Shown here: positions 1-64,000 of the stretch, piece by piece
How positions within the stretch are numbered: position 1 is the first letter of the stretch
How the letters are laid out: every line of letters begins with the position of its first letter
From: Natrinema gari JCM 14663
Lineage (GTDB): Archaea; Halobacteriota; Halobacteria; Halobacteriales; Natrialbaceae
DNA: 64,000 bases
Direction of reading: 5' to 3'
NCBI RefSeq assembly: GCF_000337175.1
Contig: NZ_AOIJ01000063.1
Span: 1 to 64,000 of the forward strand
Notes under the pieces: generated by a model
Database searches by the model: none
Seen by the model: the letters and a program-made list of their open reading frames with translations, nothing else
What the model was told of the DNA's origin: nothing
Position numbers and translations under genes: made by a program

Positions 1-23
1 TCAGAGATGTGTATAAGAGACAG
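1..23. other. Nextera adapter contamination at contig end
   Basis: Bases 5-23 are exactly AGATGTGTATAAGAGACAG, the 19-bp Tn5 mosaic end used in Nextera libraries. It is not haloarchaeal sequence. Translated in different frames it gives the well-known artefact peptides MYKRQ on the plus strand and SYTHL on the minus strand. The first four bases (TCAG) are probably also adapter-derived. True genomic sequence starts at about base 24. Confidence 0.97.
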
Positions 24-293
24 CTCGTACTCCATGGTACAACTCGAGTCGCCGAGGTCGGCGACGGAAAGGGCCACGACCGGCTCGTCGTCGTACGTGA
101 TCGGTCGCTCGTAGGCGATTTCGAGAGTCGCGACTACGAAGGCGATCTCCTCCTCGGGTACGCCCAGCACCTCCTCGATGTAAGCGGTCCGGGCCGCCTC
201 GAGATAGCTCGCGTAGACGGCATGGTTGACGTGATTCAGCGGGTCGAGGTCCCGAAAGCGAACGGGGACCTCGTGAGTGAACTCTGTACTCAT
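24..293 (-). CDS. acyl-CoA thioesterase, hotdog fold (3' end missing)
   Basis: Starts at the ATG complementary to 291-293 and reads leftward as MSTEFTHEVPVRFRDLDPLN, then HVNHAVYASYLEAAR. The motif RFRDLDPLNHVNHAVY is the hallmark of the 4-hydroxybenzoyl-CoA thioesterase/YbgC branch of hotdog thioesterases, with the catalytic Asp in the D-x-D-x-x-x-H-V-N motif at about residues 15-22. These enzymes hydrolyse acyl-CoA to free acid and CoA in the cytoplasm. Family members run about 130-140 residues; here 90 genuine codons remain, after which the frame continues into the Nextera adapter (LSLIHIS). The truncation is an assembly artefact rather than a biological pseudogene. The physiological substrate cannot be read from the sequence. 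Confidence 0.88.
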
Positions 294-355
294 TGTGTGT
301 TGTCGCTCGCGGATTCGCACAAAAGTACGCACCGGTTCGTCCTCCCGGCACCAAC

Positions 356-1123
356 TCAGGCTCGATCGTACAGGTCGGCGTGGGCGGCACAGAACGCGGG
401 GTCGCGAAGTTGTGCATCGATCAGTTCCGGTTGCCGGTGGGCGTTAAAGAGCCGACACCCCTCCCGGTCGCAGAACGCCTCGCCGGTCTCGAGGTAGTGA
501 AACGCCTGCAGCACGTACCCCTTCAGGGCCTCGGTGGTCCGCGGGTCGTCGGCGACCAGAAAGTCGCCGTCGACCTGATTCTCGAGGACTTCCCGCGGCG
601 GCGCGTCCCCGGAGAGGAGGGCATGGCGCTGTTTTTCCTTATAGTAGGCCTCGGGCTTGGCGGGAGCCTCATAGAGCCCCGGAACCGACACCAGCGCCGG
701 TTGGCCGGGGACGATCACGCGCTTGTGCCAGCGCCCGTCGTGGTCGCCCCACGTCCCGATGGCGCGGTCGAGAATCGCGACGTGCAGCGTCTCGAGTCCG
801 CGCTCGTCGGCGGGGAGGGCGGCGTTGAGCGCGCGCTGTACCTGGGTGCCGTCGTAGAGAACCCCGCCCTCGCGCTCGGGGGTCTCGAGCGCCCGCTTCT
901 CGTACCGGATCGTCCCGAGCATCGTGTTGCCCGTCTCGCGCTCGTAGGGGGATGGAACGCGCGCCTCGGCGAACCGCTCGGCGAGGTCGTCCGTGCGGTG
1001 GACGTCGAGGAACCGATCGCGGACGGCCACGGTCGCCTCGAGTCGCGTCCGCAGCCAGGCGGTGATGTCGTCGACCGCGGCCGTCGTCGAGGGTGACCGA
1101 TAGCAGATGAGACGTTCGACCAT
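356..1123 (-). CDS. conserved archaeal protein, possible DUF6775-type putative metallopeptidase
   Basis: A 255-residue soluble protein starting MVERLICYRSPSTTAAVDDI. The central part (AILDRAIGTWGDHDGRWHKR, then VPGLYEAPAKPEAYY) and the C-terminal FCDREGCRLFNAHRQPELI look well conserved. The C-terminal cysteine/histidine set (CDREGC, NAH, FCAAH) could bind a metal, which would fit the DUF6775 family of putative metallopeptidases found in methanogens and haloarchaea. That family assignment is from memory and not verified. No signal peptide or membrane segment is visible, and no classical HExxH zinc motif is present. It is the next gene upstream of the truncated thioesterase on the same strand, 62 bases away. 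Confidence 0.72.
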   Translation of the reverse strand: MVERLICYRSPSTTAAVDDITAWLRTRLEATVAVRDRFLDVHRTDDLAERFAEARVPSPYERETGNTMLGTIRYEKRALETPEREGGVLYDGTQVQRALNAALPADERGLETLHVAILDRAIGTWGDHDGRWHKRVIVPGQPALVSVPGLYEAPAKPEAYYKEKQRHALLSGDAPPREVLENQVDGDFLVADDPRTTEALKGYVLQAFHYLETGEAFCDREGCRLFNAHRQPELIDAQLRDPAFCAAHADLYDRA

Positions 1124-1295
1124 GTACTAACTAGTGGTACCACCTGGTGAAACAGTTGCGGTTGAATCGCTCGAACGGTCGACAGCGGGACGAGGCCGTC
1201 GCCTCAAGCGGCGCGAATCGCGGACTGATCCGTGTACCGACGGCTGGGTCGAGATGGGTGTATCGCAACCGATGCCGGCCACTCACTCAGCGGGC

Positions 1296-1317
1296 TAATA
1301 CATAACTGATTGTATTA
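1296..1317 (+). promoter_or_regulatory. inverted repeat overlapping a TATA-like element
   Basis: TAATACA (1296-1302) and TGTATTA (1311-1317) form a perfect 7-bp inverted repeat with an 8-base spacer. TAATACATAA also resembles an archaeal TATA box and lies about 27 bases before the ATG at 1327. That is the spacing expected for a leaderless haloarchaeal transcript. It may be a promoter, an operator, or both. Confidence 0.4.
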
Positions 1318-1326
1318 TTCTCTCGT

Positions 1327-1452
1327 ATGGTAAGCCATCAGAGTATCAGTTGCGGTCGGAGATCAGTGCACCGAGACGAGCTGAGTTCGGATAAGACCGA
1401 CCTCATGGAAAACCAACTACACGCGGCCAGTCCAGCGGAATGCGATGTGTGA
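1327..1452 (+). CDS. possible 41-residue small protein
   Basis: The ORF begins MVSHQSISCGRRSVHRDELS and ends at TGA 1450-1452. Its only support is position: a TATA-like element lies about 27 bases upstream of the ATG, as for leaderless haloarchaeal genes. Codon usage (AGT, ATC, GTA, AGA) is not typical of the neighbouring genes, and no domain, metal-binding pair or membrane segment is visible. It could equally be chance. Confidence 0.25.
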   Translation: MVSHQSISCGRRSVHRDELSSDKTDLMENQLHAASPAECDV

Positions 1453-1753
1453 GGGGACAATGGGAGCGGTTTGCGTCGATCGAAGCGACCAGTCGGAGGT
1501 GGACAAAGGCGATCTATTGGGGACAATCATGGCCGCTGTCTCGGTCGCTGGTGTCCCGGCTCCGATCTCCTTCCCCACAATCATAATTTCACAAGAATAC
1601 TTCTATGGACATTATATCAGTTTATTGACTATCGGACGCGGTTCACGAGCAAAGCGCCGTGGCTGTGCGGGACTGGTCAGCGAAACTTCCCGGAGGCTAT
1701 GCCGTCAGCACGATTGCAGCGGTTCGGGACGGCTCGGGCGTATAGTGATCACG

Positions 1754-1760
1754 TTTATTA
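1754..1760 (+). promoter_or_regulatory. TATA box for the rdfA operon
   Basis: TTTATTA, about 38 bases upstream of the rdfA ATG at 1795, predicts transcription starting near 1782 and a leader of about a dozen bases. No other promoter is seen before the overlapping SMC-like gene, so the two genes are probably one transcript. Confidence 0.5.
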
Positions 1761-1794
1761 GCAGTCGGGCCCTCCTTTCGAACAGACCACAACG

Positions 1795-2553
1795 ATGGGA
1801 TGTAAGGTCGATACCCTTATCGAACGCCACTCTCTGACCGTCCCCGCCCCGGAGTACGATTCCGTCAACGAGTATCTGGTGGCGCGCTGGACCGGTTCGG
1901 ACGGCCGGTCCGCCGACGGATACAAAGCCCTCACGGAGTGGTTCAACAAACGGCTCCTGAAACGGCTCTACGAGGAGCACGACCGAGATACCGTCACCGT
2001 CCATCTGGACCGCGAATACGAACTCATCACCGGCGATGAGACGCTCCATCGCGACGAACTCGCGGCCGATCTCGCAACGGATGGACTCGATATCGACGAG
2101 ATCGATAGCGAACTGCCCTCCTGGAGCACGATGCGTCACCACCTCAAGGACTGTCTCGAGGCCGAAAAGGACACGCAGCCGGCGGACACGGACTGGGAGA
2201 CGGACACCGTCCGGATGGCTCGCGAACAGGCCACGGAAAAGGCCCAGTCGGTACTGTCGTCGCTCGCCTCGAAGGGCCGGCTCCGGAACGGAGAGCAAGC
2301 GGACGTCGACGTGCAGGTCAAACTGAGTTGTCCGGAGTGTTCGGTCCGGGTCCCGTTCGCGGACGCGGTCGAACGCGGATACGTCTGTGAGACGCACTTC
2401 GACGCCGAGTCGGACGAGTCGGTCCGAGAGAAGGGGCGGAACGCCTTGTCCCTTCTCGCGGTTCCGTACGGACTCCTCGAGGGGATTCAAACGGCCGTTC
2501 TCGAAGACCCGTACCTCGTCGAGGCGGTCGCGACCGCTGCCATCCCGGTATGA
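1795..2553 (+). CDS. rdfA: rod-determining factor RdfA
   Basis: A 252-residue protein starting MGCKVDTLIERHSLTVPAPE. The N-terminal half (EYLVARWTG, YKALTEWFNKRLLKRLYEEH) and a C-terminal Cys/His cluster (SCPEC near residue 178, CETH near 197) match what I recall of haloarchaeal RdfA. RdfA is needed for rod-shaped cells in Haloferax volcanii and acts in control of the rod-to-disk transition. The Cys/His set probably binds zinc; no enzymatic motif is visible. Its stop overlaps the next gene's start by 4 bases (ATGA), so translation is probably coupled to the SMC-like protein. The same pairing with an SMC-like gene (sph3) occurs in Haloferax. Function here is inferred from family and context. 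Confidence 0.8.
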   Translation: MGCKVDTLIERHSLTVPAPEYDSVNEYLVARWTGSDGRSADGYKALTEWFNKRLLKRLYEEHDRDTVTVHLDREYELITGDETLHRDELAADLATDGLDIDEIDSELPSWSTMRHHLKDCLEAEKDTQPADTDWETDTVRMAREQATEKAQSVLSSLASKGRLRNGEQADVDVQVKLSCPECSVRVPFADAVERGYVCETHFDAESDESVREKGRNALSLLAVPYGLLEGIQTAVLEDPYLVEAVATAAIPV

Positions 2554-4337
2554 CGTGGCAGTTCTCCATCGAGAACATCGCCGGTATTCGGCAGGGAGAG
2601 GCGCGCATCGAACCGGGCGTAAACGTCGTCCGGGCGTCCAACTGGCAGGGCAAATCGAGCTTTCTCGCGAGCATCGAAACGGCGCTTGGCACGGCGACGC
2701 CGCTTACCGAGGGACAGGCGACCGGTCAGGTCACCGTCACCACGGCCGACGAGGAGTTCGCCGTCACTCTCGAGCGGGCGGAGGGGTCGGTCTCCCGGAC
2801 GGGAACCCCGTATCTCCACGACGAATACGATCGAGTGTGTGCGACACTGTTCGCATCGCTCGACGAAACCAACGAGATCCGACGGGCCGTTCGAAACGGC
2901 GAGACCATCGAACACCTCCTCACGCGGCCGCTGGATTTCGAAAACATCGACGAACGGATCGCCGACCTGAAAGCGGAGCGAAAACGGGTCGAGACGGAAC
3001 GCGATCGCGCGGCGGAGGCCGCCGACCGACTGCCACAGCTTCGGACCCGAGTAACGGACCTCGAGTCGACCCTCGACGAACTGCACGCCCAACGAGCCGA
3101 GCTCGACGACGAGACCGGCGGTGGCACGGACTCTCGAGACCAGTTGAGCGAACTGCGCGCGGAGCGCGATCGCGTCGACTCCCGCATCGACCGTCTCGAG
3201 ACGACGGCCAAGCGCGTCCGCGAGACGCTGTCGGAGAAGCGAACCGAACTCGAGTCGCTCTCGGTTCCGTCGGGCGAGGACGTCGAACGCGAACTCGAGA
3301 CGCTCCACGAGGAGCGCCGCGACGTAGAGCGAGACGTCGAACTGCTACAGTCGGTTTACGAGGCGAACAAGCGCGTCCTCGATGAGGGTCGCACCGAACT
3401 GTTGACCGACGTTTCCCACGACGTGCTCGCGGATACAGTACAGTGCTGGCTCTGCGGCGAGGATGCCACACGCGACGGGATCGAGGCGCAGTTAGCGGCG
3501 CTCGACGAGCGGATCAGGGAACTCGATTCGCAAGCCGACGAGTACCGAGAGCGAGCCGCGACGCTCGAAGCAAAACGCGACGAAAGCCGGCAGGCTCGCC
3601 GGCGTGAGACGGAACTCACCGATCGTATCGGCGCTCTCGAATCGCGACTGGCAGAGACCGAAGAGAGTCTGGAAACCGCTCGGGAACGGCGGGCGGAACT
3701 GGCATCGCGTATCGAGACACTCGCCGAAGCGGTGGACGCGACCGAAGAGCGAGTCCTGGAACTGGAAAGCGAGATCAAATACACCGAAACGGAGGTCGCG
3801 GACGTTCGTGCGGACCTCGAGGACGCCGAGGCACAAGCGGACCAGTTGTCGACGCTCGACGACGAGTACGCATCGCTGACGGCGGAGATTTCCGAACTCA
3901 GGGGCCGCAAGGCGGAGATCAAACGGCGCACTCGCGAGGCGTTTTCGACCGCGCTCGACGACCTCCTGGAGCGATTCGACACGGGATTCGAGACAGCCCG
4001 TCTCACGAGCGGGTTCGATCTCGTCGTCGCCCGGGACGGCCGCGAGGCGCGACTGGACGCGCTCAGCGAGGGCGAACGGGAGGTACTGGGGCTTGTCGCA
4101 GCGGTCGCTGGCCACGAGGCGTTTGACGTCGACGAGCGCGTTCCGGTGTTGCTCCTCGACGGACTCGGTGGGTTGGCAAGCGACAACCTCCGAACGTTGG
4201 TCGACTATCTGCGGGATCGAGCCGCGTATCTCGTTCTCACGGCGTATCCCGAACACGAGGGGTTCGACGGTCACGAACTGTCGCCGGCCGACTGGCAGGT
4301 GGTCTCCCACGACAGCGACGCCGAGACAGCGTCCTGA
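2550..4337 (+). CDS. sph3: archaea-specific SMC/Rad50-like ATPase (Sph3-like)
   Basis: A 595-residue protein with the layout of a Rad50/SMC ATPase. The N-terminal P-loop NWQGKSSF is at residues 31-38. A long Arg/Glu-rich coiled coil spans about 135-290, a CWLC zinc hook lies at 299-302, and a return coiled coil follows to about 470. The ABC signature LSEGERE is at about 505 and a Walker B LLLDGLGG at about 533-540. The residue after the Walker B Asp is Gly, where classical SMC proteins have the catalytic Glu. The P-loop also lacks the usual leading Gly. At under 600 residues it is shorter than SMC or Rad50. It overlaps rdfA by 4 bases, matching the rdfA-sph3 cell-shape locus of Haloferax; a role in cell morphology is inferred from that pairing. 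Confidence 0.82.
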   Translation: MTWQFSIENIAGIRQGEARIEPGVNVVRASNWQGKSSFLASIETALGTATPLTEGQATGQVTVTTADEEFAVTLERAEGSVSRTGTPYLHDEYDRVCATLFASLDETNEIRRAVRNGETIEHLLTRPLDFENIDERIADLKAERKRVETERDRAAEAADRLPQLRTRVTDLESTLDELHAQRAELDDETGGGTDSRDQLSELRAERDRVDSRIDRLETTAKRVRETLSEKRTELESLSVPSGEDVERELETLHEERRDVERDVELLQSVYEANKRVLDEGRTELLTDVSHDVLADTVQCWLCGEDATRDGIEAQLAALDERIRELDSQADEYRERAATLEAKRDESRQARRRETELTDRIGALESRLAETEESLETARERRAELASRIETLAEAVDATEERVLELESEIKYTETEVADVRADLEDAEAQADQLSTLDDEYASLTAEISELRGRKAEIKRRTREAFSTALDDLLERFDTGFETARLTSGFDLVVARDGREARLDALSEGEREVLGLVAAVAGHEAFDVDERVPVLLLDGLGGLASDNLRTLVDYLRDRAAYLVLTAYPEHEGFDGHELSPADWQVVSHDSDAETAS

Positions 4338-4491
4338 GTCGAGCCCGCCGCTCCCGCGGGCAAGCTGCCGGATCCGCCGCGAATGCGCTCCCCATGGACG
4401 GGTGCGGACGGGAGAGTCGGGACGGATTATCTAGTAGCTTCCCTTATAATTTTGGACATGATTAAGTAAGTCGGGCTGATAGAATCACGTG

Positions 4492-4710
4492 ATGAGCGAC
4501 TTTACCGAGCACCACCAGAAGGGAGTCGAGGCGTTTACCGAGAGTTTGGAACACAAGCGACAGACGTGTCACGGCTGTGGCTTCGAAGATACCGTCCTCG
4601 GCAGCGAGTGGCAGACACACGTCGAGACGGAACCCAGGTCGGGCCACATCCTCTATCGGTTAACGTGTCCGGACTGTAACGAAACCGAAACCGTCGAGAT
4701 CGATATTTAA
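4492..4710 (+). CDS. small CxxC zinc-ribbon protein
   Basis: A 72-residue protein (MSDFTEHHQKGVEAFTESLE) with two zinc-knuckle pairs, CHGCG near residue 25 and CPDCN near 62, separated by a short beta-rich stretch. This is the two-knuckle plan of the many small haloarchaeal zinc-finger proteins, most of unknown function. A GTG at 4489 is in frame, but the ATG at 4492 is the more likely start. A TATA-like TTATAAT at 4444-4450 predicts a leader of about 20 bases. It stands alone between two longer intergenic stretches. Confidence 0.75.
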   Translation: MSDFTEHHQKGVEAFTESLEHKRQTCHGCGFEDTVLGSEWQTHVETEPRSGHILYRLTCPDCNETETVEIDI

Positions 4711-5145
4711 CCCTCGAAGACCCGATGATACTCGCCGGGCGCACGACGGGCCGCGTCCCCTCGTTCTCGGCTGAACTGAGTCGGCCCGACACGTCGTGCC
4801 GCGGCCTGCGGACCGACGCGCTCCGATCGAAGCGAGACCCCGGTGCAGGTCCAGCCCGACTCCAGCTTGACAATGACTTAGTGATTGTTACCGAACCATC
4901 TCACTCCGTCGGTTCGGGACACGGTTCCCGGCAGTGCCGAAGGCGGGCCGTCGCCGGCCGACGGTCTTCGGAGCCCGCAGTCCTGCTCGCGCGTTCGGTC
5001 CCAGCGAACGCACGGTGTCGTTGCTGGCTCCTGTATGCGGTCGCGCATGTTTCGCTGACGGATTCCGACCCGCAGTCACGTCCGTTCTCGATCGCCGGCG
5101 ATGGGAAGCGTTGATAACTCTCTGAGATAACGACTACGTACGGCC
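4711..5145. other. 435-bp intergenic region
   Basis: It contains the palindrome at 4870-4888, described separately, and a TATA-like TTGATAAC at 5111-5118 that would serve the leaderless DUF106 gene at 5146. The other open frames here look like GC-driven chance ORFs. Confidence 0.6.
4870..4888. repeat. palindrome, left copy flanking the DUF106 gene
   Basis: ACAATGACT-t-AGTGATTGT: two 9-base arms matching at 8 of 9 positions around a single base. A related palindrome lies at 6041-6061, on the other side of the 5146-6042 gene. The shared core is ACAATG-x-CT-w-AGT-x-ATTGTTAC. It could be an operator or a short element; it has no T-tract to mark it as a terminator. Confidence 0.6.
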
Positions 5146-6042
5146 ATGTCAGAACCGCAGTTAGCGTCGCTTCTCGAGGAGCCAGCGATGCGTGACGCCA
5201 TCGCAGTCGTGTTCGAACGGAGCGACGGTGGACGCGAGGAGTTGCAGTGGGCTGACGTAAGAAACGCGCTGTCGAGTGACCAATGGGGACGGTTGATCCG
5301 AACCGGGACGCTCGTGGAGGGGAGCAGCGGGTTCGCGATCGCCGATCCGGACCGCATCCAGCGAGCACTCGAGGAACGCGACCAGGGTTCGGAACCGGAC
5401 GAAAACGGGGACGAGATCGAAGCCGAACCGTGGGCCTGGTACGACAAGGCGGTCGGGCTGACGGCGCTCGCCTTCTTTATGGGGTACTGGAACACGGGGA
5501 TTCGGAATACGGTCGCGTCGTTCGATGATCTCGTTCTCGCACCGATCACCGACGTCCTCCCGTTTTACGCGGTCATCATCCTCCTCGCGATCGTGACTGG
5601 CCTCTATTCGACCGTTCTACAGGCGCGTCTCACGAACACCGAGAAGTTGCAGGCGTATCAGAAGCGAATGAACGACCTGCAAGAGCGGCAAAAAGCGGCC
5701 AAAGAACGAGGCGACGACGAAGCGCTCGAACGGATTCGGGAAGAACAGATGGCGGCCGCCGGCGATCAACTGGGCATGTTCAAACTGCAGTTCCGACCGA
5801 TGGTCTGGATCATGCTCCTGACGATTCCGGTATTCCTCTGGCTCCGGTGGAAAGTCCGTGGCGGACACCTCGGGTCCGGCGAGACCGGGCTCGTCGTGCC
5901 GCTCGCCGGCGCTGTCTCGTGGCAAGACCCACTCGTCGGTCCGATGGCGACGTGGATCGTCTGGTACTTCCTGTGCTCGATGGCGTCCCGGCAACTCATT
6001 CGGAAAACGCTCGCCATCCAGCCGGCATCCCCGTCCTCCTAA
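5146..6042 (+). CDS. EMC3/TMCO1-type (DUF106) membrane insertase homologue with N-terminal extension
   Basis: A 298-residue protein. Residues 1-75 form a soluble, acidic N-terminal region not usual for the family. Hydrophobic segments follow at about 101-118 and 138-158, then a charged coiled coil at about 160-205 (KRMNDLQERQKAAKERG), then further segments at about 217-233, 247-260 and 267-283. This order matches archaeal DUF106 proteins, which are related to EMC3, TMCO1, YidC and Oxa1 and assist membrane-protein insertion. Haloarchaea normally carry a DUF106 gene beside secY and adk in the ribosomal spc cluster. This copy lies 1 kb upstream of a SecY gene with no ribosomal genes nearby. Palindromes sit on both sides. 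A role as an accessory insertase is inferred. Confidence 0.8.
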   Translation: MSEPQLASLLEEPAMRDAIAVVFERSDGGREELQWADVRNALSSDQWGRLIRTGTLVEGSSGFAIADPDRIQRALEERDQGSEPDENGDEIEAEPWAWYDKAVGLTALAFFMGYWNTGIRNTVASFDDLVLAPITDVLPFYAVIILLAIVTGLYSTVLQARLTNTEKLQAYQKRMNDLQERQKAAKERGDDEALERIREEQMAAAGDQLGMFKLQFRPMVWIMLLTIPVFLWLRWKVRGGHLGSGETGLVVPLAGAVSWQDPLVGPMATWIVWYFLCSMASRQLIRKTLAIQPASPSS

Positions 6043-6061
6043 CAATGGCTAAGTCATTGTT
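6041..6061. repeat. palindrome, right copy flanking the DUF106 gene
   Basis: AACAATGGCT-a-AGTCATTGTT: arms of 10 bases matching at 9 of 10 positions, beginning within the stop codon of the DUF106 gene. It is related to the copy at 4870-4888. The nearest following gene starts at 6164, so it could act as an operator or as a processing or termination hairpin. Confidence 0.6.
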
Positions 6062-6163
6062 ACAACGCCGGTCGGACTCCCGTCGTGCACTGCATTCACC
6101 GAGACGGTTCCAACGACACGCCGACCGGGACGCACTCCCTTCGACTGACGGCTTCGCTCACCC

Positions 6164-6850
6164 ATGTCGCGTGTGAGCACCGACTTCGACTCCCGGCTCT
6201 CGAGTGCAGCGTTCTCGATCGGTGTCTGTCTGTGTGCGGTCGGCCTCGTCGGGAGCACGATGGATCTCGTCTCGAGCGTGCCGCTGTCCGGTCCGGGGAT
6301 CGCGATCGATCTGGACCTCGAGTTCCTCGGCGTCGTTGCCGGGCTCGGCGCGGTTGCCTGTGATCGGACCGGCGTTTCGGCAGCACTCTCATCGGAGCCG
6401 GTCTCGCCGACGGATGAACGGCAGCCGGTGTACATCACGCGGCCGCTGCTCGAGACGCTGCTCGAGACGGCTCGCCGCGCCGAGCCGGAGTCGCTTTCGA
6501 TCGGACTGGCCGTGACGCCCGCCAGTCGGATCTCGAGTCGCGCGGACATTCCCGAATCGATGCCCGTATTCACGCATTTCTATCTGCCCAAAGGCCGTAA
6601 TTCCGTCAGTACCGTCTTCGGAATGGAGCTGCAGATCCCGCCGACACGAACGCACGGTCGATTCGTTACCCATCCGCTCTCGGAGCTTCGGCTTACGAAA
6701 CGCGACGATCTCCAGGGGATCGTCTTCGTTGCCGTGCCCCCGTGGGACGACGACTCGATCGCGGCCTTCGATCGGTTCGGACGCCGATGTCCGATGCGGG
6801 TGATCGATGCGGTGCCGCCGGACGAGCCGCTGCCGGGTGAGAACCACTAG
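6164..6850 (+). CDS. hypothetical membrane protein
   Basis: A 228-residue protein not assigned to a family. Two hydrophobic segments lie near the N terminus, about residues 13-33 (SAAFSIGVCLCAVGLVGS) and 46-68 (DLEFLGVVAGLGAVAC). A soluble domain of about 150 residues follows, with conserved-looking stretches FTHFYLPKGRNSVSTVFGMEL and RFVTHPLSELRL. The layout suggests a membrane anchor with a cytoplasmic or external globular domain. It lies between the DUF106-like gene and secY on the same strand, so it may share their job, but the gaps (121 and 211 bases) allow separate promoters. Confidence 0.65.
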   Translation: MSRVSTDFDSRLSSAAFSIGVCLCAVGLVGSTMDLVSSVPLSGPGIAIDLDLEFLGVVAGLGAVACDRTGVSAALSSEPVSPTDERQPVYITRPLLETLLETARRAEPESLSIGLAVTPASRISSRADIPESMPVFTHFYLPKGRNSVSTVFGMELQIPPTRTHGRFVTHPLSELRLTKRDDLQGIVFVAVPPWDDDSIAAFDRFGRRCPMRVIDAVPPDEPLPGENH

Positions 6851-7061
6851 TATTTTTATCGCCTCTCGATCAACTCGAACACGAGCACTCAGTCGACAGC
6901 CAGCGGTCCACGTCGAGTCGAGACGCTGCCTCGGCACGGATTCGTCCGGTTGCGGCATGAGTATCAACTCCAGAGAAGCGTATGAGATACCATACTGACA
7001 CTCCAGTTCTTATCGGCCGCCGGTATCGTTGTCGACCACATTCGACGCCGACGTGGTACCG

Positions 7062-8525
7062 ATGAGTTGGAAAAATGCAGCCGAACCGATCCTCGTTCGC
7101 ATGCCGACCGTCCGCCGACCCGAGGGACACGTCCCGTTCCGTCGGAAACTCGCCTGGACGGCCGGCACGCTCGTCTTGTATTTCTTCCTGTCCAACGTCT
7201 ACCTCTTCGGCGCTGATCAGGGAAGCGATATTTTCGGCCAGTTCCGATCGATTCTGGCGGGTGGCCAGGGGACGATCCTCCAGCTCGGCATCGGCCCGAT
7301 AGTGACCGCGAGTATCGTCTTACAGCTGTTGGGCGGCGCGAACCTGTTGGGGCTAGACACCGATGATCCGCGTGATCAGACGCTCTATCAAGGGCTACAG
7401 AAACTTCTCGTCGTCGTCATGATCTGCCTGACCGGCCTTCCGTTGGTGTTCGCGGGCGGGTTCTTGCCGGTCGACCCGAGCATCGCTCACGCGCTGAGTG
7501 TCCCACAGAGCGTCGTCAAGTGGCTCATATTCGCCCAGATATTCATCGGCGGCGTCCTGATCCTGCTCATGGACGAAGTCATCAGCAAGTGGGGCGTCGG
7601 GAGCGGTGTCGGACTCTTTATCGTCGCCGGCGTGAGTCAGAAACTCATCGGCGGGTTGCTCTCGATTCCCGGACTCACCGGCCAGCGACCCGGCGTCTTG
7701 ATCGCCTGGGTCGAAATCCTGCTCGGAGACATTCAAGTCGGCTCCCCGCTTACCGAAGCGGGGCTCCAGTCGCTGCTGTTCGGCGTCGGCAATATCGTTC
7801 CACTCCTGACGACCCTGCTGATCTTCGGCATCGTCGTCTATGCCGAGAGCGTTCGTGTCGAGATTCCGCTCTCGCATGCTCGAGTCAAGGGCGCTCGCGG
7901 ACGGTTTCCGGTCAAACTCATCTATGCGAGCGTCCTCCCGCTGATTTTCGTCCGCGCGCTGCAGGGGAACATCCAGTTTCTCGGCCGCATTCTGTATCGG
8001 CAGTTCGGAGACACCCTCCCCGCGTGGCTCGGTGTGTACGCGAACGGGAGCCCCGTCGGTGGGCTGTTTTATTATTTGAACCCGATCCACACCCCGCGGC
8101 AGTGGATGTGGTGGACCGGCAGCGTGACACAGCATCCCTGGCAGGTCGTCCTCCGCGTGGCGATCGACCTCGTGTTCATGCTCGGCGGCGGGATCGTGTT
8201 TTCCGTCTTCTGGGTCGAAACCGCCGATATGGGGCCCGAATCGACGGCCCAACAGATCGATAACTCCGGCATGCAGATCCCCGGCTTCCGGCAGAACGTC
8301 GGCGTCATCGAGCGAGTCATGGAGCGGTACATTCCGCAGGTCGCCGTCCTCGGCGGCTTGCTCGTCGGTATCCTGGCTGTGCTCGCGAATATGCTCGGCA
8401 CCATCGGCGGGATTTCGGGGACGTCACTGCTGCTTACGGTCAGTATCACGTACAAACTCTACGAGGAGATCGCCGAGGAGCAACTCATGGAAATGCATCC
8501 GATGATGCGCCAACTCTTCGGCTGA
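7062..8525 (+). CDS. secY: preprotein translocase subunit SecY
   Basis: The channel subunit of the Sec translocon in the cytoplasmic membrane. The ATG at 7062 (MSWKNAAEPILVRMPTVRRP) is chosen over an upstream TTG because haloarchaeal SecY proteins begin with this W-K-x-A-x-P sequence; it gives 487 residues, a normal length. Family segments are clear: HVPFRRKLAWTAG, RSILAGGQGTILQLGIGP, a conserved cytoplasmic loop SHARVKGARGRFPVKLIYAS, MGPESTAQQI and the C-terminal EEIAEEQLMEMHPMMRQLFG. About ten membrane segments are expected. The gene is not in a ribosomal spc cluster with adk, which is its usual home in haloarchaea. It is therefore either a second SecY or a relocated one; an upstream DUF106 insertase gene favours a duplicated export module. 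Confidence 0.95.
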   Translation: MSWKNAAEPILVRMPTVRRPEGHVPFRRKLAWTAGTLVLYFFLSNVYLFGADQGSDIFGQFRSILAGGQGTILQLGIGPIVTASIVLQLLGGANLLGLDTDDPRDQTLYQGLQKLLVVVMICLTGLPLVFAGGFLPVDPSIAHALSVPQSVVKWLIFAQIFIGGVLILLMDEVISKWGVGSGVGLFIVAGVSQKLIGGLLSIPGLTGQRPGVLIAWVEILLGDIQVGSPLTEAGLQSLLFGVGNIVPLLTTLLIFGIVVYAESVRVEIPLSHARVKGARGRFPVKLIYASVLPLIFVRALQGNIQFLGRILYRQFGDTLPAWLGVYANGSPVGGLFYYLNPIHTPRQWMWWTGSVTQHPWQVVLRVAIDLVFMLGGGIVFSVFWVETADMGPESTAQQIDNSGMQIPGFRQNVGVIERVMERYIPQVAVLGGLLVGILAVLANMLGTIGGISGTSLLLTVSITYKLYEEIAEEQLMEMHPMMRQLFG

Positions 8526-9353
8526 CCCCTCGAGCGCTCGAGTCGGCTCGCAGTCCACACCGTGATCGTCCGGCGTCATCCCGTTCGGTGAATCGAGGCG
8601 GAACGACACTCGCATCGCGGTCGAGACTGTGACCAAAATTGCTCAAGAAACTAATGTGAAGTTGTTCTTTGTGGATCTCTGAAGCAGTTCGAGAGAAACT
8701 ATTTCTCTCTAAGTACCAGTTTGTACATGTGTTGCTAGCTGATCTGGTTTCCACGTTGTTCGTCTCCAAAATCGGAGTCACGCGTTGACTGGCGTCGGTT
8801 GGTGATTTATCCCACCGAGACGCTGGACAACACGGCGTCGGAGACATGGTGCGTCCCGTTACAGTCCGTGAAAAACCATTACGGCCGGCGTCGGCTCGAG
8901 TGTCGCGGATCGTCGCTTGTCGGATCGTGGTCGGCGACAGCGCAGAAACACTCCCGATCACCGTCGAACCACGGTCTCGGTGATCGCGATGTGAGCCGCG
9001 CGCTGGCTCGCGTCCGGTCGCACCGGCACGTTACGAATCCGGAGACGGATCGTCTGCTGAACTGATCATCGCCAAATATATCGAATCTACATATAGTATG
9101 TGAAACCGAGTAGTTGGACATCTAGGTCTGATACGGAAGTCTAACAACAGCTACAGCGTTTCCTTCTCACACGACATTGTCCACCTGAGTGTACGACAGT
9201 TTGCGAGCAGCGTGGTACTCGTTTCAGTCGGGACGAGCGAACTCAGACACGCGTTCTCGAGGGAAAACACGTCGATCCACTCATACCTCACCCAGTCGCC
9301 CGGCCGCGAACCTACCGGCACGGTTCCGCTTCCCGTCGCCCCCTCGTGTCCGC
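8526..9353. other. 828-bp intergenic region between convergent secY and thi4
   Basis: An AT-richer stretch at about 8630-8760 follows secY and holds the perfect hairpin at 8691-8709. A short inverted repeat, ACATA-TAG-TATGT, lies at 9089-9101. The 158-codon minus-strand frame at 8485-8961 runs into secY and shows no family features. I see no convincing gene. Confidence 0.6.
8691..8709. repeat. perfect 8-bp inverted repeat downstream of secY
   Basis: GAGAGAAA-cta-TTTCTCTC, about 165 bases after the secY stop. The 3-base loop would form a tight hairpin. A GTAC-containing imperfect repeat follows at 8713-8726. It could be a 3' processing or termination element for secY or an operator of unknown target. 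Confidence 0.45.
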
Positions 9354-10283
9354 TCAGTCGTCGGCGGGGGCCGCACGCGATGTCAGTTCGACGGGGTCGG
9401 CATCGATCTCGAGTTCGTCCAGCGCCTCCTGGGCGGCCCGTTTCCCGGAGACGAGCATCGCGCCGAACGTCGGCCCCATGCGCGGCAGGCCGTAGGTCGT
9501 CGCGGTGGCCATCCCCGTGGCGATGAGGCCGTCGTGGACGAGCCCGGTGTGTTCGACGACGGCGTCCTCGGACTTGCCGACCCACATCGAGTCGTGACCG
9601 GGCGAGTCGTGGCCGGGCGCGCCATAGGTGTCGTCGTCGGTGCTGTCCATGCCCGTCGCCGATTCCTCGGCGTCGCCGATACCCGGTGCGTCGAGGACGC
9701 CGCGTTCGTCGAGTTTCTTGACCGCCATCGCGTCGTGGCCGGTCGCGTCGATGACCAGATCGGCCTCGACCGCGATCGGGTCGACACAGGTGATTTCGCG
9801 CGGCAGGGCATGGACCGGCGTCCAGTTCATGACGATGCCACCGACGCGGTGGTCCTCGCGGATGACGATGTCCGTGAACTCGGTCATGTTCTGCATCTTC
9901 GCACCGGCGTCGCAGGCGGCTTTGATCAGCCCGGAACAGGCCTCCGGACCGTTCGCGACGTACAGCCCCTCGCTGTCCTGGGACTGCTTGAAGTCCACGT
10001 CGAGATCCTCGAGGATCTGCTGTGCGGGGTCACGCACCGTGACCTTGTTCATCAGGAAGCCGCCGAGCCAGAAGCCGCCCCCGAGGTAGTTGTTCTTCTC
10101 GACGACCATTACCTGGACGCCGCGCTCGGAGAGTTCCTTCGCCGCGGTCAGCCCCGAGGGGCCGCCGCCGACGATGATGACGTCCGAGTCCGAGAAATCC
10201 ATGAACTCCTCGGTCCACTCCTGTCCGATCGCGCGGGTGACATCGGCTTCGCCGACCTGACTGAACTGCTCGAATTCGCTCAT
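9354..10283 (-). CDS. thi4: thiamine thiazole synthase Thi4
   Basis: A 309-residue protein with an N-terminal dinucleotide-binding fold ([17 protein letters not shown], about residues 35-51) and the Thi4 signatures [31 protein letters not shown] and [12 protein letters not shown]. Thi4 makes the thiazole part of thiamine from NAD and glycine. Cys166 in ITCVDP is in the position of the yeast and Haloferax active-site cysteine that donates sulfur. The protein should therefore be a single-turnover suicide enzyme rather than a sulfide-using type as in Methanococcus. The stretch around residues 205-230 ([18 protein letters not shown]) is a loop of the expected kind. It is transcribed toward secY, alone, with its own upstream region. 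Confidence 0.93.
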
Positions 10284-10649
10284 ACAACTAGGTGGTATGA
10301 CTTGGTAGTGAAAAGCCTATCGCAGCCGCGATCGGAACTCATGCAACGTTCGTGAGGGACTCACGTAAACGCGCGTTCGGGAGGGGTCCGGCCTCGCAAT
10401 CCCGTTCCATCGGATTCCGGCTGATTTCCTCTCGTGTCTTTTCGTTCGCACGCGTCGAACCAGCCTCGGCTCGCTGGCGCAGGGTCCTCGCGCACACGCT
10501 CACGCGAGCCCGCGACCACACGTACACCCGCGCTGTCGGTCGGTTTTGGCGAAAGCGTTATCAGAGGCTCAATCGTACCGACCGACAATGACCGACACTC
10601 GTCCGCGACGACGGCAGCCGGACGCTCGCGAAGCGGGAGGTGACCCCCG
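10284..10649. other. 366-bp divergent intergenic region (thi4 / topA)
   Basis: Divergent promoters should lie here. Before thi4 on the minus strand, GGCTTTTCACTACC is the only weak TATA candidate. Before topA there is a strong Shine-Dalgarno match. I see no conserved TPP-riboswitch core here, and the short ORFs are GC-driven. Confidence 0.5.
10636..10643 (+). promoter_or_regulatory. strong Shine-Dalgarno site that fixes the topA GTG start
   Basis: GGAGGTGA is a perfect match to the anti-Shine-Dalgarno of haloarchaeal 16S rRNA, 6 bases before the GTG at 10650. It is unusual here, since most genes in the window look leaderless, and it implies topA has a 5' leader. It supports GTG as the start codon. 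Confidence 0.75.
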
Positions 10650-13130
10650 GTGGAGCTAATAATCACGGAGAAGGACAACGCGGCTCGCCGGATCGCCGAC
10701 ATCCTTTCCGGCGGGACCTACGACTCGAGCCGCGAGAACGGCGTCAACGTCTACGAGTGGGGCGGCAAGCGCTGTGTTGGGCTGTCGGGCCACGTCGTCG
10801 GGGTCGACTTCCCCTCGGAGTACTCCGACTGGCGGGACGTCGAACCGGTCGAGTTGATCGACGCCGACGTCGAGAAGACGGCGACGAAGGAGAACATCGT
10901 TGCGACGCTGCGACTCCTGGCCCGTCGGGCACAGCGCGTGACGATCGCGACGGACTACGACCGTGAGGGGGAACTGATCGGCAAGGAGGCCTACGACATC
11001 GTCCGGAACGTCGATGACGACGTGCCGATCCGCCGGGTTCGGTTCTCCTCGATCACGGAAAACGAAGTGCAGAACGCGTTCGACGAACCCGACGACCTCG
11101 ACTTCGACCTCGCGGCCGCCGGCGAGGCCCGCCAGATTATCGACCTCATCTGGGGGGCCGCGCTCACCCGCTATCTCTCCCTGTCCGCGGGCCAACTCGG
11201 CGACGACTTCATTTCCGTCGGCCGGGTACAGTCGCCGACCCTCAAACTGATCGTCGACCGCGAGCGCGAGATTCAGGCCTTCGAGCCCGAGGAGTACTGG
11301 GAGCTGTTTGCGGATCTGCGAAAGGACGAGACGAGCTTCGAGGCCCAGTACTTCTACCGCGACGAGGACGACAACGAGGCCGAACGCATCTGGGAGGAAC
11401 CCGTCGCCAACGAGGTCTACGAGACGCTCGCCGACGGCGATGTGGCGACCGTCGTCGACGTCACCCGGCGGACCCGTACCGACACGCCGCCGGAGCCGTT
11501 CAACACGACCCAGTTCATCCGCGCGGCGAGCGCCATCGGCTACTCTGCCAAACGGGCGATGTCGATCGCCGAGGATCTCTACACCGCCGGCTACATCACC
11601 TATCCGCGGACCGATAACACCGTCTACCCCGACGACCTCGATCCCGAGGACCTCTTAGACGAGTTCGTCAGCCATCCGTCGCTCGGCGACAGCGCCGAGT
11701 CGCTGCTCGAGGCCGACGAGATCACGCCGACGGAGGGCGACGAGGAGACGACCGACCACCCGCCGATTCATCCGACCGGCGAGATCCCAAGCCGCGGAGA
11801 CGTCTCGGACGACGAGTGGGAGGTCTACGAACTCGTCGTCCGGCGGTTCTACGCGACCGTCGCCGACGCCGCGGTCTGGGAACACCTCAAGGTCGTTGCC
11901 GAAGCCAACGATCACCGGCTCAAGGCGAATGGCAAACGCCTCATCGAACCCGGCTATCACGACATCTACCCGTACTTCAGTACGACGGAGAACTACGTCC
12001 CCGACGTCGACGAGGGCGAGGAGTTGGCGCTTTCCGATGTCGAACTCGAGGACAAACAGACCCAGCCGCCGCGTCGATACGGCCAGTCGCGGCTCATCGA
12101 GACCATGGAGGGAATGGGGATCGGAACGAAGTCGACCCGCCACAATACCTTGGAGAAGCTCTACGATCGGGGCTACATCGAGAGCGATCCGCCGCGACCG
12201 ACGAAGCTCGCGATGGCCGTCGTCGACGCGGCCGAGAACTACGCCGACCGGATCGTCAGCGAGGAGATGACCGCCCAACTCGAGGCCGACATGGACGCCA
12301 TCGCCAGCGGCGAGGCCACGCTCGACGACGTCACTGACGACTCCCGCGAGATGCTCGAGGAGATCTTCGCGAACCTCGCGGACTCGCGCGAGGAAATCGG
12401 CGACCACCTCCGGAAGTCGCTGAAAGACGACAAGCGACTCGGCCCCTGTCCGGAGTGTGGCGAGGACCTGCTCGTCCGCCGGAGCCGTCACGGCTCCTAT
12501 TTCATCGGCTGTGACGGCTACCCCGACTGCGAGAACACGCTACCGCTCCCGTCGACCGGCAAGCCGCTCATCCTCGACGAGGAGTGTGCGGAACACGGGC
12601 TCAACGAGGTCAAGATGCTCGCGGGCCGGCAGACGTTCGTCCACGGCTGCCCGCTCTGTAAGGCAGAAAACGCCGGCGAGGGGCCAGTACTGGGCGATTG
12701 TCCGGACTGTGGTGAGGACCACGGCGGCGAGTTGGCGGTCAAAACCCTCCAGAGCGGCTCCCGCCTCGTGGGCTGTACGCGCTATCCCGACTGCGAGTAC
12801 TCGCTGCCCCTGCCCCGCCGCGGCGAGATCGAGGTCACCGACGAGCGCTGTGAGGAACACGACCTGCCCGAACTCGTCGTCCACAGCGGCGACGAGCCCT
12901 GGGAACTGGGCTGTCCGATCTGTAACTACCAGGAGTTCCAGGCCCGCGAAAGCGACTCGGGGTCCGATCTCGAGGCGCTCGACGGCGTCGGTGCGAAGAC
13001 CGTCGAGAAACTCGCCGACGCGGGGATCGAGGACCTCGAAGACCTGATCGATGCCGACCCCGACGCGGTTGCGGACGATGTCGAGGGCGTCAGCGCCGAT
13101 CGCATCCGGAGTTGGCAGGCGAAGGCGTAG
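10650..13130 (+). CDS. topA: DNA topoisomerase I (type IA)
   Basis: An 826-residue type IA topoisomerase that relaxes negative supercoils by single-strand passage. The N-terminal Toprim domain (LIITEKDNAARRIADILSGG, then ATDYDREGELIG near residue 105) is followed by the core. The catalytic tyrosine is Tyr318 in GYITYPRTDNT. Three or four zinc-ribbon repeats follow at about 595-755 (CPECGEDLLVRR with CDGYPDC; CPDCGEDHGGE with CTRYPDC; CPIC). The C-terminal 60 residues (LEALDGVGAKTVEKLADAGI) form a helix-hairpin-helix module, a common haloarchaeal addition. The start is GTG, supported by a strong Shine-Dalgarno site. The gene is transcribed away from thi4. Confidence 0.96.
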   Translation: MELIITEKDNAARRIADILSGGTYDSSRENGVNVYEWGGKRCVGLSGHVVGVDFPSEYSDWRDVEPVELIDADVEKTATKENIVATLRLLARRAQRVTIATDYDREGELIGKEAYDIVRNVDDDVPIRRVRFSSITENEVQNAFDEPDDLDFDLAAAGEARQIIDLIWGAALTRYLSLSAGQLGDDFISVGRVQSPTLKLIVDREREIQAFEPEEYWELFADLRKDETSFEAQYFYRDEDDNEAERIWEEPVANEVYETLADGDVATVVDVTRRTRTDTPPEPFNTTQFIRAASAIGYSAKRAMSIAEDLYTAGYITYPRTDNTVYPDDLDPEDLLDEFVSHPSLGDSAESLLEADEITPTEGDEETTDHPPIHPTGEIPSRGDVSDDEWEVYELVVRRFYATVADAAVWEHLKVVAEANDHRLKANGKRLIEPGYHDIYPYFSTTENYVPDVDEGEELALSDVELEDKQTQPPRRYGQSRLIETMEGMGIGTKSTRHNTLEKLYDRGYIESDPPRPTKLAMAVVDAAENYADRIVSEEMTAQLEADMDAIASGEATLDDVTDDSREMLEEIFANLADSREEIGDHLRKSLKDDKRLGPCPECGEDLLVRRSRHGSYFIGCDGYPDCENTLPLPSTGKPLILDEECAEHGLNEVKMLAGRQTFVHGCPLCKAENAGEGPVLGDCPDCGEDHGGELAVKTLQSGSRLVGCTRYPDCEYSLPLPRRGEIEVTDERCEEHDLPELVVHSGDEPWELGCPICNYQEFQARESDSGSDLEALDGVGAKTVEKLADAGIEDLEDLIDADPDAVADDVEGVSADRIRSWQAKA

Positions 13131-13191
13131 CGTCCCCGATCTGGCTCCCGGTACCCGTCGTTCGGGCACGGAGTCGCGCCGAAACGACCGA

Positions 13192-13812
13192 TCAGGCCGT
13201 CGTCGAGTCGTTCGACTCGGTTCCGGAGGTCCCGTGATCCCGTTCGAACGACTCGAATGCTGTCTCGACCGCCTGTACGATGGCGTCGCTCGATTTGACG
13301 CCGAGTTTTTCCCAGCGTTTCTCGCCCGTTTCGTCGATGACGGTCGTCACCGGATAGCCGATGATGCCGTAGTGTGCCGCCAGCGACGATTCCGGATCGC
13401 GCCCGACGGCCCAGTTGCCGTCGTGGGTTCGCCACCACGTCCGGAGTTCGTCGTCCGGGAGCGAGTCCGACGACTGATAGGTGACGGACACCACTGTGAG
13501 ATCCTCGCCGTAGTCGTCGACGAGTCGCGACCGAGCCTCGGCGAGGCGCGGCATCTGCGCCTGGCAGTGGCCACAGCCCGTGACGAAGAACTCGGCGACC
13601 GTGATCCCGTCGTTGGGGATCAACAGCGTCCCGGCCTCGCTCCCTCGAGCGTCGAGTGTCGCTAGTTCCATCGGCCATTCCGCTCCCTCGTCGGGTTCCG
13701 ACTCGGCGGCCGGTTCGTCCCCGAACGACGGCACCCCTCCGAGGACGACGCCGACTCCACCGGTGAGAACGCCGACGCTACCGATACCGGCGAGTAGTTC
13801 GCGTCGTCTCAT
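13192..13812 (-). CDS. Tat-exported TlpA-like thiol-disulfide protein
   Basis: A 206-residue protein with a twin-arginine-type N terminus (MRRRELLAGIGSVGVLTGG) and then a thioredoxin fold. The active-site motif is FFVTGCGHCQAQMPRL, with Cys80 and Cys83, and a cis-proline is visible in YGIIGYPVTTVIDETG. TlpA/ResA-like proteins reduce or maintain disulfides outside the membrane, often for cytochrome c or copper-centre maturation. The target here is unknown. The C-terminal 20 residues are acidic and serine-rich. It is convergent with topA, 61 bases away. Confidence 0.85.
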   Translation of the reverse strand: MRRRELLAGIGSVGVLTGGVGVVLGGVPSFGDEPAAESEPDEGAEWPMELATLDARGSEAGTLLIPNDGITVAEFFVTGCGHCQAQMPRLAEARSRLVDDYGEDLTVVSVTYQSSDSLPDDELRTWWRTHDGNWAVGRDPESSLAAHYGIIGYPVTTVIDETGEKRWEKLGVKSSDAIVQAVETAFESFERDHGTSGTESNDSTTA

Positions 13813-14179
13813 TCTGGCACACCTCCGTGGGTCGGTCGCGGGGACTCCAGTCGGTCGTTTCGAATCGAGTCCGACGCCCCATCACGTGTCAGCCCACGAT
13901 CCGAACCGAAAAGAAAACACTGGTTCGCGCGCCGAACGACCGACTCCAGCCACTCGAGCGACGGAATGCAGTCGGGCCCGACGCGCTCGGTAGCTATCGA
14001 TACGGAACCCTGACGGAGACCGAACGGCGAGCATTATTTTCTAAGCTAGTATTCAATAGATATAAGTTTCGGCAACAGAACGGTAACGTCATATTGACAG
14101 ATCGATCGATTCGACGGCCGTGTTCGAGCACCCATGTCCACGAACGCCCGCTCCGTCTCATCGGTTCGGGGTGGCATCG
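13813..14179. other. 367-bp intergenic region
   Basis: An AT-rich stretch at 14028-14080 (including TTATTTTCTAAGC and ATAGATATAAG) is the likely promoter region for the downstream zinc-ribbon gene. No coding frame or repeat was recognised. Confidence 0.5.
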
Positions 14180-14353
14180 ATGACCGACTCGGCCGACGAC
14201 GGGCCGCCGCTTCCCGACTGTCCCCGCTGTGGCACGCCGGTTTCACAGGTGACGATGCGCGGTCCGTTCGAACGGATCGCGACGCCCTGTGGGTGTTCGA
14301 TCGCGCCCGGTGCGCTCGAGGGGCCGACGAGCCCGACGACGGAGTCGGAGTGA
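14180..14353 (+). CDS. 57-residue zinc-ribbon protein
   Basis: Starts MTDSADDGPPLPDCPRCGTP and has two Cys pairs, CPRCG near residue 14 and CGC near residue 39 (ATPCGCSIAPG). It is a member of the small haloarchaeal CPxCG zinc-finger group, function unknown. An in-frame upstream ATG at 14120 would add 20 residues without coding character, so the internal ATG is preferred. It lies 106 bases before the LysE-type exporter on the same strand. Confidence 0.7.
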   Translation: MTDSADDGPPLPDCPRCGTPVSQVTMRGPFERIATPCGCSIAPGALEGPTSPTTESE

Positions 14354-14459
14354 TTCGGACGGGCCGTCGAATCGGTGACGGCGGTCGGCACCGCGCAACG
14401 CCGGCTCGAGTCGATCACTGAGCTTTTCACGGCAGCGCGCCCAGTCGAGACCGAGACTC

Positions 14460-15140
14460 GTGGCTTCGCCCGTTACCACTACACTGGCCGGCGTCGTCTT
14501 CGGACTCGCGCTGGCGGCTCCACCGGGGCCGATGAACGCGATCATCGCCGAGGAGAGCGTCGTCCGCGGCTGGGCGGCCGGGTTCCGGGCCGGGCTCGGC
14601 GCGATGCTGGCGGACGCGGTGTTCCTCGTGTTCACGCTTGCCGGGCTCGTCGCCGTCCTCGACGGCGTTCCAGCTGTCCGCCCGGCGCTCTATCTGGCCG
14701 GCGGCTGTCTGATGTTATACTTCGCCATCGGCGCGGTCGACGACGCGCGGACCACTACGTCGTTTACCGACGCCGGTCGGGCCGCTGCCACGGGATTTCG
14801 GAAAACGTTCGTCCTCTCTTTGACCAACCCCTATCAGATCGGCTTCTGGCTCACCGTCGGCGTCGGCCTGCTCGAGTCGGGAACGCTCGACGTGTTATCG
14901 TACGCGCCGGCCGTCGGCGGGACGCTCGAGGGAACGTTGGTCGTCCAAACTGGCTCGCCGGTACTGCTAATCGGGTTCTTCGCCGGGATCGCGCTCTGGG
15001 TCGTCGCCTATCCAGCGGCGCTGGTCGCGGCGGGAAAGCGCGTCGACGCCTTCGCACCCATGATCGCAGCGCTGAGCGCGGTCGTCCTCGTCGGGTTCGG
15101 AGTGCTGTTCCTGCTGCTGGGGGCCGCTCGAATCGTCTGA
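14460..15140 (+). CDS. LysE/RhtB-family amino-acid exporter
   Basis: A 226-residue membrane protein starting at GTG (MASPVTTTLAGVVFGLALAA). The N-terminal motif AAPPGPMNAIIAEESVVRGW is the LysE family signature, and five to six membrane segments are evident. SLTNPYQIGFWLTVG in the middle is the second conserved motif (N-P-x-x-x-x-F-W). These proteins export amino acids or similar small metabolites by proton antiport; the substrate is not predictable. It appears to be transcribed alone. Confidence 0.88.
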   Translation: MASPVTTTLAGVVFGLALAAPPGPMNAIIAEESVVRGWAAGFRAGLGAMLADAVFLVFTLAGLVAVLDGVPAVRPALYLAGGCLMLYFAIGAVDDARTTTSFTDAGRAAATGFRKTFVLSLTNPYQIGFWLTVGVGLLESGTLDVLSYAPAVGGTLEGTLVVQTGSPVLLIGFFAGIALWVVAYPAALVAAGKRVDAFAPMIAALSAVVLVGFGVLFLLLGAARIV

Positions 15141-15174
15141 GCGACCGGGATTCGCCGTGTGCGGACGCGTCGAT

Positions 15175-15849
15175 TTACTCGCCCAGCGCGGCGATTTCGT
15201 CCTCGAGCCACTCTCTGAACCACTTGACGCGTTTCAGACGCTGGTGGGCGATGCCCTCGGCGGTCTCACTCTGGACGCGCGAGGCGGCGTCGTACCCTCG
15301 CTCGAGGACGCGCTCGACCATCTCGTCGGAGTCCATGTGGGTGCGGGCCTCGTAGCCCATCCGCAACAGCATCAGGGCGATACCGTTCGCGCCGACCTTG
15401 TCGAGGAGGTCAGCCTCGATGAGACACTGGGTCTCGAGGGCGAGATCCGTCAGGTCGCCCTGATAGGAGTGGTGTTCGATGGCGCGACACACCTGCTGGA
15501 TGAACGACTCGGGGTACTCGGCGCGCGACTCGAGGTACTCGCGGGCGACGTGAGCGCCGGCCTCGGCGTGGAGTTCCTGGTCAGTCTCGAGTTTGGCGAC
15601 GTCGTGAAAGAGGGCGGCGACGCGGGTGACGTCGACGTCCGCGCCCTCCGCCTCGGCGATGTCGGTCGCGAGATCGACGACGTTGAGGATGTGGTTGTGC
15701 CGGTACTCGGCGGAGTGCCAGGGGTACCAGCGCATGCGGCCGCCTTCCTCTTCCTTCTCGACGCTGGCGGCGAGATACTCGAAGACGAACCCCTTCATTT
15801 CCTCGAACTCCGCGTCGGTCACTCGCGTTTCCTTTATTTCAACGCCCAC
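15175..15849 (-). CDS. HD-domain phosphohydrolase
   Basis: A 224-residue soluble protein with an HD metal-dependent phosphohydrolase domain. Likely metal ligands are H51 or H53 in EYRHNHILNVV, the HD pair in AALFHDVAK (about 88-89), the HH pair in AIEHHSYQG, and a downstream Asp in IEADLLDKVG. Proteins of this type hydrolyse phosphate esters or nucleotides; the substrate is unknown. The C-terminal QRLKRVKWFREWLEDEIA is a helical tail. It is convergent with the LysE gene and divergent from the mutase subunit. Confidence 0.85.
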   Translation of the reverse strand: MGVEIKETRVTDAEFEEMKGFVFEYLAASVEKEEEGGRMRWYPWHSAEYRHNHILNVVDLATDIAEAEGADVDVTRVAALFHDVAKLETDQELHAEAGAHVAREYLESRAEYPESFIQQVCRAIEHHSYQGDLTDLALETQCLIEADLLDKVGANGIALMLLRMGYEARTHMDSDEMVERVLERGYDAASRVQSETAEGIAHQRLKRVKWFREWLEDEIAALGE

Positions 15850-16078
15850 GATAGATCCCTCCGCAATAGACGAATGATAGTCATTGCCGGAATGTTCGGT
15901 CGTTTCGTTCTTTAGCCTTTGGTTCGGACCGGTTTCGGTGAGAAACGACAGTCATGGTATTTTATCGGACCGGCCACAGTCGTGCTCGAGTCGGATCGGA
16001 AAGCGAGTTTCGTCACTGACGCTTCAACCCCCACCAACTTCCGTTAAAGTCAAACAGTCGGCTCGGGTATGGGTGGGT

Positions 16079-16495
16079 ATGAGTAGCGAACAGGAAGCGG
16101 AGTCGATTCGGTGTCTCGTCGCCAAAGTCGGTCTCGACGGTCACGATCGCGGCGCTCACGTCATTGCCCGCGCGTTCCGGGACGCCGGCTTCGAGGTTAT
16201 CTATTCCGGCCTGCACAAAGCGCCCGAGGAGATCGTCCAGGCCGCGGTCCAAGAGGACGTCGACGTGCTCGGCATCTCCATCCTCTCGGGGGCCCACGAC
16301 ACGCTCGTCCCGAAGATCATGGACGGGCTTGAGGAGTACGGTGCCAAAGACGACACGCTCGTTCTCGCCGGCGGCGTCATTCCGGACGAGGACCGCGAAG
16401 GACTCAAAGAGGCCGGCGTCGCCGCGATCTTCGGCCCTGGGACCTCGATCGAGGAGACCATCGAGTTCGTCCGCGAGAACGCGCCGCAGCGATGA
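16079..16495 (+). CDS. methylmalonyl-CoA mutase, cobalamin-binding subunit
   Basis: A 138-residue B12-binding protein. The motif [18 protein letters not shown] contains the DxHxxG signature whose His is the lower ligand of cobalamin; [20 protein letters not shown] and [11 protein letters not shown] complete the fold. In haloarchaea the mutase is split into separate catalytic and small B12 chains, and this is the small chain. It works in propionate or odd-chain fatty-acid use by interconverting methylmalonyl-CoA and succinyl-CoA. The ATG at 16079 is chosen because upstream in-frame sequence lacks coding character. Its stop overlaps meaB by 4 bases. The large subunit is not in this window. Confidence 0.93.
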
Positions 16496-17589
16496 CCATG
16501 GACGCCGACGACGAGTCGCTGCTCGAGGCGCTACTGGCGGGGGAACACCGCGCGCTCGCCCGGGTCATCTCGAAGATCGAGAATCGGTCGCCGGGCTATC
16601 GAGAGCTCGTGTCGGAGCTCTACGCACATACCGGCGACGCCGACGTGATCGGGATCACCGGCTCGCCGGGCGCGGGCAAGTCGACGCTGGTCGACAAGCT
16701 CGCCGAAGAGTATCGCGACCGCGGCGAGACGGTCGGGATCATCGCGATCGATCCCTCCTCGCCGTTCAGCGGCGGTGCCGTTCTCGGGGACCGGATTCGG
16801 ATGGCCTCTGCCGTGGGCGATATGGACGTTTTCGTCCGGTCGATGAGTGCTCGCGGCACGCTCGGCGGCCTCTCGACGGCGACCGCGGACGCGGTGAAGG
16901 CGATGGACGCCTTCGGGAAGGACAAGATCATCATCGAAACCGTCGGTGCCGGACAAAACGAGATCGACATCGTTCGGACCGCCGACACCGTCGCCGTGCT
17001 CGTCCCGCCGGGTTCGGGCGACGACATCCAGACGCTGAAAGCCGGCATCCTCGAGATCGCCGACGTCTTCGTCGTCAACAAGGCCGACCGCGACGGCGCG
17101 GACCGCACCGTGCAGGAACTCCGGGAGATGGTCCATCTCGGCGAGGAGAGCGGCCTCGCCGGCGGCAGCGGCGGGCACCACGGTGCCGACGTGATGAGCG
17201 GCAGTGACGCCGCCGTCGAGGCGACGGCTGACGAAGACGAGGGCTGGACCCCGCCCATCGTCGAAACGGTCGCGACGAAAGGGACCGGCGTCGAGACCTT
17301 CATCGACGAACTCACGAACCATCGCACGCATCTCGTCGACTCCGGCACTCACGCCGAGAAGGTCCGCCAGCGCCACGCCGAGGAGATCCGCACCCTGTTA
17401 CGCGAGGACGTCCATTCGCTGCTCGAGGACGAACTCGCCGACAGCGGCGGGATCGACGGGCTCGCGGAGGCCGTTCGGCTGGGCGAGACGGACCCGTACT
17501 CGATCGCCAGCGACATGCTCGCCCCCGTCGAGACCTGCATCGAGAACCTCGAGACCGAAACGCGCGGGGACGGCTCGAGCCAGGAGTAG
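16492..17589 (+). CDS. meaB: methylmalonyl-CoA mutase-associated GTPase MeaB
   Basis: A 365-residue G3E-family GTPase. The Walker A motif is GSPGAGKS at residues 57-64, DPSS and [11 protein letters not shown] follow, and the guanine-specificity motif NKAD is near residue 197. MeaB loads and protects the adenosylcobalamin cofactor of the mutase. It overlaps the B12 subunit gene by ATGA, so the two proteins are co-produced. An odd feature is a Gly/Ser/His- and acid-rich insert at about 224-250 ([20 protein letters not shown]), absent from typical bacterial MeaB; it is low complexity and probably a surface loop. Confidence 0.94.
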
Positions 17590-17750
17590 CGGTACCAAAC
17601 AGGGAGAGCGGCGGTTCGGAATGAGTGCATTCGCCTATCCGGCTCAGCCTCGCTCGCCGCTCGAGCATTACGCCGCTTGTCCGAAATGATACCAAACAAT
17701 ACTGTTCAGCAATCAAAACACTAATGGGGGAGAAATATAATTTTTTTCGT

Positions 17751-17975
17751 ATGTTTGGTCCTCTGTACAGCGTCCTGCTGATCGCGGGAGCGTATGCCGT
17801 CTACGTCGATGCGACCGAGCGAGAAACCGATTCTCCGATCGGGTGGGCGATCGCAACGCTAGCCGTCGGCTACGCCCTCGGACCGATACTTCTGGGCGTG
17901 TTTCTGCTCCTGTACCTCGTCCTGCACGCCATCGAGGCCCGTTGGGGCCGGTGGAGTCGCGGTCACGCCGTCTGA
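17751..17975 (+). CDS. small two-helix membrane protein
   Basis: A 74-residue protein (MFGPLYSVLLIAGAYAVYVD) with hydrophobic segments at about 3-20 and 38-60, and a basic C-terminal end (EARWGRWSRGHAV). It has no recognised family. An in-frame ATG at 17724 would add 9 residues and is a possible start, since AT-rich promoter-like sequence lies on both sides of it. Confidence 0.6.
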   Translation: MFGPLYSVLLIAGAYAVYVDATERETDSPIGWAIATLAVGYALGPILLGVFLLLYLVLHAIEARWGRWSRGHAV

Positions 17976-18045
17976 GAGCGGAGCATCGCCCGGCGCACCG
18001 AACCGAGACCTGAAGTCTAAGGCCGTTGCCGTCCAACGCCCCGTT

Positions 18046-18990
18046 ATGAAAGCCCGAACAGTCCTCGGTGCAGCCCTCGGAGCCGTCGGTGGTGTCGTCC
18101 TCGGGAACCGCCTCCTCAAGCGACGTGCGAGCGACCTCGAGAACCCGCTGGTCGGTATCGAACGGACGTATCGCTGGCGCGGGATCGAGACGACCTACAC
18201 CGTCGCCGGCGATCCGAACGATCCCGACATGCTTCTGCTCCACGGGGTCTATGCGGGCGCGAGCAGCCACGAGTTCGAGCCGATCGTCGAACAACTGGCC
18301 GAGGACTACCACGTTTACGCGGTCGATCTTCCCGGATTCGGTCGCTCGGAGCGGCCGCCCCTGGTCTACTCCGGAGCCCTCTACGGCGAATTCGTGCGCG
18401 ACTTCGCGGCCGAGATCACCGACGAGCCGATCGTCGTCGCCTCGTCGCTGTCCGGGACGTTCGCCGTTGACGCCGCCGACGAGACCGCGTTCGAGCGGCT
18501 CGTCCTGATCTGTCCGGCCGACGAGACGACCGACGAGCGGCCGTGGGTCCGGACCCTCCTGCGAACGCCGATCGTGGGCACGACGCTGTACAACCTGCTC
18601 GCGAGCAAACCCTCGATCCGGTACTTCTACGACCGGGACGGCTACTACGACGCCGACCGGGTCAGCGCCGCGGAAGTCGGCTACGCCTGGGACAACGCCC
18701 ACCAGCCCGGCGCGCGCTACGCCCCGGCCTCCTTCGCCGCGGGCACCCTCGACCCCGACTTCGACCTCGCGACGGAACTGGCCGCCCTTGAGACACCGGC
18801 GACGCTGGTCTGGGGCCGCGACGCCGAACTCGTCCCGCTGCGCGAGGGCCGGAACCTCGCCGAGGCGGCCGACCTCGATCTGGTCGTCATCGACTACGCG
18901 ACGCAGTTGCCCCACGCCGAACATCCCGACACGTTCGTCGAGTATCTGAGCGCGGAGCTCCCGCGTGCCGACGCGGGCTCGAGCGAATAA
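18046..18990 (+). CDS. alpha/beta-hydrolase with N-terminal membrane anchor
   Basis: A 314-residue protein. Residues 1-20 are hydrophobic with basic residues behind (VVLGNRLLKRR), giving a short anchor. The core has LLLHGVYAGASSHEFEP (oxyanion region), VDLPGFGRSERPP and the nucleophile elbow VASSLSGTFA, where the second Ser of ASSLS is the likely nucleophile. The C-terminal His lies in LPHAEHPDTF, and the acid is probably in WGRDAELVP. The elbow departs from the common GxSxG. Substrate unknown; a carboxylesterase or similar role is likely. Confidence 0.85.
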   Translation: MKARTVLGAALGAVGGVVLGNRLLKRRASDLENPLVGIERTYRWRGIETTYTVAGDPNDPDMLLLHGVYAGASSHEFEPIVEQLAEDYHVYAVDLPGFGRSERPPLVYSGALYGEFVRDFAAEITDEPIVVASSLSGTFAVDAADETAFERLVLICPADETTDERPWVRTLLRTPIVGTTLYNLLASKPSIRYFYDRDGYYDADRVSAAEVGYAWDNAHQPGARYAPASFAAGTLDPDFDLATELAALETPATLVWGRDAELVPLREGRNLAEAADLDLVVIDYATQLPHAEHPDTFVEYLSAELPRADAGSSE

Positions 18991-19051
18991 TCGAGTCGGA
19001 ACTGCCTGCGATCGAGTCGGAAAGGGATTCGCGATCGTCGCTCCCGAACCG

Positions 19052-19441
19052 TTAGACCGGCCGGAGGCCGATCACGCGCTCGCCCGTCGTCTCCGAGGTC
19101 GTGATCTCGAGGGCGACGGTGAGTCCGGTCTCGACGTCCCCGACGTCGATGCCGACGACCTGTCCGGTCAGGCGAACGGGGCCGAAGTCGACGACGGCCG
19201 TCGCGTAGGGAGCGTCTTCCTCGAAGGCCGGCGTCGGAACGTGCGTGACCGTAACCGTCCGGATCTCGCCCGTTTCGGGGAGTTCGACCTCGGCGATGTC
19301 GGTCGAGCCGCAGTCGGGACAGACGCGGCGCGGCGGCAGGGAACCGTGGCCGTTCGCGCACTCGAGGTAGTAGGCGTCGCCCTCCGCGGCGGCCGCGAGC
19401 CACTCGTCGAAGCCGGCGTCGGCGACATCGGACTCGCTCAT
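19052..19441 (-). CDS. DUF35 (Zn-ribbon/OB-fold) acyl-CoA-associated protein
   Basis: A 129-residue protein. A rubredoxin-like zinc ribbon lies near the N terminus, with CANGHGSLPPRRVCPDCGS at about residues 28-46, in which the first knuckle is C-x-x-G-H rather than CxxC. An OB-fold follows. DUF35 proteins pair with thiolases or HMG-CoA synthases and help channel acyl-CoA intermediates. Here the start overlaps the thiolase stop by 4 bases, so the two are an operon with the thiolase first. Confidence 0.88.
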   Translation of the reverse strand: MSESDVADAGFDEWLAAAAEGDAYYLECANGHGSLPPRRVCPDCGSTDIAEVELPETGEIRTVTVTHVPTPAFEEDAPYATAVVDFGPVRLTGQVVGIDVGDVETGLTVALEITTSETTGERVIGLRPV

Positions 19442-20604
19442 CGGTCCACCTCCAGAACGTGAACGGTCGCGCTCGCGACGGTGCCACCCGCGTTGTGGGC
19501 GACGGCGGTCGTCGCGTCCGCGACGTGGTCGCTGTTGGGATGGTGGCCGGCCAGCAGCTCGGTCACCTCGACGATCTGGGATGCGCCGGTCGCGCCGACC
19601 GGGTGCCCCTTCGCTTTCAAGCCCCCCGAGAGGTTGATCGGCGTCTCGCCGTCCGCGGTCGTCCGGCCGTCGCGGGCCGCCGAGATCCCCTCGCCGAGTG
19701 GCTCGAGATCGAGCGCCTCGAGCGCGAGCACTTCGGCGATGGTAAAGCAGTCGTGGACCTCCGCGAAGTCCACGTCACCGGCGTCGACGCCGGCGTCGGC
19801 GTACGCCTCCGCGCCGGCCTCACGTGCGGCGGGCGAGCGCGCCAGGTGCTCGCGGTCGTGCAGCGCCATCCGGTCGCCGCCCTGACCGGTGCCCGTGATC
19901 GCGACCGGGGCCTCGAGATCGTGTTCTTCGGCGTAGGCCTCGCTCGTCAGCACGAGCGCCGACGCGCCGTCCGAGATCGGACAGGCGTCGTAGAGGCCGA
20001 GCGGCTCCGAGACCGGCGGAGCCTCGAGAACGTCGCTGACCTCGATCGCGCGCTGGTACTGGGCGTTTTCGTTGGAGAGCGCGTTCTCGTGGTTCTTGAC
20101 AGCGATGTGGGCCAGGTCCTCGTGCTCGCCGCCGAACGCGTCGAAATAGGCCTGGGCCATCAGCGCGTACGCACCGGGGAACGTCACGCCGGCGCGGACT
20201 TCCCAGAGGTCGTCCGCGGCGATCGCGAGCGCTTCGGTCGCGCCCGCGGTGCCGAGGTTGGTCATCCGCTCTGCCCCGCCCACGAGAACCACGTCGTTCT
20301 CGCCGGTCCGAATCCGTTTAACCGCCTCGCGGACTGCGGTGCCGCTTGAGGCGCACGCGGACTCGTATCGGGTTGCGGGGGCCTGGACTCCCGCCGCTTC
20401 GGCCATCAACGGGCCCTGGTGGCCCTGGTGCTCGGAGAGTTCGCCCATGAAGTTGCCATAGAGGACGGCCTCTACGTCGTCTCGGGGAACGCCGCTCTCT
20501 TCGAACGCCGTGATGGTCGCTTCGGCAAAGAGATCTCGACTGGTCCGTTCGGGGCTGTTACCGAACGACGTCAGCCCTGTGCCTGCGACACGTACGTCAC
20601 TCAT
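19438..20604 (-). CDS. thiolase-family acyl-CoA C-acyltransferase
   Basis: A 388-residue SCP-x/archaeal-type thiolase starting MSDVRVAGTGLTSFGNSPER. The active-site Cys is in YESACASSGTAVREA at about residues 85-90, VAGTGQGGDRMAL-like central sequence is present, and the C-terminal histidine and glycine-rich segments NLSGGLKAKGHPVGATGASQ and AHNAGGT close the fold. It condenses or cleaves acyl-CoA; with the neighbouring DUF35 protein a role in fatty-acid or isoprenoid acyl-CoA metabolism is likely. The ATG at 20604 is chosen over the upstream extension because TATA and operator-like sequence lie just before it. Confidence 0.9.
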   Translation of the reverse strand: MSDVRVAGTGLTSFGNSPERTSRDLFAEATITAFEESGVPRDDVEAVLYGNFMGELSEHQGHQGPLMAEAAGVQAPATRYESACASSGTAVREAVKRIRTGENDVVLVGGAERMTNLGTAGATEALAIAADDLWEVRAGVTFPGAYALMAQAYFDAFGGEHEDLAHIAVKNHENALSNENAQYQRAIEVSDVLEAPPVSEPLGLYDACPISDGASALVLTSEAYAEEHDLEAPVAITGTGQGGDRMALHDREHLARSPAAREAGAEAYADAGVDAGDVDFAEVHDCFTIAEVLALEALDLEPLGEGISAARDGRTTADGETPINLSGGLKAKGHPVGATGASQIVEVTELLAGHHPNSDHVADATTAVAHNAGGTVASATVHVLEVDR

Positions 20605-20607
20605 GTA

Positions 20608-20622
20608 CACACGTATAGTGTG
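20608..20622 (-). promoter_or_regulatory. operator-like palindrome in the thiolase promoter
   Basis: CACAC-GTATA-GTGTG lies between a TATA-like element (minus-strand AGTATTAA at 20631-20638) and the ATG at 20604. A repressor bound here would block a leaderless transcript. The arms are 5 bases and perfect. Confidence 0.5.
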
Positions 20623-20752
20623 CGAACCCGTTAATACTCCGCGGTTACGGCTGCGAGAAATATAGTATTGGCGACACGTTGCGGGGTTCTTACCGCTATT
20701 TGCTGGCGGTTCCATAAACTTCAGTCCGGTCGTACCGAGTTTCTTTCCGCGT

Positions 20753-20762
20753 ACTTATAAGT
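20753..20762 (+). promoter_or_regulatory. palindromic TATA box for the M42 peptidase
   Basis: ACTTATAAGT, a fully palindromic TATA element, ends 21 bases before the ATG at 20784. That spacing gives a leaderless transcript. Confidence 0.6.
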
Positions 20763-20783
20763 GATCGCGACCCACGCGGGAGT

Positions 20784-21851
20784 ATGACAACCGTTCCGTT
20801 CGATTTCGATCTGCTGACGGAGCTGACGGAGACGAGTGGCGTCCCCGGGTACGAGGACCGCGTTCGCGAACTCGTCGTCCGGGAACTCGAGGACAGCGTC
20901 GACTGCGTGCGAACCGATGCGATGGGCAACGTCGTCGGCACCCTCGAGGGCGAACGCGACTATTCGGTGGCCGTCGCGGCCCACATGGACGAGATCGGCT
21001 TTATGGTTCGCCACATCACGGAATCCGAGGACGGCTACGGATTCGTCGAACTCGACGCGCTCGGCGGCTGGGACGCGCGGGTGTTGAAGGCCCAGCGCGT
21101 AACGATCCACGCCGACGACGGGGACATTCCGGCGGTTATCGGGTCGCCGCCCCCGCACACGTTAGACGACGACGAGCGCGAGCAGCCCCCCACCGTCGAG
21201 GACATCGTCCTCGACCCCGGCCTTCCCTACGAGGACCTCGCGGAGCGCGTCTCACCCGGCGACCTCGTCACGATGTCCCAGACGACCGAGCGCGTCGGCG
21301 AGACGGTCACCGGCAAGGCCCTCGACGATCGCGTCTGTCTGTGTGCCATGCTCGAGGCGGCCCGCCGATTGACGGACCCGCAGGTAACGATCCACTTCTG
21401 TGCGACCGTTCAGGAGGAGCTCGGTCTGCGGGGCGCTCGTGCGCTGGGCATCGACATCGACCCCGACCTGGCGATCGCACTCGACGTGACGGTCGCCAAC
21501 GATATCCCCGGCTTCGACGCCGGCGAGCACGTCACCGAACTCGGCGCGGGAACCGCGATCAAACTCAAAGACTCGAGTGTCATCACGAACCCGAAACTTC
21601 ATGACCGCCTCCAGTCGCTCGCCGAGGAGGCCGGGATCGACCACCAGTTCGAGATCCTACCCGCCGGCAGTACCGACACCGCGGGGTTCCAGTACACCGC
21701 GGGCGCGAAACCCGTCGGCGCGCTTTCGATCCCGACCCGGTATCTCCACACCGTAACCGAGACCGCCCACGTCGACGACATCGCGGCGACGATCGACCTG
21801 CTCGAGGCGTTCCTCGAAACCGAAAGCGGCGAGTACGAGTACACGCTTTAA
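20784..21851 (+). CDS. M42-family metallo-aminopeptidase
   Basis: A 355-residue protein of the M42 family (glutamyl aminopeptidase / TET / CelM). Metal-binding motifs are AAHMDEIGFMV (His67 and Asp69), GKALDDRVC (bridging Asp near 181), VQEELGLRGA (catalytic and metal Glu near 211-212), IALDVTVAND (Asp) and RYLHTVTETA (His). Such enzymes form large tetrahedral assemblies in the cytoplasm that trim peptides released by the proteasome. It is transcribed alone from a clear leaderless promoter. Confidence 0.92.
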   Translation: MTTVPFDFDLLTELTETSGVPGYEDRVRELVVRELEDSVDCVRTDAMGNVVGTLEGERDYSVAVAAHMDEIGFMVRHITESEDGYGFVELDALGGWDARVLKAQRVTIHADDGDIPAVIGSPPPHTLDDDEREQPPTVEDIVLDPGLPYEDLAERVSPGDLVTMSQTTERVGETVTGKALDDRVCLCAMLEAARRLTDPQVTIHFCATVQEELGLRGARALGIDIDPDLAIALDVTVANDIPGFDAGEHVTELGAGTAIKLKDSSVITNPKLHDRLQSLAEEAGIDHQFEILPAGSTDTAGFQYTAGAKPVGALSIPTRYLHTVTETAHVDDIAATIDLLEAFLETESGEYEYTL

Positions 21852-22029
21852 CGGGCGACCCGATGTCGCGGCTGTTCGGACCGATGCGAGCGGCCCAGCG
21901 ACGAGCGAGCGCTCTGACGGGCCGGCAAGCGTGGCGATCCCCGGTTTGCCTGGCAAGCACGGCGAAAAACGGGACCCCCTGACGAAGCACATTTCAACGA
22001 CGCCTCTCATTTGACGTGTACTGTCCCTT

Positions 22030-22275
22030 ATGAACGGCTCCGACGGTCCCGCTCTCGACGACATCTCGCCGCGCGCTTGGCGACTTCTCCGGGTAGCCGC
22101 CGGGTACGACCAACGGGCGGTCGAGCGGGAAGTCGACGAACTCATGCAGGCCCACGTCTCGATGCTCGAGAGCGGGAATCGATCGCTCTCTCGAGCGCGC
22201 CGGGAGACGCTGTTGAACCTCTACAGTGCGGCCCTCACCGACGAGCAGTTGCGTGCTATCGTCGACCATTTTTAG
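22030..22275 (+). CDS. small helix-turn-helix (XRE-like) protein
   Basis: An 81-residue protein, almost entirely one helical domain: WRLLRVAAGYDQRAVEREVD, then QAHVSMLESGNRSLSRARRE. The order of helices and the S-M-L-E-S-G-x-R-S-L motif match Cro/C1-type helix-turn-helix proteins, in which this is the recognition helix region. It is probably a DNA-binding regulator; the target is unknown. It lies between a peptidase and an SLC13 transporter on the same strand, with 150-180 base gaps. Confidence 0.72.
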   Translation: MNGSDGPALDDISPRAWRLLRVAAGYDQRAVEREVDELMQAHVSMLESGNRSLSRARRETLLNLYSAALTDEQLRAIVDHF

Positions 22276-22428
22276 CCGGTTCCGCCGACGCTGCTGAGTC
22301 CACCGTAAAGCGAGATCGCGGGATCAGCGTCCGTCTCGCTACCCCCTGATCGGGACGGTCTGGGGTGTCATCGCACGACAATGGATGTAAACTCTTAATA
22401 ACAATAGTGATCATTCTCGCGTGTATCA

Positions 22429-24048
22429 ATGATACATCGACTGTTAGCTGGTTCAAACAGGCGATCAGTACAGTTCCTTCTGGCAGCAACCGGGACGGTT
22501 GCGATCGGGGCCGCACCCTCACCGACCGGCCTCTCGGTGACGGGCCAGTACGCGCTCGCAACGATGTTCTTCGCCGGGTTCCTCTGGGTCACCGGCGCGC
22601 TCCCGCTCGCGGTCACCGCGCTGACGATCCCCGTCTTGCTCACGGGGACCGGCGTCTACGACTCGATGGACGCAGCCCTCGTCGGGTTCGCCGATCACAT
22701 CATCTTCCTGTTTTTGGCCGGGTTCATGCTGGCCAACGGGATCCAGAAGTACAATATCGACCGGCGGATCGCGCTGTATTCTATCGCCAAGATGGGAAGT
22801 TCGCCGCGGCGGCTGATCTTCGTGATCATGGTCGTGACCGCCGTGTTGTCGATGTGGGTATCAAACACCGCGACGGCCGCGATGATGATGCCGATCGCGG
22901 TCGGCGTCCTCAGCCAGGTCCTCGACCGGGATGATCTCGCGTCCTCGGACGAGCAAGCCGGGGCGAGTGACGCCACCGAAACGGCTGCCGACGGTGGACA
23001 CAGCGAATCCACGGCCGCGTTTACGAACCTCCAGATCTCGATGCTGCTCGGGACCGCCTACGCCGCGAGCGTCGGCGGCGTCGGGACGATCATCGGGACG
23101 CCACCGAATGCGATCCTCGTGAGCCAACTCAACGCCATTCTGGACTACGAGATCGGGTTCGCCGACTGGTTCCTCGTCGGCTTCCCCGTCGTCGTCGTGA
23201 CGCTCCCGATCGTCTGGGTCATCCTGACGTACGTGCTGTACCCGCCCGAGGTACCGGACGTCGAGCGGGCGCGAGCCACCGCTCGAGAGCAACTCGAGGC
23301 CGAAGGCGAACTCGATCCCCGCGGGAAACGGGTGGCGGCGATCTTCGCTGTGACGGCGGGGCTCTGGATGCTCGGCGGACTCGGCGACCTCTTCAAGCCG
23401 TATCTCCCGGCCGTCTGGATGACGACCGTGTTCGGCGGCGAGGGGATGACGGTCTTCGGCGTCGAGGGTCACGAGGGACTGCTCTACTACGTCATGGTCG
23501 GCGTCGCGGCGATTCCCGCGCTCGTGCTGGCCGACACGATGGAGTGGGAGGAATTGGTCGACATCGATTGGGGGACGTTGTTGCTGTTCGGCGGCGGGAT
23601 CTCCCTCGCGAACGCGCTGGCTGACACGGGCGCGACGGAGTGGATCGCCGACACCGTGTTCGGCGGACTCGTCGGCGCGCCCATCATCCTCGTCATCGGC
23701 GCGGTCGTGCTGGTCGTCATCTTCCTCACTGAAATGACGTCGAACTCCGCGACGACCAGCATCATCGTCCCCATTCTGATCAGCCTCGGGAGTGTCTTCT
23801 CGGCGACGCTCGGGCTGACAGACTTCTCGACCGCGCTCTTCCTCTCGGTCGCCGGCGCGATCGCCGCGAGCTTCGCCTTCGCGCTCCCCGTCGCGACGCC
23901 GCCCAACGCCATCGTGTTCGGCAGCGGGTACGTCAAACAACGTCACATGCTCCGGGCGGGACTGGTCCTGAACGCGATCATGACGGTCGTGCTGACGGCC
24001 ATCATCTGGGTCCTGTTTACCTTCGTCTGGCCGCACCTGCTCTGGTGA
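22429..24048 (+). CDS. SLC13/DASS-family anion symporter
   Basis: A 539-residue protein with about eleven membrane segments. The two inverted-repeat signatures SNTATAAMMMPIAVGVL (first SNT motif) and EMTSNSATTSIIVPILISLG (second SNS motif) bind sodium and the substrate carboxylate in the DASS family (dicarboxylate, citrate or sulfate). A charged loop at about residues 165-205, rich in Asp, Glu and Ser, separates the halves and is longer than usual. Likely substrates are dicarboxylates such as succinate or malate, or sulfate; the sequence does not decide. Confidence 0.9.
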   Translation: MIHRLLAGSNRRSVQFLLAATGTVAIGAAPSPTGLSVTGQYALATMFFAGFLWVTGALPLAVTALTIPVLLTGTGVYDSMDAALVGFADHIIFLFLAGFMLANGIQKYNIDRRIALYSIAKMGSSPRRLIFVIMVVTAVLSMWVSNTATAAMMMPIAVGVLSQVLDRDDLASSDEQAGASDATETAADGGHSESTAAFTNLQISMLLGTAYAASVGGVGTIIGTPPNAILVSQLNAILDYEIGFADWFLVGFPVVVVTLPIVWVILTYVLYPPEVPDVERARATAREQLEAEGELDPRGKRVAAIFAVTAGLWMLGGLGDLFKPYLPAVWMTTVFGGEGMTVFGVEGHEGLLYYVMVGVAAIPALVLADTMEWEELVDIDWGTLLLFGGGISLANALADTGATEWIADTVFGGLVGAPIILVIGAVVLVVIFLTEMTSNSATTSIIVPILISLGSVFSATLGLTDFSTALFLSVAGAIAASFAFALPVATPPNAIVFGSGYVKQRHMLRAGLVLNAIMTVVLTAIIWVLFTFVWPHLLW

Positions 24049-24219
24049 GCACGGGCCTGCGACGCCGTCGGTACTCGGTGGCGTCCCAGCCGACTTTTGC
24101 GCGGGTCGTTCGACCGCCCGCCGTGGACTCGAGCCACCGCTTGGCGTCGAAACGTGTTCACACAGGTGTGATCGGCTGATTCAAAACAGGCGTTTCGATC
24201 CGTTCTCGAGGATAGCCCG

Positions 24220-25641
24220 TCAGAACGCGAGCGCGTCCACGAGGATCGCGACCAGCACCGCCCCGAGGAAGGCGTTCGAGGCGTGGAACGACCGGAACGC
24301 GGCGGCCTCGGTCTGCTCGAAGTGGAGCCGCACGGCGGCCCAGAGGAAGACGCCGCCGAAGACGACGACCGTGCCGGCGTACAGCGCGCCGAGGTCGGTG
24401 ATCCAGGCCAGCGCGATCGAACTCACGAGCGTCGCGGCGATGTAGTAGACGATCTGCTTTCGCGTCTCGGTCTCCCCGCGGACGACGGGCATCATCGGGA
24501 ACCCGCCGCGAGCGTAGTCGTCCTTGTAGGCCAGCGCGAGGTTGTAGAAGTGCGCCGGCGTCCACAGGAAGATCACGCCCGCGAGCGCGAGTCCCGGCCA
24601 GCCGATCTCGTTCGTGACGGCCGCCCAGCCGATGAGTGCGGGCAACGCGCCGGCAGCCCCCCCGATGACCGTGTTCTGGACCGTGTTCGGCTTGAGCAAG
24701 AGCGTGTAGACGACGCTGTAGAACACGATTGCCGCGAGCCCGAGCGCCGCCGCGAGTCGGTTGATCGTCAGGAACGCGGCCAGCGACGCCGCGGTCAGCG
24801 CGAGTCCGAACGCCAGCGCGTTGCGGACCGGAATCAGGTCCACCGCCAGCGGCCGGTCGGCGGTGCGGGACATCTTCTGATCCACGTCGCGCTCGAGGAC
24901 GTGATTGAACGTCCCGCTCGCGCCGATTGCGAGGACGCCACCGCCGAGCGTCGCGATGATCGTCGCGGTCTCGAGGTCGTGGCCGGCGGCCAGCGCCATT
25001 CCGGCGGCGGCGACAAGACAGAGCAGCCACATCAGACGCGGCTTCATCATCTTGAAGTAGGCGAAGACGGTCAGTCGGGCGCGGGCCACCCGACTCGTGG
25101 GCAGCGTGCGTTCGGGGGCGGTCGGCGTCGACTCCTCGAGCGGGGTCGGCGAGTCGATGCCGTCCTCGTCCGCGCTGCCGGTCGCGAGTTCGAGGTCCCA
25201 GGCAAGCGCGAGGACGACTCCCGAGAAAATCACGAGCCCGAGCGCGAGGTGGAGACCGGGGAGGATCGCCTCGGGACCGATCGTCGCGGTGGCGGCACCG
25301 ACGCCGACCTGGACGACGTAGAGCGCGGCGGCGGCGACGAGCGTCGTCCGGACGCGCCGCGAGGCGTCACCGAAGGCGGCGGCGTACGCCGTGGCGGCGA
25401 CGAGCAGGCCGACGACGACAGCAGTGAGCCGATGGCCCCATGCGATCGCGAGTTCGGTCTGATTCAACGGGTCGACCGGGGCGTGACAGGTCGGCCACGT
25501 CGAACACGACGCGGCCGCGTTCGTCAGCGAAGTCGTCGCGCCGACGATCAACAGCAGATAGACGCCCAGCGCGGTCGCTGTGAGCAGTGCGGAAAAGCGG
25601 CGTCGCGTGCCGATCGGGCGGGGAAACGACTCTGTTGCCAC
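24220..25641 (-). CDS. ctaB: COX15-like domain fused to protoheme IX farnesyltransferase (heme O synthase)
   Basis: A 473-residue fusion. Residues 1-150 are a half-length COX15/CtaA-type four-helix domain (TNAAASCSTWPTCHAPVD, then AIAWGHRLTAVVVGLLVA with the heme-ligand type His). An acidic linker (155-190) leads to a full CtaB prenyltransferase. Its two Asp-rich motifs are NHVLERDVDQKMSRTADRPL and YKDDYARGGFPMMPVV. CtaB adds farnesyl to heme B to make heme O for terminal oxidases. The N-terminal domain may take the next step toward heme A or only bind heme. This fused form is known in haloarchaea. It is divergent from the 25758 gene. Confidence 0.9.
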   Translation of the reverse strand: MATESFPRPIGTRRRFSALLTATALGVYLLLIVGATTSLTNAAASCSTWPTCHAPVDPLNQTELAIAWGHRLTAVVVGLLVAATAYAAAFGDASRRVRTTLVAAAALYVVQVGVGAATATIGPEAILPGLHLALGLVIFSGVVLALAWDLELATGSADEDGIDSPTPLEESTPTAPERTLPTSRVARARLTVFAYFKMMKPRLMWLLCLVAAAGMALAAGHDLETATIIATLGGGVLAIGASGTFNHVLERDVDQKMSRTADRPLAVDLIPVRNALAFGLALTAASLAAFLTINRLAAALGLAAIVFYSVVYTLLLKPNTVQNTVIGGAAGALPALIGWAAVTNEIGWPGLALAGVIFLWTPAHFYNLALAYKDDYARGGFPMMPVVRGETETRKQIVYYIAATLVSSIALAWITDLGALYAGTVVVFGGVFLWAAVRLHFEQTEAAAFRSFHASNAFLGAVLVAILVDALAF

Positions 25642-25757
25642 GGCTATTCTCGTCTACACCGTTCGACTCCGTGTATTTAGGGCTCTCGCTTTTTCCCACC
25701 CGTCGCGGACGGGATCGGCCGGCGCTGCAGTCCTCGAGAGAGTGCCGAAAAGGGATT

Positions 25758-26108
25758 GTGCTCGACCACGTAGCGCTCTTCGTGTCCGGCGACTCGCGCC
25801 GTCGTGTCCCTGAGCCAGCCACCGATACGTCGACACCTCCTGCATCCAGTGCGCCCGAGGTCGACGTTCGGGATGAGACACCGTCAGTTCGGTGTCCGTA
25901 CTGCAAGCGACCGTTTCGGCGACCGGCATTCGAGTCGCTCCACCGCGGACTCGAGCATCACGAGCGGCTCTCCGATCGGGAACGAGCGGCCGCCGAGCGG
26001 GCCGCTCGCGACGAGCGCGCGGCGCTGCGGCACTTCCGACTGTACGCGCTCGGCGTTCTCGTAGTGCTGTACTTCGGTCTCCTCATCGTCGCCGCCGTCG
26101 TGGTCTGA
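25758..26108 (+). CDS. DUF7410-like zinc-finger protein with C-terminal membrane helix
   Basis: A 116-residue protein if started at the GTG of 25758; the next in-frame GTG is 25782. It has a C2H2-like knuckle, VRCPYCKRPFRRPAFESLHR and GLEHHERL, then a charged helix (SDRERAAAERAARDERAAL) and one terminal membrane segment (LYALGVLVVLYFGLLIVAAV). This order fits the haloarchaeal DUF7410 family as I recall it. Function unknown. It lies divergent to ctaB, so a link to heme or oxidase biogenesis is possible but unproven. Confidence 0.7.
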   Translation: MLDHVALFVSGDSRRRVPEPATDTSTPPASSAPEVDVRDETPSVRCPYCKRPFRRPAFESLHRGLEHHERLSDRERAAAERAARDERAALRHFRLYALGVLVVLYFGLLIVAAVVV

Positions 26109-26141
26109 ACGCATCGGCCACGTCTCGGCGGCCGTGTTCGG

Positions 26142-26438
26142 CTACATCCCCATGTCTTCGGCGGCCGCGGGAATCGGCAGGTCGTGGGGCGAAACGCCCA
26201 GTAACTCCCCGACGTGGTCGAGCGCCATCTCGAACCCGTAGTAGCGCTCGAGTTCGTCACCGTCGGCGGCGGGTCGCACCTTCAACATCGCGTACCCCTC
26301 GCGGTTCTGTGCGACCGCGGCGGTCCCGCCCGTCCCGTAGTCGCCGGCATCGCGCTCGAACGCGAGGATTCGTTCGGTCTCGGTCTCCTCGTAGGTCGCC
26401 CTGATCCCGTTGGCCGTTGCCGTTCGATCGTCGGTCAT
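26142..26438 (-). CDS. conserved haloarchaeal protein (DUF7111-like)
   Basis: A 98-residue protein beginning MTDDRTATANGIRATYEETE. It is mostly beta strands (RILAFERDAGDYG, GGTAAVAQNREGYAMLKVRP), followed by an amphipathic end (HVGELLGVSPHDLPIPAAAE). It resembles the DUF7111 family by memory only. It is divergent from the metalloprotease-like gene at 26545 and convergent with 25758-26108. No catalytic or metal-binding motif is visible. Confidence 0.7.
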   Translation of the reverse strand: MTDDRTATANGIRATYEETETERILAFERDAGDYGTGGTAAVAQNREGYAMLKVRPAADGDELERYYGFEMALDHVGELLGVSPHDLPIPAAAEDMGM

Positions 26439-26544
26439 ACGCGTCACTCGGGACGCGCCCACCGGGAACCTGTCGGTTCCGGTCGGACCGTCCGGAGGCC
26501 GAACATCGACACCGATTTTTCGGTTGCCTCCGAGGGACCGACCA

Positions 26545-27447
26545 GTGAGCCGTTCGGATTCCCTCCCGATCCGTCGCCCGCTCGCGACGTTTCGACTCAC
26601 GCGATCTGTCGCCCTCCAGTGGCTCGTCGTTTCCGCGGTCGGCTTCTTCGGGTTCGCCTACGCGCTCGGCCACGTCCTCGCGTGGCTCCGCGGGACCGCG
26701 CTCGAGCCGATCGTGATCGCGCCGTCCTCGCCGCCGACGGTAGTGAGTTGGCTCGCCGTCTCCGTCGGACTCCTCGTCTGCGTCGTCGTCCCGCATGAAC
26801 TGCTTCACGGCGTGTTCATGGCCCGCTACGGTGACACTCCGCGATACGGGATCGGTGTTTCCTATTTCGTGTTGCCCTACGCCTACGCGGAGACCAGCGA
26901 CACGACCTATACGCGGAACCAACTGCTCGCCGCCCTGCTCGCGCCGTTCGTCGTGATCACGGCCGTCGGCCTCGCCGCGATGGTCGTCGTCCCCACGCCG
27001 CTGCTGATCGTCCCGCTGGCGGCGAACGCGGCCGGCTCGATCGGCGACCTCTGGATGGCCGCCGTCCTCTGTCAGTACCCCGCCGACGTTCGCGTCGGCG
27101 ACCCACCGGACGGCGTTCGAGGCTTCGGGATTTACGGCACCGACGAACAGGTGACCCGCCTCCCCGGGACGACGCTGCTCTCGCGGTTCCTGACCGGCAG
27201 CGTCGGCACCTTCGCGGCGATCGCAGCCTACGCCCTCCTCGCGGTGTTGCTCTCGCTCGCCTTCGGCTCCGGCGACGTCGTCCTCGGAGCCCCCGAGCGG
27301 GGCTGGCTGCTCGTCCGTCATGACCACCTGCCCGGCGGCACCGCCGTCCTCGAGCTCGGCGATGGTCCGCTGCTCGGCACGGCTGCCCTCGGCGGCCTCG
27401 CGTGGACGGGCGTCGCGACCCTTCGGCAGCGTCTCGAGTCCGAGTGA
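26545..27447 (+). CDS. DUF3267-type membrane metalloprotease-like protein
   Basis: A 300-residue membrane protein, with the GTG at 26545 (encoding MSRSDSLPIRRPLAT) preferred over the upstream ATG. Six or more hydrophobic segments are visible. The motif VVVPHELLHGVFMARYG in the third segment is a zinc-metalloprotease HExxH (HELLH), and SLGD-like NAAGSIGDLWMA provides a possible third ligand (Asp). This is the DUF3267 layout, a relative of site-2 proteases. The substrate is unknown, and the sequence does not show whether the enzyme is active. Confidence 0.8.
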   Translation: MSRSDSLPIRRPLATFRLTRSVALQWLVVSAVGFFGFAYALGHVLAWLRGTALEPIVIAPSSPPTVVSWLAVSVGLLVCVVVPHELLHGVFMARYGDTPRYGIGVSYFVLPYAYAETSDTTYTRNQLLAALLAPFVVITAVGLAAMVVVPTPLLIVPLAANAAGSIGDLWMAAVLCQYPADVRVGDPPDGVRGFGIYGTDEQVTRLPGTTLLSRFLTGSVGTFAAIAAYALLAVLLSLAFGSGDVVLGAPERGWLLVRHDHLPGGTAVLELGDGPLLGTAALGGLAWTGVATLRQRLESE

Positions 27448-27484
27448 CCGCGGCAACCGTAACGTTCGAGCGCCCGTCGCACCG

Positions 27485-27778
27485 ATGGCCCGTATGACCA
27501 AGTGGCTCCGAAGCGGCCGTCGCCGAGACATCTGTTTCCTGCTCGCCGCCGACGGCGAACTGCGGGGACAACAGCTGAAATCGCGTCTCGAGTCCCACTA
27601 CGACGATCGGCTCGAGCCGAAGTCGTTCTACGGCTCGTTGTCGGCGCTGGTCGACGCGGGAATCGTCGAGAAGCGGACCGAGGGTCTGCACGATGTCTAC
27701 ACGCTGACCGACGGCGGGGAACGGAGAGTGCGAGACCACTACGACTGGGTCAGGGACTGTCTCGAGGACGGGGACTGA
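27485..27778 (+). CDS. PadR-like winged-helix regulator
   Basis: A 97-residue protein with a single winged-helix domain: ICFLLAADGELRGQQLKSRL, then KSFYGSLSALVDAGIVEKRT and the wing GLHDVYTLTDGGERR. It resembles the PadR family of transcription factors. Starts at 27485 or the ATG at 27494. It follows the DUF3267 gene by 37 bases, so it may regulate or be cotranscribed with it. Confidence 0.78.
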   Translation: MARMTKWLRSGRRRDICFLLAADGELRGQQLKSRLESHYDDRLEPKSFYGSLSALVDAGIVEKRTEGLHDVYTLTDGGERRVRDHYDWVRDCLEDGD

Positions 27779-27817
27779 CGATACCGGTGTGGCGGCTCCG
27801 GCCAGCACGCCGTCTCG

Positions 27818-27979
27818 TCACTCGAGCGAGGGATTCCTGTAGAGATGGACGACGACGTAGATCGGGAGCGCGAACAGCAAGACGAACAGCGGGAGCATCG
27901 CGCCCTCGGCTTTCCCGCCGAACGTTTGCACGATCAGCGTATACGCGATGATCGCGAGGAACAGCTCCGTTCGGTCCAT
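27818..27979 (-). CDS. 53-residue membrane protein
   Basis: Below the usual length cut-off, but well supported. It begins MDRTELFLAIIAYTLIVQTF and ends HLYRNPSLE, with two hydrophobic helices at about 6-19 and 29-45. A minus-strand TATA (TATTTATAA, plus coordinates 28003-28010) lies about 27 bases before the ATG, as for a leaderless gene. It has no recognised family. Convergent with the PadR-like gene. Confidence 0.65.
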   Translation of the reverse strand: MDRTELFLAIIAYTLIVQTFGGKAEGAMLPLFVLLFALPIYVVVHLYRNPSLE

Positions 27980-28100
27980 AGGTTCACTGTACTAAGCTCT
28001 GTTATAAATATGCCGAATGGGTTCGGAACAAAGGCGGTCGGCAAAGCGGTAGAGTAGTCGATCCGCAAGCCGCAGACGCCTCACACGGGGAGTCGAGGGG

Positions 28101-29246
28101 CTACTCCTCGAGCAGTTGATCGCCGATCGTGTTCCGGAGTACTTCGCTGGTGCCCTCGTAGATCTCGTTGAGTTTGGCGTCGCGGTAGAACCGCTGGGCG
28201 GCGAAGTCCTTGGTGTAGCCGTAGCCGCCGTGGATCTGGATGCCCTCGTTGGCGACCTCCCGGCTCACTTCGGAGGCGTAGAGCTTGGCCTGGGAGGCGT
28301 CCTTGATGTAGTTCTCGCCGCGGATCTTCTTGTCGGCGGCCTTGTGCATGAGCATCTTGGCGGCCTGGATCTTCGTATCCATGTCGGCGAGCTTGTGCTT
28401 GATCGACTGGAACTCGCCGATCGGCTGGCCGAACTGCTCGCGCTCGGTGGCGTACTCGCGGGCCTCATCGAAGGCGGCGCGGGCGATACCGACGCCGCGG
28501 GCGGCGATCGTGATGCGGCCGCCGTTCAGGGTTTTCAGCGCGTGGACGAAGCCATCGCCCTCCTCGCCGAGTCGGCGGGTTTCGGGAATCCGAAGGTCGT
28601 CGAACCGGAGTTCGGCGGTCGGACAGCCCTTGTCGCCGAGTTTGTCCTCGGTGCCCTCGACGATGAAGCCGTCGTCCTCCTCGGGGCGGATGATAAAGGA
28701 CGAGATGCCCTTGTTGCCCGCATCGGGGTCGGTCTTCGCGAAGAGCGTGACCGTATCCGCCACGGAGCCGTTCGAGATCCAGAGCTTCCCGCCGTTGATG
28801 ACGTACTCGTCGCCGTCTTTCGCCGCAGTGGTCTCCATCGCCGGCACGTCGCTGCCCGCGCCGGCCTCCGAGAGCGCGAACGCGCCGATATCCTCGCCCG
28901 CCGCGACGGGGGTCAGGTACTCCTCCTTCTGGGACTCGTCGCCGAACTCGTAGAGCATGTTCCCAGCCAGTGAGGTGTGAGCGGCGACGATGGTTCCGAG
29001 ACCGCCCGAACCGCGCGAGATTTCCTCGAGTCCGATCGCATACGAGTGATAGTCCAGCCCGGCACCGCCGTACTCCTCGGGGAAGGGCATTCCCATCAGC
29101 CCCAGGTCGGCCATCTCACTGACGAGATCGGCGGGGAACTCGTCCTCGTGGTCGATTTCCTCGGCGACTGGGACGACCTCCTCGTCGACGAATTCCGACA
29201 CCATGTCTCGAATCTGTTGCTGCTCGGCCGAGAGTCCAAAGTCCAT
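28101..29246 (-). CDS. acyl-CoA dehydrogenase
   Basis: A 381-residue flavoprotein of the short/medium-chain acyl-CoA dehydrogenase family. Conserved parts are MDFGLSAEQQQIRDMVSEFV at the start, AFALSEAGAGSDVPAMETTA (FAD and substrate site), YVINGGKLWISNGSVAD, and the C-terminal IYEGTSEVLRNTIGDQLL, whose Glu in YEGTSE is the catalytic base. It takes the first step of beta-oxidation or a branched-chain equivalent, passing electrons to an electron-transfer flavoprotein. It lies 200 bases downstream of the acyl-CoA ligase on the same strand. Confidence 0.95.
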   Translation of the reverse strand: MDFGLSAEQQQIRDMVSEFVDEEVVPVAEEIDHEDEFPADLVSEMADLGLMGMPFPEEYGGAGLDYHSYAIGLEEISRGSGGLGTIVAAHTSLAGNMLYEFGDESQKEEYLTPVAAGEDIGAFALSEAGAGSDVPAMETTAAKDGDEYVINGGKLWISNGSVADTVTLFAKTDPDAGNKGISSFIIRPEEDDGFIVEGTEDKLGDKGCPTAELRFDDLRIPETRRLGEEGDGFVHALKTLNGGRITIAARGVGIARAAFDEAREYATEREQFGQPIGEFQSIKHKLADMDTKIQAAKMLMHKAADKKIRGENYIKDASQAKLYASEVSREVANEGIQIHGGYGYTKDFAAQRFYRDAKLNEIYEGTSEVLRNTIGDQLLEE

Positions 29247-29446
29247 ATCGCCGCATTAGGAATCATTACTCTTTATTGTTCGTTCTTCCGTCCGTCCCGT
29301 GTCAGTCGCGGGATCGAAACCGGACGCTCGTGGGCTACGGCTCGGCAGCGACGAACTCGGCTCCCCGCCTGTATCCCGAGATAGGCGGCGTCCCGACGCT
29401 TGCGACGGCTGTCGTGGCTCCCGGCGAACACGAGTCGTGACTGCAG

Positions 29447-31099
29447 TCAGTCCCGGTCGGGGGCGGCCTCGTCCGGAACCTGTCCCTCGACGAGGGATTG
29501 ATCGGCGTACTCCTCGCGGATGTCCTTCTTCGAGAACTTCCCGGTCGCCGTCTTCGGGACTTCCTTGATGAACTCGATCTCGTCCGGCAGCCACCACTTC
29601 GGATACTCGCCGGCGAGCAGTTCGTTGATCTCGTCGACGAGCGTCTCGCGATCGGCATCCGCCGCGGGCACGACGAACGCGACCGGCCGCTCTTGCCACC
29701 GTTCGTGGGGCACACCGACGACGGCCGCCTCGGCGACGCCGTCGTGGGCCATGATCGCGTTCTCGAGTTCGACCGATGAAATCCACTCGCCGCCGGATTT
29801 GATCACGTCCTTCTCCCGGTCGACGATCTTGATGTAGCCGTCCTCGTCGACGGTAACGACGTCGCCGGTCTTGAGCCAGCCGTCCTCGAAGTCCGCCTCG
29901 TTGGCCTCGGGACGCTCGAAGTACTCCGTCGTCACCCATGGCCCGCGAATCCACAGTTCGCCGAACTCCTGGCCGTTCCAGGCGATCTCCTCGCCGTCGT
30001 CGTCGATGACCGTGAACTCGAGGCCGGGAACCACAAGGCCCTGTTTGCTGCGCTTTTCGATCTGGGTGTCGTAGTCCGCGTTCGCCAGATCGGATTTGAG
30101 ATGGGAGACCGAGCCGATCGGGGCCATCTCGGTCATGCCCCAGGCGTGAAGCACCTCGACGCCCTGGGTGTCGAACCACTCGACCATCGATTTCGGTGCC
30201 GCCGAACCGCCGACGATGACGGTCTCGAGCGTCGAGAGATCGACATCGTTCTCCGTGCAGTACTCCATCAGTCCCAGCCAGACGGTCGGGACGCCCGCGC
30301 TGATGGTCACGCCCTCGTTTTCGATGAGGGTCGCGAGGTCTGCTGGCTCCGGAGAGGGGCCGGGGAACACCTGCTTGGCTCCGCCCGCGGTCGCCGTAAA
30401 CGGCATGCCCCAGGCGTTGACGTGGAACATCGGGACCACGGGCATGACAACGTCGTCGTCGGCCATCGGAATCCCCTGTGGCGTCTGGGACGCCATCGTG
30501 TGACTCCAGAGCATCTGCTGGGTGTATTCGACGCCTTTCGGGTTCCCGGTCGTCCCCGAGGTGTAACACATCCCCGCGGGCTGGTCCTCGTCGACATCGG
30601 GCCAGTCGTACTCGGTCGCGTGGCCCTCGATGAACGACTCGTACGGCGTCGCGTCCAGGTCGTCGACCGTCTCGTGTCCCATGACGACGAAGTCGACGTC
30701 ATCGAACTCGTCGTCGGCGTCGGCGACGGCACCGGCGAGTTTCGGCGCGAGCGACTGGTCGACGAAGATCAGTTCGTCGTCGGCGTTGTCGACGATATAC
30801 TGGATGTGGGCGTCGGGAAGCAGGGGATTAATCGTGTGGAGTTGTGCGCCGATTGAGGGGACGGCGAAGTACGTCTCGAAGTGACGCGAGTGATTCCAGC
30901 AGAACGTCCCGACCCGGTCGCCGCTCTCGATCCCGTACTCGCCGAGGGCGTTCGCGAGTTGGCTCGTTCGCTCCTCGTACTCGCTGTAGGTGTATCGTTG
31001 CAGCCCGTCGTGGTTCCGGGAGACGATTTCCGTGTCGGAATAGAGGTTTGACGCACGCCACAAGAACGGCCGGAGTGTTTGATCTGTTCCGCCTGGCAT
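29447..31099 (-). CDS. long/medium-chain acyl-CoA ligase (AMP-forming)
   Basis: A 550-residue ANL-superfamily ligase, with the ATG at 31099 (MPGGTDQTLRPFLWRASNLY). Signatures are the P-loop YTSGTTGNPKGVEYT, HAWGMTEMAPIG, the hinge region YIKIVDREKDVIKSGGEWIS and the catalytic Lys motif PKTATGKFSKKDIR. It activates a carboxylic acid to acyl-CoA using ATP. The AT-rich 5' region holds a TATA-like element (minus AATAATAC, plus 31128-31135). Coupling to the acyl-CoA dehydrogenase downstream (200-base gap) and the thiolase elsewhere in the window suggests fatty-acid breakdown. Confidence 0.92.
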   Translation of the reverse strand: MPGGTDQTLRPFLWRASNLYSDTEIVSRNHDGLQRYTYSEYEERTSQLANALGEYGIESGDRVGTFCWNHSRHFETYFAVPSIGAQLHTINPLLPDAHIQYIVDNADDELIFVDQSLAPKLAGAVADADDEFDDVDFVVMGHETVDDLDATPYESFIEGHATEYDWPDVDEDQPAGMCYTSGTTGNPKGVEYTQQMLWSHTMASQTPQGIPMADDDVVMPVVPMFHVNAWGMPFTATAGGAKQVFPGPSPEPADLATLIENEGVTISAGVPTVWLGLMEYCTENDVDLSTLETVIVGGSAAPKSMVEWFDTQGVEVLHAWGMTEMAPIGSVSHLKSDLANADYDTQIEKRSKQGLVVPGLEFTVIDDDGEEIAWNGQEFGELWIRGPWVTTEYFERPEANEADFEDGWLKTGDVVTVDEDGYIKIVDREKDVIKSGGEWISSVELENAIMAHDGVAEAAVVGVPHERWQERPVAFVVPAADADRETLVDEINELLAGEYPKWWLPDEIEFIKEVPKTATGKFSKKDIREEYADQSLVEGQVPDEAAPDRD

Positions 31100-31390
31100 C
31101 TTCGTGTTGTACTGTAGCACAATGACTGTATTATTCTTTTCATACACACACTGCTATGACCGTATTTCCGATCGTTCCGCCCCATATAGGATGAACAGTC
31201 ATCTAAAGAAAAATAACTAATCCGGTTCAGATATGCGAGCCAACGAGGACAATAGTGTGGTATATAGTACCCTGGGTTCGAGATTCACGAAAGACGAGAA
31301 ACCCACGACAACGGTCACAGCTCCGGGCGGCCCGTGCGGTCGTCGTTCGATACCAGTTCGCCGACGCTGTCCCGTCGCTCGAGTCCCGCC

Positions 31391-32038
31391 TCAACTCGAG
31401 GTGACTGTCTCGAGCGCGTCCTCGATCGGCGTTTCTCCCGACAGGATTTCGAACGTCTCCCCGTACACCGACTCGACGTCGAGCGCGGTCACGAGCGTCC
31501 GTGCGACGTCTTCGCGGGGAATGGAACCGGCATCCGGATCGAGCCCGTTGCCCGCTCGGATCTCGCCGGTCCCGGATGCGGTGGTCAGTTCGCCCGGGCG
31601 AACGATCGTCTCCGTCAGATCGCTCGCGCGGAGGTACTCGTCGGCTTCGGCTTTGGCGAGCAGGTAGTCCCGGAGCGGCTCGGGTCCCGCTGCCGGCTCG
31701 TCGGCACCCATCGAACTGAGCATGACGAACCGATCGACGCCCGCTTCGCTGGCCGCGTCGATCAGGGTGATCGCGCCGTCGCGGTCGACGCCGTAGACGT
31801 CTTCTCCGCCGGAACCGGCCGCGAAGACGACGGCGTCACAGCCCTCGACCGCGTGCTCGACAGCCCCGGTCAGGTCCGCGACGACCGGTTCCCCGCCGAG
31901 GGCGGTCATCTCGTCGGCCTGCGATTCCGTTCGGATCATCGCTCGCGCGGTCCGCTCGCTCTCGCCGAGCAGTTCCGTGACGTGTTGTCCGACTTGACCG
32001 TGCGCTCCGGCGATGAGTATGGTCTGGCTCACGGCCAT
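31391..32038 (-). CDS. NAD(P)-binding atypical SDR (NmrA-like)
   Basis: A 215-residue protein with a Rossmann fold: TILIAGAHGQVGQHVTELL (GxxGxxG), RAMIRTES, VVADLTGAVEHAVEGCDAVV, and RFVMLSSMGADEP. It is an atypical short-chain dehydrogenase of the NmrA/HSCARG type, which often sense or bind NADPH rather than catalyse. No classical YxxxK is visible, though DYLLAKAEADEYL is a partial match. Located downstream of, and divergent from, squalene synthase. Confidence 0.85.
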   Translation of the reverse strand: MAVSQTILIAGAHGQVGQHVTELLGESERTARAMIRTESQADEMTALGGEPVVADLTGAVEHAVEGCDAVVFAAGSGGEDVYGVDRDGAITLIDAASEAGVDRFVMLSSMGADEPAAGPEPLRDYLLAKAEADEYLRASDLTETIVRPGELTTASGTGEIRAGNGLDPDAGSIPREDVARTLVTALDVESVYGETFEILSGETPIEDALETVTSS

Positions 32039-32189
32039 CGGTTCGTCGCTCGGCTACATACCGGTTGTGTCGTCCGCCGCCGGAGAGCGGGTGCTCCGAG
32101 TCGCCGTGCCGTCCCGATTGCCACCGGCCGGAAGAGCACGCCGCGACCGCGGCGTTTTTCCCCGGGGGTCACGAAATGAACTCGAGTAG

Positions 32190-33236
32190 ATGACCACGGG
32201 CCAGCCCGAACCTCCCACCGACGCCGATCTCGAGTGGTGTTACGACGCGGTTCACGGCGTTTCGCGGACTTTTTCGATCACGATCGATCGGCTCGAGGAG
32301 CCGATGGCGAGACACATCTGTATCGGGTACCTCCTTTGTCGGATTGCAGACACGATCGAGGATGCGGGGCATATCCCGCCGGACGCACAGACCGAACTCC
32401 TCGCCGAGTACGACCGACTGCTCGATCCGGACGCCGCGGAATCGATCCCGGCCTTCATGAACGATGTCGAGCCGTGGATCCCTGAGGATCGAACCGACGA
32501 CTGGGACGTGGTCGCCGAGACGCCGCGGGTACTGCGAACCTTCGAGTCGCTCGACGAGGAGCCCCGCGAAATCATGCGCGAACCGGTCCGCGAACTCGTC
32601 GACGGCATGGCGATGTTTACCGACCGGTACGCCACCGAGGGCGGATTGCGGCTCCAGACGATCGAGGAACTCGAGGAGTACTGCTGGTACGCGGCCGGGA
32701 CCGTCGGCACCCTGATTACGGGTCTGGTCGCCCGCGGCACCTCGCAGGAGCGGGCGACGGAGATGCGGGAAAACGCCCGGTCGTTCGCCCTCCTCTTGCA
32801 ACTGGTCAACATCGCCAAGGACGTCGATGACGACTATCACGAGGAGAACAACGTCTACCTCCCAGCCGAGTGGCTCGCGGCGGAGGACGTCGACATCGAG
32901 GCAGTCACCGACGAGGCCCACCACGGTGGCGTCACAAACGTCATCAAGCGGGTGACAGGCCGCGCCGAGAGCTACCTCGACGACGCCCAGCGCTATCTCG
33001 AAGTCGTCCCCGAACACAACGGCAACCGGCTCTCGGCGTGGGCGATCCCCTACCTGCTCGCCGTCGGGACGCTCCGAGAACTGCGCGAGCGCCCCGAGGA
33101 CGTCATCCGCGAGGGCGATGTCAAGGTCTCTCGAGCGGAGGTGTTCGCCCTCCTCCAGCAGTTCGAGGACGGCGTCTCCCGCTCTCGGCTCGAGGAACTC
33201 CGCAGCAAGATGGCGGAACAGCCCCTCCACCAGTAG
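32190..33236 (+). CDS. squalene/phytoene synthase family protein (likely squalene synthase)
   Basis: A 348-residue prenyl-condensing enzyme. The first Asp-rich motif is CRIADTIEDAGH (about residues 50-60) and the second is LVNIAKDVDDDYHEENN (about 215). FSITIDRLEEPMARHICIGY at the start and YCWYAAGTVGTLITGLVARG in the middle are family segments. It head-to-head condenses two farnesyl diphosphates to squalene, or two geranylgeranyl diphosphates to phytoene. The YCWYAAGTVG segment and the position beside no carotenoid genes lean toward squalene synthase. Membrane quinone or squalene supply in the halophile is the probable purpose. Confidence 0.85.
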   Translation: MTTGQPEPPTDADLEWCYDAVHGVSRTFSITIDRLEEPMARHICIGYLLCRIADTIEDAGHIPPDAQTELLAEYDRLLDPDAAESIPAFMNDVEPWIPEDRTDDWDVVAETPRVLRTFESLDEEPREIMREPVRELVDGMAMFTDRYATEGGLRLQTIEELEEYCWYAAGTVGTLITGLVARGTSQERATEMRENARSFALLLQLVNIAKDVDDDYHEENNVYLPAEWLAAEDVDIEAVTDEAHHGGVTNVIKRVTGRAESYLDDAQRYLEVVPEHNGNRLSAWAIPYLLAVGTLRELRERPEDVIREGDVKVSRAEVFALLQQFEDGVSRSRLEELRSKMAEQPLHQ

Positions 33237-33297
33237 CGGGCGAACCCTCGCCGACCGGTACGTTGAACTCGCGTCGGGACGTACTGACACGTGTCCA

Positions 33298-33717
33298 ATG
33301 AGTTCGGCTGTTCCGGACGGCCCGATTATCCTCTTCGACGGGGTCTGTAACCTCTGTAACGGGTTCGTCCAGTTCGTTCTCCCCCGGGATACGGACGGTC
33401 AGTTCCGCTTTGCCTCCCTCCAGTCCGACATCGGGACGGCGTTGCTCGCTGAACACGACCTCCCGACGGACAACCTCGAGTCGATCGTCCTGATCGAGGG
33501 CGAGGACAGTTACGTCAAATCCGACGCAGTCATTCGCATCGCGCGGCTCCTCGGCGGCCCCTACGCCCTGCTAGGTCCGTTCCGCTTCCTCCCGCGGCGG
33601 CTCCGTGACCGGGCCTACGACTTCGTCGCCGCGCGCCGCTATCGCTGGTTCGGCAAAAAGGATCAGTGTGCCATGCCGCCGGCGGACGTCGACGTTAGTG
33701 CACGATTCCTCGAGTAG
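33298..33717 (+). CDS. DCC-family thiol-disulfide oxidoreductase-like protein
   Basis: A 139-residue protein with the DxxCxxC signature FDGVCNLCNGFVQFVLPRD near the N terminus (the DUF393/YuxK group). LASLQSD-like FASLQSDIG and SVVLIEG-like SIVLIEGEDSYVKSDA match conserved positions. These proteins have a thioredoxin-like fold, but their partners are mostly unknown. Starts 61 bases after squalene synthase, possibly cotranscribed. Confidence 0.85.
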   Translation: MSSAVPDGPIILFDGVCNLCNGFVQFVLPRDTDGQFRFASLQSDIGTALLAEHDLPTDNLESIVLIEGEDSYVKSDAVIRIARLLGGPYALLGPFRFLPRRLRDRAYDFVAARRYRWFGKKDQCAMPPADVDVSARFLE

Positions 33718-33767
33718 CGCCGGTGTCGGGACGCTCGGTCTCGCGTCGGCACTGACCCCGAGAGTGC

Positions 33768-35057
33768 TCAGTCGTCGCCGAGAGCTAGCTGTCGGCCGAG
33801 CAGTGCGAGCGGGTAGCCAAAGACCGCGACACTTCCGACCCATGGCAACAGTAGGAGGCCGTAGACGGCCGGCCCGTATCCGAACAGGGTGACGGGGGCA
33901 ACGTTCGCAATCGCGACGATCGGTGTGAGTGCGGCGACCGCGACGAGCCCGATCGGGAATCGCCCACGCTCGGCGGCGTACCCGATCGGGAGACAGAGCG
34001 CGGTGGCTGCGCCGAAACAGAGCGGGAACGCGTACACCGGCGGGCCGGCAAGCAGGAGGGAGACCCCTGCGGCGGCGACCGTCGCGAGGAGTGATAGCCC
34101 GACCAGCCCGCGAGTCTCGAGTCCGCCCCCGAACCGACGGGCCGTACTCCCGAGGAGAGCGTAGCCGACCCCGAGCGCGGCCAGTGCGACGGCACCCGGC
34201 GCGGGGTCGGCACCGGTCGCGGCGACGCCGACGACGAGGAAGCCACCCGCGCCGACGGCACCGACGGCGACGATCAGCCGCTCGAGCGTCGCGGCGTCGA
34301 AGGCATCGATCCCCGTGTCGACCCGACTGATCACGACGCCAACAAGTCCAATCAAGACGGCTGGGAAGAGACCGCCGCTCACGCCGTGATCGATCGCTGT
34401 CGGACCTGTCTCGAGCCCGATCGTGGCGTAGCCGGCCACCGTCCCGCGGACGCCGCCGCTGCCGTAGGTGAGATACGTCTGCTCGTCGAACGCGGTATCG
34501 TCCGTCCAGGTCGCGGCGTTCCCGTCGATCTCAGCGGCGGGGACGTGGTTCGTGATCGCGGTCCCCTCGGGGGTGTGGACAGTCATCCGCTCGGCCACGT
34601 TCACGTACCGGGTGTTCGACGTGCCGACGGCGAAGTAATCGACGAGCCACGCGTCGCCGACGCCGCGGCTCGCGACATCGTCGACGGTGTAGTTCACGAC
34701 GACCGTTTCGCCCACGAGACGCGACTCGACGGTTCGGACGTCGCCGTCGGCCACGTGGTACCGCGCCCAGCCGTCGTCGACCGCGGCCTCGAGCGCGGTC
34801 GCGTTCGTCCGGTAGCGCTCGGCGGCGGTCTCGGTAACCGGGACGCGGGCCTCCCACCGAGAGTCTCCGGCGTCGTCGATATATATGTCGAGCGTACCGT
34901 GACCGGTCGCACCCGTGATCGTGGCCTCATTCGCGGTGCTCGGGCCACAGACCCCACAGAGCTGTTCCGGCGGGGGTGCGCCAGCAACGGCGGTGACACA
35001 GAGGGTGCCGACGACGAACCAACAGCAGAGGCCGAACGCGAATCGAGCGGGTCGCAT
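33768..35057 (-). CDS. exported/membrane protein with signal peptide and polytopic C-terminal half
   Basis: A 429-residue protein. Residues 1-27 look like a signal peptide (MRPARFAFGLCCWFVVGTLC, AVAGAPP). An extracellular acidic domain follows to about 215, with CGVCGPST near residues 34-41. The rest is about eight hydrophobic segments, from SGGLFPAVLIGLVGVVIS onward. No family recognised. The domain between is beta-rich with a DIYIDDAGDSRWEARVPVTE segment. Likely a haloarchaeal surface/membrane protein. Convergent with the DCC gene. Confidence 0.68.
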   Translation of the reverse strand: MRPARFAFGLCCWFVVGTLCVTAVAGAPPPEQLCGVCGPSTANEATITGATGHGTLDIYIDDAGDSRWEARVPVTETAAERYRTNATALEAAVDDGWARYHVADGDVRTVESRLVGETVVVNYTVDDVASRGVGDAWLVDYFAVGTSNTRYVNVAERMTVHTPEGTAITNHVPAAEIDGNAATWTDDTAFDEQTYLTYGSGGVRGTVAGYATIGLETGPTAIDHGVSGGLFPAVLIGLVGVVISRVDTGIDAFDAATLERLIVAVGAVGAGGFLVVGVAATGADPAPGAVALAALGVGYALLGSTARRFGGGLETRGLVGLSLLATVAAAGVSLLLAGPPVYAFPLCFGAATALCLPIGYAAERGRFPIGLVAVAALTPIVAIANVAPVTLFGYGPAVYGLLLLPWVGSVAVFGYPLALLGRQLALGDD

Positions 35058-35314
35058 CGTTTCGGAACTCGCGTATCAATACTAAATAGATTTTCCCGGC
35101 GAAGGGGCTCGTCGCGAGAGGGGTGTGGCGATCGCCCAGTTCGATTCCCCGCGTCGATGTCCGTCGCTGCTATCGTAGCAATTGAAACGATTTACACACT
35201 GATCGCAACGCTGTCGTGCGATCAGGTGTGCACTGACGGTCAGTTGCTACTATCGATTCCGCCGCCGGTCGCTCCGGACACGGCGGTCGAGGATAAGTTT
35301 CAAGACGAGACAGT

Positions 35315-36076
35315 GTGAGCTACGGACAACCGGTGACCCGCGTGAGCGAGCAAAACGCCGTCAGCGACACGGAGGCGGGAACGACTGAGAGCGACGAAGG
35401 GGGCCGTGTCGTCGATATCGGAATCACCGTCGACGTCAGCGACGACGGTGACTCGGCCGCGGCTGCCGACACTCCCGTCGAACTCGAGTTCGACGAGGCG
35501 GCCCTGTTCGAAGCGGCCGACGCCGCGACGGACGCGGACGCCGACCCGACGACCGACGCGGCGATCGAACCGGACGAGCGCGAGGTTCTCGAGACGGTCG
35601 ATATCGATCCGGCGACGATCGCCGACAAGGAATACTCCTACCGGATGTTACTCGACGCAGGTGTCGACGAACCGATCGCGGACACCCTCCGCCGGCGCTA
35701 CTCGCTGCCGTGGTCGTTCGAGAGCGAGGGCGACCTCGACCGGCGCTCGAGCGAAGTGCGAGGGTTGGGCGATGCCGAACGCGAGTGGATCGCCGTCAGC
35801 GACGGCGAGGACTGGCAAGCCTTCGAGTACGATCACTCGGCACCCGTCGTGGTCGAGCGCGAGCGCCCGTCGGAGCGGCCGTATCCCAGGCCGACGCCGG
35901 TCACGGCGGTTACGGGCGTCGGTCCCGACGACGCCGCCGCGCTGGCCGAGGCCGGCATCCGCTCGGCGGAGCGACTCGCGACGATCGACGCGATGGCGGT
36001 CGCCACCGTCCTCGAGCTGAACGTCCTTCACGTCCGGACGTGGCGACACAACGCGCGGGAACTGCTCGGAAACTGA
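35315..36076 (+). CDS. helix-hairpin-helix domain protein with acidic N-terminus
   Basis: A 253-residue protein. The first 90 residues are very acidic and probably disordered (GGRVVDIGITVDVSDDGDSA, TDADADPTTDAAIEPDE). A middle helical domain (YRMLLDAGVDEPIADTLRRR) resembles a small DNA-binding or helical bundle module. The C-terminal end has one HhH-type element (TAVTGVGPDDAAALAEAGIR) of the kind that contacts DNA backbones. Start is GTG 35315 or the in-frame GTG 35342; a TATA-like GGATAAGTTT lies about 20-45 bases upstream of both. Function unknown. Confidence 0.72.
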   Translation: MSYGQPVTRVSEQNAVSDTEAGTTESDEGGRVVDIGITVDVSDDGDSAAAADTPVELEFDEAALFEAADAATDADADPTTDAAIEPDEREVLETVDIDPATIADKEYSYRMLLDAGVDEPIADTLRRRYSLPWSFESEGDLDRRSSEVRGLGDAEREWIAVSDGEDWQAFEYDHSAPVVVERERPSERPYPRPTPVTAVTGVGPDDAAALAEAGIRSAERLATIDAMAVATVLELNVLHVRTWRHNARELLGN

Positions 36077-36306
36077 GCGACCCGACGCGACCGCAGCGTG
36101 GATCGTACCGGCTCCCGAGCGGCTCGCGCCGCGACTCAACGCATCGACGGGCGGGACTCGACACTGGAGTCGATTCGACGGGAAAAATCCGTCGCTTTCC
36201 GGGACTGAAACCGCCCAAATCAGTCAACCACACGTCACGACCGTCGGTCGAACTCGCACTAATTACTACTGATGTACTCAATTTCGATAACTCGGACCAT
36301 CAAAGA

Positions 36307-36313
36307 TTTATAG
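36307..36313 (+). promoter_or_regulatory. TATA box for the aldolase-FBPase operon
   Basis: TTTATAG, centred about 27 bases before the aldolase ATG at 36337, is correctly placed for a leaderless transcript. The AT-rich stretch from 36260 to 36313 precedes it. No second promoter is seen before the FBPase gene. Confidence 0.6.
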
Positions 36314-36336
36314 CGACCCGTTGGACCGTCTAACAG

Positions 36337-37131
36337 ATGATTCCGATCGACGACTCTCCGATCGTTCGCGACGGCAAGTCACTGATTCTGGCGATGGACC
36401 ACGGGTTAGAGCACGGCCCGGTCGACTTCGAGGAAGTACCGGAGAAACTCGATCCGGCGACGGTCTTCGAGACGGCAACTCACGACGCCGTCACCACCAT
36501 GGCCGTCCAGAAGGGGATCGCGGAGGGGTACTACCCCAGCTACGAGGACGACGTCAACCTCCTCCTGAAGCTCAACGGAACGTCGAACATGTGGATGGGT
36601 GAGCCCGATTCCGCGATCAACTGCTCGGTCGACTACGCGGCCGAACTCGGCGCTGACGCGATCGGCTTTACCGTCTACAGCGGCTCGAACCACGAGGTCG
36701 AGATGTACGAGGAGTTCCGTCGGGTACAGGAGAAAGCCCGCGAGTACGACCTCCCGGTCGTCATGTGGTCTTACCCACGCGGCCAGGGGCTCAAAAACGA
36801 CACCAAGCCCGGGACGATTTCCTATGCGACCCGTATCGCTCTCGAGGTCGGGGCCGACATCGCGAAGGTCAAGTACCCCGGCAGCGCCGACGCGATGGAA
36901 CACGCCTGCAAGGCCGCGGGCGACATGAAAGTCGTCATGAGCGGCGGCTCGAAGACGTCCGACTACGACTTCTGCTCGACCGTCGAGGCCGCCATCACCG
37001 CCGGCGCGAGCGGGCTCGCGGTCGGTCGCAACATCTGGCAGCGCGAGGACCCGACCCGAATCCTCGACGCGCTCGAGGACGTCATCTACGAGGAGGCGAC
37101 CGCCGACGCCGCGCTCGAGGCGACCGAATAG
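36337..37131 (+). CDS. class I fructose-bisphosphate aldolase (archaeal, DhnA family)
   Basis: A 264-residue (beta/alpha)8 aldolase of the archaeal class I type. Motifs are ILAMDHGLEHGPVDFEEV near the start, the Schiff-base lysine region DIAKVKYPGSADAMEHACK, and the phosphate-binding VVMSGGSKTSDYDF with GASGLAVGRNIWQRE. It interconverts fructose 1,6-bisphosphate and triose phosphates. The next gene, FBPase, starts 1 base after its stop, so the pair is a gluconeogenic operon. A related enzyme, 2-amino-3,7-dideoxyheptulosonate synthase, shares this fold, but the FBPase neighbour favours the aldolase. Confidence 0.9.
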   Translation: MIPIDDSPIVRDGKSLILAMDHGLEHGPVDFEEVPEKLDPATVFETATHDAVTTMAVQKGIAEGYYPSYEDDVNLLLKLNGTSNMWMGEPDSAINCSVDYAAELGADAIGFTVYSGSNHEVEMYEEFRRVQEKAREYDLPVVMWSYPRGQGLKNDTKPGTISYATRIALEVGADIAKVKYPGSADAMEHACKAAGDMKVVMSGGSKTSDYDFCSTVEAAITAGASGLAVGRNIWQREDPTRILDALEDVIYEEATADAALEATE

Positions 37132-37132
37132 G

Positions 37133-38002
37133 ATGACGGTGTCCGACCCAGTCGTCGAGGACGTCGTGGCGACGATCGGCCGGTCGGCGACCGAGATCCG
37201 GCAGGGACTGATCGGACGCCGCGGGACGGTCGACGAGGAGAACCCCAGCGGCGAGACCCAGGCTGAGGCCGATGTCTGGGCCGACGAACTGCTCGGCGAT
37301 CGTCTCACCGGGATCGGCGGCGTCGGTCAGTACGCCAGCGAGGAACGCGCCGCGGTCGTCGACTGCGGCGACGATCCCGCGACGACCGACGCGTACGCCG
37401 TCGCGGTCGACCCGCTCGACGGCTCCTCGAACCTCACGTCCAACAACACGATGGGGACGATCTTCGGCATCTACGACGCCGCGCTTCCGGCCCGCGGCGA
37501 CGCGCTCGTCGCGGCTGGGTTCGTCCTCTACGGCCCGATCACGACGATGGTGCTCGCGACCGACGAGATCGTCACCGAGTACGAACTCTCCGGCGGCGAG
37601 CGAACGGTCGTCGAGCGCGATCTCACCATCCCCGCGGAGCCGGTCGTCTACGGCTTCGGCGGTCGCGTTCCCGACTGGCCCGACGACTTCCGGGCGTACG
37701 CTCGCGAGATCGAATCGGAACTCAAACTCCGCTACGGCGGCGCGCTGATCGGCGACGTCAATCAGGTGCTCACCTACGGCGGTACCTTCGGCTACCCCGC
37801 CCTCGAGTCCCGACCGGAGGGCAAACTCCGACTCCAGTTCGAGGGGAACCCGATCGGCTACGTCGTCGAGCGGGCCGGCGGGCGCTCCTCGAACGGGACG
37901 CAGTCGCTGCTCACCGTCGAGCCCGAAACCCTCCACGACCGGACGCCGCTCCACGTCGGAAACGACGAGTTGATCGACCGACTTGAGGCGGCACTCGCAT
38001 AG
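37133..38002 (+). CDS. fbp: class I fructose-1,6-bisphosphatase
   Basis: A 289-residue enzyme of the FBPase/inositol-monophosphatase superfamily. The metal-binding motif is VDPLDGSSNLTSNNTMG near residues 85-101, with the upstream acidic partner in YASEERAAVVD. RGDALVAAGFVLYGP, YTYGG-like LTYGGTFGYPALESRPEGKL and PIGYVVERAGGRSSNG complete the fold. It removes the 1-phosphate in the irreversible step of gluconeogenesis. It starts 1 base after the aldolase stop (TAGgATG) and shares the aldolase promoter. Confidence 0.93.
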   Translation: MTVSDPVVEDVVATIGRSATEIRQGLIGRRGTVDEENPSGETQAEADVWADELLGDRLTGIGGVGQYASEERAAVVDCGDDPATTDAYAVAVDPLDGSSNLTSNNTMGTIFGIYDAALPARGDALVAAGFVLYGPITTMVLATDEIVTEYELSGGERTVVERDLTIPAEPVVYGFGGRVPDWPDDFRAYAREIESELKLRYGGALIGDVNQVLTYGGTFGYPALESRPEGKLRLQFEGNPIGYVVERAGGRSSNGTQSLLTVEPETLHDRTPLHVGNDELIDRLEAALA

Positions 38003-38061
38003 TCGCTGCGGCCGGCGGGCCGTCGGGTAGTTCCGATCCGTCACTGGCTGCCGTCTCGCGT

Positions 38062-38277
38062 CTAGGCCGCCGTCACGGTCACGTACCCTCCGACGCCGAC
38101 CACGAGCAGCACGTAGAACGCCCAGCGGGGCCAGGCGGTCTCGAGGAAGAGCAGCGTCAGGAACAGCACCCATAGCGAGATGGCAAGCAGGTCGGCGAGA
38201 AGCCTGAGGATGCCGCTCACGACGGTCCGGACGAGACCGCGGACGGAACGGGCGGATCGTCGGGTGTCGTTACTCAT
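38062..38277 (-). CDS. small membrane protein
   Basis: A 71-residue protein (MSNDTRRSARSVRGLVRTVV). Basic N-terminal end, then two hydrophobic segments at about 22-40 and 52-70 (LLADLLAISLWVLFLTLLFL, AFYVLLVVGVGGYVTVTA). The longer upstream frame to 38406 lacks coding character. Function unknown. Convergent with FBPase. Confidence 0.65.
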   Translation of the reverse strand: MSNDTRRSARSVRGLVRTVVSGILRLLADLLAISLWVLFLTLLFLETAWPRWAFYVLLVVGVGGYVTVTAA

Positions 38278-38333
38278 TTGTAATTGGGAGTCGCGATCGG
38301 TCGTTCGTCCGCAACCGAGGCAGCCGACGGCGG

Positions 38334-39506
38334 TCAGAAGTGATAGCCATGTTTCTCGGTCAGTCGATAGGCACCGACGCCCCAGACGTAGCTCTGTCCG
38401 GGCCACCAGGTGCGGGCGTTGTTGAACCCGGCAACGAGCACGTCGCCGTCCTCGCCGTCGGGGTCACGGTGATAGCTCACGGAGCCGCTGTCGCCGTCGG
38501 TCAAATCCATCTCGCCGCCCCACCGGATCTGTCCGCGGCGACAGAAATCGTCGGTGAAGCAGGTGACCGCGTCGATACCCTGGATCTTCCCCGTCGTGTG
38601 ACCGCTCAGGGCACCGACCTTCTCGAGTTCCTCGTCGCGGGCGACGAGATCGGCCAGTCCGAACTTGGTGAACTGGCCGCGTACACGGGGTTGTGACGGT
38701 GCTGCGATCCTGTTCGTGGGCTCGAGCCAGCCGTTGGGTTCGACCGCGGCGACGTCTTCGACCGGGTGGTAGCGGACGGCAGTACCCAGTTCGACGGGCT
38801 CGTCACCCGCCCGGGGCAACAGGAGGACATCGTCGGCCGCGTCGTGCTCCTCGCCGAAGGCGTGGTCGGCCGTCACGAAGAATCGCTGCCGGACGTCGGG
38901 ATCATACAGTGCCGGCCCGAGCGTGGCCATGCTCGAGGGGGTTTCGCAGGCGACGCCGCTCGGAACGCCGCCGTCGATCGCGGCGTCGACGAAGGTTGGC
39001 TCCCGGGACTCGGGGCCGTCCTGAATCTCCTCGATGTCGATGATCGTCTCGGCGTCGATGTCGATCCCCGCTGCAACCTCCCCGAGCATTTCGGTCAGGG
39101 AGTGGCCATCGCTCGAGAGGCCGACTGAGACGGTCGCAGTGCCGCTCTCGTAGTCCCCCGGAACGACCGCACTGCCGAGATAGCCGGTGAACGCGGTTCG
39201 GGCGAGCAGGTCGTTTAGCTCGAAGGCCTTTTCGACGGCGGCGTACCACTCGGCGGGGACGGAGCGCGTCCGTTCCCGAACGGACCACGGATCGTTGGGG
39301 TCGTCCCTGACGAGGGCGGTGACGACGGGGACCTCGCCGTCGTCGACGGCGAGGAAATCGTCGACGCCGAGCCACTGGGCCATCCCGACGGCGACCCCGC
39401 CGCTGACGACGGTTCGCAGGAACTCCCGCCGGTCCATTCCCGTCTCGACGCGGTCGCGAAGCGTCCCGAGTCGCCGGGCGAGACGCTCGGTGCAGACTTC
39501 CGACAT
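38334..39506 (-). CDS. Tat-exported trypsin-like (S1-fold) protein, likely serine protease
   Basis: A 390-residue protein if started at 39506 (MSEVCTERLARRLGTLRDRV). The signal MDRREFLRTVVSGG begins at residue 24, so 39437 is a possible alternative start. The mature part carries features of the chymotrypsin fold: FFVTADHAFG with a candidate catalytic His, and MDLTDGDSGSVSYHRD with a GDSGS nucleophile motif. The Asp is not obvious. CFTDDFC and GHTTGKIQGIDAVTCF add Cys pairs. Haloarchaea are better known for subtilisin-like proteases, so this fold outside the cell is notable. Substrate unknown; enzymatic activity is inferred only from motifs. Confidence 0.72.
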   Translation of the reverse strand: MSEVCTERLARRLGTLRDRVETGMDRREFLRTVVSGGVAVGMAQWLGVDDFLAVDDGEVPVVTALVRDDPNDPWSVRERTRSVPAEWYAAVEKAFELNDLLARTAFTGYLGSAVVPGDYESGTATVSVGLSSDGHSLTEMLGEVAAGIDIDAETIIDIEEIQDGPESREPTFVDAAIDGGVPSGVACETPSSMATLGPALYDPDVRQRFFVTADHAFGEEHDAADDVLLLPRAGDEPVELGTAVRYHPVEDVAAVEPNGWLEPTNRIAAPSQPRVRGQFTKFGLADLVARDEELEKVGALSGHTTGKIQGIDAVTCFTDDFCRRGQIRWGGEMDLTDGDSGSVSYHRDPDGEDGDVLVAGFNNARTWWPGQSYVWGVGAYRLTEKHGYHF

Positions 39507-40134
39507 GCCGCGTTGCAGGTGTTCGGTCGCGTTGCGCCCCGTTCCGCTAACGTGTCTGTGCACGGACACGGGATCGATAACCATTGAACGGAACGACAAA
39601 TCGGAGCAAAGCGATTCTGCCTGCAGGTGCCGCGGGGATATCGTCCCCGCGGACCGACGCCGGTAGCACCCCGCTCGAGCGGACCGACGACGGCTCTCCG
39701 AGTACGCTTCCGTCCCGGGACCACGGTATAATGGCTGTCCGACTGTACCCGAGCGTTCGTATCAGTCCCCGCCCCAGTACGCGTCGTCTCCGTGCCGGTG
39801 ATCACGGAGACGAACACGGTCGGTCCGTGCCGCAACCGCGATCCTCCTCTCGCGGCGACCGCCGTGATCTACGGCGAGTTGCGTGCGCGAACCGACCGCT
39901 CGTTCCTCCTCTCCGCTCGCCGCCGAGTCCGGGCCGTCCACCGACGGGGTCGACGACGGCCCTTCGCTCGAGTTATGCCCCGATTACGGGTCGACACTCG
40001 CCACGGTCGCTGCCCGTATCGGCGGCCGCCGCTGTCTGTCGCAGTGTCCCGCTCGCGTCGAGCGACCGGCTCGGAAGTGACGAGCCCTTACTCGAGACCG
40101 GGGTCATCCTACGCCTGGCATAACAATACCCCGC
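39507..40134. other. 628-bp intergenic region
   Basis: No clear gene. A 65-residue frame at 39883-40080 (MREPTARSSSPLAAESGPST) ends ELCPDYGSTLATVAARIGGR with RRCLSQCP; it resembles a small zinc ribbon in which one Cys is Tyr (CPDYG for CPxCG), so it may be a decayed or divergent copy. Other ORFs here are GC-driven. Confidence 0.45.
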
Positions 40135-40548
40135 GTGAGTGAACCGACGCGTGCTCTCAGGGGCGCGACAGTCCGGTTCGACTCCGGCGGGGAGCCTATG
40201 AGTTCCGAGGGTGCGTTCCTGCGCCATCGTCTCCCGGGCGACGTGACGCCGGTCGATCTCGAGCGACTGCTTTGGATGGTCGTCGTCCTGGCGTTGGCCG
40301 CCGACATCGTCACGACGTTTGTCGGTCTCCACGTCGGGCTTTCCGAATCGAACCCGGCGGCTCGCGGCGCGATCGAGGGCCACGGCCTGGCCGGCATGCT
40401 CGCCCTGAAAGCCTTCGCGGTCGGCGTCGGACTGGTCTGTCGCCGCCTCCTCGAGCGCGAGTACCGCCCGATCGTGCCGGCCGGACTCGCAGTACCGTGG
40501 CTGGCCGCCGCCGTTCTCAACGTGTATACGATCTCGAGCGTGGTCTGA
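40135..40548 (+). CDS. DUF5658-like membrane protein
   Basis: A 137-residue protein with three hydrophobic segments in the second half (LLWMVVVLALAADIVTTFVG, GMLALKAFAVGVGLVC, WLAAAVLNVYTISSVV). DIVTTFVGLHVGLSESNPAAR is a match to the DUF5658 family pattern (D-x-x-T-T then E-x-NP). Starts at GTG 40135 or the in-frame ATG 40198 (MSSEGAFLRHRL). Function unknown. Confidence 0.7.
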   Translation: MSEPTRALRGATVRFDSGGEPMSSEGAFLRHRLPGDVTPVDLERLLWMVVVLALAADIVTTFVGLHVGLSESNPAARGAIEGHGLAGMLALKAFAVGVGLVCRRLLEREYRPIVPAGLAVPWLAAAVLNVYTISSVV

Positions 40549-40577
40549 CTGCGGTCCTCCATCGACCGGCGCGCCGG

Positions 40578-41210
40578 CTACGCGTCGTGCTCGAGGGCGC
40601 GTCGCCACGCCCGGACCTCGGCGAGGACCGCCTCCCACTGGTCGCGTCCGCCCGGCATCTCGCTGCCGGTCACTCGGTCGCGTTCCGCCTCGAGTCGGTC
40701 GCGAACGTCGCCCGGCCGCTCGATGTTCCGGAACTGGAGCGGCGAACCGCCCGCGGTCTCGATCGTGACGGTCCCATACCCGACGTAGCGACCGATCGGG
40801 TCCTGTTCGACGGTCGTGTTCTGGACCCGCTCGAGGGAGACGACCCGGACCGTTCGCCCGAGGACGCCGCGCCGCGTGGCGGCGACCCCGTTCGTGACGA
40901 CGAACGCCGTTCGCGAGACGCGGGCGTACTGCCACAGCGCCGGTGCGAGGACGACCGGGACGCCGCCGACCGCGAGGAGCGGCAGCCACTCGACGGCGAC
41001 GGCGGCTAGCAGGAGCCCCGTTCCGACGAGGGCCACGACGGCCCACGGGAGGACGGTCTGGATTCGCGGGCCCGCCTGCCAACGGACACGGTCGCCCTCC
41101 TCGAGCGGAAGCCACTGCGGGACAGGTCCGGCGGAACCGCCGCAGTGTGGCGTGCTCTCGGCACTCGCCTCCGATCCCGCGTCGGGCTCAGACGGACTGG
41201 TCCTCGTCAT
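40578..41210 (-). CDS. bacterial-PH-domain membrane protein (second of a pair)
   Basis: A 210-residue protein with two adjacent membrane helices at about 50-90 (TVLPWAVVALVGTGLLLAAV and WLPLLAVGGVPVVLAPALW) and a bPH2-type domain after (TNGVAATRRGVLGRTVRVVS, IGRYVGYGTVTIETAGGSPL). The segment LERVQNTTVEQDPIGRY is the conserved core of YdbS-like proteins. N-terminal 45 residues are low complexity. It overlaps the upstream bPH2 gene by 23 bases, so the two are coupled. Confidence 0.85.
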   Translation of the reverse strand: MTRTSPSEPDAGSEASAESTPHCGGSAGPVPQWLPLEEGDRVRWQAGPRIQTVLPWAVVALVGTGLLLAAVAVEWLPLLAVGGVPVVLAPALWQYARVSRTAFVVTNGVAATRRGVLGRTVRVVSLERVQNTTVEQDPIGRYVGYGTVTIETAGGSPLQFRNIERPGDVRDRLEAERDRVTGSEMPGGRDQWEAVLAEVRAWRRALEHDA

Positions 41211-41817
41211 ACTCGGAGTGATGGTCGTCGGTCGGCCGGCCGGTCGCGCCGCTCCCGACAGTGGACCGCCCGCCCTCGTCGCTGTCGTCGTCGACGGCCG
41301 CCCGAATCGCTCGGAGTTCGGTGAGGATCTCCTCGAGCACGTCGTCTTTCGTCCGGTCGGCCCCGGAGTCGACGCGCTCGCGTTTGATCCGGTCGCTGAT
41401 GCGCTGTTGGACGGCTTTCGGATCGGGAACCGATTTGAACGCCAGCTCGACGCCGGAGCCGCCGGCGGTACTGACTTCGACGGTTCCGTAGCCGAAGTGA
41501 GTCCCGAGGGCGCTCTGGCTGTAGGAGATGTCTTGCACCTTGCCGTGTTCGATCCGCTTGACGTCCCGCGAGAGGACGCCGGTTTTCTGGTACAGCGCGC
41601 GGTTCGTCACGACGTAGTGGGTGTTCGTCACGCGGAGGTACTCGCTGGCGATGATGACGAGCCCGATCAAGACGATCGAAAGCGGGAGCCCGACCACGAA
41701 CGCCGGGATGAGCGTTCGCCGGTCCGGGCCGCCGGCCCAGACCACGGTCTCGTCGTCGTCCAGCGAGAGCCATGCGAGGTCTCCGTTGGCGTCTCCGGCC
41801 GCGGTTTCGGCGGCCAT
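41188..41817 (-). CDS. bacterial-PH-domain membrane protein (first of a pair)
   Basis: A 209-residue protein with the same plan as its downstream neighbour: two helices (IPAFVVGLPLSIVLIGLVI) then a bPH2 domain (TNRALYQKTGVLSRDVKRIE, SQSALGTHFGYGTVEVSTAG). The conserved HGKVQDISYSQS motif is complete. C-terminal 30 residues are acidic (DDDSDEGG). It starts in TAATG overlap with the small upstream gene, so all three are one operon. Tandem bPH2 proteins often form membrane complexes; partner unknown. Confidence 0.87.
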   Translation of the reverse strand: MAAETAAGDANGDLAWLSLDDDETVVWAGGPDRRTLIPAFVVGLPLSIVLIGLVIIASEYLRVTNTHYVVTNRALYQKTGVLSRDVKRIEHGKVQDISYSQSALGTHFGYGTVEVSTAGGSGVELAFKSVPDPKAVQQRISDRIKRERVDSGADRTKDDVLEEILTELRAIRAAVDDDSDEGGRSTVGSGATGRPTDDHHSEYDEDQSV

Positions 41818-42041
41818 TACGAGCCAGCCCCGTCTCCGTCCGCGGCAGCCTGCTCGCGTGTCAGCGGGTGGACGACCCGGCCGATCCCGGTGTCGACGAC
41901 CGACTCGGAGCCGGTGAGGGGGAGCCGCGTGGTCGTCGTCAGCACACGACCGTTCCGACCGTCGCTTTTGGAGGGCGGCCGCCGGCGCTCGTGTTCGATC
42001 GTCTCGCCGACCCGGAACGCCTCGTCGTACAGTCCGAGCAT
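41817..42041 (-). CDS. small conserved haloarchaeal protein heading the PH-domain operon
   Basis: A 74-residue protein starting MLGLYDEAFRVGETIEHERR, with the rest low in recognisable features (TTTTRLPLTGSESVVDTGIG). The stop overlaps the start of the following bPH2 gene by one base. A TATA-like GTATATAC at 42059-42066 lies about 22 bases before the ATG, giving a leaderless transcript for the three-gene operon. Function unknown. Confidence 0.65.
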   Translation of the reverse strand: MLGLYDEAFRVGETIEHERRRPPSKSDGRNGRVLTTTTRLPLTGSESVVDTGIGRVVHPLTREQAAADGDGAGS

Positions 42042-42535
42042 ACGGTCGCAGTCACACAGTATATACAAAAGCGTATCTCACTCTCGAGAAGTCCGGATCG
42101 AGGGGTTTGGAAGGGGATCGACGCACGCACGGGGCAGTCAAATCAGGGCAGCGCCATGGCGTAACAGGGCATCGCGACGGTCTCAACAAGGGCCACGGCC
42201 TCAACAGGGTATTGCGACGGCCTCAACAGGGGACTGCCACGGCCTCCCCAACCGATTCGTTCGCTCCCTTCGGTTGCTCACTCATCCCTCGCACATGGTC
42301 GGACCGCGGTTCGCCGTTCGCTCACCGCGGTCCAGTGCGCGCCACTGCCTGCGATGTAGTAAACCACTAGCCGTTTTCCGCGGGACCAGTGTCCCCGACG
42401 GAGGACCGCCGCGACGAGCTGCCTGCATCGCATAGTCCGTGGGCCCCACGAGAGGACGCGGGAGGACGTGAGAGGACGACGACAGTTCGGCACGGGCAGT
42501 CATCTCACGCAACTCCTATTCACGTCGAACCCCTA
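42042..42535. other. 494-bp intergenic region between divergent genes
   Basis: It holds the promoter of the PH-domain operon, the tandem repeat at 42156-42250 and, near its right end, upstream sequence of the small zinc-ribbon gene. No coding frame stands out, and no further inverted repeat is visible. Confidence 0.6.
42156..42250 (+). repeat. imperfect tandem direct repeat, 18-22-bp unit, about 4.5 copies
   Basis: Units start at 42156, 42177, 42195, 42217 and 42239 with lengths 21, 18, 22, 22 and a partial. The core is AYGG-y-cTCAACAGGG followed by a variable 4-6-base tail. Units three and four share ACGGCCTCAACAGGG exactly. Copies drift by small indels, as in minisatellite-like repeats. 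There are no unique spacers and no cas genes. Function unknown. Confidence 0.75.
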
Positions 42536-42757
42536 ATGACGATAATGGCAACCTACACGTGTCACGACGATTCGTACCCGCCGCCAGCACAGCGAAAGGC
42601 CGTCCTCTTCTGTCCGGAATGTGACCACGAGAGTCCGCTCACCGGCGACTGGGAGACCACGACCGTCGGCGACGAGCGACTGCTCGTCTGTACCGACTGC
42701 GGTTCCGTCGTCGACCGCCGGTCCCGGGACCGGTCCGAACTCGCCGAACCAGCGTAA
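42536..42757 (+). CDS. 73-residue zinc-ribbon protein
   Basis: Reads MTIMATYTCHDDSYPPPAQR and has two Cys pairs, CPECDHES and CTDCGSVV, about 25 residues apart: a treble-clef or zinc-ribbon plan, with the linker DWETTTVGDERLLV. It belongs to the small haloarchaeal zinc-finger proteins. The ATG at 42545 is an alternative start. It lies just before the replication gene cluster. Confidence 0.7.
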   Translation: MTIMATYTCHDDSYPPPAQRKAVLFCPECDHESPLTGDWETTTVGDERLLVCTDCGSVVDRRSRDRSELAEPA

Positions 42758-42833
42758 CCGGAACCCCGCAGCCTTCTATCGCGGCGTCCGACTCGAGGCA
42801 GGCCGGTCGGTTCGGTTCGATACACGGGACCCC

Positions 42834-42854
42834 CACCCCTGATTCAGAGTGAAA
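42834..42854 (-). promoter_or_regulatory. origin-recognition-box-like element (outlying copy)
   Basis: On the minus strand the element reads TTTCACTCTGAA followed by TCAGGGGTG: a dyad plus a G-string, the same pattern as the elements at 45301-45510. It lies downstream of the orc gene, on the far side from the main cluster, about 125 bases past its stop. Confidence 0.65.
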
Positions 42855-42980
42855 TCGTGGGTGCGAGGGGGCCCCACCGTTCGCTGCTTCGGTTCCGGTG
42901 GCGATTCCGGTACCGGGGCCGGCTCGGTTTGGGTCCTGACTCCGCTCTCAGGACCGACTCCGGTTCCGAGACCGGGTTCC

Positions 42981-44267
42981 TCACGAGAAGCTGGTGAGAT
43001 CGATATCACGGTTTCCAGTCGACGGACTGGTCTCGCGGAGCCGATCGTACGTCGGGAGCTCCTCGAGCGAGGCGTCCCGACGAACCGCCTTGACGATGTG
43101 TTTCGGATCGGTAACGAGACGGTGCAGGAGGTAACTTCCCTGTGATCGTCCGCCGCCGGTCTTCTCGGATTCGATGACGCCCAGAAACGCCTGTTCCTTT
43201 AACTGTCGATAGAGACCGTTCTCAGTGATCGGATCGGTGGCGACCAGTTCGCAGATGCCGACGTAGCGCTCGTACACCTCTCGCGTCTTGTACGTCTCCC
43301 GTTCGCCGGTGATGATGCAACTCGCGAGCGCGTACAGGGCGAGTTTCGCGTGGACGGTCGCCCCGCTGGTGAGTTCCTCGATGCGATTGATTTCGGCGAC
43401 CTCCTGGGCCTGCTGGATGTGGTCCTCCGACACCGTCTCGCTACCGATGCGTCGGGCGAGTTCGCCCGCTTCCTTGAGGATCTCGATCGCCTTCCGCGCG
43501 TCGCCGTGTTTCTTGGCCGCGAGAGCGGCACAGAGTTCGATCGTTCCGTCCTCGAGAACGGCGGGCTGAAAGGCGTCCTCGCGATTGCGCATGATCTCGC
43601 GGAGCTGTGAGGCGTCGTACGGGTGAAAGAACAGCTCCCGATGGCCGAAGCTGCTATCGATGCGTTCGTCGAGCGTCTCCCGATACTGGACCTTGTTGCT
43701 GATCCCGATGACGCCGATGTAAGCGTCGGTCTTTCGCGCCTCGCGAGCGCGGGAGAGTTGCATCAGAACGTTGCTGTTGTCGAGTTTGTCGATCTCGTCC
43801 AAGATGACGATGACTGCGTCGAAACAGTCCCCGAGAATACTCCAGATGTGCTGGTAGTACTCCATAGTCCCGACCCCCCGAAGCGGGATGTTCTGTTGAT
43901 ACTCGGTTTGTTCTTTCAGACTCAGCGCCAACTGTCTCGTCGTCCGGGTCTCCGTGTTCGCTTCGGAACAGTCGACGTAGAGAACGCCACAGTCGATGTC
44001 GTTGCCCTGCGCGGCGTCCTGAGCCCGCGTCGCGACGTGCCGGGAGATGAGACTCTTTCCGGTTCCGGTCTTCCCGTAGATCATCACGTTGTTCGGGGGA
44101 TCACCTCGCGTGATCGCACCGACTTCGGCGGCGACGGACTGGATCTCGTCGTCGCGCCCGACGATCCGGTCCTCGTCGGGCACGTGACCGACGTGGAGGA
44201 GTTCCTTTCGATCGAAGATGGGGTCGTGAGACTCGAAGAGCGGGTCCCCACCCGTCTGCTCAGCCAT
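42981..44267 (-). CDS. orc1/cdc6: Orc1/Cdc6 replication initiator
   Basis: A 428-residue AAA+ initiator. Walker A is YGKTGTGKSLI at about residues 64-72, Walker B is VIVILDEIDKL at about 155-160, sensor 1 sequence VIGISNKVQY follows, and the arginine-finger region ERIDSSFGHRELFF is intact. A winged-helix domain fills the last 110 residues (ITENGLYRQLKEQAFLGVIE). It binds origin recognition boxes and loads the MCM helicase. The promoter holds a TATA (minus TTTTATAA, plus 44291-44298) and one dyad of the same type as the nearby boxes. The cluster of boxes around it marks a likely origin. Confidence 0.94.
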   Translation of the reverse strand: MAEQTGGDPLFESHDPIFDRKELLHVGHVPDEDRIVGRDDEIQSVAAEVGAITRGDPPNNVMIYGKTGTGKSLISRHVATRAQDAAQGNDIDCGVLYVDCSEANTETRTTRQLALSLKEQTEYQQNIPLRGVGTMEYYQHIWSILGDCFDAVIVILDEIDKLDNSNVLMQLSRAREARKTDAYIGVIGISNKVQYRETLDERIDSSFGHRELFFHPYDASQLREIMRNREDAFQPAVLEDGTIELCAALAAKKHGDARKAIEILKEAGELARRIGSETVSEDHIQQAQEVAEINRIEELTSGATVHAKLALYALASCIITGERETYKTREVYERYVGICELVATDPITENGLYRQLKEQAFLGVIESEKTGGGRSQGSYLLHRLVTDPKHIVKAVRRDASLEELPTYDRLRETSPSTGNRDIDLTSFS

Positions 44268-44290
44268 AGTTCTGTTCTGGAAGACACTCG

Positions 44291-44325
44291 TTATAAAACT
44301 ATGGAAGGTGGTTCAGACTGATAAA
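44291..44325 (-). promoter_or_regulatory. orc1/cdc6 promoter with TATA box and origin-box dyad
   Basis: Plus-strand TTATAAAA at 44291-44298 gives a minus-strand TATA about 27 bases before the orc start. Immediately upstream, at 44311-44325, the minus strand reads TTTATCAGTCTGAAC, carrying the CAGTCTGAA dyad core of the origin boxes but no G-string. Binding of the Orc protein here could regulate its own gene. Confidence 0.55.
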
Positions 44326-44390
44326 GGCCGAGTAGCGACCGTCCACAGCCGTTCCCGGACGGGTTCACGGTTCTCGAGGACGCTGCCGGA

Positions 44391-44442
44391 TGCAGACTGA
44401 AATCTCGTCCGACGACGGCTCCGCCCCTCATGCAGACTGAAA
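44391..44442 (-). promoter_or_regulatory. two origin-box dyads upstream of orc1/cdc6
   Basis: Both on the minus strand. The one at 44422-44442 reads TTTCAGTCTGCA followed by TGAGGGGCG, so it has the G-string. The other at 44391-44402 has the dyad TTTCAGTCTGCA with no G-string on its side (TCCGGCAGCG follows). Both differ from the downstream copies by GCA in place of GAA. They lie between orc1/cdc6 and the HD gene. Confidence 0.65.
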
Positions 44443-44538
44443 CCGGTCAGTATCAGCGGCCGCCGAGTTTTGTCCTGTCGCCTGAATGGTTCACAGCGTT
44501 TACATAGCGTTTATGTAGTAGGGCGGGTCGGATCACCT

Positions 44539-45204
44539 ATGAAACAGGAATTAGGGGCCCTCGCTCGAGCGCTATCGCTGCCGTACTACGACGATGCGCT
44601 TCCGGCACACGATCAGTTCCATGCCAGTCGGGTTCGTGCCCTTTCCGAACGAGTGGCCGACGAGCACGAGCGAACCGTCGATAGAGGCGTGCTGACTGCA
44701 GCGGCGTGGTTGCACGACATCGGCCGCCCGCTGGAGCGACGGGGAGTGATCGAAAATCACGGCGAATGGGCTGCAGCGGAAGCGAAAGACCTGCTCGAGG
44801 CTGAGGCGGTGGCGACTGATCGGCTCGATGCGATCCAGCACTGTCTCCGAACGCACAGCATTCGGTCTTGTTCGCCGGAGCCGGAGACGCTCGAGGCGAA
44901 GATACTCTTCGACGCGGATAAACTGGAAGCGACCGGTGCGGTCGGTCTCGTCCGGATGGCTTGTATCGTCGGCGAGAGATCGGGCCGTGCAGGCGAGACG
45001 TACGCAGTGATCGATACTCCGGCAGTTGACGGGGAGGTTTCGTCGGAGCTTCCGGACATCACTCTCCTTCGAGAGTGGGCAGCAGAGCGGCTAGAGCAGT
45101 TGTATACGCCACCCGGACGACGCCTCGGAACGTCTCGCTGGCGTTTCATGAAGGAATTCTTCACACAGTTTACGAACGAGATCGCCATCGAACCGGCGGA
45201 ATAA
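44539..45204 (+). CDS. HD-domain hydrolase inside the origin region
   Basis: A 221-residue soluble HD-domain protein with ATG at 44539 (MKQELGALARALSLPYYDDA). Metal ligands are probably H29 or H33 in AHDQFHASRV, the HD pair in AAWLHDIGRPLE (about 62-63), H in IENHGEWAA and the Asp in ILFDADKLEA. The HD fold acts on phosphate esters or nucleotides. Its TATA (TTATGTA, 44511-44517) is about 25 bases upstream. Origin-box-like elements flank it on both sides, so it sits inside the replication origin; whether it acts on nucleotides or is only a passenger is unknown. Confidence 0.85.
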   Translation: MKQELGALARALSLPYYDDALPAHDQFHASRVRALSERVADEHERTVDRGVLTAAAWLHDIGRPLERRGVIENHGEWAAAEAKDLLEAEAVATDRLDAIQHCLRTHSIRSCSPEPETLEAKILFDADKLEATGAVGLVRMACIVGERSGRAGETYAVIDTPAVDGEVSSELPDITLLREWAAERLEQLYTPPGRRLGTSRWRFMKEFFTQFTNEIAIEPAE

Positions 45205-45300
45205 TCCGTAGAACCGACGGTAGCGTAGAATTGACGGAAGAACCCGTCGAACCGATCCCCCTGCATGCCAGTCCACTCCCCCCACCTCCGTTCAGTTGCT

Positions 45301-45321
45301 TTTCACTCTGAACAGGGGGTG
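45301..45321 (+). promoter_or_regulatory. origin-recognition-box-like element
   Basis: TTTCACTCTGAAC followed by AGGGGGTG: the dyad TTCAnnnTGAA plus a G-string. A weaker half-site on the other strand (45281-45299) abuts it. Confidence 0.7.
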
Positions 45322-45362
45322 GGGGTCCCGTCGTCCACTCCGGGACGCCGATAGCTGTCGGG

Positions 45363-45383
45363 CACCCCCGGTTCAGACTGAAA
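45363..45383 (-). promoter_or_regulatory. origin-recognition-box-like element
   Basis: Minus strand TTTCAGTCTGAAC followed by CGGGGGTG. It points away from the next element at 45407, so the pair is divergent. Confidence 0.7.
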
Positions 45384-45406
45384 ACGAGTCCGATTTCGGC
45401 GACTTG

Positions 45407-45427
45407 TTTCAGTCTGAACGAGGGGTG
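45407..45427 (+). promoter_or_regulatory. origin-recognition-box-like element
   Basis: TTTCAGTCTGAAC followed by GAGGGGTG, the best match to the consensus in this window and identical to the copy at 45490-45510 over 21 bases. Confidence 0.75.
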
Positions 45428-45489
45428 GGACGATTTCACGTCCCGGAGCCGATCGAGGTGTCGAACCCACCCCCGGTGTGCCAACTGGG

Positions 45490-45510
45490 TTTCAGTCTGA
45501 ACGAGGGGTG
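45490..45510 (+). promoter_or_regulatory. origin-recognition-box-like element
   Basis: TTTCAGTCTGAAC followed by GAGGGGTG, identical to the 45407 copy. It is the box nearest the AT-rich stretch and points toward it. Confidence 0.75.
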
Positions 45511-45599
45511 TCCGTCACCGTGCTGGCACGTTCCGATCGAGGGCGGTCGTTTCCGTCGTCGTGGCAATCCTATCGTCCGAAGGCCGGCAGCCGCTACGA

Positions 45600-45635
45600 C
45601 AGTCAGTCACTATACTACGTCAGTCAGTCACTATA
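45600..45635 (+). repeat. 15-bp direct repeat in AT-rich candidate unwinding element
   Basis: CAGTCAGTCACTATA occurs perfectly at 45600-45614 and 45621-45635, a 21-base period equal to about two helical turns. The sequence after it (TATAATCAACTCCTG, then CCTTATATTGAAACTTATG) is AT-rich. It lies 90 bases right of the last origin box. Confidence 0.7.
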
Positions 45636-45724
45636 TAATCAACTCCTGAGACCTTATATTGAAACTTATGACCTATGAGGGGCATCCGCCACGTTTATTT
45701 TGGTTTCCTCGGAACCTATTCCCA

Positions 45725-46981
45725 ATGTCCGACGAAGCCAACCCGTTCGAAAGTCTGCAATCGCAGATCGACGACGCCGCCGCGTACCTCGATATCGGCG
45801 ACGACGTGATCGAGCGGCTCAAACACCCCGAACGAGTCCTCGAAACGAACCTCACGATCGAACGCGACGACGGCGACCTTGAGCGATTCAAAGCCTTCCG
45901 GTCGCAGTTCAACGGTGATCGCGGCCCCTACAAGGGCGGGATTCGGTATCACCCGCAGGTCTCTCGCGACGAAGTCAAGGCGCTATCCGGTTGGATGACG
46001 TACAAGACCGCGATCGTCGACATTCCCCTCGGCGGCGGCAAGGGTGGCATCGTCATCGATCCCGACGACTACTCCGAAGCGGAACTCGAGCGGCTCACCC
46101 GATCGTTCGGCAAAGAGCTCCGCCCGCTGATCGGCGAGGACCGGGACGTTCCCGCGCCCGACGTGAACACGGGTCAGCGGGAGATGAACTGGATCAAAGA
46201 CACCTACGAGAACCTGGAGAACACGACCGAGCCGGGCGTCATCACCGGCAAGGCGCTCGACTCCGGCGGTAGCGAGGGTCGCGTGGAGGCGACCGGTCGC
46301 TCGACCGTTATCGCCGCCCGCGAAGCGTTCGACTACCTCGACAAGGATCTCGAGGGTGCGACCGTCGCGGTGCAGGGCTATGGCAACGCCGGCTGGATCG
46401 CCGCCAAACTGATCGACGAGATGGGCGCAACCGTCGTCGCTGCCAGCGACTCGAGCGGCGGCATCTACAACCCCGACGGCTTCGATCCGGTCGCGGCAAA
46501 GGAGCACAAAAACGAGACCGGGAGCGTCGTTGGCTTCGAGGGCAGCGAGGAGGCTGTCACCAACGACGACGTCCTCACCCTCGACGTCGACCTCCTGATC
46601 CCCGCGGCGCTCGAGAACGCGATCGACGCCGACCTCGCCGAAGCGGTCGAGGCCGATGTCATCTCGGAGGCCGCCAACGGGCCGCTGACACCCGCCGCTG
46701 ACGAGGTGCTCGAGGGGAAAGACGTCTTCGTCATTCCGGATATCCTCGCGAACGCGGGCGGCGTCACGGTGTCGTACTTCGAGTGGGTCCAGAACCGCCA
46801 GCGCTTCTACTGGGCCGAGGAGCGGGTCAACGAGGAACTCGAGGGGATCATCGTCGACGCGTTCGACGCGCTGGTCGAGACCTACGAGCGCCACGATCTC
46901 GAGAACCCGCGAACCGCGGCGTACGTCGTTGCGATCCAGCGCGTCGCCGACGCCTTCGAGGAAGCCGGTAGCTGGCCCTGA
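45725..46981 (+). CDS. gdh: glutamate dehydrogenase (Glu/Leu/Phe/Val family)
   Basis: A 418-residue enzyme; ATG at 45725 ([20 protein letters not shown]). Active-site segments [14 protein letters not shown] and [14 protein letters not shown] hold the substrate and catalytic lysines. Nucleotide-binding [12 protein letters not shown] and the signature [17 protein letters not shown] are intact. It interconverts glutamate and 2-oxoglutarate plus ammonia. A TATA (TTTATTTT, 45694-45701) about 27 bases upstream predicts a leaderless transcript; it borders the origin, so the gene is expressed away from it. Confidence 0.95.
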
Positions 46982-47107
46982 TTCGGGACCCGTCGCTGTC
47001 GGTGAGACCGGCCGAAACTCGACAATCGGGCACTGATACTTCCTTCGACTGACAAACGATCACGGATGCAACAGACACTTAGTACCCGACTCGACATCTG
47101 TAGGGAA

Positions 47108-47929
47108 ATGAATCGACGAACCGTCATCGCGGGGCTCGGGGCTGCCGGCCTCGCCGGCCTGTCGGGCTGTCTCGGGCTGCTCGGGATGGCCGAACACGAA
47201 TCGTCACCCGCCGGGGTCGAGGCCGACGCCCGCGCTGAGACGGGCTACGAGCAATCCGCTATCGACGCGCTCTCCATCGATCGGGATGTCGGGCCGACGA
47301 ACGAGACCGTCACGGTCACCAATCATATGACCAAACACGAGAAGGCCGTCGACATGGGGCCGCTCGGGAGTCAGCGCGGTGCCGTGTTCAACGTCCTGAC
47401 GACGCCGCAGGTCAGCATCTTCGGCAAAGAACTCAATCCCATCGAGGAGATGTCCACGCAGGAACTGATGGATCTCGTCAGGAGCAACTACGACGGAATT
47501 GACAACATTACCCACGACTCGGACTCCGATATCACGATCCTCGGACAGTCGACGACCCGGTCGCAGTTCACCGCCGACGCGGAGTTCGACGGCGCGGACA
47601 TCCCCGTCATCATTGCCATCACCGAGGCCGTCGAGGCCGACGAGGATCTGCTCGTGACGATCGCCGTCTATCCCGAGTACGTCGAGCGCCAGGAGAACCC
47701 GAACGCCACGCAACTCGCCAAGGCAGTGACTACCGACGTGGACGAGGGGGCCTCGAGCGACGACGGCGGCTCCGACGCCGGTGATGTCGGGGTCCTCGAC
47801 GAATCCGGAGGGACGGACGGACCCAATACCACCGACGACGACGGCGGCAGTAACGACACCGACACTACCGACGGACGCGGCGACATCGAACTCGACGGCA
47901 ACGTCAGCGACGACGACCTGCTTAGCTGA
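47108..47929 (+). CDS. DUF6517-like Tat lipoprotein
   Basis: A 273-residue protein. The signal peptide MNRRTVIAGLGAAGLAGLSG has a twin-Arg and a lipobox ending LSGC, so it should be an exported lipoprotein. The body (TVTVTNHMTKHEKAVDMGPL, FNVLTTPQVSIFGKELNPIE) is mostly beta; it fits the haloarchaeal DUF6517 family as I recall it. The C-terminal 70 residues are acidic, Gly/Ser/Asp-rich and probably disordered (SSDDGGSDAGD, TDDDGGSNDTDTTDGRGD). Function unknown. Confidence 0.75.
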   Translation: MNRRTVIAGLGAAGLAGLSGCLGLLGMAEHESSPAGVEADARAETGYEQSAIDALSIDRDVGPTNETVTVTNHMTKHEKAVDMGPLGSQRGAVFNVLTTPQVSIFGKELNPIEEMSTQELMDLVRSNYDGIDNITHDSDSDITILGQSTTRSQFTADAEFDGADIPVIIAITEAVEADEDLLVTIAVYPEYVERQENPNATQLAKAVTTDVDEGASSDDGGSDAGDVGVLDESGGTDGPNTTDDDGGSNDTDTTDGRGDIELDGNVSDDDLLS

Positions 47930-48016
47930 TCTCGACCGAGCGCGTGCGGATCGCGACCGTACTCGAGGTACGTCGAGAGGCTCGGTTTGACCGTCCCCGG
48001 GCCCGGAGCCGCCCGC

Positions 48017-49276
48017 TTACCAGCCGTCCTCGTCGTCTTCGTCGCTGTCGTCCGACCACCCCTCTCGAGACTCGGTGTCGTCGGGGTCGTCGTTCCAGCC
48101 ATCTGTCTCGTCGGTGTCGTCGTCCCAACCGCTCGGACTGTCCCACCCACTCGTGTCGTCTCGGTCGTCGTTCCGGCCGCTCGGATCGTCCCAGCCGGCC
48201 GTGTCGTCCCGGTCGCTCAAGCGGTCCGAACCCGGATCGGTGCCCCCAAACCCGGCGGGACCGTTTCCGCCGCGATCGCCGCCATCGACCGGCCCGCCGC
48301 CGCGGACCGCCCCGCGTCGGTCAGGGATGAGATCGAGATCGGCGTCGGTATCGCCGAGGAGCAACAGCGCGTAGTAGCGGAAGTAGGTCTCGACCGGGAC
48401 GTAGAGCAGCGACGCCAGGAGCAAAAGGAGGACGAGTCCGACGACGCCGAGCAGGATGGCCAGGACGAGTCCCGCGGTATCGAACGCGATCACCAACAGG
48501 ACGCCGACGATCACGAACGGGATCGCCAACACCAGTCCACTGAGGCCGATAATAATCGTGGCGGCGGTGCCGATGACGAACTGGAGAATCCAAACCAGCA
48601 GGAGGTAGACGACGTAGTCGCTCCAGTTCGCCGTCATCGTCGACCAGAATTGCCCCCAGCCGTCGCGGACGCCGCGATCCGTCAGTAGCATGATCGGCGC
48701 GACGAACTCGGTGGTAAACCGCATCGTGATAGCGTAGAGCAAGCCCAGGACGATCGCGTAGACGAGATAGAGTAAGAGCACCCCCATCGAAAGACCGTCG
48801 AGGTCCGCTTCCATCGAGAGCAGGAAGACCGCGGCCGGAGCGATGGCGACAACCGCCAACAGCACCCGGAGACCGAATCGGAACAGGAACAACCACAGTC
48901 CCTTACCGAGGTTTGCGGAGAAATAGCGCCGCACGTGGACCTCGGACGACCGAAGCGACTCGAGGAAGACGAACTCCATGACAGCGCTGATGAACTCATA
49001 GAGCAACCAGAGTACCACGACGATCGCGACGATCACGAGCGCCCAGAAGAGCAGTTCCTCGCCGGCTATGCCGCCGAATTCCTGCGACTGCTCTTCGACC
49101 ATCGGATCGTCGGTGACCGTCCCGGTGTCCCCGCCCGGGATCGTCGGCCCGCCCAGGCCGAGCGAACTCACGAAGAAGACGATCAGCGCGAGCCTGAGCC
49201 ACGTCCCCGTTCGAAACGGCGTTAGCCGGGTCCGGGTCACGTCGATAGCGTCCCCGAGATCGTCGATGGCGTCCAT
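48017..49276 (-). CDS. polytopic membrane protein with acidic Trp-Asp-rich C-terminal tail
   Basis: A 419-residue protein that matches the haloarchaeal DUF7544 type by memory. ATG at 49276 (MDAIDDLGDAIDVTRTRLTP). About seven hydrophobic segments run from about 27 to 325, with conserved VFLESLRSSEVHVRRYFSAN and LTDRGVRDGWGQFWSTMTAN. The last 90 residues contain repeated W-D/N-D motifs (AGWDDPSG, SGWDSPSGWDDD, DGWNDDPDDTE, EGWSDDSDEDDEDGW), which are probably disordered. Function unknown. Divergent from the RIO-like kinase. Confidence 0.75.
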   Translation of the reverse strand: MDAIDDLGDAIDVTRTRLTPFRTGTWLRLALIVFFVSSLGLGGPTIPGGDTGTVTDDPMVEEQSQEFGGIAGEELLFWALVIVAIVVVLWLLYEFISAVMEFVFLESLRSSEVHVRRYFSANLGKGLWLFLFRFGLRVLLAVVAIAPAAVFLLSMEADLDGLSMGVLLLYLVYAIVLGLLYAITMRFTTEFVAPIMLLTDRGVRDGWGQFWSTMTANWSDYVVYLLLVWILQFVIGTAATIIIGLSGLVLAIPFVIVGVLLVIAFDTAGLVLAILLGVVGLVLLLLLASLLYVPVETYFRYYALLLLGDTDADLDLIPDRRGAVRGGGPVDGGDRGGNGPAGFGGTDPGSDRLSDRDDTAGWDDPSGRNDDRDDTSGWDSPSGWDDDTDETDGWNDDPDDTESREGWSDDSDEDDEDGW

Positions 49277-49430
49277 AGTACCCCACGCTAGCATCGACAC
49301 AGCGATAATACTACTGTTCTGACGGCCCCATCCGGCACGAAACGAGTGCGGCCCCGCCCGCCTGAGATCGAATACGTTCCCCCGGTAACACTTCGAGGGG
49401 CATTTAACGCCGACCGTCGACAGATTCCGT

Positions 49431-50240
49431 ATGGACATCCGCCGGCTCGCACGTGGATCGATCGAGTGGAGCCGCATCGAGCGTGTCGTCCGCACGCTGG
49501 CGGATCGCTACGACCGCGAGGAGGTCCGTGTCGAATTCCTCGAGGCCGACAACTGGCTGTCGACGCCGTGTGTTATCGACGACGAATGGTTCGTCAAAAT
49601 CGTCTCCAGACAGAACGCTCTGGTCCACGCGGTGTTGACGACCGGCCGGAACGTGGGTGCCTTCTCCTCGGGCACCGAGGGGTTTTTCGACCGGTTCGAC
49701 ACGCCTCGCGAGATGGTCGAACACGAGTACGCGGCGACCGAACGGATGCAGGAGATCGGTCTCAACGCGCCCCGCCCCATCGACGCCTTCGAGGTCAACG
49801 GGCTGGGCGTCCTCGTCCTCGAGTATCTCCCGGATTTCCGGTCGCTCGACGACGTCTCCGACGACGTGGTCGCCCGGCGAGCGCCCGAACTGTTCGCTAT
49901 GCTCGCCACGCTCCACGAACACGGGCTCGCCCACGGCGACCTGCGGGCGGAGAACGTCCTGCTCTGTGACGACGAGTTCTACTTCATCGACGCGACCAGC
50001 GTCCACGACGACCGCGTCGACGAGACGACGGCCTACGATCTGGCCTGTGCGCTGGCCATTCTCGAGCCACGGATCGGACCGCGGGAAGCCGTCGACGCGG
50101 CCACGACCGCCTACGAGCCCTCGCAGCTGCTCGCCGCGCGGGAGTTCCTCGACTTCGTCCGGCTCCGCCCCGACCACGAGTTCGACTCGACGACCTTGCG
50201 CAGCGAACTCGAGAAGGCGGCCGATCTGGGCGGTAGCTGA
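49431..50240 (+). CDS. RIO-like protein kinase
   Basis: A 269-residue protein with a RIO/lipopolysaccharide-kinase-like fold. Catalytic loop AHGDLRAENVLLC at about residues 165-176 and metal-binding FYFIDATSVHD (FID in place of DFG) are clear. The N-terminal lobe has CVIDDEWFVKIVSRQ with a candidate ATP-binding Lys. An N-terminal winged-helix segment (IERVVRTLADRYDREEVRVE) may be present as in RIO2. Such kinases are often atypical, and ribosome-maturation roles are known for RIO1/2; the role here is unknown. Divergent from the membrane protein at 48017. Confidence 0.82.
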   Translation: MDIRRLARGSIEWSRIERVVRTLADRYDREEVRVEFLEADNWLSTPCVIDDEWFVKIVSRQNALVHAVLTTGRNVGAFSSGTEGFFDRFDTPREMVEHEYAATERMQEIGLNAPRPIDAFEVNGLGVLVLEYLPDFRSLDDVSDDVVARRAPELFAMLATLHEHGLAHGDLRAENVLLCDDEFYFIDATSVHDDRVDETTAYDLACALAILEPRIGPREAVDAATTAYEPSQLLAAREFLDFVRLRPDHEFDSTTLRSELEKAADLGGS

Positions 50241-50415
50241 CGGACGCCGGCGACGAGCGCCATCCCGATATGGCGGACGCTCCGCCGGAGGGAGAACGAC
50301 CCGTCACCGAAGATCGCGGCGAGGAGGAAGACCGGTGACCGGCCGCGGGGTAGCCCATCCGGCCGCCGCTGGCATCAGTATTCGGTGTGGGGTTGCTTCG
50401 ACATCGGCGTGTGGT

Positions 50416-50589
50416 TTATCGCATGCCGTCCAGCGTCCGGACCGTATCCGACATGATCCAGGCCGTTTCGCTGTCTGGTTCCTCGAGACAGATCGCGAAA
50501 AACGAGTCCCGGCCGTCGTCGACGGTGATGCGGTACCCGTGACTCGTCAGCGGTTGGCTCTCGTCGGTGCGGGATTCAGGGGAGGTCAC
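50416..50589 (-). CDS. 57-residue conserved haloarchaeal protein (DUF7331-like)
   Basis: A small ORF below the usual length limit, GTG start at 50589: MTSPESRTDESQPLTSHGYR then ITVDDGRDSFFAICLEEPDS, AWIMSDTVRTLD. The end (AWI-x-SDT-x) resembles small haloarchaeal DUF7331 proteins as I remember them. It lacks membrane or metal-binding features. The longer 171-residue frame to 50931 is not coding in its N-terminal part. Confidence 0.55.
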   Translation of the reverse strand: MTSPESRTDESQPLTSHGYRITVDDGRDSFFAICLEEPDSETAWIMSDTVRTLDGMR

Positions 50590-51061
50590 ACGCGTCTTCG
50601 GAGACGCCAGCGGATAACGAACACGATTCGGAACGGAGCCGAGAGTGCCTGACACGGACGTTCGGTGGCGTTCCCGTCGGGCGATCGGCCTCCGAACCGG
50701 CTGTCGATCGCCCGACGGGAGCGGGTCGAATACCGCCACGACCCATGCGTGTAAGTCACCAGCAAGGAGTTCACTGCGCCCGTCGTACCATCCCGTCCGA
50801 GCCAGCAACTCGCCGACCAGGGACACAGTCACTACAGCGGCGGCGAATGGACGCCCGCCGACGGCGGGCGTACTGCGAGCGGTCAAACATACCTCGACGA
50901 GGCACGCGACCGGCTTCTCGAGACACAGCACTGACTCCCACGACCCCGTGGGCGAGGGCCATGAGGCCCAGTTGCCCCGTCAGGACCGGCGAACCGCGGC
51001 CCTCTCAGTTTCTACTCGCGAACGAACCGCTTATCAGCCGTTTCGTGGAAGGGGTGAGTAC
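50590..51061. other. 472-bp intergenic region
   Basis: It contains the non-canonical ORF at 50755-50934. Apart from that, no clear coding frame. No repeats seen. Confidence 0.5.
50755..50934 (+). other. open frame with protein-like composition but no usual start codon
   Basis: Between TAA 50752-50754 and TGA 50932-50934 the frame reads VTSKEFTAPVVPSRPSQQLA, then DQGHSHYSGGEWTPADGGRT and ASGQTYLDEARDRLLETQH. The composition looks like haloarchaeal protein, but no ATG or GTG lies between the upstream TAA and the body. It may be a decayed small gene, a GTC start or an error near 50752. Confidence 0.3.
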
Positions 51062-52243
51062 ATGAAGGCAGTCGTTCTCGCGGCGGGTCAGGGAACGCGG
51101 ATGCGACCGCTGTCGGAATCGGTGCCGAAGCCAATGCTGCCGGTCGCCGACCGACCGCTCGCGGCCCACACCGTCGACGCGGCGATCGACGCTGGAGCCG
51201 CCGAAATCGTCCTCGTGATCGGTTACGAGGGCGAGACGGTCCGTGACTACTTCGGCCCCGAGTACCGGGGCGTCCCGGTCTCCTATGCGGTCCAGGAAGA
51301 ACAGGCCGGGACCGCCGACGCCGTCGACGCTGCCAGTCCCCATCTCGAGGGGCCCTTCGCCGTCCTCAACGGCGACAATCTCTACGATCCGGCGGCGATC
51401 GACCGGCTGTTCGACGCCTGTCCGGCCGTCTGCGCGATCGAGGTCGACGAGCCGCGCAACTACGGCGTCCTCAGCACCGCCGACGGCAGCGTCACCGGGA
51501 TCGTCGAGAAACCCGACGAACCGCCGACGAACCTCGCCAACGCCGGGGCCTACGCGTTCCCGGCCGCGGCCCGGGAGTGGCTCGCGGTGCCCGCGAGCGA
51601 GCGCGGTGAACACGAGATCACCGATGTCGTCGCGCGGGTGATCGACGAATACGACGTGACGCCGGTGACCTTAGAGCGGTGGCTGGACGTCGGCCGCCCC
51701 TGGGAGTTACTCGCGGCCAACGAGTGGCATCTCGCCGAACTCGACGGCCGGATCGACGGCGACGTGAGCGACGACGCCCACCTCGAGGGCGAGGTCGTCG
51801 TCGAGGCGGGTGCGACGGTCGAACCCGGCGTCGTGATCGAAGGGCCGGCCCTGATCCGCGAGGGTGCGGAGGTCGGGCCCAACGCCTACGTCCGCGGCGC
51901 GACGCTGATCGACCGGGATGCGGAGATCGGTCACGCGGTCGAAATCAAAAACAGCGTCGTCTCGCGCGGGACGTCGGTCAGTCACCTCTCGTACATCGGC
52001 GACAGCGTCCTGGGTCGGGACGTCAATGTCGGCGCGGGGACGAACGTGGCGAACCTCCGCCACGATGACGCAGACATTGAGTTCACCGTCAAAGGCGACC
52101 GCGTCTCGACGGGACGGCGGAAGTTCGGCGTCGTCGCCGGCGATAGGGTCAAGACCGGTATCAACACGAGTCTGACGCCCGGGCTGCGACTCGAGGCCGG
52201 CGCGACCACGATGCCCGGCGAAACCGTCGAGCGGGATCGGTAA
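51062..52243 (+). CDS. bifunctional sugar-1-phosphate nucleotidylyltransferase / acetyltransferase (GlmU-like)
   Basis: A 393-residue protein. The N-terminal nucleotidyltransferase has VLAAGQGTRMRPLSESVPKP (activation loop Arg and Lys) and NGDNLYDP with the metal Asp. The C-terminal third is a left-handed beta-helix: repeats such as HLEGEVVVEAGATVEPGVVI and YIGDSVLGRDVNVGAGTNVA. Archaeal proteins of this plan make UDP-GlcNAc or dTDP/UDP-glucose-like sugars for N-glycans. The substrate is not proven by the sequence. Located alone. Confidence 0.88.
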   Translation: MKAVVLAAGQGTRMRPLSESVPKPMLPVADRPLAAHTVDAAIDAGAAEIVLVIGYEGETVRDYFGPEYRGVPVSYAVQEEQAGTADAVDAASPHLEGPFAVLNGDNLYDPAAIDRLFDACPAVCAIEVDEPRNYGVLSTADGSVTGIVEKPDEPPTNLANAGAYAFPAAAREWLAVPASERGEHEITDVVARVIDEYDVTPVTLERWLDVGRPWELLAANEWHLAELDGRIDGDVSDDAHLEGEVVVEAGATVEPGVVIEGPALIREGAEVGPNAYVRGATLIDRDAEIGHAVEIKNSVVSRGTSVSHLSYIGDSVLGRDVNVGAGTNVANLRHDDADIEFTVKGDRVSTGRRKFGVVAGDRVKTGINTSLTPGLRLEAGATTMPGETVERDR

Positions 52244-52633
52244 TCGTCGGTCACCGTCACGCTCCGTATCGTCACGCGCCGCTCGGCCCAGCACTTCGAG
52301 TTCGCGCTGCCCGGCGAACGGGCTGTACAGGGAGACACGTTCGGCCGATCCCGACCCGACCGGGTCGGACCGGTCCCCGAACTCGTAGACGGCGGTCGGT
52401 CCGAGACGGGTCCCTCGAGTGAGGACGGTCGAACGGAGGAGACGAGGCGAAAGGTGGGACGAGGAGACGGATGTGGGCGTGGTCGCTCGGTTCCCGCGGG
52501 AAACCGAGCGCGCGACGGGCCGGAGCGACGCGCAATGCCGGGGAGACGTGAAAAGCGTCTATGCCGGCGATCGTACCAACGGCGTGCCGAAATAAAAAGT
52601 CAGCGGTCGGCGAGGGTGTCGGACCGGCGTCGA
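52244..52633. other. 390-bp intergenic region
   Basis: Convergent between the GlmU-like and nitrilase genes. GC-rich without a recognisable gene, RNA or repeat. Confidence 0.5.
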
Positions 52634-53488
52634 TTACAGCCGTCGGTCTCGAAGCGCGGGGAACTCCTCGCGGACCGTCGCGACCGTCTCCGGCTCGATT
52701 TCGGTCATGACCAACGCCGGCTCGTCGCCGCTCGAGGCCAGTGACACGCCCCAGGGGTCGTAGACGTTCGAGCGACCCAACAGCGTGGCATCGTCGAACG
52801 TCCCGGCCCCGTTGATCGTCGCCACGTAGGCCTGGTTCTCGATCGCGCGGGCTCGCGAGAGGGTCCGCCAGTGTTCCACTCGTGGATAGGGCCACGCGCT
52901 GGGGACGAGCACCAGGTCGACGCCGTCGTCGACCAGCCGCCGATAGAGTTCGGGGAACCGCAGGTCGTAACAGGTCGTCACGCCGACGGTGACGTCGCCG
53001 ATCGTCGCCGTGTCGATCCGTTCGCCGGGGACGAGCAGCTCCGATTCCGCGGATTCGTAGCCGAAGAGGTGGTGTTTCCGATAGATCAGTTGCAGATCGC
53101 CGCTGGCATCGAACAGCGCGGAGGTGTTCGCGAGCCCCTCGTCGGCGGGGGTATCGATGCGCTCGGTCGCCGACAGATCCTCGACGATACTGCCCGCGAG
53201 AACGGCGATCCCGTGATCGGCCGCCGCCTCCCGGAGCCGGCCGAACGTGTCGCCCTCGAACGGCTCCGCAGTGCGCCCGTAGAGATCGAACGCGAAATAG
53301 CCCACGGTGAACAGTTCCGGCAGGGCGACCAGGTCCGCACCGCGATCGGCGGCTCGCGACACCGCCGCGAGCGCCCGGTCGACGTTCGTCTCGACCTCGC
53401 CGGCCTCGATGTGTATCTGTGCGAGCGCCAGCGTCAGCGCGTCCCCGCGATCGGCACCAGCGGCGTCGGCGTCCGTATCGAACGGCAT
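52634..53488 (-). CDS. carbon-nitrogen hydrolase (nitrilase superfamily)
   Basis: A 284-residue enzyme with the catalytic triad Glu in LPELFTVGYF, Lys in YRKHHLFGYE, and Cys in GVTTCYDLRFPELYR. It is an omega-amidase or deaminated-glutathione amidase type of nitrilase, cleaving C-N bonds in amides. The exact substrate cannot be read from sequence. It lies 27 bases from the SRPBCC gene upstream on the same strand and may be cotranscribed. Confidence 0.9.
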   Translation of the reverse strand: MPFDTDADAAGADRGDALTLALAQIHIEAGEVETNVDRALAAVSRAADRGADLVALPELFTVGYFAFDLYGRTAEPFEGDTFGRLREAAADHGIAVLAGSIVEDLSATERIDTPADEGLANTSALFDASGDLQLIYRKHHLFGYESAESELLVPGERIDTATIGDVTVGVTTCYDLRFPELYRRLVDDGVDLVLVPSAWPYPRVEHWRTLSRARAIENQAYVATINGAGTFDDATLLGRSNVYDPWGVSLASSGDEPALVMTEIEPETVATVREEFPALRDRRL

Positions 53489-53515
53489 GGTCTCACAGTC
53501 GCCGCTCCACCACCG

Positions 53516-53950
53516 TTACTGTGTCGTCTGCAGGTCCCGCTCGAGCGCGCGCTGTAGGTTCCGAAGCTCGGCGTCGAGGTTTCGCTTGAAGAACTTCTCG
53601 ACGCCCGGTAGTTTGCCGTCGACGACGAAGTGATTCTCGAGGCACGCGCCGTCCGCGGTCTCGACGATGTCGTGTTCCCCGGTCACGTCCAGCACTTTGG
53701 ATTTCCCGACGAATTTTACGTATTCGGGCGGTCTGCGTGTGACGTCTTTCGTGCTGACGGTCACGGTTTTCCGCACGAGCGGGATGGGCAGTTCCACGTG
53801 CCAGGTCACTCGTCGGCCGTCGGAATCGTCGACGGTGTACTCTTGGACGACACTGATCGCCCGCGCGCGGTTCGCCGGATCGGCGATGAACTCCCAGACC
53901 CGCTCGGGCGACGCCGCCACGTCGAACGACCGGTCGACCCGTACAGTCAT
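53516..53950 (-). CDS. SRPBCC (START-like) lipid-binding fold protein
   Basis: A 144-residue protein of the SRPBCC superfamily (MTVRVDRSFDVAASPERVWE, FIADPANRARAIS). It has the long C-terminal helix (FFKRNLDAELRNLQRALERD) lining a hydrophobic pocket. The ligand is unknown. It precedes the nitrilase gene with a 27-base gap. Confidence 0.83.
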   Translation of the reverse strand: MTVRVDRSFDVAASPERVWEFIADPANRARAISVVQEYTVDDSDGRRVTWHVELPIPLVRKTVTVSTKDVTRRPPEYVKFVGKSKVLDVTGEHDIVETADGACLENHFVVDGKLPGVEKFFKRNLDAELRNLQRALERDLQTTQ

Positions 53951-54073
53951 GCTCCTACGTGTGCGATTGTCGGATAAAAAGACCGTGGACCGCGTGCGAG
54001 TGCCATCCGATTCGAACGGCACTGTCGGGTCCCGGTTGGAACGAAGCCGGACCGGTCGTCGGCCACAGACCAG

Positions 54074-54298
54074 TCAACTGATCGTTACTTTCCAGGTCGT
54101 CGACCGCGCCCGACCCCATTTCTCGATGTCGACTTCGTCTGCCTTCTCCGCGAGGTGGGGAAGGCGGACGCCGACCTGTTTCGACGAGAGTCCGATTGCG
54201 TTCGCGATGTTCTTCGCCCGGAAGTACTGCTCGCCACGGGCGGCACTCTCGCGGAGGTACGAGATGATTCGCTGCTCTTCGTCGGAGTAATCGGTCAT
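54074..54298 (-). CDS. small winged-helix protein (DUF7123-like)
   Basis: A 74-residue protein, one winged helix: RIISYLRESAARGEQYFRAK, then NIANAIGLSSKQVGVRLPHL and a C-terminal wing (WGRARSTTWKVTIS). The fold suggests DNA binding. A family assignment to DUF7123 is by memory. Located alone, with unknown target. Confidence 0.78.
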   Translation of the reverse strand: MTDYSDEEQRIISYLRESAARGEQYFRAKNIANAIGLSSKQVGVRLPHLAEKADEVDIEKWGRARSTTWKVTIS

Positions 54299-54411
54299 CG
54301 TCCGTATGCTACTGTAGGGCGTCGCCGGTCTTAACTCTTAACGGCCCGATACGGCCCCGATCGAACGTGGCTCATCACCCGATCAGTGGATCGATCGTCG
54401 CCGCTGTGAGT

Positions 54412-54597
54412 TCAGTGCCAGTAGAGGTGGATGCCGACGACCGCCAGCGAGCTAAAGAGGACGGCCGCGGCGAAGCCCCACGCCGCCGTCACGTCCGGTG
54501 CACCGGCATACATCAACAGTGCGCCGATCACTGCGAGTGCCCCCAGTGCAAGCGCCAGTCCAACGCCCTTGTCCGTCGCCTCGGTTTCCGTAGCCAT
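54412..54597 (-). CDS. 61-residue two-helix membrane protein
   Basis: Reads MATETEATDKGVGLALALGA; two hydrophobic segments at about 13-30 (GLALALGALAVIGALLMYAG) and 36-58 (AAWGFAAAVLFSSLAVVGIH). The start is the ATG at 54597, not the upstream frame. No family recognised with confidence. Confidence 0.65.
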   Translation of the reverse strand: MATETEATDKGVGLALALGALAVIGALLMYAGAPDVTAAWGFAAAVLFSSLAVVGIHLYWH

Positions 54598-54711
54598 GCT
54601 CGAGCGTTGTGTATGGGGTCTCTTAACTTCACTCATTGCTGACCGATCGCCCGGCCGACCGGCGCGGTCGATCGGTCGCAGACGGGGACTCGGCCCACCT
54701 CGTCGCGTCGA

Positions 54712-55743
54712 TTATTTGATCGTGGTGTGGACGGACTCCTCGTTGAGCGCGAGGTTGGCCGCGATTTCGGCGTTTCGCATCGCGTACTGAGCGGTCTGCT
54801 GGAGGCTGACCAGCACCTCTCGGATCCGCAGCAGATCCTCGTTGTCCATCTCCGGCAGCCCCGTGAGGATCTCCTGCTCGAGGTCGGAGATATCGTGGAA
54901 CAGCGCCCGGACCTCGTTGGACTTGTCGTAGTCGCGTTCGACGGCCGCCTCGACGGCGCGGGACGTGATTTCGTCGACCAGTTCGTTCAACTCTCGGATC
55001 TCCCGCATGACCGTACTGTCGACGTTCAGGGTGTGCCCCTCGGTCTCGATGACGATGTCGGCGATGTCCTCGCCGTTGTCCGCGGTGAGCTCGAGGTTCT
55101 TCGCGATCGACCGGTAGCCGATCAGCGGGAACCCGGTGTTCAGGCCGACCGCTCGTGCGAGGTTGGGGTTCTGGTACGCAGTGAAGATCAGGCGCAGCAA
55201 CAGGACGAAGATCTTGTTCGCCTGTCGCTCCCGGTTCAAGGCGCGCTGTGCGAGATCGGGGTTGCCGTGGGCTAAGGCCTTGATCCCCTCGCCGCGCATC
55301 GTCTGGCCGGTTCGCTCGAGGCGCTCGAGGAGGTTATCGAGCGTGAAGTCCTCGGGGTCGACCGAGCAGCGAATCGAGATGCTCTCGGGGGTTTCCTCGA
55401 TGACGCCAAGCCCCATCAGTTGGGTTTCGGCCTGATAGACCGCGTTGATGTGGTCGGACTCGAGGGCTCCGTCCTCGCGTTCGATGCGGATGATGCGCCG
55501 GCCGAGGACGTACTGGGCGACGATCGCACGCTCGACGGCGTCGGCGTCGAGTTCGTCGGTGTGAATGATCGCTTCCGTCTCTTCCGAGTTGGCGGATTCG
55601 GGCATCACGGTCAGCGTCCCTTTGCCGCTGGTTCGAAGCGAGACTTCGTCCCCTTTCTCGACGCCGTGTTCGGACGCCCACTCCGCCGGGAGCGTCATCG
55701 CGAGCGTCGACGGACCGAGTCGTTGCACTTTCCGCGTTTCCAT
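54712..55743 (-). CDS. phoU: phosphate-uptake regulator PhoU (AbrB-PhoU form)
   Basis: A 343-residue protein. Residues 1-45 are a SpoVT/AbrB-type DNA-binding domain (METRKVQRLGPSTLAMTLPA, GDEVSLRTSG), and the rest is two PhoU three-helix bundles (FTLDNLLERLERTGQTMRGE, REIRELNELVDEITSRAVEA). Haloarchaeal PhoU proteins of this plan regulate phosphate-transport genes directly. ATG at 55743 is chosen because the upstream extension has no coding character. No pst genes are in the window. Confidence 0.92.
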   Translation of the reverse strand: METRKVQRLGPSTLAMTLPAEWASEHGVEKGDEVSLRTSGKGTLTVMPESANSEETEAIIHTDELDADAVERAIVAQYVLGRRIIRIEREDGALESDHINAVYQAETQLMGLGVIEETPESISIRCSVDPEDFTLDNLLERLERTGQTMRGEGIKALAHGNPDLAQRALNRERQANKIFVLLLRLIFTAYQNPNLARAVGLNTGFPLIGYRSIAKNLELTADNGEDIADIVIETEGHTLNVDSTVMREIRELNELVDEITSRAVEAAVERDYDKSNEVRALFHDISDLEQEILTGLPEMDNEDLLRIREVLVSLQQTAQYAMRNAEIAANLALNEESVHTTIK

Positions 55744-55895
55744 GGCAGACCGTAGGACCGACTCGACCTTAGTCCTGACTATACTCTCATTATCGAGGGA
55801 CAAATGGTTATACGGTTAGGTATATTGCCCGATTCACACACCTCCTTATATCATTCCGAGTAAGGGGTCTGCGCCGTCGTCGCGGCGGGGTTGCA

Positions 55896-57074
55896 TTAGA
55901 CGACCGTGACGAGTCGGGTCGTAAACCGGCCGGTCCGCACTCGCAGCCAGCCACGGAGTTCGTCGTCGACCGCTGCGTCGTCGGTGTCGACGCGCAGTGA
56001 CTCGATGTCGTCGAGTTTCTCGCCGGCGGCGACGACCGCGATGTCGTCGGCTCGCCGGATCACTGCCGGGGAGATCTGGTGATTGCCGCGACCGAACACG
56101 AACCCCTGTCCCCCGATCGGCGAAACGACGATCGTGACCGGGTCCGCGAGAACGTCGAGAATGTCCGCTTCCGCGGCGTCGCGAGCGAGTAGTTCCCCGT
56201 CGGCTGCCGACGCGGTCGTCCCGTCGCCTCCCACCGTGTTCGCTGCACGCCAGACATCGACGCCCAGCGGGGTGGGGTTGATCCCCAACTCCGTCTCGAT
56301 CGCGCCGACGGTACTGCCGGGGCCGAAGACGTAGGTTCGTCCCGGTTCGACCTCTCGAGCGAACCCCGCGGCCAGCGAGTCGACGCTCCCGCTCGAGACC
56401 TGCTTGCCCGACTGGACGGCCGGGGCGACGGGGACGGGGACGACTGCTTTCAGTTCCGTTCGAACCGTTCCCTCGCGGTACGCGTCCTCGTCGATGTCGT
56501 TGACTTCGCGGGGCTCGACGCGGTCGAACTCGGCGGCGATCCGGCCGGCGTCGGCCGGCGTCACGCCGAAGACGGACGAATAGATCTTGACGCCGGCCGG
56601 CACGCCGAGCATCGGCGTCTCCCCGGCCGCGTCGCCCTCCGCGTCGAGCACCTCGGCGACGTCGACGGCGGTGCCGTCGCCGCCGACGAAGAAGACGAGG
56701 TCGATGTCGTGCTCGAGGAGCGCTCGAACGGCCGCGCGGGTATCGGCCGCCGTCGTCTCCGCGGTTGCAGGATCGCTGGCGATCGCGGCCCCGTCCGACA
56801 CGGTTTCGCGGTCGCTTTCGGACGGATCGTAGACGACGGTGGGTTCGTAGCCGGCGTCCCTCACCGCGCGTTCGCCCATCACGCCCGCGGCGGTGTAGAC
56901 GGTGAGCGAGGGCGCACGCCGGTGTACCGATCGCAGCGCCTCGCGCGCACGGGCCGGCGCTCGTGGCTCGGCACCGCGGCGACGCGCCTCCGCGACGTTT
57001 CCGTCGGTTCCCTTCAGTCCGACCCGTCCCCCCATCCCCGCGATCGGGTTGACGACGACGCCGATGGACTCCAT
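55896..57074 (-). CDS. ATP-NAD kinase-like protein (COG3199 / AcoX family)
   Basis: A 392-residue protein from the ATG at 57074 (MESIGVVVNPIAGMGGRVGL). The diacylglycerol/NAD kinase fold is visible in VVVNPIAGMGG and VFFVGGDGTAVDVAEVLDAE (GGDGT). The C-terminal half has GGQGFVFGRGNHQISPAVIR. This is the archaeal ATP-NAD kinase-like group, related to AcoX, not the canonical PpnK; its substrate is unproven. It is divergent from the tiny membrane protein at 57227. Confidence 0.82.
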   Translation of the reverse strand: MESIGVVVNPIAGMGGRVGLKGTDGNVAEARRRGAEPRAPARAREALRSVHRRAPSLTVYTAAGVMGERAVRDAGYEPTVVYDPSESDRETVSDGAAIASDPATAETTAADTRAAVRALLEHDIDLVFFVGGDGTAVDVAEVLDAEGDAAGETPMLGVPAGVKIYSSVFGVTPADAGRIAAEFDRVEPREVNDIDEDAYREGTVRTELKAVVPVPVAPAVQSGKQVSSGSVDSLAAGFAREVEPGRTYVFGPGSTVGAIETELGINPTPLGVDVWRAANTVGGDGTTASAADGELLARDAAEADILDVLADPVTIVVSPIGGQGFVFGRGNHQISPAVIRRADDIAVVAAGEKLDDIESLRVDTDDAAVDDELRGWLRVRTGRFTTRLVTVV

Positions 57075-57226
57075 GGAAGGACGTGGGGTCGCCAATGGGA
57101 AAGCCGTATCGCAGACCGGTCATCGGGTCCGTCTCTCGGGAATCGGCCCCGCCCGCAGCATGACCCGGGCCGAGGGATCGGCGCGGTTTCTGAAAGGTTA
57201 AGAGGGATGCGAACCGATCGCAGACC

Positions 57227-57361
57227 ATGTCCGCACTGATCGACGCTGCCGTTCTCACGACGGAAACGGAACCGGTACTGCCGATGCAACTCGTCGGCTG
57301 GGGCGCGCTCGCCCTGGGCCTGCTCGTGACGGTCGCCTGGCTGCTCTCCTTCTACCGCTAA
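57227..57361 (+). CDS. 44-residue single-helix membrane protein
   Basis: Reads MSALIDAAVLTTETEPVLPM, then QLVGWGALALGLLVTVAWLL and SFYR before TAA. One membrane segment with a short cytosolic or external end. A TATA-like GGTTAAG at 57197-57203 lies about 27 bases before the ATG. The stop overlaps the 3' end of the convergent CinA-like gene by 4 bases. It has no family assignment. Confidence 0.6.
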   Translation: MSALIDAAVLTTETEPVLPMQLVGWGALALGLLVTVAWLLSFYR

Positions 57362-58059
57362 CCCCGATCGCGGCGTTCCGGCGAGTCGACCCGCTCGCGG
57401 AGCCACGCGGCCGCCTCCGCGACGGTCGCCTCGTCGGTTCCCTCGAGCTCGATCCGGACCGATTCGCCCGGATAACTCCCGACGGAGACGTCGAACCGCT
57501 CGCGGAGGTCGGCGATCCGATCGAGCAGTGCGCTTTCGGGCTCGTCCGCGACGACCGCGTCTCGGTACGTCTGCGTTCCGGTGAACTCCTCGACGATCGA
57601 TTCGAACATCGCCTGCATCTCCGACGGAACGCCGGGAAGGACGTAGATGCCCTCGAGAGCCGCGCCGGGAGCGACGCCCGCCTCGTTGTGCAGCGCTCGC
57701 GCCCCCGCCGGGAGGTCCGCCGTTCCCGCCGCGAGGTCGTCGCGGGTGTACCCGTCCTCCTCGAGCCAGGCGAGGGCGACCGCGTGTTCCTCGACCGAGC
57801 GCCCGAGCGCGGCCGCGACGCCGGCCATGGTCACGTCGTCGTGGGTCGGTCCGAGCCCACCGGTGACGATGACGGCGTCGTACTCGGCGCGGTACTCGTT
57901 GACGACGCGGGCGATGTCGCTGACCCGATCCGGGACCGTGGTCACTCGCTCGACGGCGACGCCGCGATCGTCGAGCCGTTCACAGAGCCACGTGGCGTTC
58001 GTGTTCGTCGTTCGTCCGGCGAGCAGTTCGTCCCCGACCGTTACGACCGCGACGTTCAT
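57358..58059 (-). CDS. CinA-like molybdopterin-binding (MoaB/Mog) domain protein
   Basis: A 233-residue protein from the ATG at 58059 (MNVAVVTVGDELLAGRTTNT). The MoCF-binding fold appears in VIVTGGLGPTHDDVTMAGVA, and VLPGVPSEMQAMFE is the CinA-type segment. It lacks the C-terminal nicotinamide-nucleotide amidase part of full CinA. Such proteins bind or process pterin or nucleotide substrates; the function is uncertain. Confidence 0.88.
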   Translation of the reverse strand: MNVAVVTVGDELLAGRTTNTNATWLCERLDDRGVAVERVTTVPDRVSDIARVVNEYRAEYDAVIVTGGLGPTHDDVTMAGVAAALGRSVEEHAVALAWLEEDGYTRDDLAAGTADLPAGARALHNEAGVAPGAALEGIYVLPGVPSEMQAMFESIVEEFTGTQTYRDAVVADEPESALLDRIADLRERFDVSVGSYPGESVRIELEGTDEATVAEAAAWLRERVDSPERRDRG

Positions 58060-58246
58060 ATCGCCCCGTTCGAGCCCGCTCCTCAAATGGGTCTCGCCCT
58101 CGGCCTCGACGCCGCCGGCGTCGCGATCGTGCCCTCGGTCGAAGATGTTTTAATTACAGAGACATATAGTTCACATTGACTATCATATTCCCGAGTACTC
58201 ACAGCAACCATAAGATTCAATCCTGATAATTGGTAAGGGGGAGAGT

Positions 58247-58603
58247 ATGTCTCGGAGTCGGACGGAATACGACGAGGTGGATTCGACCGTCGTTCTCTCT
58301 GCATTAGGGAGTAAATATAGCGCAGAGATACTCTGTGCAGCGGGAACACCGAAATCCGCGCAGGCACTGAGCGAAGACATCGAGATCCCGATCGCGACCT
58401 GCTATCGCCGGATCGAAGAACTCGTCGACGCCGGACTGTTGACCTGCGAAGGACGACAGCTCTCGGAAGAGGGTCGACGAACCAACATTTATCGACGAAC
58501 GTTGGACGAGATCGAAATCGACTTCTCCGGCGACCTTCCCGCGTTCTCACGGAAACACCGCACCGAGGCCAAAAACAGGCTACAGGATCAACTCGAGGAC
58601 TGA
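58247..58603 (+). CDS. winged-helix transcriptional regulator
   Basis: A 118-residue protein. ArsR-like winged helix: LGSKYSAEILCAAGTPKSAQ, then ALSEDIEIPIATCYRRIEEL and the wing TCEGRQLSEEGRRTNIYRRT. C-terminal 25 residues are basic and helical. The target genes are not shown, but the archaeosine operon, with a perfect palindrome in its promoter, starts about 250 bases downstream. Confidence 0.82.
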   Translation: MSRSRTEYDEVDSTVVLSALGSKYSAEILCAAGTPKSAQALSEDIEIPIATCYRRIEELVDAGLLTCEGRQLSEEGRRTNIYRRTLDEIEIDFSGDLPAFSRKHRTEAKNRLQDQLED

Positions 58604-58833
58604 ACGGACCTCTTTCCAACCGTGTTCGCCCGGCCTGTGCACAACCGAGGGGAAGCACTGGTCGATCGGCGTTCCGTTTTTTCCACGACTCGGCTTCGGT
58701 GCGTCACCGGCGTGCCGTTACGGCACGTCGCAGTCCGCCGTGCGACGGTCGTCCCGGTCCCCTCCTGTCGGTTTTCGACTGTGCCCGTACCACCGGGGCC
58801 GCTCCGTCGCCATCGGCGTTCGGCCATCCTTAA

Positions 58834-58851
58834 GTATTCTCGAGAGAATAC
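58834..58851 (+). promoter_or_regulatory. perfect palindrome overlapping the queD promoter
   Basis: GTATTCTC-GA-GAGAATAC: 8-base perfect arms around two bases. It overlaps the TATA-like CTTAAGTATT (58829-58838) and ends 6 bases before the queD ATG at 58858. A dimeric repressor could bind here. The regulator gene at 58247 is a candidate. Confidence 0.6.
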
Positions 58852-58857
58852 AAAGGT

Positions 58858-59325
58858 ATGACCGAATCAGCTACGGATCGCGACGCGGCGACGGACGATG
58901 CAGTCGTTGGGACCCCTCGCGTCCTCCACGTCGGTCACGACCGGCCGATCCGGATCAGCGCCGGGCACCGAATCCGACACCACGATGGCAAGTGTTCGCG
59001 GCCCCACGGCCATAACTACGAGATCGCCGTCACCGTTGCGGGTCACCTGTCCGACGAGGGCTGGGTAGCGGACAAGGGGGATATTACCGACGTGATATCG
59101 GAGTGGGACCATATGTTCCTGCTCGAGGCCGGCGACCCCCTCGTCGAGGCCTTCGAAGCGGCTGGTGACGCCGACGGCGTCGTCGTCCTCGAGCAGCCGC
59201 CGACGGCCGAAGTGATGAGCGTGTTGCTGGAACGGAAACTCGAGGCGGCCCTGCCCGAGACGGTCACCGAGGTCGCCGTCCGGGTAAACGAGACGAGCGA
59301 ACTCTGCGGCGGCAGCGAGGTCTGA
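58858..59325 (+). CDS. queD: 6-carboxytetrahydropterin synthase QueD
   Basis: A 155-residue QueD/PTPS-family enzyme: ISAGHRIRHHDGKCSRPHGH with Cys and the zinc-binding His cluster, then NYEIAVTVAG; DHMFLLEAGDPL, and the end SVLLERKLEAALPETV, NETSELCGG. It makes 6-carboxytetrahydropterin from dihydroneopterin triphosphate, the first committed step toward preQ0. It begins the queD-queE-queC operon; queE starts 1 base after its stop. Confidence 0.93.
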   Translation: MTESATDRDAATDDAVVGTPRVLHVGHDRPIRISAGHRIRHHDGKCSRPHGHNYEIAVTVAGHLSDEGWVADKGDITDVISEWDHMFLLEAGDPLVEAFEAAGDADGVVVLEQPPTAEVMSVLLERKLEAALPETVTEVAVRVNETSELCGGSEV

Positions 59326-59326
59326 G

Positions 59327-60121
59327 ATGCCGGTTTCCGATTCCGCCGACCGAGCGTCCGACATCGAGACGGACGCCGCCGAAAGCGCCGAGGAAACGGC
59401 TGCGGGCCTGCCGATCAACGAACTGTTCTACTCCCTGCAGGGGGAAGGCACCCTGGCCGGCGTTCCGTCGGTGTTCGTCCGCACGAGCGGGTGCAACCTC
59501 CGCTGTTGGTTCTGTGATTCCTATCACACCTCCTGGGAGCCGACCCACGCCCGGATGAGCCTCGCGGAGATCCTCGCGGAGATCGAGTCCCACGACGCCG
59601 ACCACGTGGTCCTCACCGGCGGCGAACCGCTGCTCCACGAGGGAAGCACGACGCTGCTCGAGGCCCTCGACGAGCGCGGCTATCACACGACCGTCGAGAC
59701 CAACGGGACGATCTACCGGGACGCGCCGATCGATCTCGCGTCCGTGAGCCCGAAACTCGCGAGCAGTACGCCGACGCCCGACCGCGACCCCACCGGCGAC
59801 GGCGAGTGGGAAGCGCGTCACGAAACCGACCGGATCGATATGGACGCCCTCGCCCGACTCGTCGAGAGCTACGATGTCCAGTTGAAGTTCGTCGTGACCG
59901 ACGATGGCGACATGCCGGAGATCCGTGAGTTGCTCGCGGATCTCCGGGCCGCCGCCGACGTTCCGGTCAGTGACGACGACGTGCTCCTGATGCCCGAAGG
60001 GGCGACCCGGGACCGTCTCGCTGAGACCCGTACTCGCGTCGCGGAGCTCGCGATGGAGTACGGCTTCCGCTACACGCCGCGACTGCACGTCGACCTCTGG
60101 AACGACGCCCCCGAGACGTAA
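59327..60121 (+). CDS. queE: 7-carboxy-7-deazaguanine synthase QueE (radical SAM)
   Basis: A 264-residue radical SAM enzyme. The cluster-binding motif is TSGCNLRCWFCDS (C-x3-C-x2-C), preceded by YSLQGEGTLAGVPSVFVRTS; HVVLTGGEPLLHEG is the SAM-binding GGEP motif. It converts 6-carboxytetrahydropterin to 7-carboxy-7-deazaguanine. N-terminal 30 residues are acidic and low complexity. QueC follows after 35 bases. Confidence 0.94.
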   Translation: MPVSDSADRASDIETDAAESAEETAAGLPINELFYSLQGEGTLAGVPSVFVRTSGCNLRCWFCDSYHTSWEPTHARMSLAEILAEIESHDADHVVLTGGEPLLHEGSTTLLEALDERGYHTTVETNGTIYRDAPIDLASVSPKLASSTPTPDRDPTGDGEWEARHETDRIDMDALARLVESYDVQLKFVVTDDGDMPEIRELLADLRAAADVPVSDDDVLLMPEGATRDRLAETRTRVAELAMEYGFRYTPRLHVDLWNDAPET

Positions 60122-60156
60122 TCACGACACCGCCGTCACCACAACTCGAGATCACG

Positions 60157-60891
60157 ATGACCGACGCAACCACCGACGCGCCGACCGACGCATCGACCGC
60201 CAACCGCGCCGTCGTCCTCCTGTCTGGCGGGATGGACAGCGCCACCGCCGCCGCCGAGGCCCGCGACCGTGGCTACGACCTCTATTGCCTGCATACCTCC
60301 TACGGCCAGCGCACCGAAGACCGCGAACTCGAGTGTGCCCGCCACCTCGCCGACCACTTCGACGCGGCGGACTTCCTGCGGATCGAGACGGGGCATCTCT
60401 CGGCGATCGGTGCCTCGAGTCTCACGGACGACGAGATGCCCGTGGCCGACGCCGATATGGAGAGCGACGAAATTCCCTCGTCGTACGTCCCCTTCCGGAA
60501 CGCGAACCTGCTCGCGATGGCCGTCTCCTATGCCGAAGCAAACGACTGTGACGCGGTGTTCATCGGCGCACACAGCGAGGATTTCTCCGGCTACCCCGAC
60601 TGCCGGCCCGCGTTCTTCGAGGCCTTCGAGGAGGTCGTCGATGTCGGAACGAAACCCGAGTCCGACGTCTCGATCGAAGCCCCGTTCGTGGAGTGGTCGA
60701 AGACCGATATCGCCGACCGGGGGATGGAACTCGACGTGCCCTACGAACACACCTGGAGTTGCTACCGCGAGAACGAACCGGCTTGTGGCACCTGCGACGC
60801 CTGTGCCTATCGGCTGCAGGCGTTCCAGAACATCGGGGTTCGCGATCCGATCGAGTACGCCGAGCGACCGTCGTACGCCGACGACGCGTAG
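60157..60891 (+). CDS. queC: 7-cyano-7-deazaguanine synthase QueC
   Basis: A 244-residue ATP-dependent enzyme with the PP-loop SGGMDSATAAAEARD and a C-terminal zinc site (SCYRENEPACGTCDACAYRL). It amidates and dehydrates 7-carboxy-7-deazaguanine to preQ0, the precursor of archaeosine in tRNA. It follows queE on the same strand after 35 bases. No archaeosine tRNA-guanine transglycosylase gene is in the window. Confidence 0.95.
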   Translation: MTDATTDAPTDASTANRAVVLLSGGMDSATAAAEARDRGYDLYCLHTSYGQRTEDRELECARHLADHFDAADFLRIETGHLSAIGASSLTDDEMPVADADMESDEIPSSYVPFRNANLLAMAVSYAEANDCDAVFIGAHSEDFSGYPDCRPAFFEAFEEVVDVGTKPESDVSIEAPFVEWSKTDIADRGMELDVPYEHTWSCYRENEPACGTCDACAYRLQAFQNIGVRDPIEYAERPSYADDA

Positions 60892-61089
60892 CGGCGCGAT
60901 CCCGGAGCCGTTCATCGCCGATCCCGCGCGCACCGAGTCGGGCGTGGTCGCGACCGGGTCCGGCTCGTAGACCGCGGTCGCGGACACCACACCCGGGTCC
61001 GAAACGCCGCCGCTGATTTCCTCGTCGACTGGCCCGGACGCGGGTGCGGCGGTGACGCCAGCGGCCGTGCTCGAGACGGCGGCGGTCGC

Positions 61090-61722
61090 TCACGCCAGTC
61101 GGTCGCTCGCCGCTTCGAACTCCGCACGGGTATTTATGTTTTCGAAGGACGCGAGCGGTGCGTCCTCGCGGAGTTCGTCCTCGTCGAGGACGACGTAGTC
61201 GAGGGTCAGCAGGGGCTCGGCGAGTTTGCGCTCCCCGCGCTCGAGGGCGCGCTCGCAGGCGTCGATCATCGGCACGACACGATAGACGGCCTGGGTGGTC
61301 TGGAACCATCGGTCGTCGAGCCGCGGTACTGCGGCCTCGTGGCCGGCGGCCCGCTCGAAGAGAGACGCGACGAGCGCCGGCTCGACGAAGGGCATGTCGC
61401 AGGCGACGACGGCGGCGTACTCTCCGGTCGCCGCCCGGAGGCCGGTCATGGTGCCCGCCATCGGTCCGCGGTCCGGCACCGGATCGACCGCGACCGTCGC
61501 GTCGGGCCCACCCGCGAGCGCGTCCTCGATCGCCGGGACCTGCTCCTCGCGGCAGTTGACGACGATTCCGTCGACGACCGGCTCGAGTCGGTCGACGACC
61601 CGCCGAACCATCGGCGTGCCGGCGAGCTCGGCGACCGCCTTATCGGCCTCGCCGAAGCGGGTCGAGTGACCGCCGGCGAGGACGACGCCCGTACGCTCGT
61701 CGCGGCCGGTTTCGCGGGACAT
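61090..61722 (-). CDS. mobA: molybdenum cofactor guanylyltransferase MobA
   Basis: A 210-residue nucleotidyltransferase from the ATG at 61722. The signature VLAGGHSTRFGEADKAVAEL is at the start; DRGPMAGTMTGLRAA, VVACDMPFVEPA and FENINTRAEF near the end are further family motifs. It attaches GMP to molybdopterin in Mo/W enzymes. It could use a related cofactor. Same strand as the EamA transporter upstream, 58 bases away. Confidence 0.9.
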   Translation of the reverse strand: MSRETGRDERTGVVLAGGHSTRFGEADKAVAELAGTPMVRRVVDRLEPVVDGIVVNCREEQVPAIEDALAGGPDATVAVDPVPDRGPMAGTMTGLRAATGEYAAVVACDMPFVEPALVASLFERAAGHEAAVPRLDDRWFQTTQAVYRVVPMIDACERALERGERKLAEPLLTLDYVVLDEDELREDAPLASFENINTRAEFEAASDRLA

Positions 61723-61780
61723 GGTCGACCGTTCGTCCACCGGTGGCAAAAGGGTGCGGTCGCGCTCGCCAGCGGCCCCG

Positions 61781-62680
61781 TCAGTCGTTCCCGAGGGACT
61801 GCTCTCGCTCGAGCGTCGTCACGGCGACGCCCGCGAGCACGACGATGCCGCCACCGACCGTGATCGCGTCGGGGACCTCCGCGAGCAAAACGAACGCGAG
61901 CAGGGTTGCGCCGACCGGCTCGCCGAGCCAGGCCACGCTGACGACGACCGACTCGAGGTGGGCGAGAACCCAGTTGCTCACCGTGTGGCCGAGGATGCCG
62001 GGGCCGACGGCCAGACCGAGAAAGAGCAGCCACTCGCGAGTGGGGTAGCCGACGTAGGGGTGGCCCTGCGCGCCGACCAAGAGGAACAGGGCGATCACGC
62101 AGGCACCGTAGACGACGGTCACGTAGGGAAACACCGGAACTCGCTGCCGGATCGAGCGACCGGCGAGCGTGTAGCCGGCGACGGTCACCGCGCCAAGCAG
62201 GGCGAGGGCGTTGCCGTACGTCGTCGCGCCGGTGAGGGCACCGCTGCCGGCGTCGCCCAGCGACATTGCAGCGGCCCCGGCGATCGCGACGACGATCCCG
62301 ACTCCAGTCGCACGGCTGATCCGTTCGTCCAAAAGGAGGGCGGCACCGAGCGCGACGAAGACCGGCTGGACCTGCACGATCGTGACGCTCGCGGCGACGC
62401 TCGTGTGATTGAGGCTCTCGAACCAGGACGCGAAGTGGATCGCCAGCGCGATGCCGGCCGCGACGGCCCCCACGAGGTCGCGTCGCGAGAGCCGTGCGAA
62501 GGCCGCGCGGTGACGGGTGACCGCGATCGGGGCGACCAGTACCGTGGTAAAGAGCACCCGGTAGAAGGCTACGACGGAACTCGGGGCCGCGCTCCAGCGC
62601 ACCAGAATCGCGCTCGTACTCGCGGCGAACACTGCGACGGCGAGCGCGACCGCCGGTGTCGCCTCGAGGTCTCGGGTCAC
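61781..62680 (-). CDS. EamA/DMT-family transporter
   Basis: A 299-residue protein with ten predicted membrane segments in two EamA repeats. Typical motifs are VAFYRVLFTTVLVAPIA, VQVQPVFVALGAALLLDE and the second repeat AHLESVVVSVAWLGEPVGA. The start is GTG at 62680. The substrate is unknown; DMT members export amino acids, drugs or other metabolites. Confidence 0.9.
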   Translation of the reverse strand: MTRDLEATPAVALAVAVFAASTSAILVRWSAAPSSVVAFYRVLFTTVLVAPIAVTRHRAAFARLSRRDLVGAVAAGIALAIHFASWFESLNHTSVAASVTIVQVQPVFVALGAALLLDERISRATGVGIVVAIAGAAAMSLGDAGSGALTGATTYGNALALLGAVTVAGYTLAGRSIRQRVPVFPYVTVVYGACVIALFLLVGAQGHPYVGYPTREWLLFLGLAVGPGILGHTVSNWVLAHLESVVVSVAWLGEPVGATLLAFVLLAEVPDAITVGGGIVVLAGVAVTTLEREQSLGND

Positions 62681-62736
62681 GTCCGTTTCGACTCGCCCGA
62701 GGGATCAAACGGGTTCCGAAACGGGCCGCGGGATCG

Positions 62737-63372
62737 CTACGCGTCCGGCAGCCGGGTGCCGCGGTAGATCGATGCGAGTTCGAGGTCGACCGCGTCCAGT
62801 CCGACGATGATGTCCGTCTCCGGATCGAGGTCCTCGGCCTCCCATCCCTCGAGGAACGCGACGGCGTCCTCGCGATCGGCGTAGGGACGCGGATCGATCC
62901 CCATCGGGTCATCGGCGGCCTGCTTGTCGGTGATGAGGACGAAATGGGCGTCAGTCGCATCGATCAGGTCGCCGGTCTCGTAATCGGTCGTCCAAGCCCC
63001 GGCGATCGGGGAGTCCGGCGTCGACGAGACGAGATAGGCGAACAGACAGCCAGGCGATTCGACGGTCGCCGCCAGCCCGTTCTCGTGGACGAGTTGCCCG
63101 TTCCCGAAATACTGTGTCAGTCCCATGCCACAGACCGCACAGGTGTGCTCGTCCGTGATTTCGACGGGACCCTCGGCCACACCCTCGAGCGTTGGTTCGT
63201 ACACCTGCGCCGGCGGCTCATCGGTCTCATCCGCCTGTGCCGGTGAGCCATCGGTGTCGTCTCCGCCGCTCCCGGGTCGGTTACCGCCGAGACAGCCTGC
63301 GATCCCCGCTGTCGCGCTCGCGCCGAGCAGGCCCAGCAGCCCCCGGCGGTCAAGCCCCTCGTATTCAGCCAT
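62737..63372 (-). CDS. nosL: NosL-like copper-binding lipoprotein
   Basis: A 211-residue protein from the ATG at 63372 (MAEYEGLDRRGLLGLLGASA), whose lipobox ends IAGC. After an acidic Gly/Ser-rich linker (GSGGDDTDGSPAQADE) come the NosL metal-binding features: HTCAVCGMGLTQYFGNGQLV, CLFAYLVSS and MGIDPRPYADREDAVAFLEG. NosL delivers copper for nitrous-oxide reductase or other copper proteins. No nos genes are nearby, so the partner is not shown. Confidence 0.88.
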   Translation of the reverse strand: MAEYEGLDRRGLLGLLGASATAGIAGCLGGNRPGSGGDDTDGSPAQADETDEPPAQVYEPTLEGVAEGPVEITDEHTCAVCGMGLTQYFGNGQLVHENGLAATVESPGCLFAYLVSSTPDSPIAGAWTTDYETGDLIDATDAHFVLITDKQAADDPMGIDPRPYADREDAVAFLEGWEAEDLDPETDIIVGLDAVDLELASIYRGTRLPDA

Positions 63373-63464
63373 GCCCAACTCTATCAACCGAATCGTCAAA
63401 ACGAGCGTGGTACACCTCTCGAATCCGATCGGCGCGGCACGGGCCCCGACCCAACCCCGCTCGC

Positions 63465-63944
63465 CTACTCTAAGCGTGCTTTCGCCAACCGATGGCGCGC
63501 CCGGAACATGGCCTCGAACCCGAGCCACGAGAGCGGCGCGATCGCGTCGCCGAGTCCGCCCACCGGGAGTTCGTACGCCACGTGATCCCGGAGTCTCGTC
63601 CGGTCACCGTCGGCGAAAAAGGAATGCGTGTGTTCCCAGTGGTCGAACGGCCCGTGGACCATCTCGTCGCGAAAGTACGCCGAGCCGTCCTCGCGCTCCC
63701 GGGCCGTGATCACCGAGGTCCAGTGCTGGCGCGGTCCCACTCCGAACGGCCGCATCGACAGCGCGACCTCCGAGCCCGACTCGAGCACGGTCGGGTCCGG
63801 GTCCCCGTCCGGGCCGATCACACGCTCGACGCGCAGGTGCATCCAGTCCGGAGTCACCGCTTCGAGGCCGGCAATCCGCGAGTTGAACGCCCAGACCTCC
63901 TCGAGCGGCGCGTCGACGGTCGTTTCGCGATCGTACGTCTGCAT
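63465..63944 (-). CDS. SRPBCC-family protein
   Basis: A 159-residue START/SRPBCC-fold protein (MQTYDRETTVDAPLEEVWAF). It has the expected beta-sheet and C-terminal helix (FEAMFRARHRLAKARLE). The middle (FRDEMVHGPFDHWEHTHSFF) resembles cell-division-inhibitor-SulA-like/YfcH SRPBCC proteins. Ligand unknown. It is the last gene; 56 bases of intergenic sequence follow to the window end. Confidence 0.82.
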   Translation of the reverse strand: MQTYDRETTVDAPLEEVWAFNSRIAGLEAVTPDWMHLRVERVIGPDGDPDPTVLESGSEVALSMRPFGVGPRQHWTSVITAREREDGSAYFRDEMVHGPFDHWEHTHSFFADGDRTRLRDHVAYELPVGGLGDAIAPLSWLGFEAMFRARHRLAKARLE

Positions 63945-64000
63945 GAACCGTCCGAGCCTACGACGGCCAGCGTGAAAACGTGCGTCCCAACGACGGGCGA

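Follow-up and report, generated by a model that had tools for sequence, protein, structure and literature searches.

The closest counterparts of the locus analysed here are found in the haloarchaea themselves, where SecY and a DUF106 insertase are encoded in a canonical cluster (in N. bangense with the order ribosomal proteins-secY ... adk ... DUF106-cmk-cbf5). A paralogous SecY with a partner of its own is, to our knowledge, mainly known from Gram-positive bacteria. In the bacterial accessory Sec system (SecA2/SecY2), such a second SecY stands beside the housekeeping SecY and is accompanied by Asp proteins and an adhesin; archaea, as far as we know, possess no SecA. In the ER membrane complex, the insertase EMC3 occurs with EMC8 and EMC9, which are MPN proteins, a relationship that our literature search did not confirm. 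Furthermore, a Sec61-TMCO1 multipass translocon complex has been described (consulted sections of PMC7505659), and RdfA and the SMC-like Sph3 are encoded by adjacent genes in Haloferax volcanii (consulted sections of PMC10869688).

The stretch of DNA analysed here (64,000 nucleotides of Natrinema gari JCM 14663, in the following called the window) contains SecY and DUF106 proteins of the same families as the canonical cluster, but as paralogues outside the ribosomal cluster and together with MID (a two-helix protein with an MPN-like domain), RdfA and an archaea-specific SMC-related protein (ASRP). Compared to the bacterial accessory Sec system, MID and EMC3 take the place of the Asp proteins and the adhesin, and the SecY of the window (SecY2) reached only 18.7 bits with the profile of the bacterial accessory SecY2 (TIGR02920, cut-off 249.6). 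The likeness to the multipass translocon covers SecY/Sec61 and the EMC3/TMCO1-type insertase, whereas MID has no known counterpart there. As in the ER membrane complex, an EMC3-type insertase lies beside a protein with the fold presumed for EMC8/9, but MID appears to be membrane-anchored and its sequence showed no link to EMC8/9. Finally, the adjacent rdfA and ASRP genes resemble the RdfA-Sph3 pair of H. volcanii but the paralogue is another one, and its genomic partners are SecY2, EMC3 and MID.

The genomic island

In N. gari (genome completeness 99.95%), the genes lie on an inserted island of about 8.2 kb between thi4 and a DUF7001 gene, with approximate ends at 1163 and 9349. Both flanking genes, the DUF7001/DUF6775 gene (356-1123, minus strand, Pfam) and the Thi4-family gene (9354-10283, minus strand, PF01946), are present in 29/29 Natrinema genomes, and in 24 of these the spacing between them ranges from 16 bp to about 2.2 kb. 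The homology to ten related Natrinema stops at 1116-1162 and restarts at 9347-9356. Eight of these ten showed the island-free junction, while the remaining two carry a different sequence there. With this empty site in its relatives, the island is mobile. A search for terminal repeats at its ends gave no convincing candidate, and there is no tRNA gene within the window as integration target. A phage or provirus origin was rejected, as no SecY2 relative was found in phages or in the scan of the viral_contigs collection.

The order of genes within the island is rdfA, ASRP, a small zinc protein, the EMC3 paralogue, MID and secY2. The sequence-only reading had delimited the unit to 5146-8525; the DUF106 and secY genes of this segment are indeed intact, but the unit is larger and includes the three genes upstream. 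The rdfA paralogue (1795-2553, plus strand, 252 aa) belongs to the RdfA family (PF21811, E 9.8e-37), and the other RdfA of the genome is encoded on contig C30. ASRP (2550-4337, plus strand) matched NF045487 with 461 bits, over the cut-off. The small zinc-finger-like protein ZN73 (4492-4710, plus strand, 72 aa) showed a sub-threshold match of 34 bits to the HVO_0649 family and is conserved at this position in Natrinema, in Haloarcula and Halohasta, and in several loci with EMC3 only.

SecY2

SecY2 (487 aa, plus strand) is encoded at 7062-8525, with ATG 7062 as a better start than TTG 7029. Both the SecY domain (PF00344, E 4.4e-68, 230 bits) and the Sec61 plug domain (PF10559, 43 bits) scored over their cut-offs, which places the protein in the SecY/Sec61-alpha family. 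As the earlier reading had stated, this full-length SecY lies outside the ribosomal cluster with neither rpl15 nor adk nearby. The search for a second secY and DUF106, which that reading had proposed, found both as separate genes on contig C42. In this genome secY, in full length, and DUF106/EMC3 are thus each present twice, the window pair being the extra one, and a simple relocation of secY is therefore excluded.

For the same three genomes, dN/dS was 0.05-0.07 for SecY2 compared to 0.14-0.18 for canonical SecY. SecY2 is accordingly under strong purifying selection, and because of this low ratio it is not a pseudogene. Since 195-203 of the 206 canonical-invariant residues are kept, SecY2 may perform the same job as SecY. 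Two changes distinguish it: L296F occurs in 18/18 SecY2 compared to 0/46 canonical SecY, and G455S in 17/18 compared to 1/46. In the alignment, these positions equal M. jannaschii 261 and 403, which we take to adjoin the pore-ring residues. A single clade of SecY2 sequences was rejected (AU p 0.00085), and in Haloarcula the secY2 slot is occupied by a SecY of local, canonical ancestry; the changes at 296 and 455 are nevertheless common to both SecY2 groups.

A search for a second Sec61-beta in the genome revealed only the single copy. The Pfam search for SecE gave no match here, as it also did for H. volcanii, to which this search is equally blind.

The accessory EMC3/TMCO1 insertase

The intact DUF106 gene noticed upstream of secY (5146-6042, plus strand) encodes a protein of 298 aa that belongs to the EMC3/TMCO1 family (PF01956, E 7.6e-44, 149.9 bits, cut-off 27.1). 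The accessory EMC3 form one old clade, separated from canonical EMC3 in the tree with an SH-aLRT of 100, and all 18 SecY2-linked EMC3 fall inside it. The best PDB matches of the structure model were TMCO1 chains of Sec61 translocons. The N-terminal extension of about 75 residues, a predicted winged-helix domain, had been regarded as unusual. It proved to be ordinary, being present, with 65 or more of the 78 columns occupied, in 42/42 canonical haloarchaeal DUF106 rows examined; the median identity was 45%. Among the genomes listed, 12 possess accessory EMC3 without SecY2; this EMC3 can therefore do without SecY2.

MID

MID (6164-6850, plus strand, 228 aa) had been described as a two-helix protein. 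The two transmembrane helices stand, but the description was incomplete, since a C-terminal domain of about 145 residues follows. In the AF2 model, which is of low confidence (mean pLDDT 54.6), this domain adopts a JAB1/MPN fold, matching 1r5x (Foldseek, E 4.6e-6) and 1oi0_C (VIA, Z 11.3, 2.7 A, 99 aligned residues). The MID profile A2 additionally matched AF2198 (E 4.7e-6). At the positions which we take to correspond to the JAMM zinc ligands (Glu, H-x-H, Asp), MID keeps the second His and the Asp but lacks two of the four: the first His is replaced by V, I or L, and the Glu position holds another residue. MID thus does not carry the ligand set of a JAMM metalloprotease. EMC8 and EMC9 were absent among the best 50 structural matches listed for the model, which does not exclude a relationship. 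The possibility that MID represents SecE found no Pfam support.

The 23-bp palindrome

Two copies of a 23-bp palindrome were detected in the island, at 4868-4890 (PWM score 38.8, where shuffles expect 0) and at 6040-6062, the latter beginning with the three bases of the EMC3 stop codon. The palindrome marks these SecY2/EMC3 loci. It may be an operator, or a recombination site or cassette end, and the arrangement of the copies lends support to both. For an operator speak its position 42-492 bp upstream of MID in 18/18 loci and a TATA-like sequence close to several copies. For a cassette end speak its fixed position, starting exactly at the EMC3 stop codon (offset 0) in 17/25 loci, the case of Halohasta (L183), where two copies flank a MID-secY2 unit in inverted orientation, and the one copy retained in Haloplanus (L193), which lacks MID-secY2. 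An exact scan of viral_contigs returned 13 stretches with the palindrome, which may be chance matches because only 16 bases are fixed and the collection is very large.

Distribution and proposed function

SecY2 was found in 15 of 391 Halobacteria genomes from three families (f1, f3 and f4). In all 15, MID lies directly upstream of secY2 and an accessory EMC3 is present on the same contig. Three plasmid records contain SecY2, and the same three contain MID. Genes neighbouring the plasmid copies encode APC permease, HPP, MATE, SulP, TrkH and P-type ATPase proteins. The island of the window contains no transporter gene. EMC3-RdfA-ASRP modules without SecY2 also occur.

The strict co-occurrence with MID and accessory EMC3, the purifying selection and the empty insertion site support the second module suggested by the sequence-only reading; a dedication to export or insertion would be its most likely function. 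On balance, we favour an accessory SecY-EMC3 module for membrane-protein insertion, in which a pseudo-JAMM protein is the partner and which resides on mobile islands and plasmids next to genes for multi-pass transporters. SecY2 would probably join the single Sec61-beta of the cell and its SecE to form an alternative translocon, beside which the accessory EMC3/TMCO1-type insertase would operate. MID, anchored by its two-helix hairpin and exposing a non-catalytic MPN domain to the cytosol, could serve as SecY2-specific adaptor or assembly factor. A likely task would be the insertion of multi-pass transporters whose genes share these islands and plasmids with the module, with the palindrome as a possible shared control element, and RdfA-ASRP as a putative regulatory or cytoskeletal companion.

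It is improbable that SecY2 is selfish or redundant cargo, a duplicate of the translocon that has no special role and persists through dosage or through the mobile element. The retained canonical-invariant residues and the canonical ancestry of the Haloarcula SecY2 would fit such a duplicate, whereas the strong purifying selection, the invariable MID pairing and the spread over three families argue against it. Equally doubtful is a further-reaching proposal, in which SecY, EMC3/TMCO1 and the membrane-anchored MPN pseudoenzyme would form one complex, a mobile archaeal holo-insertase that parallels the EMC3-EMC8/9 and Sec61-TMCO1 assemblies of eukaryotes or gave rise to them, with palindrome-bounded cassettes gained, lost, inverted or refilled by local SecY.

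RdfA-ASRP was found near SecY2 in 17/18 loci, the 18th lying on a contig of 7.5 kb, and according to the consulted sections of PMC10869688, the rods of H. volcanii require RdfA and Sph3. This could point to a cell-shape module, in which RdfA-ASRP would act as in Haloferax and SecY2, EMC3 and MID would supply the surface or shape proteins that a growth state requires. However, no surface-protein gene was found to be consistently linked, and the same sections describe RdfA-SMC-like pairs as general, with several paralogues and adjacency in 42/54 cases; as far as this source goes, RdfA-ASRP is therefore not specific to the SecY2 module, and we regard this explanation as unlikely. Least probable is an inhibitor-resistant spare translocon that replaces or supplements SecY under a Sec-blocking toxin or compound, since the changes at 296 and 455, presumably beside the pore constriction, and the mobile distribution would agree with such tolerance but explain neither why SecY2 is so strictly accompanied by MID and an EMC3 paralogue nor why EMC3-RdfA-ASRP modules without SecY2 occur.

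Altogether, the favoured insertion module, with the previously unnoticed MID, looks like a spare, specialised insertion machine that is shared between haloarchaea. It represents a recurrent archaeal paralogous SecY coupled to an MPN protein and an insertase of the EMC3 type, and its carriers include the genetically tractable Haloferax and Haloarcula. The system opens the cooperation of Sec with EMC-type insertases to study, and bears on the role of MPN subunits in insertases and on whether translocon specialisation passes between species. Through the palindrome, regulation or cassette exchange can be approached directly.

Gene content and insertion site

The window genome (4.02 Mb, 88 contigs, 99.95% complete) encodes a complete SecY including the plug domain at 7062-8525 (SecY2), preceded by a DUF106/EMC3 gene at 5146-6042 and by MID, a 228-aa ORF, at 6164-6850. 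Since contig C42 of the same genome carries one further SecY and one further DUF106, about 15 kb apart, the window pair is additional, and simple relocation of a single secY is ruled out. The second export/insertion module proposed in the sequence-only reading is thereby retained as an extra secY/DUF106 pair, while its dedicated insertion role is what we infer. The unit exceeds 5146-8525: rdfA (1795-2553), the gene of the SMC-related protein ASRP (2550-4337; NF045487, 461 bits) and that of the small zinc-finger-like protein ZN73 (4492-4710) join upstream.

Both thi4 and the DUF7001 gene were found in all 29 Natrinema genomes. Their spacing was 16 bp to ~2.2 kb in 24 of them, while three carried the island in between and two (G068, G069) about 8 kb of other sequence. 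Natrinema altunense AJ2 and N. pallidum DSM 3751 hold two of the closest copies of the window. An island-free junction was seen in eight of ten fetched relatives, and homology to relatives ends at 1116-1162 and restarts at 9347-9356. Based on these break points and the empty junctions, the island is estimated at ~8.2 kb and carries six genes (rdfA, ASRP, zinc-finger-like, EMC3, MID and secY2). In the remaining two relatives (G068, G069), the junction held ~8 kb of other sequence, in which module proteins had no match. In one of these (L252), double AAA ATPase-like, epimerase-like and PKD-repeat-like ORFs were named by eye. Since the junction also accommodates such sequence, it could be a hot spot for insertions. 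As a separate observation, the contig starts at window 1-23 with AGATGTGTATAAGAGACAG, apparently an untrimmed adapter, which we take to be a Nextera transposon-end sequence.

Accessory EMC3

In an 81-row EMC3 tree, 36 accessory rows, i.e. paralogues of the window type, separated from the canonical ones of the ribosomal-cluster type (SH-aLRT 100), three rows first labelled accessory being placed on the canonical side; all 18 SecY2-linked rows were accessory. The top structural matches of the AlphaFold model (mean pLDDT 71.4) were TMCO1 chains (E 0.03 and 0.1, probability 0.99-1.00; Z 8.4). Although these structural scores are modest, the Pfam match is clear. Over residues 2-87 the model is similar to winged-helix domains, with Z reaching 8.2. 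This N-terminal region, earlier regarded as an unusual extension of DUF106, was filled in 42/42 canonical rows and is thus not unusual.

Distribution of the module

A full second SecY beside an accessory EMC3 was present in five of 125 genomes of the family. Four more showed extra SecY matches, namely fragments (G056, G082, G115) and, in G101 (13% contamination), two copies of equal score. In the Natrinema genome G056 (L025, L024), one contig has a fragmentary secY at its end and another the complete gene, which is probably assembly-related. Among 391 Halobacteria genomes, 24 had at least two SecY matches. The extra SecY of 15 genomes was full length and directly downstream of a full-length MID; in the other nine the second match was a fragment or not among the matches listed. 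All 15 carried an accessory EMC3 on the contig of SecY2. Accessory EMC3 without SecY2 occurred, as a lower bound among the matches listed, in at least 12 other genomes, to which the EMC3 tree added G016 and G349.

RdfA-ASRP was found in 17/18 SecY2 loci, the 18th contig comprising just 7.5 kb; in Haloferax the pair lies on the opposite side of the module. Ten genomes beyond the 15 had a second MID match, not among the matches listed; one of them is Halobaculum magnesiiphilum, where RdfA-ASRP-ZN73-EMC3 is accompanied by a MID remnant (residues 1-69) without SecY2. This points to loss.

Three plasmid records contained SecY2, and the same three MID. In the record of Haloarcula pelagica plasmid unnamed3, the genes of the first ~43 kb recur in the last ~43 kb; the circular assembly was probably left untrimmed. 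A fourth plasmid SecY record, from Natronorubrum bangense, represents the canonical cluster: the entire ribosomal-protein/secY/adk/DUF106 cluster lies on this 828-kb 'plasmid', a megaplasmid that may therefore be a chromid.

A palindrome linked to RdfA-ASRP

The window contains a 23-bp palindrome, with the consensus TNACAANNACTNAGTNNTTGTNA, at 4868-4890 and again at 6040-6062; in shuffled windows no match is expected. It scored 20-41 in 24/24 distinct loci with RdfA-ASRP and accessory EMC3 and was absent in 9/9 accessory-EMC3 loci without RdfA-ASRP within the fetched stretch; as the matrix was derived from the former loci and the rows are related, the informative part is the contrast with these nine. 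The best score elsewhere in 365 kb of the window genome was 12.8, and on the H. pelagica plasmid all sites lay within the module region. Of 25 loci, 17 have a palindrome whose first three bases form the EMC3 stop codon; in six Haloferax loci the palindrome lies 44-46 bp past the stop, and two lack it there. A copy was located 42-492 bp upstream of MID in 18/18 loci. We prefer to read the palindrome as the operator of a small regulon; a recombination site marking the cassette end, a reading which its position at the EMC3 stop might suggest, is a possible alternative.

Ancestry and selection of SecY2

In a 64-row SecY tree, 13 SecY2 (Natrinema, genus g14, Halohasta, G380, Haloferax) clustered (88/97), while five from Haloarcula nested among canonical SecY of Haloarculaceae. 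A single clade of all SecY2, the group being set by linkage ahead of the tree, was rejected (AU p 0.00085). Haloarcula EMC3 clustered with Natrinema accessory EMC3 (SH-aLRT 93) and Haloarcula MID with other MIDs (87/86). The SecY slot was thus refilled, or converted, by a local SecY.

Residue 296 is F in 18/18 SecY2 of both groups and L in 46/46 canonical SecY; residue 455 is S in 17/18 SecY2 of both groups and G in 45/46 canonical SecY. Their counterparts in the M. jannaschii alignment are 261 and 403, adjoining 260 and 406 of the pore ring. In the three closest Natrinema, dN/dS was 0.047-0.070 for SecY2 compared to 0.137-0.176 for canonical SecY, 0.11-0.21 for MID, EMC3, RdfA and ASRP, and 0.20-0.60 for ZN73, which has very few changes.

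MID

In MID, a ~145-residue domain follows two segments of hydrophobic character, located at roughly residues 10-41 and 45-66. Homologues of this domain occurred in 374/391 Halobacteria genomes, most listed rows being the domain alone without helices, as in the short MPN-like protein at L202:7362-7784; no Pfam or NCBIfam name was found for either. The AlphaFold model was weak (mean pLDDT 54.6, 8 sequences), yet all six Foldseek matches with E <= 0.001 were JAB1/MPN proteins (1r5x, E 4.6e-6). VIA-align with AF2198 gave Z 11.3 (2.7 A, 99 residues), and a 12-sequence profile detected AF2198 by sequence (E 4.7e-6). Compared with AF2198 at the JAMM ligand positions, MID has V/I/L in place of the first His of H-x-H and a residue other than Glu at the Glu position; it retains the second His as well as the Asp. 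MID is thus predicted to be non-catalytic. In the tree, MIDs and universal homologues fell on opposite sides of one branch (93/83).

Possible function

In the open-access literature searched, no report of this module was found under haloarchaeal SecY paralogues, DUF106/EMC3 with SecY, or RdfA; for the Natrialba magadii genome one SecY set is given (PMC3403918). A cell-shape role is possible, since RdfA and Sph3 of H. volcanii are required for rod shape (PMC10869688). The relatives of EMC3 proteins include a DUF106-like ancestor and the Oxa1 insertases (PMC8887752), and an ER Sec61-TMCO1 assembly handles multi-pass proteins (PMC7505659). Plasmid copies of the module sit amid APC, HPP, MATE, SulP, TrkH and P-type ATPase genes. 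The kinship of EMC3, the ER assembly and these gene neighbours suggest that the module is an accessory one for inserting multi-pass proteins and that MID is its partner.

Follow-up and report, generated by a model that had tools for sequence, protein, structure and literature searches.

Does the orc1/cdc6 gene in this part of a Natrinema genome, together with the repeats that surround it, constitute a replication origin, and if so, is it the origin of the chromosome, and is it still likely to fire? The window, i.e. the whole stretch of 64,000 nucleotides that was analysed, lies on contig C63 of a draft genome (G000) of 4.02 Mb in 88 contigs.

The initiator gene and its boxes

The orc gene matches the initiator profile TIGR02928 (3.3e-116) as well as Pfam Cdc6_lid and Cdc6_C, and its product is related by sequence to the solved initiator structures of Sulfolobus and Aeropyrum (E-values of 1e-55 and 5e-52 against PDB 2QBY and 2V1U, respectively). 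As in a haloarchaeal orc1/cdc6-adjacent origin, the product exceeds 300 aa and has AAA+ and winged-helix domains, at least two G-string origin recognition boxes (ORBs; here six) lie beside the gene, and the boxes are particular to the cognate Orc family. In many Natrialbaceae (L028-L049) two different glutamate dehydrogenase genes are found on either side of orc; in the Natrinema loci of this set a small zinc-ribbon gene replaces the downstream one.

Around orc there are five full elements consisting of a dyad and a G-string, one weaker element and two dyads without a G-string (Table 1), much as the sequence-only reading had described. The consensus TTTCAGTCTGAACNAGGGGTG has five full copies and one copy with three mismatches in the window, and as judged by 100 shuffles of the window, no element matches are expected by chance. 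The identity over 21 bases that had been noticed between the boxes at 45407 and 45490 was also borne out, and extends to 22 when the preceding G is counted. In the entire genome (4.0 Mb) there are three copies of the dyad TTCAGTCTGAA, all of them at the orc locus, and every genome-wide match to TTTCASTCTGAAYNNGGGGT with at most two mismatches is located there as well. With regard to individual boxes, the downstream box and distal box 1 lie in a 31-nt inverted match of 90% identity (42824-42854 and 45301-45331), GGGGTGGGGGTCCCGT, which runs beyond the G-string.

Table 1. Features of the orc1/cdc6 locus (positions refer to the window)
Feature	Position	Strand	Remarks
ORB downstream of orc, TTTCACTCTGAATCAGGGGTG	42834-42854	-	same-strand downstream ORB in 38/38 orthologous loci
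orc1/cdc6 initiator gene	42981-44267	-	complete, 428 aa; AAA+, lid and winged-helix domains
TATA box of orc	44291-44297	-	about -30
G-less dyad, ATCAGTCTGAA	44312-44322	-	-55 from start codon; putative autoregulatory Orc site
Second G-less dyad, TTCAGTCTGCA	44391-44401	-	-134
Proximal ORB, TTTCAGTCTGCATGAGGGGCG	44422-44442	-	3 mismatches; orc-side member of divergent pair
HD-domain phosphohydrolase-like gene	44539-45204	+	Pfam HD 7e-12; inside divergent ORB pair
Distal ORB 1, TTTCACTCTGAACAGGGGGTG	45301-45321	+	outer member of divergent pair
Distal ORB 2, TTTCAGTCTGAACCGGGGGTG	45363-45383	-	full element
Distal ORB 3, TTTCAGTCTGAACGAGGGGTG	45407-45427	+	full element
Distal ORB 4	45490-45510	+	full element; equals ORB 3 over 21 nt
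AT-rich stretch before glutamate dehydrogenase gene	45594-45669	.	least stable DNA of the locus; outside ORB pair; fallback candidate for an unwinding element

Orthologs of this Orc are found at 85-99% identity across the Natrialbaceae, and more rarely as relatives of 74-76% identity in Haloferacaceae. A close ortholog is present in about half of the Natrialbaceae (59 of the 125 family genomes). In the 38 orthologous loci that were examined, the number of boxes is never below two, with a median of five and a sum of 179, and throughout these 179 boxes the dyad core and the GGG are invariant and the polarity is constant. The G-string of the proximal box (at about -140 to -340) faces orc, that of the nearest distal box is directed away from orc, and the downstream boxes share a single orientation in the 38 loci. 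The idea that the boxes are chance or unrelated repeats found no point in its favour and was rejected as having next to no probability, on account of the shuffles, the confinement of the motifs to one locus of the genome, and the retention of boxes in every ortholog.

A related group of origins (clade B; L054-L068, L070) likewise has G-string boxes, here of the variant TTTCACTCTGGACGAGGGGTG, beside an Orc that is about 52% identical to that of clade A, to which the window belongs. The two clades each received 100/100 tree support. The dyad reads TCTGGA in clade B vs TCTGAA here, and the recognition helix EHRVYELL vs ENGLYRQL; positions 350-352 and 355 of this helix differ between the clades with no exception in the set. 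Judging by these differences, initiator and box change together, and the pairing resembles the cognate initiator-box pairs described earlier (PMC3528665, PMC3936714). Between them, the two clades would provide a compact code by which origins are told apart and which can be put to the test: an A-to-G change in the dyad accompanies the change from N350-G351-L352 to H-R-V in the recognition helix. As they are conserved in 38/38 orthologs, keep a fixed polarity, vary along with the Orc clade and do not occur outside the locus, the elements are very likely recognition boxes to which their own Orc1/Cdc6 binds, as had been proposed, and an origin function of this Orc family is likely. In N. bangense the orc locus is present twice (L028 and L029), on the chromosome NZ_CP031305 and on the 828-kb plasmid NZ_CP031306; the copies agree in Orc identity, in the order of genes and in the placement of boxes, so that either the locus was duplicated recently or the assembly is at fault.

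The promoter of orc was compared in 34 Natrialbaceae loci aligned on the orc start codon. The dyad ATCAGTCTG is placed at -54 or -55 in all 34, immediately upstream of the TATA box, whose TTTAT columns (-30 to -26) are 91-100% identical, and a second dyad is found at -131 to -135 in 28 of them. As a rule, these promoter dyads have no G-string. In clade B, too, the TATA-like sequence of the gene is directly preceded by a related element. In archaeal initiators, DNA is contacted by the winged helix as well as by the AAA+ domain (PMC4010727), the latter being the one to which the G-string has been assigned (PMC3936714); G-less sites may therefore be bound in another way, which would suit autoregulation. 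Their fixed position suggests that Orc probably regulates its own gene through sites distinct from the replication boxes.

One probable origin module among several

The sequence-only reading is strongly supported as regards an orc gene with recognition boxes of its own; to call the locus the replication origin goes too far, given that other orc genes and the oriC1 initiator are located elsewhere. At least six further orc genes are present in this genome, each with its own repeats. The orc gene in the window is not orthologous to the conserved Orc1 of oriC1, which is another gene on contig C52 of this genome, is set apart in the tree, and in genome G028 lies at the chromosome start. The locus is thus not the universal oriC1. 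The conserved oriC1 Orc1 of Natrialbaceae (G000:C52:2783-4309, L271) contains a long acidic insert in its AAA+ domain, probably disordered. Contig C63 itself harbours a second orc gene (191355-192566, L094), 147 kb away, with seven boxes of another family, ATTCATATCGCACACGGGGT; its close relatives reside on smaller replicons (G065 C2, G028 C3), which suggests an integrated megaplasmid.

Skew was examined on a related complete chromosome (G065), of which half was sampled. All three curves (GC, RY and MK) reach their minimum no more than about 80 kb from the orthologous locus, with skew ranges that do not exceed permutation (P 0.12, 0.08 and 0.73). An argument from replicons on which this orc would be the sole initiator was abandoned: the plasmid of Halobellus ramosii and the megaplasmid of N. 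bangense carry other orc genes, and a 23-kb contig of genome G006 that has this orc alone may be an assembly fragment, its flank being widely shared and probably rRNA. This contig had no match in the plasmid collection.

The interval between the divergent boxes

In the window, the divergent proximal pair encloses an interval of about 860 bp (44443-45300) that consists mostly of the HD-domain gene and is poor in AT, the best 50 bp reaching only 58%. In relatives, 50-bp AT peaks between the divergent boxes are commonly 68-84%, and the 60 bp of lowest stability in the origin region lie between these boxes in 28 of 36 loci. Exceptions are the window, N. pallidum and N. altunense, where they are found outside the box pair, beside the dehydrogenase gene; five other loci, all without the HD gene, also have their least stable DNA elsewhere than between the boxes. 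Thus the AT-rich core that the sequence-only reading had expected between the boxes is a feature of the relatives, and its place is taken here by the HD gene. Nor do elements in mixed orientations flank an AT-rich stretch, as had been supposed: the region in question (about 45600-45700, 65% AT) has every element on one side. In the AT-rich stretch, 45594-45635 is a 21-bp tandem duplication of a unit that N. pallidum and N. altunense have in single copy. A conserved core motif, AAATATAATACTA, was found with up to two mismatches in part of the loci only.

The HD gene occupies this place in four Natrinema genomes only, being intact in the window and G052, interrupted by an in-frame stop in G051 and fragmented in G063. 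Orthologs in other genomes are located elsewhere (197 kb away in G065), so the gene has probably moved into the origin. The boxes differ at 3/84 and 5/84 positions vs 75/290 and 70/290 for the spacers (Fisher p 1e-6 and 9e-5), i.e. they are far better kept, which argues that Orc binding is still selected despite the HD gene.

We consider it probable that the locus is an initiator-plus-cognate-box origin module in which the boxes have been kept and the core has received a gene, so that initiation would be weak, conditional or dormant. On each box, the winged helix would contact the TTCA-NNN-TGAA dyad and the AAA+ domain the G-string, the latter setting the direction. In relatives, a pair of boxes with outward G-strings encloses the AT-rich element, and Orc assembly there would help opening for MCM loading. 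Through the two G-less dyads, at -134 and at -55 just upstream of the TATA box, Orc would probably regulate the expression of its own gene, and the downstream box, to judge from its position, may titrate Orc. Such titration, and one Cdc6 per origin, have been described in H. hispanica (PMC3936714), and Haloferax provides examples of dormant origins (PMC4595724). The unwinding interval is occupied by the HD gene both here and in three close relatives; Orc most likely still binds, and weak or dormant use is favoured. More specifically, and with rather less than even confidence, we propose a split origin: the gene between the divergent ORBs would have replaced the unwinding element while the boxes were kept, leaving either a new unwinding site outside or an Orc-binding control element that does not fire. 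However, the five loci without the HD gene also deviate and the AT-rich stretch lies 100 bp past the distal boxes, so that the unwinding element may have been lost but need not have been.

That stretch is central to a contrasting reading, a minor but serious possibility, in which the origin is fully active, the HD gene is harmless and unwinding has shifted to 45594-45669, past the four distal boxes. In each of the three HD-carrying loci that were tested, the lowest stability is found in this stretch; an intact box is some 85 bp away, the duplication is present in the window, the boxes are under selection, and the skew minima of G065 are near the ortholog. However, the stretch also holds a conserved dehydrogenase-side sequence, AAAATAAACG, and may be no more than the promoter of the dehydrogenase gene, no box is present on its far side, and the skew ranges are not significant. 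It is unlikely that the locus is instead a relic, having lost its replication function in this Natrinema subclade and retaining boxes only for orc regulation or binding. The HD gene in the low-AT core interval, the conserved G-less promoter sites and the dispensability of the module (66 of the 125 family genomes are without a close ortholog) are consistent with such a loss, but the four distal boxes are nearly invariant in spite of a distance of over 1 kb to the start of orc, and Orc is 98-99% identical between carriers. Even the distribution of sites before orc, the HD gene and the dehydrogenase gene could be read differently, with Orc as a non-initiator transcription regulator and the boxes as operators of its neighbours, a role for which Sulfolobus Orc1-2 provides a precedent (PMC9738581). 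We regard this as very unlikely, as the genome contains no further target sites, unlike what is expected for a global regulator, and features such as G-strings and an AT-rich core enclosed by divergent boxes belong to origins. Close Natrinema relatives share this initiator and its boxes but differ in whether the HD gene occupies the core, a natural experiment that bears on which elements, besides boxes, an archaeal origin requires.

Comparison with known origins

In Natrinema sp. J7, oriC11 and oriC12 were predicted by Ori-Finder 2 only, beside one cdc6 gene, as intervals of 520 bp and 223 bp that are 2224 bp apart (PMC5350488, Table 3). Since these lengths and the spacing match 45205-45724, 42758-42980 and the stretch between them, the locus almost certainly corresponds to this predicted pair, i.e. 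to the same two intergenic regions, with a GC content of 60.2% and 68.6% in J7 vs 57.1% and 67.7% here. Neither interval is among the cloned, tested fragments (PMC5350488, Table 3(b)), and for ARS-6 of J7, which is active and has no cdc6 gene, the primer had no match in this genome, so that no link between that origin and this one emerged. In the same paper, pFJ6, whose active fragment is without a cdc6 gene, carries oriC12 according to the text and oriC10 according to the table and discussion.

The presence of ORBs on either side of the initiator gene is shared with oriC2-cdc6E and oriC2D of Haloarcula hispanica (PMC3936714). However, oriC2D comprises eleven downstream ORBs, whereas a single one (two in some relatives), kept in the 38 loci, is found here, and hence no cluster. 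The oriC4-cdc6H of Haloferax mediterranei (PMC4595724) is, like this locus, a secondary chromosomal origin with inverted ORBs; its dormancy was measured, whereas dormancy here is deduced from the HD gene in the core. With haloarchaeal orc/cdc6-adjacent origins in general (PMC3528665), the locus has in common an orc gene, family-specific G-string ORBs and cognate pairing; the AT-rich core that these origins have between their boxes is not intact in this genome. Because the AT-rich element between inverted boxes is absent, the locus is best placed as a variant of this type of origin rather than as a standard member.
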